Shown: piece after piece, positions 1-33,720 of the stretch
Layout of the letters: each line of letters opens with the position of its first letter
Numbering within the stretch: position 1 is the stretch's first letter
Origin: Candidatus Nitrosopumilus sp.
Lineage (GTDB): Archaea; Thermoproteota; Nitrososphaeria; Nitrososphaerales; Nitrosopumilaceae
Assembly: GCA_013215285.1 (NCBI GenBank)
Contig: JABSRD010000009.1
Coordinates: forward strand, 1 to 33,720
DNA length: 33,720 bases
Direction of reading: 5' to 3'
Program-made: the position numbers and the translations under genes
The notes under the pieces: model-generated
Databases searched by the model: none
The model's input: only the letters and a program-made list of their open reading frames with translations
Told to the model about the DNA's origin: nothing

Positions 1-868
1 TCCCCCGCCAATTCCTTTAAGTTTCATACTTGCGTACGTACTTCCCAGGCGGCAAACTTAACGGCTTCCCTGCAGCACTGCATTGACCACAAGTCAATGC
101 ATCACTGAGTTTGCATAGTTTACGGCTGGGACTACCCGGGTATCTAATCCGGTTTGCTCCCCCAGCTTTCATCCCTCACCGTCGAACGTGTTCTGGTAGA
201 CCGCCTTCGCCACAGGTGGTCATCGATAGATCAAAGGATTTTACCCCTTCCTACCGAGTACCGTCTACCTCTCCCACTCCCTAGCTCTGCAGTATTCCCG
301 GCAGCCTGTACGTTAAGCGTACAGATTTAACCGAAAACTTACAGGACCGGCTACGGATGCTTTAGGCCCAATAATCATCCTGACCACTTGAGGTGCTGGT
401 TTTACCGCGGCGGCTGACACCAGAACTTGCCCACCCCTTATTCGTTAGTGTTTCTAGGACTAACAAAAGGTTCGTTTAGCACAAACCACTCGGATTAACC
501 TTGTCGTGCTTTCGCACATTGCAAAGTTTTCTCGCCTGCTGCGCCCCATAGGGCCTGGGTCCGTGTCTCAGTACCCATCTCCGGGCTACTCCTCTCAGAG
601 CCCGTACCTGTAATAGTCTTGGTGGGCCATTACCTCACCAACAAACTGATAGGCCGCAGTCCCATCCTACGGCGATAAATCATTTGGAACATAAACCATT
701 CCAGGCATAATGTTCTATCGGGCATTATACTCAGTTTCCCGAGGTTATTCCCGTCCATAGGTTAGGTTGACTACGCGTTACTGAGCCGTCTGCCTTGTAT
801 TACTACAATGACTCGCATGGCTTAGTATCAATCCGATAGCAGTCAGGTCCGGCAGGATCAACCGGATT
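1..868 (-). rRNA. rrs: 16S ribosomal RNA, 5' portion (partial)
   Basis: Small-subunit rRNA of the 30S ribosome. Read on the minus strand, the mature 5' end lies near 868, where the archaeal start consensus TCCGGTTGATCCTGCCGGA appears. The conserved AAAGGAATTGGCGGGGGA segment (about E. coli position 910-925) is at the window's left edge, so roughly the last 40% of the gene lies outside the window. The universal 530-loop region and the GGATTAGATACCC-type segment are also readable. It is transcribed away from the aminotransferase gene at 1239, from a promoter near 1100. The mature end is set by homology to the archaeal consensus, within a few bases. Confidence 0.97.
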
Positions 869-990
869 CTGAATTTTATTTCTTTTTTTTGGTCTTGATT
901 ATTGAAGTACATTTGTACTTTAAATTGGAATTGACGGATGCACATAATCTTCACATTTCAGATTTGATCATTTGATCAGATCCTCATTTT

Positions 991-1075
991 GTATGCGTAA
1001 CTGGAGGCCCATGAATCATAAAATGGCATATTACCATGCTTTCATCACAAGCGCCGCCTATTGCGTTACGTATGC
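991..1075 (-). other. structured hairpin in the 16S rRNA leader
   Basis: This sits in the 370-base gap between 16S and the gene at 1239. In the minus sense the 5' arm (1075-1065) and the 3' arm (1001-991) pair at about 9 of 11 positions, with CGTAAC against GTTACG perfect. Inside are a GGCGGC/GCCTCC helix, an ATGAA/TTCAT helix and an ATGG/CCAT tip. The outer end coincides with the transcription start predicted from the TATA box at 1099-1105, so the rRNA transcript would begin with this fold. It may take part in pre-rRNA processing. Pairing was judged by eye. Confidence 0.5.
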
Positions 1076-1098
1076 AGAAGGTGAAGAATGAAGAATCC

Positions 1099-1105
1099 AT
1101 ATAAA
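1099..1105 (-). promoter_or_regulatory. probable TATA box of the 16S rRNA operon
   Basis: The minus strand reads TTTATAT with GG upstream, a good archaeal TATA box. A start about 25 nt downstream falls near 1075 and gives a leader of roughly 205 nt before the mature 16S 5' end. No other equally good TATA box is visible between here and the rRNA. Confidence 0.55.
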
Positions 1106-1140
1106 CCATACGTGAAATTATGCCTGATCGGCTTAAAAAA

Positions 1141-1189
1141 TTGAAAAAATTTCAAATTTTTGTCTTTACCCCCACCTTCAGTATAAAAG
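1141..1189 (+). promoter_or_regulatory. promoter region of the aminotransferase gene, with inverted repeat
   Basis: TATAAAAG at 1182-1189 is a strong TATA box on the plus strand and predicts a start near 1210, about 28 nt before the GTG at 1239. Just upstream is a perfect inverted repeat, TTGAAA-AAA-TTTCAA at 1141-1155, lying between the divergent rRNA and aminotransferase promoters. It could be an operator, but short AT-rich palindromes also arise by chance. Confidence 0.5.
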
Positions 1190-1238
1190 GCCAGAGAAGA
1201 TCATGGGTTTGGATAGTTAAAATGTTAGAAATAGTTTT

Positions 1239-2540
1239 GTGAACTTAGTTTTGGATTACATTACTCGATACAAAAAAAAGACTAAAAGATCAGCCAAACT
1301 ATTTGCAAAGTCTTTGAAACTTCATGTCAATGGTGTTTCTCATAATATACGATTTTATGAACCATATCCATTTGTTGTGAAGAAATCTCTAGGGAAGAAT
1401 TTGATTGATGTTGACGATAATAAATACACAGATTACTGGATGGGTCATTGGAGTTTAATTTTAGGGCATGGTCCAAAAAATGTAAAAGAGTCTTTAAAAA
1501 AACAGATTGAAAAAAGTTGGATGTATGGTACAGTAAATGAGCAGACCATATTATTATCAGAGTTAATTTCAAAAGCAGTTCCAGTAGCTGAAAAAATTCG
1601 TTATGTTACATCAGGAACTGAAGCTACAATGTATGCAGTACGATTGGCACGTTCAGTTACTGGAAGAAAAATTATTGCAAAAATTGATGGTGGGTGGCAC
1701 GGGTACACTTCAGATTTACTAAAAAGTGTTAACTGGCCATTTACAGAATCTGAAAGTAGTGGAGTAGTAAATGATGAAAAAATTATTTCGATCCCATACA
1801 ATGATTTAGAAAACTCTTTGAAAATTTTAAAAAAATATGCAAAAAATTTAGCAGGAGTTATTGTAGAACCAGTGTTAGGTGGTGGGGGATGCATTCCAGC
1901 AACTAAAGAATATCTTAAAGGAATACAAGAGTTTGTTCACAAAAATAAATCCCTGTTTATTTTAGATGAAATTGTTACAGGTTTTAGATTTAGGTATGGC
2001 TGTCTTTATCCAACAATGAAACTTGATCCAGATATTGTAACGTTAGGAAAAATTGTTGGTGGTGGAATGGCAATTGGTGTAATGTGTGGTAAAAAGGAAA
2101 TCATGGAATATGCAGATACAACAGGAAAGAAAAAATCAGAGCGCTCATACATAGGAGGAGGTACATTTTCTGCAAACCCAGCCTCGATGACATCAGGATA
2201 TGCAACATTAAACCATTTAAAATCAAAAAAATCTATTTATTCAAAAATTAACTCACTTGGGGAATTTACTAGAAAGGAGATGACAAAAGTATTTGATGGG
2301 AAAGTTGTAGTCACTGGAAAAGGATCATTGTTTATGACTCATTTTCTTAAAGATGGTGTTACAGAAGTTACAAATGCTGCTCAGGCAGCAATGTGTGATT
2401 CACAAATGCTACAAAAATATCATTTTAAAATGATTGCTCAAAATAAAATATTCTTTTTACCTGGAAAATTGGGGGCAATATCAAATACACATACCAAAGA
2501 TGATATTAAAAAAATGATTTTAGCATCAGAGAATTTTTAA
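1239..2540 (+). CDS. glutamate-1-semialdehyde 2,1-aminomutase-like class III aminotransferase
   Basis: PLP-dependent fold-type I enzyme of the class III aminotransferase/GSAM family, cytosolic, 433 aa, the usual family length. Visible motifs are SGTEAT (125-130, phosphate binding), the cofactor Asp in LDEIVTGFR (D243), the Schiff-base Lys in TLGKIVGGG (K271), and GGTFSANP (308-315). GSAM converts glutamate-1-semialdehyde to 5-aminolevulinate for haem, sirohaem and corrinoid synthesis. Overall motif wording fits GSAM better than ornithine- or GABA-type enzymes. However, no other haem gene is adjacent, so it could be a paralogue with another substrate. The GTG at 1239 is chosen because an in-frame TAA lies at 1218 and there is no earlier start; two upstream ATGs (1203, 1222) are out of frame and soon stop. 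Confidence 0.85.
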
Positions 2541-2542
2541 AA

Positions 2543-2749
2543 TTATTCCACTAGAGAATTATTTTTCCAAGACATTAGTTGGTTGAAAAGTTCTAAAAAA
2601 TTTCCAGATTTTTTAGTAATGTGTACATGTGCAAAAAATTTATCAAATTGAGCTTCAAAAATTACAGTGCATTCATCTTTAAAAAATGGAATTGATACAC
2701 CAATTTTTTTCAAAGAATGGAATTCGAAATTTTCAATTTGTAGTGTCAT
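2543..2749 (-). CDS. small conserved-looking protein of unknown function
   Basis: A 68-aa protein that I do not recognise. It mixes hydrophobic strands (IGVSIPF, CTVIFEAQF, FFAHVHITK) with a charged helix at the C-terminus, which suggests a small folded alpha/beta protein. There is no signal peptide or membrane segment. It ends 2 nt after the convergent aminotransferase stop. The ATG at 2749 overlaps by 17 nt the end of another possible small frame on the same strand (2733-2873). Composition is protein-like and the frame is the longest here. Confidence 0.6.
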   Translation of the reverse strand: MTLQIENFEFHSLKKIGVSIPFFKDECTVIFEAQFDKFFAHVHITKKSGNFLELFNQLMSWKNNSLVE

Positions 2750-2873
2750 TATCTATTGTAATCTGTCTGTTTCCTATTTTTTTGTTAATAGAATTATCAA
2801 TACTTGTTTGTGTTAAGTTATCCCAAATCGGGGTGTCTTGAGGCCATTTATGAACATGTACTTTCTCGGCCAA
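2733..2873 (-). CDS. possible 46-aa protein with TTG start
   Basis: This open frame fills most of the gap between 2750 and 2968. From the TTG at 2873 it reads MAEKVHVHKWPQDTPIWDNL and continues to 46 aa, rich in Trp, His, Asn and Thr, and more protein-like than chance. No ATG or GTG is available in frame after the upstream stop. A T/A-rich TATA-like stretch lies about 35 nt upstream (2906-2915). The last 17 nt overlap the start of the gene at 2749, which suggests coupling if both are real. The product is not recognised. Confidence 0.35.
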   Translation of the reverse strand: MAEKVHVHKWPQDTPIWDNLTQTSIDNSINKKIGNRQITIDNDTTN

Positions 2874-2968
2874 ATATACAATACTAGACAACAATCTAAC
2901 AGTTTTCTAATTAAAATTAAGCCTATCTTTGAATTCAAATTTTTATAATCAAGCATTCTAAAAATAAC

Positions 2969-3088
2969 ATGGAAAAGAAAAAAGAAGGAAAAGAGGATTA
3001 TGCAACAGAAGATCCTACAAATACATCAACAAAAGAACAAGAAGACATGGTAAAAGAGGCAATCAAAAAATTCAAGTCATTAAGTTAA
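2969..3088 (+). CDS. 39-aa highly charged microprotein
   Basis: Very short frame MEKKKEGKEDYATEDPTNTS... ending AIKKFKSLS, 39 aa. The N-terminus is charged and disordered, and a short amphipathic helix (EDMVKEAIKKFKSL) closes it. Support comes from the promoter: TTTTTATAAT at about 2939-2948 lies 21-30 nt upstream of the ATG, the spacing expected for a leaderless archaeal message. It ends 37 nt before the TPR gene and could be cotranscribed with it. Function unknown. Confidence 0.55.
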   Translation: MEKKKEGKEDYATEDPTNTSTKEQEDMVKEAIKKFKSLS

Positions 3089-3125
3089 GCCAAACTTTCA
3101 TTAGCGATACTATTTTGTAAAAATC

Positions 3126-3947
3126 ATGGGACTATTTGGATCAAAAGTAAACTCAGAAGATTTAATGTACGATGCAATGTCTATGATGGAGAAGAATCAG
3201 CCAAAAGTAGCTATCACATTATTTAACAAAATTTTAAAACAAGACTCTGAAAATGTTTCAGCATTATTCAACAAGGGTTTAGCTCTAAATCAGAGAAGAA
3301 AGTATAGTGATGCAGTAACATGTTTTGAAAAACTATTAGAGATTAATCCAAAAGATGCGCAGGCCTTTAACAACAAAGGAATTGCAATGGCTGAAATGGG
3401 GAATATTCAAGATGCTGCTGAATGTTATGATAAAGCAATAGAAGCAGACCCAAAAAATGCCGCATCGCATTTTAACAAAGGAGTATTGCTAGATAAACTA
3501 CGAGAACATGAAGAGGCCATAGAATTTTTAGATAAAGCGATTTCTCTAGAACCAAGAAAACCAAATGCAATGGTCTACAAAGGAATTGTTCTAGGTAAAA
3601 TGAAAAAGCATGAAGAAGCTTTAAACTGTTTTCAAAATGTTTGCAAAAAATATCCTAACAATCAAGATGCATTTTTTCAAAAAGGTATTCAATTAGCAGA
3701 ATTAGGGCAACATGAAAAAGCACTTGGAGTTTTTGATGAGATTCTTACAAAATTTAAAGACAATGTAAATGTCATTTATGCAAAATCAAGAAGTAGTGCA
3801 GCATTGGAAAGATATCCAGAATCACTAGAATTATTAAAACAGGCAGTTTCTAAAAATCCAAAAATAATTCGTAAATGGGCAAAAGATGAAAAAATATTTG
3901 AAAAATTATACAGTAATGATCAATTTAAAAAAATTGTAAAACTATGA
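3126..3947 (+). CDS. TPR-repeat protein
   Basis: A 273-aa protein made almost entirely of tetratricopeptide repeats. About seven 34-residue units are visible from residue 12 onward, with the usual pattern (ALFNKGLAL...A..CFEKLLEINP, AFNNKGIAM...A.ECYDKAIEADP, and so on). TPR arrays are protein-interaction scaffolds. There is no catalytic domain, signal peptide or membrane span, so it is probably a cytosolic adaptor with an unknown partner. The N-terminus MGLFGSK precedes the repeats and resembles the MG(L/F)F start of three small zinc proteins downstream. The start ATG is the first in frame after the upstream microgene. Confidence 0.85.
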   Translation: MGLFGSKVNSEDLMYDAMSMMEKNQPKVAITLFNKILKQDSENVSALFNKGLALNQRRKYSDAVTCFEKLLEINPKDAQAFNNKGIAMAEMGNIQDAAECYDKAIEADPKNAASHFNKGVLLDKLREHEEAIEFLDKAISLEPRKPNAMVYKGIVLGKMKKHEEALNCFQNVCKKYPNNQDAFFQKGIQLAELGQHEKALGVFDEILTKFKDNVNVIYAKSRSSAALERYPESLELLKQAVSKNPKIIRKWAKDEKIFEKLYSNDQFKKIVKL

Positions 3948-3967
3948 TTGTTAAAAATTAATTTGAA

Positions 3968-4675
3968 TTATAAAATTTTCTTTCTTACAGCATCTATACG
4001 AATAATACCAACTTTCTTTTTGGGGCCGATTAATCTTGCCTCAAAAATTGGGACATAAACTTCTGAAATTTCGCGCAATACAAATTCATCATTAATATTT
4101 CTCACATCTGTTTCCAATGGTTTTTTTAGTTGTGACTGAAGTTTGCTTATTGCAGCAGCATATGTCAATTCAGGCTTTTTTACATTTAATTCATTTTTAG
4201 TCAATAGACGCTTAGGATAATTTTCAATAGTTTTTGAATTAATTTTAAATGGAAATTTTATATCTCGTCCGTGAAGATCAAATGCCAATTCATCTTCTTC
4301 TTCAACAAATACATGCTCTTCTAATTTCAAATCAATTTTATTTTTACCTCTTTTTCCAACGAATGCTTTTGTAAGGCCAGATTTTGAGCGTATAGGAAAA
4401 ACTCCATCCCCAAAAATAACCTCACGAACATTAGAGTCAACTGAAATGGTATGAGTTGATTTTCTAAAATAATCTGCAATATATTTTCCTGAAACCATCA
4501 GTATGCATTCATAATTTAACTTCAAAGAATGGATATGTACCTCTTCTTTTTTTGGTCGTGATAGTAATGATTTGAAAGGGGTTGTCTTTTTTTGCTCAAT
4601 AATTTCCATTACATCATCATTTTCAAGATTTTTTCTTAGAACAATTGTTTTTACATCATAAGCAGTCTTTGCCAA
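3968..4675 (-). CDS. conserved-type unknown protein, 235 aa
   Basis: I do not recognise a named domain. The N-terminal half is beta-rich and Lys-rich (VHIHSLKLNYECILMVSGKYIADYF), then a stretch like a small beta barrel (VREVIFGDGVFPIR...LEEHVFVEEEDELAFDLHGRDI). A helical Lys-rich segment and a closing beta section (VYVPIFEARLIGPKKKVGIIRIDAVRKK) follow. The last part resembles a processed or assembled structural module. No signal or transmembrane segment is seen. It is convergent with the TPR gene and divergent from the gene at 4757. It is probably a group-specific archaeal protein. Confidence 0.65.
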   Translation of the reverse strand: MAKTAYDVKTIVLRKNLENDDVMEIIEQKKTTPFKSLLSRPKKEEVHIHSLKLNYECILMVSGKYIADYFRKSTHTISVDSNVREVIFGDGVFPIRSKSGLTKAFVGKRGKNKIDLKLEEHVFVEEEDELAFDLHGRDIKFPFKINSKTIENYPKRLLTKNELNVKKPELTYAAAISKLQSQLKKPLETDVRNINDEFVLREISEVYVPIFEARLIGPKKKVGIIRIDAVRKKIL

Positions 4676-4756
4676 AACTACACAAAGTACACGATTCCAT
4701 CTATTAAACCAATTCTACTAGGAAAGAAATAATAGATTTAAAATAATTTGTAAAAT

Positions 4757-5122
4757 ATGGGAACAACAAAAAAAGGAGGTCATATTGAAAAATTTCTAAA
4801 AAAGGCAGACAAGGCATTTCAAGAAGGTCTCAAAAAAGCAGATGGGGTGTTGGATGATGCAGTTGAATTTGGGGCAATAACTGCAAAACAAGCTGCAAAA
4901 ACAAGTAAAGAACTTCGTAATCAAGCAAAAAAAGAAAGAAAAGCATTACAAGAAAGGGGGATTAGTAAAATTAACGAAGGAATTGCTGTTGCAAAAAATG
5001 TAACTTCTAATACACAGGATGACTTGGAAATATTAAAAAAACTAGGTAAGTTAAGAAAATCTGAAATAATTACAGAAAAAGAATTTCAAATAAAGAAAAA
5101 GAAGATTCTGGATAGGATATAA
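4757..5122 (+). CDS. helical protein with C-terminal SHOCT-like domain
   Basis: 121-aa, Lys/Ala/Glu-rich, almost entirely helical, with likely coiled coil from residue 10 to 80. The last ~35 residues (DDLEILKKLGKLRKSEIITEKEFQIKKKKIL) match the SHOCT pattern: a short helix, L.KLGELR..G.IT.EEF...K..LL, found at the C-terminus of many prokaryotic proteins and thought to mediate oligomerisation. No membrane span is present. The stop is 1 nt before the start of the first cupin gene, so the three genes 4757-5944 look like one operon. The specific function is unknown. Confidence 0.7.
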   Translation: MGTTKKGGHIEKFLKKADKAFQEGLKKADGVLDDAVEFGAITAKQAAKTSKELRNQAKKERKALQERGISKINEGIAVAKNVTSNTQDDLEILKKLGKLRKSEIITEKEFQIKKKKILDRI

Positions 5123-5123
5123 C

Positions 5124-5579
5124 ATGAAAAAATCAAACATATTTGGTTCAGGAGATCAAAGGAAAGTAAATCCAAATTGGTTTACAAATAAGACATGGAT
5201 GAAAGTTCTTTCAGATAAAATTAAATCAAAAGATCATGATATCTATCATGTTCATTTTGAAAAAGGTTCTAGAACAAAACTTCACACACATAATGGAAAT
5301 CAGATTTTAATTGCAACAAAAGGCAAGGGTAGTCTCGAAATATTTAAAAAATATGGAACAAAAAAGACTAATTTCAAAATTAAAAGAATTGAAAAAATAA
5401 GTCTCAATGAAGGGGATATTGTATACATTCCAGCAAAAACATTTCACACACATGGTTCAGTAGATAAAAAAAAGACATTTGCACACATTGCATTAAATAT
5501 ACTACCTAGAAAAAATTCAGAATACAAAACTACATGGTATGAATCAGATTTTAAAACCAAAGTTTCTAAAATTGTTTAG
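5124..5579 (+). CDS. cupin-domain protein (first of a tandem pair)
   Basis: Single-domain cupin, 151 aa. Motif 1 is GSRTKLHTHNGNQ...G with metal-type ligands H54 and H56 (the usual Glu is Gln60). Motif 2 is GDIVYIPAKTFHTHG with H108 and H110 near the expected position. The three or more His suggest that it still binds a metal. Cupins of this type range from sugar isomerases to dioxygenases to small-molecule sensors, so the reaction cannot be assigned. It starts 2 nt after the SHOCT gene and is followed 2 nt later by a second cupin, consistent with translational coupling. Confidence 0.8.
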   Translation: MKKSNIFGSGDQRKVNPNWFTNKTWMKVLSDKIKSKDHDIYHVHFEKGSRTKLHTHNGNQILIATKGKGSLEIFKKYGTKKTNFKIKRIEKISLNEGDIVYIPAKTFHTHGSVDKKKTFAHIALNILPRKNSEYKTTWYESDFKTKVSKIV

Positions 5580-5581
5580 AA

Positions 5582-5944
5582 ATGTCATTGCAAAGAAATT
5601 CTAAAATTAAATCAATTCAAGGAAATGAGGGAACCAAAATAAAGCAATATTTTCACCCACACAATACATTAAATGGAATTAATTACAGTATTGCACAATT
5701 TACATTAGAATATAAAAAAAAATCTAAACTTCACAAAATCAGTTCATCTGAAATTTATTATATTTTGGAAGGAAATGGAACCCTAAAAATCAATGATGAA
5801 TCATACAAACTTGAAAAAGATGATTCGGTATATGTTCCACCAAATTCAAAACAATGTATTGAAAATACAGGAACTGGGGATTTGAGGTTTTTGTGCATAG
5901 TTGAACCTGCTTGGAAAACAGAAAATGAAATTTTGTTAGAATAA
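5582..5944 (+). CDS. cupin-domain protein (second of a tandem pair)
   Basis: Compact 120-aa cupin_2-type barrel. Motif 1 reads KLHKISSSEIYYILEGNG: H51 is kept, the second His of HxH is replaced by Ile, and Glu57 is in place. Motif 2 (DDSVYVPPNSKQCIEN) has no His where the second-site ligand is usually found. The metal site is therefore probably weak or lost, unlike in its neighbour. Lying 2 nt downstream, it might be a binding or regulatory partner of the first cupin. The core GxGxxxx, VPPNxxxxIEN and LRFLCIVEPAW strands are typical of the fold. Substrate unknown. Confidence 0.8.
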   Translation: MSLQRNSKIKSIQGNEGTKIKQYFHPHNTLNGINYSIAQFTLEYKKKSKLHKISSSEIYYILEGNGTLKINDESYKLEKDDSVYVPPNSKQCIENTGTGDLRFLCIVEPAWKTENEILLE

Positions 5945-6005
5945 ATCATATTTTATGCTCAATTATGTATAATTATTTTTAACATATGACAGACCACTAA
6001 TTCTA

Positions 6006-6668
6006 GTGAACACGTATCAAGCAATCAAAACATTGAATGTGGAACCAAACTCATCACAAGATGAAATCAAAACAGCTTTTCGAAAAATGGCATTGGAACT
6101 ACATCCATATAAAAATAAGAGTGCGGGTTCAGAGTTCAAGAAAATTACTGAAGCATATAACATTCTAAAGAAAAATCAAAAGGATAATTCCACATATCAA
6201 GAATATACAGAAACCAAACCTAAATCAGACTTTAAAAGAAAACCACAATGGGGAGCTGCAGAGGATGAAAAAATTCCAGAGCAGGACTGGGGTAAGTATA
6301 CTAGACAATTTGAAGAAGGGGATCCCGATTTTTGGAAAGAATACGAAGCAAAATTCTGGGAAGATTACAATGCACGTGTACGTCCAGATGGTAAAAATGG
6401 TGAATTTGAGAAGGCAGAAGAACCTAAAAAACAACCAAATCTTTTTGTGGATGTAGACAAAAGTTTGTGTATTGGATGTTGTAGTTGTGAGACTTTAGCA
6501 CCAGATGTTTTTGAAATAGATAAAGAAAGTAAATCAAATCCCAAATCATCAGTGATTAATCAAAAAGGTGCAGGGATTAACAAAATAATGAATGCCGCAG
6601 AAACGTGTCCAACAAAAGCAATTAGTGTAAATAATTTAGATACAAAAGAAAGATTATTCCCACATTAA
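6006..6668 (+). CDS. J-domain (DnaJ-like) to single-cluster ferredoxin fusion
   Basis: 220 aa. Residues 2-57 form a J domain (YQAIKTLNVEPNSSQDEIKTAFRKMALELHPYK...FKKITEAYNILK). J domains stimulate Hsp70 ATPase through an HPD loop, but here it is HPY (33-35). Residues 60-145 are a charged linker rich in aromatic residues. Residues 146-205 form a ferredoxin module with C155-x2-C158-x2-C161 and a distant C201-P, the four ligands of one [4Fe-4S] cluster, plus an extra C159. The fusion suggests a role in Fe-S protein folding, cluster delivery or redox control of a chaperone. Loss of the HPD Asp argues that Hsp70 stimulation may be reduced. The GTG at 6006 gives the complete J-domain helix I. Confidence 0.85.
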   Translation: MNTYQAIKTLNVEPNSSQDEIKTAFRKMALELHPYKNKSAGSEFKKITEAYNILKKNQKDNSTYQEYTETKPKSDFKRKPQWGAAEDEKIPEQDWGKYTRQFEEGDPDFWKEYEAKFWEDYNARVRPDGKNGEFEKAEEPKKQPNLFVDVDKSLCIGCCSCETLAPDVFEIDKESKSNPKSSVINQKGAGINKIMNAAETCPTKAISVNNLDTKERLFPH

Positions 6669-6670
6669 AA

Positions 6671-7078
6671 TTAAATTTTTAATTTATTATAAAGTTCTTC
6701 AGTTTCAGATTCAGATATTTTCAATGTATTGTTAAACATACTGTGAATAGTACCTGCAGAATCAGACATACTTCTAGGAACAAGATGTACATGTACATGA
6801 GGAACTTCTTGTCCAGCATCTTTTCCATTATGTATTGCAACTAAACTTGCACCAGTCATAAAGTCAACTTTAGAAATCATCAAATGAACAAGCGAAAATA
6901 AATCATTATTTTCATCACTGCTCATATCTTGAATTTTTTGATGATGTTTCTTTGGGATTACAAGTGTATGTCCCTTTGCAAGAGGAAATGCATCTAAAAA
7001 GGAAATAGAATGTAAAGTTTCTTTAAGAATTTTTGCAGGAATATCACCCATAATTATTTTACAAAAAATGCAATCCAT
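6671..7078 (-). CDS. HIT-family nucleotide hydrolase/transferase
   Basis: 135-aa histidine-triad protein. The signature HVHVHLVP is at 94-101 with the catalytic His at 96. N-terminal CIFC (C3, C6) and downstream H45 are typical of zinc-binding HIT proteins of the Hint/Fhit class. These hydrolyse AMP-conjugates such as AMP-lysine or dinucleoside polyphosphates; the exact substrate is not readable from sequence. Full length for the family. It is convergent with the DnaJ-ferredoxin gene, the two stops being 2 nt apart. Confidence 0.92.
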   Translation of the reverse strand: MDCIFCKIIMGDIPAKILKETLHSISFLDAFPLAKGHTLVIPKKHHQKIQDMSSDENNDLFSLVHLMISKVDFMTGASLVAIHNGKDAGQEVPHVHVHLVPRSMSDSAGTIHSMFNNTLKISESETEELYNKLKI

Positions 7079-7163
7079 AGAAATTCATTAAATTTTTGAA
7101 ATATTAAATCATTGGTTAATTATAAAAACTAAAACACTTTTTTGGCTTCAGATTAAATTCAAA

Positions 7164-7337
7164 CTACCACATACCGCCGTCGCCTGAATTTGGATCTAGT
7201 TTCTTTGCAGGGACGTTTCCATGAGCTTTTTTCATATGTCTTTTCAATCGTTCAGGGTCATGTAATTCAGTACCACATTTTTCACATTTCGTTTGAATAA
7301 CATTTTCTTTGTCTTTGTTACGTTTGAACAAACCCAT
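7164..7337 (-). CDS. C2H2 zinc-finger microprotein, 57 aa
   Basis: Read on the minus strand from ATG 7337 to TAG 7164: MGLFKRNKDKENVIQ, then a classical C2H2 finger C18-x2-C21-x12-H34-x4-H39 (CEKCGTELHDPERLKRHMKKAH), then a Pro/Gly-rich tail ending GDGGMW. It is a single finger, so binding to DNA, RNA or protein is all possible. The N-terminus MGLFK matches those of the proteins at 9951 and 10364. It is followed on the same strand by nothing close, and lies 85 nt upstream of the HIT gene start. Reading is unambiguous; function unknown. Confidence 0.75.
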   Translation of the reverse strand: MGLFKRNKDKENVIQTKCEKCGTELHDPERLKRHMKKAHGNVPAKKLDPNSGDGGMW

Positions 7338-7461
7338 TAACTGATAAAATTTTGAAATACATTAAAAATGATGCGAAGTGTAAGCATGTCTTTTAGGCAT
7401 CATAATAATCAAAATCGTATAAAATCTAAAAGAGGTTGAACTATGAATTAAATTCCAAACA

Positions 7462-7569
7462 TCAATGTAGTTGAAATTTTCGTTTACAATTTTTACAAAA
7501 TCTTTGTTTGGTTTTCTTGCTCTCAGTACCCAAAGGAGTACCACATCTATCACATTTTTCTTTAATCAT
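7462..7569 (-). CDS. four-cysteine zinc-ribbon microprotein, 35 aa
   Basis: ATG at 7569 to TGA at 7462 gives MIKEKCDRCGTPLGTESKKT...RFCKNCKRKFQLH, 35 aa. It has two knuckles: C6-x2-C9 and C25-x2-C28. The size and the CxxCG...FCxxC pattern are those of a minimal zinc ribbon. It is divergent from the 3-hydroxyacyl-CoA dehydrogenase gene at 7633, with the shared 60-nt gap holding both promoters. A longer frame on the same strand at 7362-7553 is a shadow without protein character. Confidence 0.65.
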   Translation of the reverse strand: MIKEKCDRCGTPLGTESKKTKQRFCKNCKRKFQLH

Positions 7570-7632
7570 TATTTATTTTCAAATTTCTACTTTCCAAATA
7601 CATTATAAAGGATGCTCAATTTTTGAGGAGTT

Positions 7633-8772
7633 ATGCTAGTAAAAAACATCACAGTTTTAGGATCTGGTGTGATGGGGCATGGGATTGCTCAAGTTTCAGC
7701 AACTGCAGGATATAATGTAGTATTGAGAGATATCAAACAAGAGTTTTTGGATAAAGCCATGGAGAAAATAAAATGGAGTTTAGATAAACTAGTTTCAAAA
7801 AAAAAAATTTCAAAAGAAGAAGGTGAATCAATCTTTTCAAGAATCACGCCAATTGTGGATTTAAAAGAAGCAGTAAAAAATGCAGAAATGATAATTGAGG
7901 TAGTTCCAGAAATTATGGAATTAAAGAAAAAAGTGTATGCAGAACTAGATAAAGTTGCAGCTCCCGAAGTAATATTTGCATCAAACACAAGCACATTACC
8001 AATAACTGAAATAGCAAATACGACATCACGTCCTGAAAGATTTATTGGAATTCATTTTTTCAATCCACCTCAACTAATGAAATTGGTTGAGATCATCCCA
8101 GGAGAAAAAACATCACAAGAAATAACTGAACTAACTAAAGAATATGTAAAATCAGTTAACAAAGAAGCAGTGATATGTAGAAAAGATGTTCCAGGATTTA
8201 TTATTAACAGATTGTTTATTCCAATGGTTCATGAAGCATGCTTTGTAAAAGATAGAACTGGTGCAACACTTGAAGAAATTGATTCTGCTGTGAAATTTAA
8301 ATTGGGATTTCCAATGGGTATTTTTGAATTGGCAGACTTTACAGGAATGGATGTAATCCACAAAGCTACAACAGAGATGTATTTACGAGACAAAAAAGTA
8401 ATCAAGCCACATCCACTAGTTGAAAAAATGTTTGATGAAAAAAAACTTGGACAAAAATCAGGAGAGGGGTATTACAAATATTCTGATGACAAATATGAAA
8501 GAATTTCACTTTCTGAAGAATTAGCAGAAAAATGTAATCCTATTCAAATTGTTGCAAATATTTTAAACAATGCAGCATGGTTAATCACAAACGGTGCAAG
8601 TGACATAGAAGAGATTGAGAAAGCGGCACGATTAGGATTGGGACTAAAAAAACCATTATTTGAAACTGCAAAAGAAATTGGTATTAAAAAAATTGTTGAT
8701 GAGTTAAACAAATTGGCTGAAGAGTATGGGGAATTTTACAAACCAGATCCATTACTTGTGTCCATGCAGTAG
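7633..8772 (+). CDS. 3-hydroxyacyl-CoA dehydrogenase (3-hydroxybutyryl-CoA dehydrogenase type)
   Basis: 379 aa. It oxidises (S)-3-hydroxybutyryl-CoA to acetoacetyl-CoA with NAD; in autotrophic Thaumarchaeota this is a step of the 3-hydroxypropionate/4-hydroxybutyrate CO2-fixation cycle. The N-terminal Rossmann domain starts VLGSGVMGHGIAQ (GxGxxG at 10-15). ASNTSTLPITEIA and IGIHFFNPPQLMKLVEIIPG are the family signatures, and the His of HFFNP is catalytic. The first helical C-terminal domain begins at FIINRLFIPMVHEACF. A second related domain (from about residue 300, IVANILNNAAWLITNGASDIEEIEKAARLGLG) makes it about 95 aa longer than the usual bacterial form. TATA at 7602-7609 lies 24 nt upstream of the ATG, and GGAG at 7626-7629 is a possible ribosome site. 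Confidence 0.92.
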   Translation: MLVKNITVLGSGVMGHGIAQVSATAGYNVVLRDIKQEFLDKAMEKIKWSLDKLVSKKKISKEEGESIFSRITPIVDLKEAVKNAEMIIEVVPEIMELKKKVYAELDKVAAPEVIFASNTSTLPITEIANTTSRPERFIGIHFFNPPQLMKLVEIIPGEKTSQEITELTKEYVKSVNKEAVICRKDVPGFIINRLFIPMVHEACFVKDRTGATLEEIDSAVKFKLGFPMGIFELADFTGMDVIHKATTEMYLRDKKVIKPHPLVEKMFDEKKLGQKSGEGYYKYSDDKYERISLSEELAEKCNPIQIVANILNNAAWLITNGASDIEEIEKAARLGLGLKKPLFETAKEIGIKKIVDELNKLAEEYGEFYKPDPLLVSMQ

Positions 8773-8871
8773 TTGATTTAGGTTTATCAGTTGTTTGTAA
8801 CTTTAATGGGTTATTACTTTATAATATACACAGAATAGTACTGAATTTTTTTATAGTAAGTGGAATAATGG

Positions 8872-9102
8872 TTATTCTAATTTGGAATCATTGTTTTCTT
8901 TTTTCAAAATATCTAAGATTTCAGTATTACTTTTTATCCAAGTTTTAAGATATGCATAAAAAAGATTCTCCAAATCATCCGTCAATCCTTTAAGTCTAGG
9001 GTCTAAACGAATATCCGCAAGTTGTTCATTTAGATTATCCAGAATTATTTTTAATCCTTGATTAGATGTTTCTAATTTTTTAATTGCTTCATCAGTACCC
9101 AT
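8872..9102 (-). CDS. small coiled-coil protein, 76 aa
   Basis: MGTDEAIKKLETSNQGLKII..., almost wholly helical with heptad-like Leu/Ile spacing (residues 5-35 and 42-70), acidic at the C-terminus. There is no cysteine, membrane segment or known motif. It is probably a small dimerising coiled-coil protein of unknown role. It is convergent with the dehydrogenase gene at 7633. ATG at 9102 is the first start in frame. Confidence 0.6.
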   Translation of the reverse strand: MGTDEAIKKLETSNQGLKIILDNLNEQLADIRLDPRLKGLTDDLENLFYAYLKTWIKSNTEILDILKKENNDSKLE

Positions 9103-9175
9103 GAATTTTAATTAATTTTATGAATATTAAATGATTAGTTGTTTCGTAGTAAAATAAATTTTTCATTTTATGATC

Positions 9176-9685
9176 CTAGGCATTAATTAATTCTAAAATT
9201 TTCTTCACTGCATCTCGAGGAGTTTCTGATCCTATAATTCGGATGTTTTTCCGATGATCAAGATAACCATCGACATATGGAGTTATAGAACTTTCTAAAT
9301 TTCGGATTGCGACCATAGGTTTTTTGTACATGTATGAAGCACATACTTCAGATAAAGTACCAGATCCTCCACCTACAATAATTACACCATCAGCAGTTAA
9401 CGCATTTAAAAAATCACGAGCAAGCCCCATTCCAGTTGGAATCACAATATCACAGAATTCATTAGCAAATGTAGCATCGTTTTGTGGTATTATCCCCACA
9501 GTCAAACCATTTGCATCATGAGCTCCATGAGATGCAGCAGCCATAACTCCACCTAATCCGCCAGTAATTAAAACAGAATTAGATTTTGCAATTTCTACGC
9601 CAACTTCATATGCAATTTTTTCATGTTTTGGCGTACAACCATTTGTGTTATTTCCAATAACTAAGATTTGTCGTTTCTTAACCAC
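9176..9685 (-). CDS. LOG-like Rossmann protein (TIGR00725 type)
   Basis: 169 aa. A Rossmann-like nucleotide-binding fold of the SLOG superfamily: ITGGLGGVMAAASHGAHDANG (40-60) and VGGGSGTLSEV (104-114) are the two loops that in LOG proteins (cytokinin-activating phosphoribohydrolases) read GGG..GLMG and PGG.GT..E. The GSGTLSE version and the length fit the TIGR00725 group, also close to molybdenum-cofactor carrier-like proteins. A nucleotide ligand is likely; the reaction is not known. Transcribed leftward, alone. Confidence 0.8.
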   Translation of the reverse strand: MVKKRQILVIGNNTNGCTPKHEKIAYEVGVEIAKSNSVLITGGLGGVMAAASHGAHDANGLTVGIIPQNDATFANEFCDIVIPTGMGLARDFLNALTADGVIIVGGGSGTLSEVCASYMYKKPMVAIRNLESSITPYVDGYLDHRKNIRIIGSETPRDAVKKILELINA

Positions 9686-9760
9686 AGTTAATAATAAAAT
9701 AATGGTTTGAAATATCTTTCCAAAAGAAAAAGATATTAGTTAACAATAGGAATGATATTC

Positions 9761-9883
9761 ATGAATAACCGTTCAATGCCAGTATGTTTTACTCAAAAAC
9801 AATACAAAATGATCGAGGAATTTGCCAAGAGAAACGGTATGCTGAATGCAAGTCAAGCTCTTGAAAAAATCTTGAGTCAATAA
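9761..9883 (+). CDS. 40-aa ribbon-helix-helix-like microprotein
   Basis: MNNRSMPVCFTQKQYKMIEE... to ILSQ, 40 aa. A short strand (RSMPVCFT) followed by a helix (QKQYKMIEEFAKRNG), a turn and a second helix (NASQALEKIL) is the layout of ribbon-helix-helix DNA-binding proteins, which bind as dimers. An in-frame ATG three codons earlier (9752) would add MIF; both are possible. It lies between the LOG-like gene (divergent) and the zinc-ribbon gene at 9951. The fold is inferred from pattern only. Confidence 0.65.
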   Translation: MNNRSMPVCFTQKQYKMIEEFAKRNGMLNASQALEKILSQ

Positions 9884-9950
9884 ACATTTTTTTGTTATTT
9901 TTATTTTGTTTACATTTATAGAATAAGTCATAATCAGGTAAAATGAAGGA

Positions 9951-10361
9951 ATGGGATTATTTAGTAAAAAACCGTCATTTTGTACAATTTGTGATAAAGA
10001 ACTTACACATAAGCACAAACCAAAAAAAGAATGGAATATCAAAGGGCCTCTATGCGGAGATTGTCATTTTGATAAATCAAAAGAATACTATGAAGGAAAG
10101 GTAAGACAGCCATGTGTTTTGTGTGGAACGACTAGAAAGATTACAGATTTGTGGGAACCTAGATGGCAATGGGATATGGATGGGCTATTATGCAAAGATT
10201 GTTTTGATAAAAAGGAAGAATCCCACGGTAAGAGAAAAGAATTTTGTTCAATATGTGGAACAAAAATGAAATTGATCAGATATAATCCAAAAGGAAAATG
10301 GAAAATTGAAGGTCAGCTTTGCAGAAATTGTTGGGACGAAAAGAAAGCAGAGTTTGGATAA
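9951..10361 (+). CDS. triple zinc-ribbon protein
   Basis: 136 aa with three tandem zinc ribbons: C11/C14 with C35/C38, C55/C58 with C81/C84, C99/C102 with C124/C127. Between the knuckles each repeat carries the same signature, (W)x(I/M)xGxLCxxC, so the protein arose by internal triplication. The N-terminus is MGLFSKKPSFC. No catalytic domain or membrane span; a nucleic-acid- or protein-binding scaffold is likely. The next gene starts 2 nt after the stop, so the two are coupled. Confidence 0.8.
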   Translation: MGLFSKKPSFCTICDKELTHKHKPKKEWNIKGPLCGDCHFDKSKEYYEGKVRQPCVLCGTTRKITDLWEPRWQWDMDGLLCKDCFDKKEESHGKRKEFCSICGTKMKLIRYNPKGKWKIEGQLCRNCWDEKKAEFG

Positions 10362-10363
10362 AA

Positions 10364-10561
10364 GTGGGATTTTTTAAAAAAATCAAATGTGATGTATGTG
10401 ATAAAAAATTTTCTCAAGAAGAAGAAGTGATGAATCATAAACAGATTGTACATGGAAAAGATTTGCAATATGATTGCAAAGAATGTAACAAATATTTCTC
10501 AAACATGGAAGACATGAGAACACATTTGCAAAGAGAGCACAGTTACAAAAAAGACAGATAG
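10364..10561 (+). CDS. double C2H2 zinc-finger protein, 65 aa
   Basis: Starting at GTG 10364, 2 nt after the preceding stop, the product is MGFFKKIKCDVCDKKF... with two classical fingers: C9-x2-C12-x12-H25-x4-H30 and C38-x2-C41-x12-H54-x4-H59. The GTG start is preferred over an ATG 45 nt upstream (10319). That ATG lies inside the previous gene, would add a nonsense-like Arg/Lys stretch, and would hide the MGFFKK start that resembles its neighbours. Eukaryote-like tandem C2H2 fingers occur in archaea as small putative nucleic-acid binders. It is the second gene of a two-gene zinc-protein operon. Confidence 0.8.
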   Translation: MGFFKKIKCDVCDKKFSQEEEVMNHKQIVHGKDLQYDCKECNKYFSNMEDMRTHLQREHSYKKDR

Positions 10562-10771
10562 TTAAACTGCTTTTATTGTTTTTACTACAGGTGGTCTTAC
10601 TTTAGTAAATACTCTAAATCCACAAATACATTTGATTTCAGGTAATCTGGATAATTCAGTATTAGATACAACAGTTGCACATCTAAGGCAGGCATAATTT
10701 ACATCAAATGTTTCAACAGGAGTTTCTTCAACTTCATCTGTATTTTCATCAACTATATTTTCATCAACCAT
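10562..10771 (-). CDS. rpoP: DNA-directed RNA polymerase subunit P (Rpb12-like)
   Basis: Small zinc-binding subunit of archaeal RNA polymerase. The core YACLRCATVV...LPEIKCICGFRVFTKVRPPVVKTIKAV has CxxC and CxC and the diagnostic VRPPVVKT tail of RpoP/Rpb12. Here it carries an acidic N-terminal extension of about 24 residues (MVDENIVDENTDEVEETPVE...), longer than in most archaea. ATG at 10771 is preferred because a TTAAATTATA box lies about 25-32 nt upstream; ATG 10780 or TTG 10783 would add 3-4 residues. It follows rps10 on the same strand and abuts the convergent zinc-finger gene. Confidence 0.93.
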   Translation of the reverse strand: MVDENIVDENTDEVEETPVETFDVNYACLRCATVVSNTELSRLPEIKCICGFRVFTKVRPPVVKTIKAV

Positions 10772-10810
10772 GTTTATCATCAAAATTTCTATAATTTAAG
10801 GGATACCAAA

Positions 10811-11119
10811 TTAGGTTAAAGACAATTCAATGTATACATCATCAGGAATTTTGAGTCTCATTAGTTGTCTAATTGCTTTATCATCAGCGTTGATATTGAT
10901 TATTCTTCTATGCATTTTCATCTCCCATTTTTCATAAGTTTCAGTACCACTACCACAAGGTGATTTTCTAGTAGCAATATGTAATCTTTTGACAGGAAGA
11001 GGAGTTGGACCTTTAACTTTAACACCAGTTTTTTTACCAATTCCCATGATTTCCCCACAAACACCATCTAGTTTTACTAAATTGGTTGAAGTAAGTTTTA
11101 CACGGGCGCTTTGTGTCAT
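10811..11119 (-). CDS. rps10: 30S ribosomal protein S10 (uS10)
   Basis: 102-aa small-subunit ribosomal protein, full length for archaea. Recognisable by ARVKLTSTNLVKLDGVCGEI, the loop region GPTPLPVKRLHIATRKSPCGSGTETYEKWEMKMHRRII, and the C-terminal strand IPDDVYIELSL. It lies 10 nt downstream of EF-1alpha on the same strand, the order conserved in archaea, so the two are surely cotranscribed. rpoP follows. Confidence 0.97.
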   Translation of the reverse strand: MTQSARVKLTSTNLVKLDGVCGEIMGIGKKTGVKVKGPTPLPVKRLHIATRKSPCGSGTETYEKWEMKMHRRIININADDKAIRQLMRLKIPDDVYIELSLT

Positions 11120-11129
11120 GCAAATACGC

Positions 11130-12428
11130 CTATGGTTTGTACTCTTCAGTTATTTCTTTGACGATTCCTGCTGCGATAGTTGCACCCATATCTCTAAGAG
11201 CGAATCTACCCATCTCAGGGAAGTCTTTGAAAGTCTCAATACAAGTTGGTCTTACAGGTCTGATTTTCACAATTGCTGAATCTCCAACTTTGAGGAATTT
11301 TGGATTCTCTTCCTCAACTGCACCAGTTGCTGGGTTGATTTTTTGAAGGAACTCAGTAACGGTTGCTGCAACTTGTGTAGTATGAGCATGCATGACTGGA
11401 GTGTAACCAGGTGCAATGGCTGTTGGATGGTGAATTACAATAATTTGTGCTTTGAATTCTTTTGCAACAGTTGGTGGAGCATCAGGATGTCCAAGAACAT
11501 CACCTCTTTTGATGTCTTTCTTTTCAACACCTCTAAGATTGAATCCAATATTATCACCTGCTTCAGCAGATGGCATTTCAGTGTGATGAGTTTCAATTGA
11601 TTTGATTTCACCAGGTGCGCCAGAAGGCATTACAATGATTTTATCTCCTGCTTTCATGGTTCCAGTTTCAACTCTACCTACAGGTACTGTACCTACACCA
11701 GTAATGGTGTAAACATCTTGAATTGGAACACGTAGTGGTTTACCAATTGGTTTTTCTGGGACTGTGAAATCATCAAATGCTAAAAGAAGTGTCTTTCCAT
11801 CATACCATGGCATGTTCTCAGATTTTTTAACTAGATTGTCACCCTTCCATCCAGATACCGGAATAACTGCGACATTATCCAATTTGTATCCCACAGATTT
11901 TGCCAAGTTTTGGCCTTTTTCTTTGGCTGCATTGAATGCATCTTCTTTGTAATCAACTGCATCCATTTTGTTAATTGCAATAATTAATTGAGCGACACCA
12001 AGTGTCTTTAGTAAGAATGCGTGTTCTCTTGCTTGTCCACCTGGAGCAATTGCAGTATCAGTTTCACCTTCTTTTGCTGAAAGTACTAAGATTGCTGCAT
12101 CTGCTTCAGAAGCACCAGTAATCATATTTTTAATGAAGTCCCTGTGACCAGGTGCATCAATTAATGTAAAAAAATATTTTGCTGATTCAAACTTTTGGAA
12201 AGCAAGATCAATTGTAATACCTCTTTCTCTTTCATCTTTAATGTTATCCATAACCCATGCATACTTGAAAGTATCACCTTTTCCTGTTTTTTCTGATTCC
12301 TCTGCATGTGCTGCAATGGTTCTTTCATCTACAACTCCCAAATCCATCAAGAAATGGCCCATAGTTGTTGATTTTCCGTTATCAATATGACCTGTTACAA
12401 TCATGTTTAAGTGTGGTTTAGTTGCCAT
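11130..12428 (-). CDS. tef1: translation elongation factor EF-1alpha (aEF1A)
   Basis: GTPase that delivers aminoacyl-tRNA to the ribosome; 432 aa from ATG 12428 (MATKPHLN). GTP-binding motifs are clear: G1 GHIDNGKST, switch region ERERGITIDLAF, G3 DAPGHRDFI, G4 NKMD. The C-terminal barrel domains follow (VPIQDVYTITGVGTVPVGRVETG; VMHAHTTQVAATV). The Asn in GHIDNGKS replaces the more usual His. A GTG at 12434 would add two residues, but ATG fits the family start better. An AATAAA-like TATA stretch lies about 25 nt upstream. First gene of the tef1-rps10(-rpoP) run. Confidence 0.97.
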   Translation of the reverse strand: MATKPHLNMIVTGHIDNGKSTTMGHFLMDLGVVDERTIAAHAEESEKTGKGDTFKYAWVMDNIKDERERGITIDLAFQKFESAKYFFTLIDAPGHRDFIKNMITGASEADAAILVLSAKEGETDTAIAPGGQAREHAFLLKTLGVAQLIIAINKMDAVDYKEDAFNAAKEKGQNLAKSVGYKLDNVAVIPVSGWKGDNLVKKSENMPWYDGKTLLLAFDDFTVPEKPIGKPLRVPIQDVYTITGVGTVPVGRVETGTMKAGDKIIVMPSGAPGEIKSIETHHTEMPSAEAGDNIGFNLRGVEKKDIKRGDVLGHPDAPPTVAKEFKAQIIVIHHPTAIAPGYTPVMHAHTTQVAATVTEFLQKINPATGAVEEENPKFLKVGDSAIVKIRPVRPTCIETFKDFPEMGRFALRDMGATIAAGIVKEITEEYKP

Positions 12429-12557
12429 GTACACCCGACATTAAAAGGGATTTATTACTGTTATGAATTTTTGAAAAAAAATATACTTTTCTTCAATTAA
12501 TTTTAGATCAAAAGTTTTGCTAAAAGCACATAAATCACAGAGATAAAAATTAGAATT

Positions 12558-13694
12558 ATGAAAATTACAGTATCAGTTATCAAAGCAGATGTTGGCGGAA
12601 TTGGAGGACATACAAAACCAAGTGATGCATTAATTCAAGCAATCAGAGACACTGTCAAAAATTCAGCAGATCTACTAATTGATTATTACATTGGATATTG
12701 TGGGGATGACACTCACATTGTAATGTCTCACACACATGGTGTGGATAATGAAAAAATTCACAAAATGGCATGGGATGCATTTATGGCAGGAACCAAAGTT
12801 GCAAAAGAAGAAGGACTTTATGGTGCCGGACAAGATTTGTTAAAAGATTCTTTTTCAGGAAATGTAAAAGGAATGGGTCCAGGTGTTGCTGAAATGGAAT
12901 TTGAGGAAAGACAAAATGAAGCATTTACAGTGTTTGCAGCAGATAAAACAGAACCAGGTGCATTCAATTATCCAATTTACAGAATGTTTGTAGATTCACT
13001 AAGTAATACAGGATTAATCGTAAACGATAATCTTGCAAATGGTGTGATTATGAACATCATGGATGTTGAACAAGGTAAAGTTGCTAGATTAGAATTGTGG
13101 CAAGATAAACCAACAATTGAAGCAGCATTGATGTATCCAGGAAGATATGTTGTAGATACAGTAACTACTAAAGATGGAGAGCCAATTCTTGCAGCATCAA
13201 CTGATAGACTGCATAACATTGCAGGAACATATGTTGGAAAAGATGACCCAATTCTTCTTATTAGAACACAAAAATTATTCCCAGCTACAGAAGAAGTAGG
13301 AAGTGTCTTTAACAATCCACATTATGTTGCAGGAAACACAAGAGGAAGTCACAACATGCCTTTAATGCCAGTGAAATTAAATTCTGCAGCAACCATTAAT
13401 TTCTGTATTCCAATTGTTGAAGCACTAGTATTTAGTATGCACAATGGAAAGTTTACAGGTCCATTTGATGGATTTTCAACTCCAGATTGGGACTACATTA
13501 GAGAAATTGCAACAAAGAAAGCAATGGCAATGAGAAGTCAGGGATTTATTCATCCAGCAACATTAGTTCCATCCGAATTAGAATATGCTGAAGGATACAA
13601 AGCAAGAATGCGTGTTCTTGAAAGTAAAATGAAGCCAGTAGAGGGTAGTCATTCTAGCGGTGTGAAAAAACAGAACTACGAAGATCCAGACTAG
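12558..13694 (+). CDS. fbp: fructose-1,6-bisphosphate aldolase/phosphatase (archaeal bifunctional type)
   Basis: 378 aa. Single-site bifunctional gluconeogenic enzyme that condenses DHAP and GAP to FBP and then dephosphorylates it to fructose-6-phosphate. It is the usual gluconeogenic entry point in autotrophic archaea. The whole-length match starts MKITVSVIKADVGGIGGH, with the metal/phosphate-binding YCGDDTHIVMSHTHG and YGAGQDLL. The aldolase residues are in GTYVGKDDP: K228 as Schiff-base lysine and Y225 three residues before, the spacing known for the family. The C-terminus GPFDGFSTPDWDYIRE is also typical. It is divergent from tef1, with CATAAA about 27 nt upstream of the ATG. Confidence 0.96.
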   Translation: MKITVSVIKADVGGIGGHTKPSDALIQAIRDTVKNSADLLIDYYIGYCGDDTHIVMSHTHGVDNEKIHKMAWDAFMAGTKVAKEEGLYGAGQDLLKDSFSGNVKGMGPGVAEMEFEERQNEAFTVFAADKTEPGAFNYPIYRMFVDSLSNTGLIVNDNLANGVIMNIMDVEQGKVARLELWQDKPTIEAALMYPGRYVVDTVTTKDGEPILAASTDRLHNIAGTYVGKDDPILLIRTQKLFPATEEVGSVFNNPHYVAGNTRGSHNMPLMPVKLNSAATINFCIPIVEALVFSMHNGKFTGPFDGFSTPDWDYIREIATKKAMAMRSQGFIHPATLVPSELEYAEGYKARMRVLESKMKPVEGSHSSGVKKQNYEDPD

Positions 13695-13759
13695 TAATTT
13701 CAAATTTTGCTAATCATAGGAAATAGTTAAATCAAAAAAACTCATAATCAAACTATACC

Positions 13760-14170
13760 ATGAATACCTTTCAGATTCTTTTTGATTGGAAAACATACAT
13801 GTTTACAGTCTTAGCAATAATTTCATTTTCAAATTTTCTAGTAATTTTATTTGGACATACAATTCCAGGAATTTTTATCGCATTTTTCAAACTAGCTGGA
13901 GAATATTTGATTTTAGGAGCAGTTTTTGTTTTTGCTCTAGCATGGTTACTTAAAGCAAGGCCTCATAATCGTCCAAAACAATACTTGATTGTGATTTTTG
14001 ATGTATTTGAAAAAAAGATCAAAATTGATGGTATGAGAACACAATTCAAAACACATGATGTAGCATGGAGTTTTATGAAACAATACAAAAAAGAATATCC
14101 GTTACATAACTTTGCACTAGTATCTGATCTTCCAAAATCAGATAAACCAACAATTTTTAGATATATTTAG
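13760..14170 (+). CDS. small membrane protein with two transmembrane segments
   Basis: 136 aa, not recognised. Two hydrophobic spans (about 13-33 and 45-66: YMFTVLAIISFSNFLVILFG and EYLILGAVFVFALAWLL) are followed by a basic junction (KARPHNRPKQ) and a soluble ~65-residue domain. That domain has alternating strands and a helix (YLIVIFDVFEKKIKIDGM, AWSFMKQYKKEYPLHNFALVSDL). The positive-inside rule puts the C-terminal domain in the cytoplasm. Stand-alone gene downstream of FBP aldolase/phosphatase. Confidence 0.65.
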   Translation: MNTFQILFDWKTYMFTVLAIISFSNFLVILFGHTIPGIFIAFFKLAGEYLILGAVFVFALAWLLKARPHNRPKQYLIVIFDVFEKKIKIDGMRTQFKTHDVAWSFMKQYKKEYPLHNFALVSDLPKSDKPTIFRYI

Positions 14171-14244
14171 TTACAAACTCAAAAGTTTGAATATTTACAG
14201 GTATCATATTTGATTTCAAGGACTAGACAGTTTTGTTTTAAAAA

Positions 14245-14352
14245 TCATTTATGACAATCACAAATACAACTGTTCGGAATACATCTATGATTAATGCAAT
14301 CTTTACAGCCTTTACTTCTACCACTTTTTACCCTTAACCGCTCTTTATCCAA
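14245..14352 (-). CDS. possible Cys-rich microprotein (TTG start), 35 aa
   Basis: Minus-strand frame ending GCKDCINHRCIPNSCICDCHK then TGA. Six cysteines in 20 residues (CxxC...C...CxCxC with His) are very unlikely by chance and suggest a metal-binding peptide. The only plausible start is TTG 14352. The frame stays open further upstream without ATG or GTG. Support comes from the promoter element at 14385-14411, which shares 21 exact bases with the one upstream of the gene at 25686. Predicted transcription would begin just before the TTG. Confidence 0.42.
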   Translation of the reverse strand: MDKERLRVKSGRSKGCKDCINHRCIPNSCICDCHK

Positions 14353-14384
14353 TTTACAAAACCTTGTGATTCTAAATTTACAAT

Positions 14385-14411
14385 GAACTTTAAGCGTATT
14401 GAAGTTTAGAA
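14385..14411 (-). promoter_or_regulatory. shared promoter element, copy D
   Basis: Plus-strand TAAGCGTATTGAAGTTTAG and the next two bases (14391-14411) are identical over 21 nt to 25712-25732. In the minus sense it reads AAACTTCAATACGCTTAAAG, located just upstream of the predicted start of the Cys-rich microgene at 14352. Unlike copies A and B, no clear TATAAT follows the CTTAA core. Confidence 0.6.
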
Positions 14412-14418
14412 GAAATTA

Positions 14419-14559
14419 TCATTCATTATGTCTAAAATTATAATGACATCTCTTATTGCAAAACCAATCAAGGCCCCCCAAATATTCCACACGATCCGAC
14501 TTGCCACAAAATTTGCATTTTATAACATTCTTCAGTTTTTTTTCAGCTTTAGTCTTCAT
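14419..14559 (-). CDS. treble-clef/zinc-finger microprotein, 46 aa
   Basis: ATG 14559 to TGA 14419: MKTKAEKKLKNVIKCKFCGK... then YLGGLDWFCNKRCHYNFRHNE. Metal ligands are C15-x2-C18 and C34-x3-C38 (with H39 and H44 nearby), the layout of a small treble-clef finger. The basic N-terminus could contact nucleic acid. The promoter element at 14570-14601 lies just upstream, with TTATAA at about 14562-14567 close to the ATG. One of four small metal-binding genes between 14.2 and 15.2 kb. Function unknown. Confidence 0.65.
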   Translation of the reverse strand: MKTKAEKKLKNVIKCKFCGKSDRVEYLGGLDWFCNKRCHYNFRHNE

Positions 14560-14569
14560 GATTATAATT

Positions 14570-14601
14570 TTTCTACAAGAATTTTGAACTTAAACGTGTA
14601 G
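14570..14601 (-). promoter_or_regulatory. shared promoter element, copy C
   Basis: Plus-strand 14570-14582 (TTTCTACAAGAAT) is identical to 25690-25702. The next part (TTGAACTTAAACGTGTAGTTTAG) is a diverged version of the copy upstream of the gene at 25686. It lies immediately upstream of the minus-strand microgene that starts at 14559. Confidence 0.55.
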
Positions 14602-14682
14602 TTTAGAATTTAAAAAAATAAAAAAAGAATATTTGAAAATAATCAAGTTTAAAATTAATCAAACGAAACTAGTCTAAATCTT

Positions 14683-14814
14683 CTACTTTTGGTGATTCTT
14701 TTGGTAACATTCTTTACAATATACTGGTCTGTCTGCTTTTGGTTCAAAAGGAACTTCAGTTTCTTTTTTGCAGTCAGAACAAGTACATTTGTACATTTTT
14801 CTGTCTTCGGACAT
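14683..14814 (-). CDS. zinc-ribbon protein of CxCxxC/CxxC type, 43 aa
   Basis: ATG 14814 to TAG 14683 gives MSEDRKMYKCTCSDCKKETEVPFEPKADRPVYCKECYQKNHQK. C10, C12, C15, C33 and C36, together with the phrase VPFxPxxDRPVYCxxC, are characteristic of a widespread small zinc-ribbon family, often called CxxC-x17-CxxC zinc-ribbon proteins. Their role is unclear; nucleic-acid binding is usually assumed. A longer frame on the same strand at 14655-14846 is a shadow in another register. Confidence 0.78.
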   Translation of the reverse strand: MSEDRKMYKCTCSDCKKETEVPFEPKADRPVYCKECYQKNHQK

Positions 14815-14906
14815 AACTCACATGAAATTCTTTCATATAATAACAAACGTATTGGAGTCTAGAATCTAATTTACAATTAAAAGAAATTATCTAATCTTAT
14901 CGTGTG

Positions 14907-14929
14907 CAATATGCTTAAGTCTATAATTT
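14907..14929 (+). promoter_or_regulatory. shared promoter element, copy A (CTTAAG plus TATA box)
   Basis: Reads CAATATGCTTAAGTCTATAA on the plus strand, then TTT. The minus-strand element upstream of the gene at 25686 reads CAATACGCTTAAGTTTATAA. CTTAAG takes the BRE position and TCTATAAT is the TATA box, 23 nt upstream of the ATG at 14943, so a leaderless message is expected. Confidence 0.65.
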
Positions 14930-14942
14930 TTACAGAAACAAC

Positions 14943-15176
14943 ATGAAAGATGATAAAATGAAAATCATGTGTAAATGGTGCAATGTTTCTATACATTGTC
15001 ATATTGTTAGTGAAGAAGTATCCGATCATCAGGGGTCTTATGGAATAGATAGTGTCAAGATGGCTAAAATCAAAATTCACAAACATTACAAAGGAAAAAA
15101 TTATTGCAAAGGCTCAGATAGAACAATCACTACACCTCTAGATAAGACAAATGATGACAAAGTACACTACCATTAA
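14943..15176 (+). CDS. small Cys/His-rich protein, 77 aa
   Basis: MKDDKMKIMCKWCNVSIHCHIVSEEVSDHQ..., continuing MAKIKIHKHYKGKNYCKGSD... and ending DDKVHYH. Cys/His clusters (C10, C13, H18, C19, H20; later H47, H49, C55; C-terminal H75 and H77) suggest metal binding, but the spacing matches no family I know. ATG 14943 is supported by promoter copy A with leaderless spacing. An alternative ATG lies five codons later. It is the plus-strand partner in a cluster of small metal-binding genes; the other three face the opposite way. Confidence 0.6.
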   Translation: MKDDKMKIMCKWCNVSIHCHIVSEEVSDHQGSYGIDSVKMAKIKIHKHYKGKNYCKGSDRTITTPLDKTNDDKVHYH

Positions 15177-15255
15177 CAAACTACAATGAAGGAAAAATTT
15201 CTAAAATTTATCAAAAGCGAGATTGAAAGAACTGAATAGGCCCTTCCAATCTCAT

Positions 15256-15376
15256 GAAGAATGGAGAGAATCCGTTCTTCATATTTGCGTTTTGATTACC
15301 CGATTTGGTAATCGCGATTTTTGGAATCACGCAACAGATTATCAGTAGGGTAATGTAAAAACTAGGTGATTTTTTT
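15256..15376 (+). ncRNA. structured stretch in the 15177-15484 gap; candidate ncRNA or DNA ligase leader
   Basis: The 308-base gap before the ligase gene has no convincing ORF; the two short frames reach 16-17 codons. It holds a strong hairpin at 15256-15280 (GAAGAATGGA / TCCGTTCTTC, 10 pairs including one G-T, 5-nt loop). A second hairpin is at 15294-15313 (GATTACC / GGTAATC, 6-nt loop). The segment ATTACCC (15295-15301) can also pair perfectly with GGGTAAT at 15348-15354, excluding the second hairpin. A T7 tract follows at 15370-15376. No obvious TATA box is seen upstream. Alternative pairing before a T tract is suggestive of an RNA element but not proof. Confidence 0.4.
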
Positions 15377-15484
15377 AGAATTTCTTTCTAATCTCCATAA
15401 AGATCAACTGCTGAACTCCGCATTCAAAAATTTAGTAGCACATTTAGATTCAAACTTTTATTCAGGATCACATAGAGAATTAGA

Positions 15485-17251
15485 ATGGAGTTTTCTATTT
15501 TAGCTGATTCTTTTAGCAAAATGGAATCAACTAGAAAAAGATTAGAGTTAACACAATTTCTAGTAGAGTTATTTGAAAAAACACCTCATGAAGTTATTTC
15601 AAAGATTGTATACCTCATACAAGGAAAATTAAGGCCAGACTTTGAAGGAGTGGAATTAGGAGTTGCAGAAAAACTTGCAATGAGGGCAATTTCAAAATCA
15701 TCAGGAATTCCAATAAAAAAAATTGAAGATGAATACAGAAAGGGAGGGGATTTAGGACATGCTGCATCAATAATACTAGAACAAAAAACACAGACAACAT
15801 TTCTAGTTGAAGATATCACCATAGAGAGAGTTTATGAAACATTATTCAAAATTGCAAAACTAGAGGGTGTCAGGTCACAAGATATGAAGATAAAATACAT
15901 CTCAAGTTTACTAAATGATGCTAGTCCATTAGAAGCAAGTTTTATTTTAAAGATTTTACTTGGAACTTTACGATTAGGAATTGCAGAAAATACAGTTATG
16001 GATGCATTAGCAATAGCATTTTCAGGTAATAAAGAAAACAGAAAAATTTTAGAATATGCATATAATGTTTCCAGTGATTTAGGAAAGGTTGCTGAAACTA
16101 TTGCAATCAAAGGTATCAAAGAAATAGAGAAATTTGAAATTATTTTATTTAATCCAATTAGACCAATGCTTGCTGACAGAGTGAAAAGTGAGGATGAGGC
16201 AATTGAAAAAATGGGAGATAACTTTGCAGCTGAATACAAATTAGATGGGGAAAGAGTACAAATCCACATTGAAGGAGAGAAAGTAGAATTATTTTCCAGA
16301 AGTTTAGAAAAAATTTCAAATTATTATCCAGACATTATTGAAAATATTCCTAAAATAATTCAAGCAGACAATGTAATATTAGAAGCAGAAGCAGTTGCAA
16401 TTAATGAAAATACAGGTGAATTTTTACCATTTCAGGAATTAATGCACAGAAGAAGAAAATACAAAATAGAAAAAGCAGTAACACAGTATCCAATTACAGT
16501 GAATTTTTTTGATGTTTTATATTATAATGGAAAAAGTTGTTTAGAAGTAGATTACAAAAATAGAAGAGATAGATTAGAAAAAATTGTAAAAGAAGATAAT
16601 TTTGCAAAATACATTCCAATGACAATAGTAAAAAATAAAAATGAAATTGAAGACTTTTTTGAAAACAGTATCAATGCAGGTAGTGAAGGTTTAATGTTAA
16701 AGATGTTAGATAAACCATACAAAGCAGGGTCAAGAGGAAGTCATTGGTTAAAACTTAAACGAGAATACCAAAATGAATTAGGAGATAGTTTAGATCTTGT
16801 TATAATAGGAGGATTTTTTGGAAAAGGTAGAAGGACTGGGAGTTATGGTACATTACTTCTTGCAACATATGATGAAGATTATGATACATTCACTAGTATT
16901 TGTAAAGTAGGAACAGGTTTTTCAGATGAAAATTTAGATCAATTGTATCAAATATTACATCCAAAAGTTACAATCAAAAAAAATCCACGCATTAATAGTG
17001 AAATGGAGGCAGATGTATGGTTTGAACCAGAATTAGTAATAGAGGTAGTAGCATCAGAAATTACAATTAGCCCCATTCACAAAGCAGCAAAAGATAAAAT
17101 TAGAAAAGGTGCAGGTCTTGCTTTAAGATTTCCAAAGTTTACAGGTAAAATCAGAATGGAGAAAACATCTGAAGACGCATCAACAAATGAAGAAGTAATT
17201 ACACTATACAAAGGGCAAAAAAAAGTTGCTCATGATAAAAACTTGATATAA
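15485..17251 (+). CDS. lig: ATP-dependent DNA ligase
   Basis: 588 aa, normal length for archaeal replicative DNA ligase. It seals nicks during Okazaki fragment joining and repair. The N-terminal DNA-binding domain (about 1-220) is followed by the adenylation domain with motif I AEYKLDGERVQIH (K252 is the AMP-accepting lysine), motif III NVILEAEAVAI, motif IIIa ITVNFFDVLYYNG, motif IV EGLMLKML and motif V HWLKLKREY. The OB-fold domain ends the protein. No fusion or truncation. ATG 15485 begins at MEFSILADSFSKMEST, the usual archaeal ligase start. Confidence 0.97.
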   Translation: MEFSILADSFSKMESTRKRLELTQFLVELFEKTPHEVISKIVYLIQGKLRPDFEGVELGVAEKLAMRAISKSSGIPIKKIEDEYRKGGDLGHAASIILEQKTQTTFLVEDITIERVYETLFKIAKLEGVRSQDMKIKYISSLLNDASPLEASFILKILLGTLRLGIAENTVMDALAIAFSGNKENRKILEYAYNVSSDLGKVAETIAIKGIKEIEKFEIILFNPIRPMLADRVKSEDEAIEKMGDNFAAEYKLDGERVQIHIEGEKVELFSRSLEKISNYYPDIIENIPKIIQADNVILEAEAVAINENTGEFLPFQELMHRRRKYKIEKAVTQYPITVNFFDVLYYNGKSCLEVDYKNRRDRLEKIVKEDNFAKYIPMTIVKNKNEIEDFFENSINAGSEGLMLKMLDKPYKAGSRGSHWLKLKREYQNELGDSLDLVIIGGFFGKGRRTGSYGTLLLATYDEDYDTFTSICKVGTGFSDENLDQLYQILHPKVTIKKNPRINSEMEADVWFEPELVIEVVASEITISPIHKAAKDKIRKGAGLALRFPKFTGKIRMEKTSEDASTNEEVITLYKGQKKVAHDKNLI

Positions 17252-17316
17252 TAACGCTCAAAAATATCAAAAATCATAAAGGATTTAAATTACCTGAGAA
17301 ATTTTTACATTCTGTT

Positions 17317-17970
17317 ATGTATAGCGGAGAGCTTGAAGTTCAAGCAAAAAGAAAGGCTATCGCAGTTTTACAAGACGAGATAAATAGAATTCTAAATGCA
17401 GCCAGAGAACTTGCAACACTTCCAGATCTTATGATGAAAAAAGATAAGGCAGGGATCAAAAATGTGTTAGGGCATATTTCAACCATTGAAGATGAAGTAG
17501 AAAATCTAAGAAGAAAGATCACACGAGAAGTAGCAGATGTAGGTGGATTAATCATTAATAGAGAAAATCTTCTCAATACAGCCTATACAATGGATGAAAT
17601 TGCAGGTTACATTACAGGCATTTCATTCAAACTCTCAAATGTGAAAGCATCTACACTAAAAAGTTCAAAACTTGATAAGGACATTACAAAGTTAATTGAG
17701 CTTGTTGTAGATGAAGTTTACAAACTGAATGAAATTATCAGAAGTCTCAATACAAATACTGCAAATGCCATTGAGTTAGCTCAAGAAACGCAAACAATAG
17801 AAAGAGAAATTGATATAAAATATAGACAAGCTACAATTAAACTTCTAACCGAAGTTACAAACACAAAAGAATTGTTGTTAATAAAAGATGTAATAGAAGG
17901 TATAGAAGAAATGGCAGATAAATGCCAAAGAGTATCAGATTCTTTCATATTATTAGCATTGAGCCTCTAA
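17317..17970 (+). CDS. DUF47/PhoU-like protein
   Basis: 217-aa all-helical protein of the DUF47 family (PhoU-fold relatives). These often sit beside Pit-type phosphate transporters and are thought to regulate them, or act as metal-phosphate chaperones. Visible hallmarks are the long helical hairpins with AxxxExxxL repeats, ITREVADVGGLIINRENLLNTAYTMDEIAGYI, and the C-terminal IEGIEEMADKCQRVSDSFILLAL, the DUF47 ending. No transporter gene is adjacent here. Start ATG 17317, with TTTAAATTA about 30 nt upstream. Confidence 0.85.
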   Translation: MYSGELEVQAKRKAIAVLQDEINRILNAARELATLPDLMMKKDKAGIKNVLGHISTIEDEVENLRRKITREVADVGGLIINRENLLNTAYTMDEIAGYITGISFKLSNVKASTLKSSKLDKDITKLIELVVDEVYKLNEIIRSLNTNTANAIELAQETQTIEREIDIKYRQATIKLLTEVTNTKELLLIKDVIEGIEEMADKCQRVSDSFILLALSL

Positions 17971-18058
17971 AGAAAAAATCATTTCATATTTTTAATTTAT
18001 TTTGCATTCATAATGAATGATCATTTTAACTAAAGAATTCATATACACTTGAGAGGTA

Positions 18059-18604
18059 ATGAAAATAATGAAAAGTGAATTAATTGAAAATAGACTAATT
18101 GTTTGGGATATTGAAGATTCACGTAAGCTTTTCAGCCAAGGATATTATGGAAAACCAATAGGTATGCCAAAACCAAAAATTGAAGAAATTGACGTTCCAT
18201 TAATTTTAGATTTAATTGAAGGATTGTATCTTTTGGAAAATAAAAAAATTACGATTACTAAATTAAAACAAAAAGTAACAGTTGAACATATGGTAGAAAT
18301 TTGTAAAAAAGAAGTTCATGAATTTAATAAAAAATATTTAGTTTACAAAAATTTTAGAGATAAAGGATACATCATTAATCCTGGAATAAAATTTGGTTGT
18401 GATTTTGCAGTATATGAAAAAGGTCCAGGGATTGATCATGCACCGTTTTTAATTCAAGTATATGCCAGAACTGAATCAATTACATCAACAGGAATTGTTC
18501 TTGCAGGACGACTTGCAACTACAGTTAGAAAACAATTCATCTTGGCAATTCCAAAAGGTAAGGATAAAGTAGATTTTATTGCATTAGATTGGTGGAAAGC
18601 CTAA
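18059..18604 (+). CDS. endA: tRNA-splicing endonuclease, catalytic subunit
   Basis: 181 aa. It cleaves bulge-helix-bulge junctions to remove archaeal tRNA introns and helps mature rRNA precursors. The C-terminal nuclease domain contains IKFGCDFAVYEKGPGIDHAPFLIQVYAR and the strand-helix ending TTVRKQFILAI. The catalytic triad is Y119, H127 and K158; the His-Lys spacing of 31 matches known EndA. The N-terminal domain (ENRLIVWDIEDSRKLFSQGYYGKP) is also typical. Size fits the one-domain catalytic subunit of a multimeric enzyme. An alternative ATG is at 18068. It overlaps the convergent gene by 4 nt. Confidence 0.93.
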   Translation: MKIMKSELIENRLIVWDIEDSRKLFSQGYYGKPIGMPKPKIEEIDVPLILDLIEGLYLLENKKITITKLKQKVTVEHMVEICKKEVHEFNKKYLVYKNFRDKGYIINPGIKFGCDFAVYEKGPGIDHAPFLIQVYARTESITSTGIVLAGRLATTVRKQFILAIPKGKDKVDFIALDWWKA

Positions 18605-18981
18605 ACTGCCTTTATGTGGCCAGCTATTCTATCATAAATTTCAAAAAGTTCTTTGGAAATTCCAAAAGCAAGATGGTTATCCCATTTACTTCTAATTCTA
18701 ACCACATTATCAGTTGGTTCTACATAGATAGTAGCATTTTTGACTGATTGTTTTGCAATCATATCATTAAGTTCATTATCATTATTTAGTATGGCAGCCA
18801 AACTGCCAGAACCATTCCATGTTACTTTAACAACAGTTTTTGCACCAAAATGTCCTTTAGTATCTAGTTGAGTTTTTGCAAGGTAATTTGCAACTTTATT
18901 GCCAACATTGGCTTTCACAATAAAATGTGCCTGAAATCTATCTAGAGCACCCCATGGAAGTGGATTTGGATCTTGCATCAT
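18601..18981 (-). CDS. unknown protein, 126 aa
   Basis: MMQDPNPLPWGALDRFQAHFIVKANVGNKVANYLAKTQ... with alternating strands and helices, no signal peptide, no Cys. It reads like a compact alpha/beta cytosolic domain (KTVVKVTWNGSGSLAAIL; ATIYVEPTDNVVRIRSKW; FGISKELFEIYDRIAGHI). I do not recognise the family. Its start overlaps the stop of the upstream gene (TAATG), so it is translationally coupled to it. The 3' end overlaps the last 4 nt of convergent endA. Confidence 0.65.
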   Translation of the reverse strand: MMQDPNPLPWGALDRFQAHFIVKANVGNKVANYLAKTQLDTKGHFGAKTVVKVTWNGSGSLAAILNNDNELNDMIAKQSVKNATIYVEPTDNVVRIRSKWDNHLAFGISKELFEIYDRIAGHIKAV

Positions 18982-19217
18982 TATCCCTTTTGAATTATTT
19001 GTATTGTGTCAATGTTTGAATTTTTAACATCAATACATCCTTTGTTTGTAACCATTCTCGGTGTTTGTGAAAAATATCTACTATAGTAATCTCCTTTTTC
19101 AATATCATAAGTTCCAATTTCTTTGAATTCAGAATCTACTCCAATTTCTTTTAACATGTCGCTAAATTTTTCAGGCCAGGTTTTATAGACAAATGTATCT
19201 GATTCTGAATCATGCAT
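18981..19217 (-). CDS. unknown protein, 78 aa, coupled to the gene at 18601
   Basis: MHDSESDTFVYKTWPEKFSDMLKEIGVDSEFKEIGTYD... with a helix then a beta-rich C-terminus (RMVTNKGCIDVKNSNIDTIQII). No motif is recognised. First gene of a two-gene operon: its TAA shares its last base with the next gene's ATG. The two products probably act together. Function unknown. Confidence 0.62.
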   Translation of the reverse strand: MHDSESDTFVYKTWPEKFSDMLKEIGVDSEFKEIGTYDIEKGDYYSRYFSQTPRMVTNKGCIDVKNSNIDTIQIIQKG

Positions 19218-19313
19218 TAAAAATCATGAATCATACCCACAAATAAAGATATCAAGAAATTCCTACATAAGATCAATCGAATTAAATATTACAAAAGACT
19301 GGACAGTTCATCT

Positions 19314-21083
19314 ATGCTAAAGTTTCAAGGAAAAACTGCTCTCATTACAGGTAGTGGAACAGGAATTGGGAAAGCAATTGCAACAAAATTTGTTGAAAAG
19401 GGAGCAAGTGTGATTATCCTTGGAAGAAGAAAAGAACCATTGGATGAAGCTGCAAAAGGATTAGAAGGAATTATTTCACAAAACAATAGCGGGGCATCAG
19501 TTAAAATTTTTGCAGGAGTAGACGTTGCAGATGAATCAGCAATGACTGGAATGTTTGATTCACTCAAAAATGAAAATATCAATGTAGATTATGTCATTAA
19601 CAATGCAGGAGTTTCAGGACCTGTTACATGTTTTGCAAATGCACCATTAGATGAATTCAAAAGCACTATTGGGATTCATCTTACAGGGACTTTTTGGGGT
19701 TCAGTTCAAGCACTAAAAGTTATGAAAGAAGGAGGGAAAATCATTACAATTTCAACATTTTTCACAGAAGAAAGACCATTAGAACAAAGACCCTATAGAT
19801 TTAGAAGTCCATATACTGCAGCTCAAGGTGCAAAAAACAGACTGGCAGAAGCAATGTCATGGGAATTAACAGATAAAGGAATCATATCTATTACAACAAA
19901 CCCAGGACCCGTACATTCTGATCGAATTTACAAAACAGTTTATCCAAAAGCTGCATCTGAATTCATGAGAGTAAGTGGGTTTGAAGATCTAAGCCCAGTT
20001 GAAGTTGAAGAAGCAAGCAAAGAATTGTTAGAATGTATATTGTCAGATGGGGTAGACGCAGATGGAATTGCAAAAGTTGCTGCAAAACTAGCTAACGGAA
20101 AGGATGTTACTAAAGTAACTGAGACATTTACAAAATTATTAGAACAAATTCGAACCCTTGCAGGAAAAATTCAAAACAATACATCACATATGATTGCAAA
20201 TAAAGAATTCTTATCACAAGGACAAGTTGCAGAATCAGTTCTCAACTTGTGTGATGATGAAATAGCAAAAATTCTAAATGGCAAGGTTGTTCCAGGGGAT
20301 AGAGTATTTTATCCTGTAAGACCACATATTGGAACTGTAGCACCAGGAGTCCACCAACCAGACTTTGGAGGAAAAGTAATTGTGTTTACTATTGATGCAA
20401 CTGATAAAGCAGATGCAGAAAGAGTAGAATTTTTGGCACAACATGTTGAAAAGAATGGTGGAAGGGCAGCATGTTTCATTTCAGAATCAACACCAAAGGA
20501 ACTTCAGGAATACATTAGTGGTAAATGCCATACACACATAATGGATATCAAGAATCCTGAAGAGGTAGAAAAATGGCTCAATACTGCCAAAACAAATCAT
20601 GGTGAAGTTTTAGCAGTAATTCATGTTACTGGAAAATTGCCAGAAATCTCAAAATTAACTGAATTATCAAGGGCAGGATGGGAAGAACTTACGGAAAAAT
20701 TCATCACAACTCCAGCAAATGTAGCACAAAGAGCACTTGAACATTTTGTACCAGGAGGAGGTAAAGATCCTCGTTTGTACAAAGATGCAAAAGGTGCAAT
20801 TATGATTATTGGTCCAGACTTACCAACTGGAAGAAAAGTATCAGGAATCCAAAGAGCTCAAGTAGAAGTTTTCAGAGGTGCGTTAAGACCATTTACAACC
20901 ACAGTTAACCAAGAACTAAGTGATGTTCTAAAGTCAAAAATTAGAATGTTTACAATATTTCCAGGGACAGTAACAGGAGCAGAACCAAGTAATCAAAGAA
21001 TTGCAGAGGCAATTAATTTCCTGGTGTCAGATAGTGCAGCTTCATCGGCAGAAGTTATCTTCTGTGTTGATGAATCAAGGTAA
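19314..21083 (+). CDS. tandem short-chain dehydrogenase/reductase (half-malonyl-CoA-reductase-like)
   Basis: 589 aa with two Rossmann units. The N-terminal SDR (1-255) has TGSGTGIG (12-19), NNAG (96-99), Ser147 and the active-site region SPYTAAQGAK. Y167 is in place, but position 171, where YxxxK needs Lys, is Gln (K174 is nearby). A helical insert (225-300) is followed by a degenerate SDR (350-589, GGKVIVFTIDATD... and an ending like SDR C-termini) without YxxxK. The layout and phrases such as NPGPVHSDRI resemble, from memory, one half of the bacterial two-part malonyl-CoA reductase (FPGPIESDRI). The substrate is probably a CoA or semialdehyde compound. A hotdog-fold gene follows after 2 nt. 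The chemistry is inferred. Confidence 0.8.
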   Translation: MLKFQGKTALITGSGTGIGKAIATKFVEKGASVIILGRRKEPLDEAAKGLEGIISQNNSGASVKIFAGVDVADESAMTGMFDSLKNENINVDYVINNAGVSGPVTCFANAPLDEFKSTIGIHLTGTFWGSVQALKVMKEGGKIITISTFFTEERPLEQRPYRFRSPYTAAQGAKNRLAEAMSWELTDKGIISITTNPGPVHSDRIYKTVYPKAASEFMRVSGFEDLSPVEVEEASKELLECILSDGVDADGIAKVAAKLANGKDVTKVTETFTKLLEQIRTLAGKIQNNTSHMIANKEFLSQGQVAESVLNLCDDEIAKILNGKVVPGDRVFYPVRPHIGTVAPGVHQPDFGGKVIVFTIDATDKADAERVEFLAQHVEKNGGRAACFISESTPKELQEYISGKCHTHIMDIKNPEEVEKWLNTAKTNHGEVLAVIHVTGKLPEISKLTELSRAGWEELTEKFITTPANVAQRALEHFVPGGGKDPRLYKDAKGAIMIIGPDLPTGRKVSGIQRAQVEVFRGALRPFTTTVNQELSDVLKSKIRMFTIFPGTVTGAEPSNQRIAEAINFLVSDSAASSAEVIFCVDESR

Positions 21084-21085
21084 GA

Positions 21086-21538
21086 ATGAAAAAATTTTCA
21101 GAGTTCAAAATTGGAGATACATTTTTTTCAATATGCAGTATTTCAGATAAAGAACTAGACGAATATCTTAAATTCTCCAGAGTTAGAAATGCATTTTTAG
21201 AAAATAAACAAAAAGGAGAACGTCAATTAATTGCAGGAAGGGCAATTCTATCAAGAATGGAAGGTGAATTTACAAGACTTAGTCAAATTTATGGTAATCA
21301 TATTATTTTCGTTGGAACTGATGGGGACTCCAAATGGGAAAACAGAACTACAAGATTTGTCAATCCACTATATACGGATCAAGTATTAAAATTGAAATTT
21401 ACGGTTTCTCACAAAGAAGATATCGATGATGAATTTGGAAAAATTGTAATTGATTATGAGGGAACAACACAGGAGGGGGAAATAATAGTAATTTCAAAAA
21501 ACAATATTTACAGAATTAAAAAAGAACCTCCACGTTAA
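21086..21538 (+). CDS. MaoC-like hotdog-fold protein
   Basis: 150 aa. Start FKIGDTFFSICSISDKELDEYLKFS matches the opening strand-helix of MaoC/(R)-hydratase-type hotdog proteins, and VNPLYTDQVLKLKFTVSHKEDIDDEFGKIVIDYEGTTQEGEIIVISKNNIYRI matches the closing strands. The hydratase Asp/His dyad (D-x4-H in the hotdog helix) is not visible: that region reads SRVRNAFLENKQKGERQLIAGRAIL. It may bind acyl-CoA without classic hydratase chemistry. The ATG lies 2 nt after the SDR stop, so the two are almost certainly coupled and part of one acyl-CoA pathway. Confidence 0.75.
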   Translation: MKKFSEFKIGDTFFSICSISDKELDEYLKFSRVRNAFLENKQKGERQLIAGRAILSRMEGEFTRLSQIYGNHIIFVGTDGDSKWENRTTRFVNPLYTDQVLKLKFTVSHKEDIDDEFGKIVIDYEGTTQEGEIIVISKNNIYRIKKEPPR

Positions 21539-21544
21539 AATATT

Positions 21545-21604
21545 AAATTAAAACAGGAGAGCCGACTTGTCTCTCCCGCCCTTAGGTCAAGAGACCTAAC
21601 GAAC
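21545..21604 (-). ncRNA. candidate small RNA with two hairpins and its own promoter
   Basis: Between two convergent genes lies a GC-rich island in an AT-rich setting. On the minus strand a TATA box TTTATAC (21624-21630) predicts a start near 21604. The RNA would fold into TTAGGTC-TCTT-GACCTAA (21599-21582, perfect 7-bp stem), a GGGCGGG linker, then GGAGAG/CTCTCC (21576-21556, 9-nt loop), followed by a T-rich tail (TTTTAATTT). The same hairpins could terminate the flanking genes, but on the plus strand no T tract follows. Expression cannot be shown from sequence. Confidence 0.55.
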
Positions 21605-21652
21605 GATTTATGTAACAAAATTAGTATAAAAGCACAAAAAAATAGTTTGAGG

Positions 21653-22426
21653 CTAAAATCCAAGGAGAGAAAAGTCATCTGAAATTGAATCAAAAAAAAG
21701 TTTTGCTGCTGCAATTAAGATTAACACAGTTACTAAAATCTGCAAATACCGTTCTTTGATTTCAAGAGATAATCTTGCACCAACTAATCCACCAAAAAAA
21801 GAACCAATTGCCAAAAATCCTGCATGAGTAAAATCAGGATGCCCCAACATACTATGAGCTATCACTCCAGATAATGAGGAGAATAATAAAATCAATTGTG
21901 AAGTTGGGGCAGCTTTTTTCATTGCCATTCCCATTCCAATTGCCATTAATGGTACAAAGATAATTCCACCACCAATTCCAAAAAATGCAGATATAATTCC
22001 AGCAAAGAAACTAGCACCAACTGCAAAAATCATCATTTGTGTGGATAGTGTTTTTTCTTTAGTCTCTATTTTTTTTCTTAGAAAAATATAAGCTGCAGAT
22101 ATGATTAGTACTAACCCAAATAAAATTTTAAAAAATCCAGGGGCTACATCAGTGGAAATGATTGCACCAAGAATAGTTCCAGGTATTGTAAGTAATCCAA
22201 GTTTTACACCTAATGAAAATTCAATTCTCTTTTGTTTGGAATACGAAATAGTTGATGCGATAGCATTACTTAATGCAGCAAAAAGACTGTTGCTTGCAGC
22301 AGCAGTAGGTGAAAATCCCAAAAAGGTCAATACAGGAACTACAATAATGCCACCTCCAAGACCTACCATTGAACCCAAAATTCCTGCAACAAATCCTAAA
22401 AGAATTAACCATAATTGATCAATCAT
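21653..22426 (-). CDS. TauE/SafE-family membrane exporter
   Basis: About 257 aa, eight predicted transmembrane spans, typical of the TauE/SafE (formerly DUF81) family of sulfite, sulfonate or organic-acid anion permeases. The duplicated signature is visible: GFVAGILGSMVGLGGGIIVVPVLTFLG in the N-terminal half and GIISAFFGIGGGIIFVPLMAIGMGM in the C-terminal half. ATG 22426 is preferred over TTG 22438 because TTATATAC (about 22454-22461) lies at leaderless distance from it. Substrate unknown; taurine or sulfite are common for relatives. Convergent with the hotdog gene. Confidence 0.9.
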   Translation of the reverse strand: MIDQLWLILLGFVAGILGSMVGLGGGIIVVPVLTFLGFSPTAAASNSLFAALSNAIASTISYSKQKRIEFSLGVKLGLLTIPGTILGAIISTDVAPGFFKILFGLVLIISAAYIFLRKKIETKEKTLSTQMMIFAVGASFFAGIISAFFGIGGGIIFVPLMAIGMGMAMKKAAPTSQLILLFSSLSGVIAHSMLGHPDFTHAGFLAIGSFFGGLVGARLSLEIKERYLQILVTVLILIAAAKLFFDSISDDFSLLGF

Positions 22427-22466
22427 TGTAATTGTCAATCAAAGAATTTTGTTGTATATAATTAGA

Positions 22467-23090
22467 CTACTTTAAAATAATTAGAGTCCACAAATACGAG
22501 TCATCTTTAGATGTAATCTCCAATATCAAATTCATTCCAGCAAGTCCATCAATCTTTGATTTAAGAGTGGTTTTAGAAGATTCAGTATATTTTATTTTTG
22601 CAGTATTTAGCCATGCATCAATAGATTCAAAATCTCCTGGCTGTTCTTCATCCCAACATGTACACACCAAAGTTTCAATCATGGTCTGAAAAACAAAATC
22701 AACTTCATTCTCTGAGGAAATAATATCAGATGTATCAAGAATAGCAAGTGCCATAATAGGTCCATCAATAGTTCCACCCATGTTTATATTTCCAATAGAG
22801 ACTCCATCAGAATTCAAGATAGTAGTAGTACAGTATTGAATATTTTTCTGAATTTTATCATCAAAGTATATGCAATATTGTCCAATAGTATGATCAGTGA
22901 TAGCAACAGGTGTAGACATTGAAATATTTTGTAGGGATAAAGTAGATTTGATTTTTTCAACATCATAAAAAGTAAATCCAGATCCATAGATAGATTCAGA
23001 TGTAGGTGATGAAGGAGTTTCAGAAAATAAAAACAAAGCAGAAATAATAACAACACCAAATAAAATAGGAATTAAAATTAATTTATTCAC
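22467..23090 (-). CDS. membrane-anchored extracytoplasmic protein of unknown function
   Basis: 207 aa. N-terminal hydrophobic segment (MNKLILIPILFGVVIISALFLFS) then a Ser/Pro/Thr-rich linker, so exported and anchored outside the membrane. The ectodomain is alpha/beta with four cysteines, including a CTC pair (VCTCWDEEQPGD) and YC...YC, which could form disulfides or bind metal. No known family recognised. GTG 23090 is the only start that includes the whole signal anchor. Same strand as the DUF192 gene just upstream, 40 nt apart, so possibly cotranscribed. Confidence 0.65.
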   Translation of the reverse strand: MNKLILIPILFGVVIISALFLFSETPSSPTSESIYGSGFTFYDVEKIKSTLSLQNISMSTPVAITDHTIGQYCIYFDDKIQKNIQYCTTTILNSDGVSIGNINMGGTIDGPIMALAILDTSDIISSENEVDFVFQTMIETLVCTCWDEEQPGDFESIDAWLNTAKIKYTESSKTTLKSKIDGLAGMNLILEITSKDDSYLWTLIILK

Positions 23091-23130
23091 AAATCATACC
23101 ACAGATATTCTAAGATAAGGTTTTGCAATT

Positions 23131-23622
23131 CTAAATTGAAATAATTTTCAATATAGAGTTTTTTGTAATATTATTTTGGTCAATAAATCCTGATGTGACC
23201 TCTAGAACATAAACTGCCTCATCACTAGGTATGATACTTTGACAAGCAGAAATTTCTACTACAGTTTTACAGGGAGGAATATCTTTTTCGATATGAACTA
23301 CTTTACCATCTTCATCAAACCATATCATATCCAAAGAAAATTGCATGTTTAACATCCAAAGTGAATAAAGCCCAGGCTCATTGAACACAAAGATCATCCC
23401 TTGATCATAAGGTAATTGATCTTGAAACATCAATCCACGAAAACGTCTAGGATCAGTATCTGCAATTTGAACCTCAAGTGGTATATCATCAACCATAATT
23501 GTTCCCCTAGGAAATTCAACTGATTCTAATTTACTTTCACTTGGAAGTGTCATTAATCCCACAACCCCAATAATTACAGCGGCAATTGAGATTGGGATTA
23601 AAGCTTGAGCTCTTGTAGTCAT
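23131..23622 (-). CDS. DUF192-family exported protein
   Basis: 163 aa with an N-terminal signal anchor (ALIPISIAAVIIGVVGLM, 7-24) and a DUF192 domain: PLEVQIADTDPRRFRGLMFQDQLPYDQGMIFVFNEPGLYSLWMLNMQFSLDMIWFDEDGKVVHIEKDIPPC. The RxxGLM, GMxFxF and WMxNxxxxLDMxxxDxxGxVV phrases are diagnostic. The fold is a small beta barrel of unknown biochemical role that is widespread in bacteria and archaea. ATG 23622. Confidence 0.88.
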   Translation of the reverse strand: MTTRAQALIPISIAAVIIGVVGLMTLPSESKLESVEFPRGTIMVDDIPLEVQIADTDPRRFRGLMFQDQLPYDQGMIFVFNEPGLYSLWMLNMQFSLDMIWFDEDGKVVHIEKDIPPCKTVVEISACQSIIPSDEAVYVLEVTSGFIDQNNITKNSILKIISI

Positions 23623-23743
23623 GAATTAATTTGTTTTAATCCTTTTAAAATACATTATTTTGCACAAATTATCATCCCCAAAATTCTGAATGTGTACAAA
23701 ATCTACTCTCAAATATCCGCACATCTGTAATCCAAATTACTCT

Positions 23744-24406
23744 ATGAAATCAATTCAATCTTTAAATAAAAAAATTAAAAACTGCAAAAAATGCCCCAGA
23801 CTATCTGAATATATCAGAGAGGTGGCAAAAAACAAGGTAAGACGATTCATAGATAAGCCATACTATGGCAAGCCGCTTTCAGGATTTGGAGATATTAATG
23901 TTAAATTACTCATTGTAGGATTGGCACCAGCTGCTCACGGTGGAAACAGAACAGGTCGAATGTTTACAGGGGATTGCTCAGGGGATTGGGTATCAAAGGT
24001 AATGCACAAGCAGGGGTTTGCATCAATACCTACTAGTCTATCCGCTAATGATGGGTTGGTACTGTATGATGCATACATTACAGCAGTGCTTCGTTGCGCT
24101 CCTCCACAAAACAAGCCAACTAGAATAGAAATGGAGAACTGTTTTGCATATCTACAAGATGAATTAAAAATTCTCAAAAACATTACAGTAATTTTGTGTC
24201 TTGGAAAAATTGCATATGATGCTACATGTAAGTTATTAAAAATAAAGCCCCAAAAGTTTGGACACAACAAAGTGTTTGCATATAATGATTATACCATTCT
24301 AACATCATACCATCCATCAAAACAAAACACACAGACAGGGAGATTAACTTGGAGTCAATGGTCTGCAGTGTTTGTAAAAGCAAAAAAGTTGATTCAAAAA
24401 GTATGA
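23744..24406 (+). CDS. uracil-DNA glycosylase, family 5 (UDGb)
   Basis: Excises uracil (and some other deaminated bases) from DNA. The diagnostic motif A is GLAPAAHGGNRTGRMFTGDCSGDW: family 5 has Ala-Ala instead of the catalytic Asp/Asn of other UDGs. TSYHPSKQNTQTGRLT is the second motif. Four cysteines for a [4Fe-4S] cluster are present: NCKKC near the N-terminus plus LRC and NC 15 residues apart. From ATG 23744 (MKSIQSLNKKIKNCKKC) it is 220 aa. An in-frame ATG at 23690 would add 18 residues (MCTKSTLKYPHICNPNYS) that do not resemble the family. Divergent from the DUF192 gene. Confidence 0.92.
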   Translation: MKSIQSLNKKIKNCKKCPRLSEYIREVAKNKVRRFIDKPYYGKPLSGFGDINVKLLIVGLAPAAHGGNRTGRMFTGDCSGDWVSKVMHKQGFASIPTSLSANDGLVLYDAYITAVLRCAPPQNKPTRIEMENCFAYLQDELKILKNITVILCLGKIAYDATCKLLKIKPQKFGHNKVFAYNDYTILTSYHPSKQNTQTGRLTWSQWSAVFVKAKKLIQKV

Positions 24407-24411
24407 TAGAA

Positions 24412-25686
24412 TTAATTTACCATCAAAATCTTTTCTTTAATCAAATACTGTAGTGCATCATTCATATCTAGATTTGAAATTTTTCCCTGTTCACGCCATG
24501 TAAAAATATTCTCTACCCATTGAGGGATTTTCTCTGTATCATAAAGTGAAGTAATTAAAAGAATTCTATCATCATTGTATGATGGCGTGCCACGTCCATC
24601 TTGATTACTAGTTAAAACATACAAACCGTCAGGTCCACTTACAACATTTCGTAATCTACCAAATTCACCCAAAAATAATTTCTCAAAAGAAACAACATTG
24701 TATTTGGAATCAAAATCAATTGCAAGTAGATGCTCACCTCTAAGAGATGCTACAAAATATTTTCCATTCCAATGTGGAATCTCATCACCATAGTAAAATG
24801 AACCACCTGATGGTGCCCAGGTATCATCTCCTGAATGCAACAAAGGATTAGTCATTCCATCTTTTGTTTCATCGCCAATTACATCAGGCCAGCCATAGTT
24901 TTTTCCTGCTTGAATTAGATTAATTTCATCATGAGCTGATTGACCGTGTTCTGTGCCAATTAATACGCCTGATTTATCCCAGCCAATTCCTTGTGGATTA
25001 CGGTGTCCAAATGAAAACACTGCTGAATCAGGAAATGGATTATCTTCAGGTATTGATCCATCAGAATTGATTCGAAGAATCTTCCCTGCAAGTGAATCTA
25101 ATCTTTGTGATAAATTAGGATCACCTGAATCCCCAGTTGTGATGTAGAGTTTACCATCTGGTCCAAACTTTATTCTTCCCCCATCATGGTATGATGCTCC
25201 TGGAATACCCTCAAATAGAATTTTATCTTCAGTTAGTGAATTATTTGATTCTACATATCGTACAAGTTTGTTTTTAGTTGAAAATAGTTCATTGTAAGTG
25301 TAATAGATGTAGATGTAGTGATTGTTTTCAAAGTCAGGATCAAGTGCAATTCCAAGCATTCCACCTTCTCCACCTCCAACATTAATAGTCATGACTTGTT
25401 TTTGCACACCGTCATCAATTACTTGCAAAGTACCTGTCCTTTCAGAAAAAAATATTCTACCATCTGACGCAAAATCAATACTCCATGGAATTGATAGATT
25501 TTCAGATATTATCTCCACTTTAACTGCCAAATCAGGGAAAGGCTCTGCAAAAACAGATATAGTTTCTGGTCCACAAATTTCATCACCACAAATTTCTATA
25601 TCACTGGACCAATGCCACGAACCAAATGCTGTAGATATTGGAATTAGCAAAATAAATGCTAGTACAATAATTATTACCAGTTTCAC
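24412..25686 (-). CDS. secreted PQQ-dependent glucose/sorbosone dehydrogenase family protein
   Basis: 424 aa. Hydrophobic signal segment (KLVIIIVLAFILLIPISTAFG), a Cys pair (EICGDEICG), then a beta-propeller of the GSDH family: ISENLSIPWSIDFASDGRIFFSERTG, GGMLGIALDPDFENNHYIYIYYTY, YHDGGRIKFGPDGKLYITTGDSGDP, FGHRNPQGIGWD. The last ~45 residues (IPQWVENIFTWREQGKISNLDMNDALQYLI) form a small domain seen in exported archaeal proteins. Relatives oxidise aldoses outside the cell using PQQ and calcium. The start is GTG 25686, with TTTATAATT about 22 nt upstream and shared promoter copy B. Whether PQQ is available is unknown. Confidence 0.88.
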   Translation of the reverse strand: MKLVIIIVLAFILLIPISTAFGSWHWSSDIEICGDEICGPETISVFAEPFPDLAVKVEIISENLSIPWSIDFASDGRIFFSERTGTLQVIDDGVQKQVMTINVGGGEGGMLGIALDPDFENNHYIYIYYTYNELFSTKNKLVRYVESNNSLTEDKILFEGIPGASYHDGGRIKFGPDGKLYITTGDSGDPNLSQRLDSLAGKILRINSDGSIPEDNPFPDSAVFSFGHRNPQGIGWDKSGVLIGTEHGQSAHDEINLIQAGKNYGWPDVIGDETKDGMTNPLLHSGDDTWAPSGGSFYYGDEIPHWNGKYFVASLRGEHLLAIDFDSKYNVVSFEKLFLGEFGRLRNVVSGPDGLYVLTSNQDGRGTPSYNDDRILLITSLYDTEKIPQWVENIFTWREQGKISNLDMNDALQYLIKEKILMVN

Positions 25687-25689
25687 AAA

Positions 25690-25732
25690 TTTTCTACAAG
25701 AATTATAAACTTAAGCGTATTGAAGTTTAGAA
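25690..25732 (-). promoter_or_regulatory. shared promoter element, copy B (CTTAAG plus TATA box)
   Basis: In the minus sense this reads AAACTTCAATACGCTTAAGT followed by TTATAATTC and TTGTAGAAA, ending just before GTG 25686. It shares 21 exact bases with 14391-14411, 13 exact with 14570-14582, and the CAATAYGCTTAAGTYTATAA core with 14907-14926. AAACTT...AAGTTT forms an inverted repeat around the CTTAAG, so it may also be an operator. Confidence 0.65.
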
Positions 25733-26060
25733 TTTTCTAATTCCAACAATCATAATTACCTAAAATACATCATACAATTAACATTCATAGTTTTCTGCCC
25801 CAACTATTATTCCATAGATTTTCTCAATTACAATCAAATGAATAGATGTTATTTTTTTTAATAAAAATTAAACAAAGATACATAAATTTCTCCATATGAT
25901 TTATGTATTATAATTCATATTATGACACATGAAATGTTCAACTTGCAAAGAGGAATTTGAAAGTGCCACCAGTGAATATTGTTCTGAGGACTGTCGTAAA
26001 CGAGCCAGATGGGCATAACCTCATTTGCTAAGTAAATACAGATATTGGAATTAGAAAATT
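25731..26060. repeat. 16-bp inverted repeat around a zinc microgene
   Basis: AATTTTCTAATTCCAA at 25731-25746 is the exact reverse complement of TTGGAATTAGAAAATT at 26045-26060. The arms enclose a 298-nt interval that includes the microprotein at 25929. No transposase or target duplication is visible. Confidence 0.6.
25929..26018 (+). CDS. 29-aa zinc-binding microprotein
   Basis: MKCSTCKEEFESATSEYCSEDCRKRARWA. C3-x2-C6 and C18-x3-C22 form a minimal treble-clef finger, with a basic C-terminal helix (RKRARWA). The pattern YCSxxCRxxA(R) is common in small prokaryotic zinc proteins, which supports a real gene despite its size. It lies in the 590-base stretch between the sugar dehydrogenase and the gene at 26275. 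TTATAATTC sits about 20 nt upstream. Confidence 0.65.
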   Translation: MKCSTCKEEFESATSEYCSEDCRKRARWA

Positions 26061-26208
26061 ATGATGTTTGGATTTGTTTTAATTTTAACAAGAGTTCATT
26101 TGTCATTTTTTGTAAATTAATCATATCAAAATTCACATCATATTGTTTTTCCATAAAATTAGTTATGTAATTAAATAGATAACCATGTGTCTGTATGAAA
26201 AAATACAC
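26059..26208 (-). CDS. possible 49-aa protein or 5'-degraded gene
   Basis: Minus-strand frame that stays open from about 26253 to the TAA at 26059 and reads protein-like throughout (FKAIKPICELKVYFFIQTHGYLFNYITNFMEKQYDVNFDMINLQKMTNELLLKLKQIQTS). It has no ATG or GTG before GTG 26208. ATG 26154 would leave 31 aa. It could be a small gene starting at GTG, or the remnant of a longer one. It ends inside the right arm of the 16-bp inverted repeat. Confidence 0.35.
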   Translation of the reverse strand: MYFFIQTHGYLFNYITNFMEKQYDVNFDMINLQKMTNELLLKLKQIQTS

Positions 26209-26274
26209 TTTTAATTCACATATGGGTTTAATCGCTTTGAAGGCCTTGAATAACTAATTAATAAAAAATTAGGC

Positions 26275-26487
26275 TTATAATACATACAGATTATTAAGAA
26301 TTCTATCAATATCTATCAAATACTGTTTTTGAGTACTACCGACAAATCTCCATCGCGTTTGCATATGTTCAGAAAGTATTTGATTTACTTGTGAGATGTT
26401 CTTACCAGATTTTAACTCGTTTCTTGCAATTACAATTAACTCTTGTAATCGTAATTTTTTCCTCCATGTTTGCATACAATCTGCCAT
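26275..26487 (-). CDS. small helical protein, 70 aa, unknown
   Basis: MADCMQTWRKKLRLQELIVIARNELKSGKNISQVNQILSEHMQTRWRFVGSTQKQYLIDIDRILNNLYVL. Basic N-terminus and three helices, with a repeated MQT-W element (MQTWRKK and MQTRWRF). A small helical DNA-binding or adaptor protein is possible. No family recognised. The ATG is the first start in frame. Confidence 0.6.
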   Translation of the reverse strand: MADCMQTWRKKLRLQELIVIARNELKSGKNISQVNQILSEHMQTRWRFVGSTQKQYLIDIDRILNNLYVL

Positions 26488-26592
26488 AAAATAATTTTAG
26501 AATTAATGATCTAAAAGGTTCACTATGAAATGATCAGAATTAATAAAAATAAATGAATTCAAAACAGATGCAGATTATTTGTAAAAATTAAA

Positions 26593-26943
26593 TCACATTA
26601 CAGAACGTTTAAAGTCATTAATTGATGAAAGTGTGTTTTTTGTTTCATACCCAATATCATGAATAGTAGCACTGTTGTATTTTTTATCAAGATACCGTCC
26701 AGCAACAATCATTGGGCCCCCTATTGCACAAGTAACACCTGTTGGTTCAGGGACCCACAACATCAAAAATCCAATCTTTTGGAGTTTTTTTCCAGGTGCA
26801 GGGGCTTTTTGTAAAGCACCTAATGAACTCGCAGTATTGGCACTATCTAGTTTAGCAACATCGACATACAAATTTGCTCTACGTTTAGCTGATTCAGAAA
26901 TTTTTCTTAGTTTTTCTAGTCGTGCCTTTAGAGGATCTACCAT
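26593..26943 (-). CDS. unknown protein, 116 aa
   Basis: MVDPLKARLEKLRKISESAKRRANLYVDVAKLDSANTASSLGALQK..., then a Gly/Pro-rich hydrophobic segment (IGFLMLWVPEPTGVTCAIGGPMIVAGRYLDKKY) and a short helix. The hydrophobic centre could touch a membrane but is broken by PEPTG, so a single span or hairpin is uncertain. The N-terminus is a charged helix. It looks like a lineage-specific conserved protein. No function is assigned. Confidence 0.6.
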   Translation of the reverse strand: MVDPLKARLEKLRKISESAKRRANLYVDVAKLDSANTASSLGALQKAPAPGKKLQKIGFLMLWVPEPTGVTCAIGGPMIVAGRYLDKKYNSATIHDIGYETKNTLSSINDFKRSVM

Positions 26944-27078
26944 TCTATCACACCATTTAGAAAAAAATAGTTAAGATTCAATGATCAACAAAGGTTACAT
27001 TCAAGTCAACAAAGAATAACCAAAACCAACAGAAAAGACACTCAATTATACTAGATTTGATTTAGATTCAAAGATTAC

Positions 27079-27543
27079 ATGAATTCTAAAAATTTTAAAA
27101 GACTAGATTCAATCAAAGCTGCACATCAATCAGAAAAAGATCGTTCTAGTACAAGAATGGAGGATTATTTAGAAATTATTTCAGAATTAGTAGAATTGAA
27201 AGGGTATGCAACAACATTAGATATTTCAAGATACATGAATGTAAGTGCACCAAGTGTAACTAAAATGCTTCAAAGATTAGATGAGGGGGGATTTTTAGAA
27301 TATGAAAAATATCATGGAATTAATCTTACAAACAAGGGAGTAAAAATAGCTGATGGGATTAGACAAAAACATGGAATTTTATTAGAATTTTTTGAAATTT
27401 TAGGAGTAGGTTATGATACTGCAAACCAAGATACAGAAGGGATTGAACATCATCTAAATCCAAAAACAATAAAACAATTAAGAAAATTCGTTACTTTTCT
27501 TAAAGCAAATCCCAGAATAATTGAAAATTTTAAAAATCTTTGA
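27079..27543 (+). CDS. DtxR/MntR-family metal-dependent transcription regulator
   Basis: 154 aa. A winged helix (about 25-85: SMEDYLEIISELVELKGYATTLDISRYMNVSAPSVTKMLQRLDEGGFLEYEKYHGINLTNKG) followed by a helical dimerisation/metal domain. All six MntR metal ligands are present at the B. subtilis spacing: D29, E32, H98, E120, E123 and H124. It is therefore probably a Mn2+ or Fe2+ sensor that represses uptake genes. No SH3-like third domain, again like MntR. The 3' end overlaps the convergent PIN-ATPase gene by 14 nt. Its own operator is not obvious; AT-rich TTTGATTTAGATTCAAA lies upstream. Confidence 0.92.
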   Translation: MNSKNFKRLDSIKAAHQSEKDRSSTRMEDYLEIISELVELKGYATTLDISRYMNVSAPSVTKMLQRLDEGGFLEYEKYHGINLTNKGVKIADGIRQKHGILLEFFEILGVGYDTANQDTEGIEHHLNPKTIKQLRKFVTFLKANPRIIENFKNL

Positions 27544-29350
27544 GAAATAGTTTAATCTCATTTTGAGAGGATGTATTCTGCATGAGATTTCGTGCAAGAT
27601 CTGAACGTTTGGGAATTTTGATTTGTCCTTTTTTACCTATTCGTACAGATGCAACATATTTGTCATTAACGTAAATATCAGTATGCATAGAAGTGTATTC
27701 TCTATTAACAGTTAGAAGTAATGCAGTTTTTGATTCTGAAAAAGTGAAATTCACATCAGAATTCATTGTAGAATGATGTTCAGAATCTTTTGCAACAACA
27801 TCTATATGGATTTTAAGGAATTTTTCAATTTCATTAATGTTAGAACCTCCTTTTCCAATAATAGATGCAATGTACTGCTCATCTACAAATATTTTTACTC
27901 GACTATCAGATAAAAATTCAACTTCTACATTAGGATCATATCTTTTGAAAGTTTCTTTTACCTTATCTTCAGCGAGTTTTTCAATTCCAGCTTTTTGTGA
28001 TCTTTTGGAAACAGGAACAATCACATTTTCCTCTCCAAATGTGTAAATTTCATGCTCTAAAACATTATCTGCAAAATTTCTGATTTCAATCACAGGTCTA
28101 GCCAAATCAGACTCAGTCATCCCTGAAGGTACCTTTACTTTTAATTCTAAATCATAAACAGTGTCAATTTGACCATCCTTTACAAACACCACAGTATCTA
28201 AAACATTTGGAATCATTCCAAGTTCAATTTTTCCAATGAACCGTTGAATAGCATCTAATGGTGAATTTGCATGAACCACGCCAACCATACCAACTCCAGT
28301 TAAACGTAAATCAGCAAATGTTCTAAAGTCTTCTCGTCTTCGCACTTCATCAAAAATAGTATAATCAGGGCGAACAAGTAATAAAATATCAGCAGTGTTA
28401 TCAAAACTTCCATCTAATTTTCCATATTGTGTAATCCCAGGATCAACTTGTAAATCACGTGGCGATTCAAATGTTTTAACAATTTTGCCTTTCTTTTGAT
28501 AAAAGTTTGCCAGTCCTGATGCAAGAGTACTTTTTCCAGAACCAGGGGCACCTGAAATTACAATTCCCTCAGCTCTATCAGAAAAACGTTTCATTAATTC
28601 TTCAGAAGCATCATAATCTTCTAAAGATAATTTTACGATTGGATGAACAAGTGTTATTTCAAAAGAGTCCGAAAAAGGAGGATATGTAATAGCTATACGA
28701 TAATCACCGTGCTGAATTACAGTTGCCCCTGCTTTTGAAATCTCAACATTACTTGAATCAGATATGTTTGATGTAGATAGTATTTGTGATGAAATTAATT
28801 CCAAGTAATCTCTAGATAGAACATCATCACTAAGTTTAATCAATGAAAAATTACCAGGTTTTCCTTTTTTTGCTAACGGGCATTGGTTTTCCTTAAGATG
28901 TACACTCATTGTATCAGCATCAAAAAATTTTAAAAATTCCAATGATTCATCTTTTACAATATGTCTTAGAAATACTGATTCAATACCTTCAGCTTGTGCT
29001 ATTAAATGTTGTACATTATCAGAAGTATAAAGAATGGCATCATTTTGTTTAGCCATATCAGCAATGAGTGCATCTATTCGTCCACTCCCAGCAAGTTTGA
29101 TATCATCTGTGGAAAGATGAGGTCCTTTCAAAATTACATCTAAACCAAAACTACCAGATAATTCTTTAAGTTTTTTAATTTTCTCCAATCCAATAAACCC
29201 CTGTTCTTTTTTACTAGATGCTTGTGATTGTAATTCATCTAAAACTGCTTGAGGAATAATTATTTCTAAATTTCGAATAGAACCAGATTCTATTTGATTA
29301 ATTAATTGACCATTAATTATAACACTAGTATCAGCAACAATTTTTGACAA
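27530..29350 (-). CDS. PIN domain-ATPase-KH protein
   Basis: 606 aa. The N-terminal PIN nuclease-like domain (1-130) has acidic residues D7, E39, D93 and D111. The central PilT/VirB11-type ATPase has Walker A GAPGSGKST (267-275), Walker B-like TIFDEVRRRED (331-341) and GVVHANSPLDAIQRF. The C-terminal part has a KH domain with IIGKGGSN (498-505) and a second basic element IGKKGQIKIP (571-580). This three-part protein is widely conserved in archaea and is thought to act on RNA, possibly in ribosome maturation or RNA decay; the exact substrate is unknown. ATG 29350. Confidence 0.9.
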   Translation of the reverse strand: MSKIVADTSVIINGQLINQIESGSIRNLEIIIPQAVLDELQSQASSKKEQGFIGLEKIKKLKELSGSFGLDVILKGPHLSTDDIKLAGSGRIDALIADMAKQNDAILYTSDNVQHLIAQAEGIESVFLRHIVKDESLEFLKFFDADTMSVHLKENQCPLAKKGKPGNFSLIKLSDDVLSRDYLELISSQILSTSNISDSSNVEISKAGATVIQHGDYRIAITYPPFSDSFEITLVHPIVKLSLEDYDASEELMKRFSDRAEGIVISGAPGSGKSTLASGLANFYQKKGKIVKTFESPRDLQVDPGITQYGKLDGSFDNTADILLLVRPDYTIFDEVRRREDFRTFADLRLTGVGMVGVVHANSPLDAIQRFIGKIELGMIPNVLDTVVFVKDGQIDTVYDLELKVKVPSGMTESDLARPVIEIRNFADNVLEHEIYTFGEENVIVPVSKRSQKAGIEKLAEDKVKETFKRYDPNVEVEFLSDSRVKIFVDEQYIASIIGKGGSNINEIEKFLKIHIDVVAKDSEHHSTMNSDVNFTFSESKTALLLTVNREYTSMHTDIYVNDKYVASVRIGKKGQIKIPKRSDLARNLMQNTSSQNEIKLFLKDF

Positions 29351-29386
29351 AGTTTATTCCATGTTGAATTAATTATATGCCCTAAA

Positions 29387-29749
29387 TTACTTTTCTAAAA
29401 TATCAGTAATTGCTTTTAAAACAGCATTAAAATCAAATGGTTTTGAAATATAGGATGTTGCTCCATGATCTAAACATTGGTTAATGACTTTCTGATCGTC
29501 ACTGGCAGTAATTAAAATAATTTTTGTATTAGGATCAATTTTTTTAATTTCCTTAACAACAGTTAGTCCATCCTTTTTTGGCATTGCTAAATCTAATAAA
29601 AGCACATCAGGTTTTTGTTCTTGATAAAAAGTTACAGCTTCTGCACCATCTGTAGCTTCTTTCAATACTTGATGTTCACCAATTAAAAGAATATCTTTGA
29701 GAACTAAACGAATGGCATCAGAATCATCTGCAATCATTATTTTAGCCAT
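29387..29749 (-). CDS. CheY-like single-domain response regulator
   Basis: 120 aa, one receiver domain. Acidic pocket D8/D9, phosphoacceptor D53 in LLLDLAMPKKDG, T81 in ITASDD and K103 in SKPFDFNAV are all in place. No output domain, so it signals by protein contact or hands the phosphate on. It lies 36 nt downstream of the Hpt fragments on the same strand and divergent from the kinase. It therefore belongs to this phosphorelay and is the only intact member. Confidence 0.93.
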   Translation of the reverse strand: MAKIMIADDSDAIRLVLKDILLIGEHQVLKEATDGAEAVTFYQEQKPDVLLLDLAMPKKDGLTVVKEIKKIDPNTKIILITASDDQKVINQCLDHGATSYISKPFDFNAVLKAITDILEK

Positions 29750-29785
29750 AATATAATTTCAAGAGATAGATATTAAAAATATTGA

Positions 29786-29989
29786 CTAATTTAGCGTGCT
29801 CAAGATTTTAGAAATCTTTGTTTTTATTTTATCTAAATTATCATTAGATTCAATCATCGATTGATTCATAGAAAAAATAGAATCATTCAGAATATTAAAA
29901 ATGCCATCAATTAGTACTCCGTCCATCATTTTCTTTAATATTGAATCCAATATAGAAGAAAAATTTCCAAGTTCTAGTTTGCCCATCAT
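29786..29989 (-). CDS. C-terminal Hpt fragment (67 aa)
   Basis: Second half of the split Hpt gene. Starts ATG ATG at 29989, overlapping the first fragment's TGA by 4 nt, which would allow reinitiation. Contains helices following the phospho-His helix, from GKLELGNFSSIL on. No His site of its own. Confidence 0.55.
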   Translation of the reverse strand: MMGKLELGNFSSILDSILKKMMDGVLIDGIFNILNDSIFSMNQSMIESNDNLDKIKTKISKILSTLN

Positions 29990-30144
29990 TGGGCCAACCC
30001 TTTGATTTTATGAGTATGTTTTTGAAATTCATCAGCATTTGATGAAATATCAGAATCATTTTGACAAGTTATCATAATCTGTTGTAATTCAGATATGGCA
30101 TCATTGATCTCTTTAGTTGCAAGTTTGATAAATTCATCAGACAT
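29986..30144 (-). CDS. N-terminal Hpt fragment (52 aa) with phospho-His
   Basis: First half of the split Hpt gene, MSDEFIKLATKEINDAISELQQIM... to HTHKIKGLAQ. It contains the predicted phosphorylation His in HKIKG. The upstream in-frame start at 30168 would add MNFIYLSI; ATG 30144 fits the TATA spacing better. Confidence 0.55.
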   Translation of the reverse strand: MSDEFIKLATKEINDAISELQQIMITCQNDSDISSNADEFQKHTHKIKGLAQ

Positions 30145-30205
30145 TATAGATAAGTAAATAAAATTCACCTATTATTTTTGTACTCTATGCAAGGTGTTTC
30201 TGGAT

Positions 30206-30535
30206 ATGAAGATAGTCAGTAAGGCATACCTGTTGATTGGTATTCTTATCCTTGCTGCAGGATTTAATTTATTTTTATTATATCAAGATGATACAAGTAA
30301 TCTAGCTACATCATATTCCATCATCAGAGCAGGTGATGTTAAAGTAATGGTTGAATTAATTTCATCATTAGCAACATCAGTTGCAAGTGGTAATTTAGAA
30401 GATAAAATTAAACTTCAAAATGAAATTGATGATATTGAATTCACACTAGAAAAAATTAAGAACGGGGGTGATCTTAATGGTCAAGAGCTTGGAAAAATTC
30501 ACCATCATTATTATCAAATTACAATAAAGTTTTAG
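30206..30535 (+). CDS. kinase fragment 1: TM1 and start of sensor domain
   Basis: MKIVSKAYLLIGILILAAGF... one membrane span then a helical extracytoplasmic region that stops after GKIHHHYYQITIKF. The -1 frame is open from 30478 and would continue SLLSNYNKVLGSWESFK into fragment 2. Confidence 0.6.
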   Translation: MKIVSKAYLLIGILILAAGFNLFLLYQDDTSNLATSYSIIRAGDVKVMVELISSLATSVASGNLEDKIKLQNEIDDIEFTLEKIKNGGDLNGQELGKIHHHYYQITIKF

Positions 30536-30564
30536 GATCATGGGAAAGTTTCAAAACAAGTGCA

Positions 30565-31401
30565 ATGAATGTAAAAGAAACATCAGTATTTGATCAAGAA
30601 GCAACAAGTGCAATGAATTATGTTTTACAAAAAAATCACGAGTTAGTTTTACTTACAAATGAAATGATGTCAGATTTTGAAGGATTAGATAGAAACTATA
30701 ATACTCACAAACAAATTGCTGAAGATTTAGCAGAAAATGCAAAAATCATAGGGCAACAAAGTTTGTTAATTTCAATCGGAGAAGGAGAAAATGCTCAGCA
30801 AGTACTAAAAGAAAAAAGAATAGAATTTGAAATAGGAATGAGAAAATTATTACAAATTTCAACAGTGGGTTTAGACGTTGAAAGTTTAGCAAATGAATAT
30901 AGGGATTTAGATGAAGTTCCTAGAGAAAACTCAGAATCATTAAGAATGTTAGATCCATTATGGGAATCTATTCAGGTTAAAGTCAAAATACTTGAAGAAA
31001 GAGCACTATTATCATCAGGGTTCAATTCAGCAAAAAATGAAATGAATGAACAAAAATTAATTTTGTTTGAAGATATAGATGATTTGTTAAATTCATGGAA
31101 TACGGTCATAACAAGTGAAGGTTCAGAAAGTCAAATTATCATTCAAGTAATATTGGTAGTAGATATTGCAATATTCTTTTTGGTATTGTATGTTATTAGA
31201 AAATCACTCTCACCTCTCGGATTAATCACAAATGCATTCTCGAAAGTAAAGGAGGGTGTGTATGGTGAAAAAATTGAATTTGTAGGAACTGATGAGATAG
31301 GACAATTAGTAAATAACTTCAACATAATGTCTAATGCAATAAAAGAAAAAGAAGAGGAAGCAAAAAAACAGACATTGCAAAAGATGAATTTCTTGCAATG
31401 A
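30565..31401 (+). CDS. kinase fragment 2: sensor, TM2 and HAMP
   Basis: Long helical sensor region, TM2 (about residues 190-212), and HAMP (SLSPLGLITNAFSKVKEGVYGEKIEFVGTDEIGQLVNNFNIMSNAI). It ends QKMNFLQ-stop. The stop overlaps the ATG of fragment 3 by 4 nt (ATGA). Confidence 0.6.
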   Translation: MNVKETSVFDQEATSAMNYVLQKNHELVLLTNEMMSDFEGLDRNYNTHKQIAEDLAENAKIIGQQSLLISIGEGENAQQVLKEKRIEFEIGMRKLLQISTVGLDVESLANEYRDLDEVPRENSESLRMLDPLWESIQVKVKILEERALLSSGFNSAKNEMNEQKLILFEDIDDLLNSWNTVITSEGSESQIIIQVILVVDIAIFFLVLYVIRKSLSPLGLITNAFSKVKEGVYGEKIEFVGTDEIGQLVNNFNIMSNAIKEKEEEAKKQTLQKMNFLQ

Positions 31402-32090
31402 TTACACATGAACTAAAAACACCACTTGTTCCAATTCAAGAATATGCGGATATGTTACTAAGTGAGCATTTAGGAAAATTAACAAAATTACAAAAAGAAC
31501 GAATAAGTATTATCAAATCAAGTTCTGAATCATCATCATCAATGATTTCTGATTTACTGGATGCACAAAAATTAGAGTTAAGGCAACTAACAATAAAAAA
31601 ATCAAATGAAAATATAAAAAATACAATTGAGAAAGCAATTAGGATATTAAAACCTGCATCTGATAAGAAGAATGTGAAGATTAGTAGTAACGAAGTAGAT
31701 CTTTTAATAAATCATGACTCAGAAAGAATCACCCAAGTAATTACAAATCTAATCAAAAATAGTTTAACTGCTGTAGAACCTGATTCAGGAAAAATTGAAG
31801 TGATTGTAGACAGTCTACCTACAGAAATAAAAATCAATGTGAAAGATAATGGAAGTGGAATTCCTGAAGGAAAACAGGGAAATCTATTTAAAAAATTCTA
31901 CCAAGTTGACGCAAGCTTGACAAGAGAAAGGGGTGGAAGTGGATTAGGTCTAGCCATTTGTAAAGGAATAATTGAACATCATGGAGGTCAAATATCAGTA
32001 CATAGTGTTGAAAATCAAGGATCAACTTTTTCATTTACAATTTCAAAAGAGTCAGATGAGCAAGTAAAATCTCCTCTAAATTCGGCTTAA
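31398..32090 (+). CDS. kinase fragment 3: HisKA and HATPase catalytic core
   Basis: 230 aa beginning MITHELKTPL, where the His at residue 4 is the phosphorylation site. HATPase motifs follow: NLIKNSLTAV (N box), DNGSGIPEGKQGNLFKKF (G1/F box), GGSGLGLAICKGIIEHHGG (G2) and GSTFSFTI. Taken alone it lacks the normal first HisKA residues (DEF LA), so it is a fragment even though it opens with ATG. Confidence 0.7.
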   Translation: MITHELKTPLVPIQEYADMLLSEHLGKLTKLQKERISIIKSSSESSSSMISDLLDAQKLELRQLTIKKSNENIKNTIEKAIRILKPASDKKNVKISSNEVDLLINHDSERITQVITNLIKNSLTAVEPDSGKIEVIVDSLPTEIKINVKDNGSGIPEGKQGNLFKKFYQVDASLTRERGGSGLGLAICKGIIEHHGGQISVHSVENQGSTFSFTISKESDEQVKSPLNSA

Positions 32091-32158
32091 AGAAAACAAA
32101 CTTGTAGAACTAAAATCACTCACTCTCCTGAAAAAATGTAGATTTTGAAAAATAAAAT

Positions 32159-32293
32159 ATGGAACAAGTAAAAAATAAGAAATTTTACAAAAATTGTACA
32201 GAGTATTTTGAATTTTTGCGTAAAAAAGGTACAATGGACTATGATTTTGAAGATGAATACTACTTTACTATGCCTGCAATTTCAAACCATTAA
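32159..32293 (+). CDS. 44-aa microprotein of unknown function
   Basis: MEQVKNKKFYKNCTEYFEFL... then MDYDFEDEYYFTMPAISNH: a basic helix followed by an acidic, Tyr-rich tail. No motif recognised. It lies 68 nt after the kinase and 41 nt before TldD. Protein-like composition but short; no strong TATA box is seen. Confidence 0.45.
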   Translation: MEQVKNKKFYKNCTEYFEFLRKKGTMDYDFEDEYYFTMPAISNH

Positions 32294-32334
32294 GAATACA
32301 GAAGATTTACGAATTAGCAACAATTGTACAAATT

Positions 32335-33720
32335 ATGAATTCAGAATTAGAAGATCTAGCAGATAAAATAGTGAAATACGCCATAGAAAACGGAGCACAA
32401 TATTGTGATATAAGAGCAGAACAACAAGAAAGAAAATCAGTCCTCATAGAAAATGGGGAAATCGAATATGTTAGGACCAATAATGATAATGGAGTTGGAG
32501 TTAGAGTAGTTAAAAAAGGAGTATGGAGTTTTTTTTCAATTACAAATCCAAGTTCTTTTGAAGAAATAAAAAATGAAATCAACAATGCTCTAAAAAATTC
32601 TCATTACTATGCAAAAAATAAAAAAAGTGAAATCAATCTATATCCAAATTCTGTAAATAAAATTAAGATAGATTATCCAGTTTTAAAAAAACCAGAATTA
32701 GAAGAATTGATAAAAATAGGATATGAGTGCAATAAGATTATTTTAGATACACCAAAAATCATTAAATCAATTACAAACCCACAATACATTGTTAATTCAA
32801 AATATTTTGCAAACAGTGAAGGTTCAAAAATTATACAAAATTTTACAGATGTTATAATGGACATGGTAGCTACTGCTCATGAATCAGGAATTACACAGTC
32901 AGTTAACATCACCGAAGGAGGAAGAGGTGGAATGGAACAAATTGTAAATAAAAATAAAATTCAACAAAGTTCACATGAAATTTCTTTAAAGGCATCACAA
33001 TTGATTGATGCAAAACCCGTAAAAGAAGAAAAAACAATAGTCATAATGAATCCAGACTTTGTATCACTACTCACACACGAAATACTAGGTCATCCATCTG
33101 AAGCAGACAGAGTTTTGGGAAAAGAAATGGCTTGGGCCGGAGGGGCATGGTGGAAAGGAAAAATCGGAGAACAAATTGGATCAGAGAATCTAAATGTATT
33201 TGATGACCCAACTATCAAAGAAAGTTTAGGGTGGTATTATTTTGATGATGAAGGAGTTGAGACTAAAAAAACTACTCTTGTAGAAAATGGTGTTTTGATA
33301 AACCATATGCAAAATAGAGAAACCGCTAAAATATTCAATACGCCACCAACTGGTAATATGAGAGCAACAAACTACAGATTCATGCCATTGATTCGTATGG
33401 CATGTACATGTATTGGAAATGGTGATTGGAAAGTGAATGAGATGATTAAAGAGGTAAAAAGTGGATATCTAGTCTCAAATATGAAAATTCCATCAATTGA
33501 CATGAAAAGATACAATTGGAGTATTTCTTGTCAATATGCACAAAAAATTGAGAATGGTGAAGTAACAGATTTGTTAAAAGATGTAATTGTAATGGGTACA
33601 GCTCCAGAATTTTTTAAATCAATTGATGCGTGTGGGGATGACTTTACAGTAAGACCAATAACTAATTGTGGAAAAGGTGACCCCATGCAATCAATGATGA
33701 TGGGAAATGGTGGACCATCA
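32335..33720 (+). CDS. tldD: TldD-family metalloprotease (partial, 3' end outside window)
   Basis: 462 residues are visible and the frame is open to the window edge. TldD (peptidase family U62/M103) forms a heterodimer with TldE/PmbA and degrades or matures peptides. Key features are the N-terminal CDIRAEQQERKSVLIENGEIEYV...GVGVRV, the zinc motif HEILGH (H248, E249, H253) in LLTHEILGHPSEADRV, and the C-terminal core MRATNYRFMPLIRMACTCIGNGDW. A tldE/pmbA partner would be expected just downstream, outside the window. ATG 32335 starts MNSELEDLADKIVKYA, which aligns with the family N-terminus. Confidence 0.92.
   Translation, partial: MNSELEDLADKIVKYAIENGAQYCDIRAEQQERKSVLIENGEIEYVRTNNDNGVGVRVVKKGVWSFFSITNPSSFEEIKNEINNALKNSHYYAKNKKSEINLYPNSVNKIKIDYPVLKKPELEELIKIGYECNKIILDTPKIIKSITNPQYIVNSKYFANSEGSKIIQNFTDVIMDMVATAHESGITQSVNITEGGRGGMEQIVNKNKIQQSSHEISLKASQLIDAKPVKEEKTIVIMNPDFVSLLTHEILGHPSEADRVLGKEMAWAGGAWWKGKIGEQIGSENLNVFDDPTIKESLGWYYFDDEGVETKKTTLVENGVLINHMQNRETAKIFNTPPTGNMRATNYRFMPLIRMACTCIGNGDWKVNEMIKEVKSGYLVSNMKIPSIDMKRYNWSISCQYAQKIENGEVTDLLKDVIVMGTAPEFFKSIDACGDDFTVRPITNCGKGDPMQSMMMGNGGPS

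Follow-up and report, generated by a model that had tools for sequence, protein, structure and literature searches.

A conserved tandem SDR of ammonia-oxidizing archaea with the architecture of one half of bacterial malonyl-CoA reductase: a candidate for the second step of the carbon-fixation cycle

Ammonia-oxidizing archaea (AOA) carry a conserved, AOA-specific tandem SDR whose build resembles that of either half of bacterial malonyl-CoA reductase (MCR) and whose catalytic Lys position is altered. The copy described here, a protein of 589 amino acids, is encoded in the window (the whole 33,720-nucleotide stretch of DNA that was analysed), which belongs to a 1.66-Mb AOA genome near Nitrosopumilus. 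It is best explained as a free-standing protein related to a single half of the tandem-SDR enzyme of bacteria, and it is probably the missing NADPH-dependent malonyl-CoA reductase of AOA, a candidate whose substrate and chemistry we infer. The 3HP/4HB cycle of AOA has been described as the aerobic pathway that fixes CO2 most efficiently, and its share of carbon fixation worldwide may be about 1% (PMC11494057). AOA are abundant microbes of ocean and soil, the gene for the second step of their cycle has been reported as missing, and the candidate makes this gap directly testable. If correct, the assignment would supply a pathway marker that present marker sets lack, would mean that one protein architecture serves malonyl-CoA reduction in both AOA and Chloroflexi and another in Sulfolobales, and would show that an SDR site can be catalytic when its customary Lys is missing.

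Architecture and active site of the 589-residue protein

The tandem-SDR gene runs from an ATG start on the forward strand (19314..21083) and is followed, after a gap of 2 nt, by a gene for a 150-residue hotdog protein on the same strand (21086..21538). Both reading frames and their spacing were recovered as given in the preliminary description, and the layout that it had proposed for the larger protein, an N-terminal SDR, a helical insert and a degenerate second SDR, was borne out by Pfam and by an AlphaFold2 model. Residues 1-205 (19314..19928, forward strand) form a classical catalytic SDR domain (adh_short, E 3e-38) with TGSGTGIG, an NADPH-type GRR that contains R38, D70 and NNAG; Pfam detected no family above cut-off in the rest of this protein or in the 150-residue protein. 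The model, which was built on 36 homologues (pLDDT 78.7, pTM 0.81), comprises a first Rossmann SDR, a helical region at about residues 203-321 and a second Rossmann-like domain from about 354 to 589; the active-site loop 150-167 is ill-defined in it (pLDDT < 50). The helical insert proper (residues ~206-300; 19929..20213, forward strand) sits where MCR-C has its extra domain, and the second, non-catalytic SDR-like domain (residues ~350-589; 20361..21080, forward strand), degenerate and with no Pfam match of its own, was delimited by the model and by alignments. At 589 residues the protein amounts to one half, and the four fused SDR domains of bifunctional MCR (K14468) are absent. Full-length tandem-SDR copies occur once per genome. 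The architecture is not a product of chance, since an alignment of 125 AOA homologues spanning about 44-88% identity shows it throughout.

Kinship to the MCR halves, proposed earlier with an unrelated SDR group as the alternative, held up in structural comparisons. In a Foldseek search of the PDB, MCR took ranks 1-24 and 26 (E 1.7e-21 to 6e-14); rank 25 was 2et6, a tandem (3R)-hydroxyacyl-CoA dehydrogenase (E 6e-15), and single SDRs followed from 5e-11. VIA-align gave the MCR halves Z scores of 24.5-28.6 across 482-514 residues, compared with 23.3 across 239 residues for the top single SDR, and the scores of the N and C halves tied. Profile alignment with the Chloroflexus MCR sequence, which is identical to PDB 8hjw, was collinear with both domains of MCR-N (4-518, E 1e-22) and with most of MCR-C (6-463, E 2e-20). 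When the catalytic domain was compared alone and pairwise, MCR scored 57-61 bits and glucose dehydrogenase 71 bits. By single-domain score, therefore, MCR is no closer than other SDRs, and it is the architecture, the signature residues and the trees that carry the case. In the catalytic-domain tree, the AOA proteins and MCR were split from the control SDRs with support of 100/93, and the split kept 90-97 SH-aLRT when SDR1 or SDR3 (either MCR half) or the long-branch rows were removed; because of the long branches in the tree, we regard this grouping as supportive rather than decisive. A tblastn search of a plasmid collection with an MCR-C fragment and the window protein detected no MCR relatives at the limits used.

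Residues have been assigned in Roseiflexus MCR for both the N half, which reduces the semialdehyde (T165, Y172, R175, Y178 and K182), and the C half, which reduces malonyl-CoA (S731, Y743, R746, Y749 and K753); R785 and R799 lie near CoA or substrate, and changing the MCR-C Lys to Ala abolishes activity (PMC10470521). T148, Y161, R164, Y167 and R204 of the AOA protein match T165, Y172, R175, Y178 and R215 of MCR-N, and S731, Y743, R746, Y749 and R785 of MCR-C. T148, the Y161-x2-R164-x2-Y167 element and R204 are invariant in the alignment of 125 AOA sequences, and the full signature was found in none of 33 control SDRs of the same phylum. The first four of these residues lie, together with Q171 and K174, in the active-site segment (19755..19835, forward strand). 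R204, the equivalent of Cfx R773 and Rfx R785, lies in the NPGPVHSDRI...FMR segment (19899..19970, forward strand), whose motif NPGPVHSDRI was found, as had been described, at residues 196-205. The NADPH-type adenosine contacts R38 and D70 (Rfx R616 and D651) are likewise invariant in the 125 sequences. The SDR catalytic Lys of YxxxK (K753 in Rfx, K741 in Cfx), in contrast, is replaced by Gln171 in 125 of 125 sequences, and Lys174, three residues further on, is equally invariant. Aligned without gaps, the stretch between Y167 and PGP is exactly as long as in MCR-N, and the residue that falls on the Lys position is then Q171 rather than K174. The MCR active-site signature is thus present, but the preliminary description had overlooked the loss of the catalytic Lys; since that position is an invariant Gln, the AOA proteins are better described as a new MCR-like branch than as proven MCRs.

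Several features bear on which half the protein resembles. The T148-Y161 spacing is 13, compared with 12 in MCR-C and 7 in MCR-N. The insert after R204 measures 92-112 residues in AOA (about 95-97 in the window protein), compared with 150 in MCR-C and 43 in MCR-N, and it sits at the extra domain of MCR-C, although it is shorter. An F-x-R that ends 15 residues past R204, counted as a feature of the CoA half, brings R219 close to Rfx R798/R799. Loop spacing and the long insert together make the AOA protein lean towards the CoA-reducing half.

Distribution, locus and the adjoining hotdog protein

Among 131 genomes of the order, 61 carry the tandem SDR, 61 carry archaeal AmoA and 60 carry both; neither is present in 69, so that the two agree in 60 of the 62 genomes with either. 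AmoA was taken as the marker in place of HpaB_N, which was dropped as a cycle marker because it is too unspecific and occurs in non-AOA families as well. The single AmoA-bearing genome without the tandem SDR is 67% complete. One genome (G475; 200 contigs, 95% completeness) has the tandem SDR with no amoA detected, which could reflect an assembly gap or a non-oxidizer that retains the tandem-SDR gene. The gene occurs in four AOA families, f1, f2, f3 and f67, the first three of which we take to be Nitrosopumilaceae, Nitrosocaldaceae and Nitrososphaeraceae. No tandem SDR was found in the other sampled genomes of the phylum, where the next matches are single SDRs scoring at most 95 bits, compared with at least 935. 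Because AOA form one clade, this distribution amounts to about one evolutionary event, that is, retention by all rather than repeated gain.

A TauE/SafE transporter gene (21653..22438, reverse strand), separate from the enzyme, is convergent with the tandem-SDR gene. The same convergent arrangement occurs in three AOA families, two of them represented by one locus each, and TauE/SafE neighbours lie elsewhere at L115:5149-5916, L119:5043-5987 and L129:7866-8612. The shared neighbour suggests that the tandem-SDR locus is old and vertically inherited; the transporter might export a sulfonate or an organic acid connected with the enzyme. No HP/HB cycle genes were seen near the tandem-SDR gene in the flanks within the window or in families f2 and f3, where the flanking genes include those for DNA ligase, tRNA endonuclease, purE/purK, SRP54 and homoserine dehydrogenase; this counts against a role in the cycle. 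A 126-residue ORF (18601-18981, reverse strand) with no Pfam match separates the tandem-SDR gene from that for tRNA endonuclease. Promoter and terminator scans gave nothing above chance, and a repeat scan found short, imperfect pairs only.

The 150-residue protein was modelled as a MaoC/R-hydratase hotdog fold. V33 and L38, within F-S-R-V-R-N-A-F-L, stand at the Asp-x4-His positions of the hydratases in a register set by eye, in agreement with the earlier statement that the hydratase dyad is missing. The hotdog gene adjoins the tandem SDR in 67 of the 83 f1-type loci that have enough downstream sequence, and roughly one in five Nitrosopumilaceae-type loci has lost it or holds it in decayed form. 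In several Nitrosopumilus-type genomes an internal deletion has left only its two ends: at L080:6776-6930 the remnant consists of 28 codons from the start plus the final codons, and L063 and L090 show such decay after position 6773. No hotdog gene was detected in family f2; in f3, homologues lie away from the tandem-SDR gene and were not adjacent in the loci examined. Several of the f3 homologues (in G209, G443, G473, G463, G386 and G475) contain stops or are fragments, as if being lost. The tandem SDR is always kept where the hotdog gene is lost, decayed or non-adjacent. The pairing noted earlier therefore stands for the window, with its 2-nt coupling, but is not universal. An obligate complex of the two proteins was considered and ruled out, as many relatives have lost the hotdog gene or carry it with an internal deletion, which argues that the hotdog protein is an accessory, dispensable partner.

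The gap in the cycle and the competing readings

Malonyl-CoA, acryloyl-CoA, succinyl-CoA and succinic semialdehyde reductase activities have all been measured in N. maritimus, with their genes reported as unidentified (PMC6038301), and the malonyl-CoA reductase gene is likewise given as unidentified elsewhere (PMC6964070). A 2026 curated marker set includes malonyl-CoA reductase among the markers of the Sulfolobales variant but has none for the AOA variant; no later paper naming the AOA gene was found in a search that took in few subscription journals or preprints. In N. maritimus, malonic semialdehyde reductase is a different, already characterised protein, as reported in a paper that cites Otte et al. 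2015. The window genome carries asd and argC in one copy each, and only these two genes have Semialdhyde_dhC; it also has two aldehyde dehydrogenases, one of them SSADH-like. With a single asd and a single argC, no spare paralogue stands out as an MCR of the Sulfolobales type, although the Asd might conceivably be bifunctional.

If the 589-residue protein does reduce malonyl-CoA, NADPH would be held in the N-terminal SDR, with R38 and D70 gripping its adenosine end, and Y161, R164 and R204 would hold the malonyl group and CoA. Hydride would pass to the thioester carbonyl, T148 and Y167 would stabilise and protonate the oxygen, and CoA would leave; Q171/K174 may stand in for the usual SDR Lys. 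The CoA site would be closed by the helical insert together with the second SDR-like domain, and the malonate semialdehyde would then be reduced by the separate malonic semialdehyde reductase. On balance, and with a little less assurance than for the assignment itself, we favour the wider proposal that the malonyl-CoA reductase of AOA is one MCR-like half, which their ancestor acquired a single time by recruitment or inheritance. Its Tyr-x3-Gln/Lys(+3) site would then be one that structurally known MCRs lack, and the task of the bacterial N half would fall to an unrelated semialdehyde reductase.

The preliminary description had hedged between MCR and a different acyl-CoA reaction. Fold, signature and trees are MCR-like, but the choice stays ambiguous because the catalytic Lys is replaced by Gln. 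After malonyl-CoA, the substrate reading placed next is succinyl-CoA or a dual specificity, the protein being then a CoA-linked reductase of the same cycle that acts on succinyl-CoA or promiscuously on both; we consider this unlikely. In Sulfolobales, one enzyme reduces both malonyl-CoA and succinyl-CoA. Fold and chemistry would be the same and sequence cannot tell substrate length, and the succinyl-CoA reductase gene is among those missing in N. maritimus (PMC6038301); yet the characterised relatives all act on malonyl-CoA or malonate semialdehyde, Y-x2-R-x2-Y is kept exactly, and the SSADH-like aldehyde dehydrogenase could serve succinyl-CoA. Slightly less likely still is an aldehyde reductase like the MCR N half, converting malonate or succinic semialdehyde to the alcohol, or an enzyme of an unrelated carbonyl substrate. 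SDRI and the overall length do resemble MCR-N, whose structural scores tie with those of MCR-C, and the succinic semialdehyde reductase gene is also reported missing (PMC6038301), but the spacing in the loop and the length of the insert point to the CoA half instead, and the malonic semialdehyde step is assigned to another protein in the citation of Otte et al. 2015.

It is improbable that the protein is the missing acryloyl-CoA reductase, a reading suggested by the FabI-type Y-x6-K enoyl-reductase spacing of Y167-x6-K174. The Tyr and Lys at this spacing are invariant, the adjoining hotdog protein is hydratase-like in fold, and the acryloyl-CoA reductase gene is also listed as unidentified (PMC6038301); we nevertheless set this reading low because the ungapped register, with its MCR-N length, places Q171 at the Lys position, and the genome encodes MDR proteins with crotonyl-/acryloyl-CoA reductase similarity. 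Such proteins, with similarity below the curated cut-off, lie at G000:C1:66370-66774, 325841-326236 and 706057-706464, and are possible candidates for the missing acryloyl-CoA reductase. Least probable of all is an SDR that has lost catalysis or serves a structural role, for instance in regulation or as a scaffold: the loss of the SDR Lys is invariant, but so, or nearly so, are the other nucleotide- and substrate-contact residues compared across the 125 sequences, which would be unusual for a dead site.

Comparison with known systems

The closest likeness is to the bifunctional MCR of Chloroflexus, Roseiflexus and Porphyrobacter (K14468; 8hjw, 8hi4, 6k8s and 6k8v), with which the AOA protein shares the layout of a catalytic and a non-catalytic SDR domain, the T/S-Y-R-Y site, the Arg of (D/E)R(I/L), the NADP-contact Arg and Asp, and the position of the insert. 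It differs in being archaeal and a single unfused half, with about 17-20% identity, a shorter insert, and Gln for Lys with a Lys three residues on. The Sulfolobales malonyl-CoA/succinyl-CoA reductase (K15017) catalyses the reaction proposed for the AOA candidate in a cycle of the same name, but it is a semialdehyde-dehydrogenase (Asd-like) protein unrelated to SDR, whereas the AOA protein is an SDR by Pfam and fold and falls outside the semialdehyde dehydrogenase family. Peroxisomal MFE-2 (2et6) has two tandem SDR domains and CoA substrates, as in our reading of the AOA protein; however, both of its SDR domains are catalytic, and it is a much poorer fit (TM 0.53, rmsd 16.6 over the full alignment). 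Finally, the 150-residue partner has the hotdog fold of the MaoC and PhaJ (R)-hydratases (4ffu, 1q6w and 5cpg), but unlike these enzymes, which have a catalytic Asp and His, it carries neither residue.
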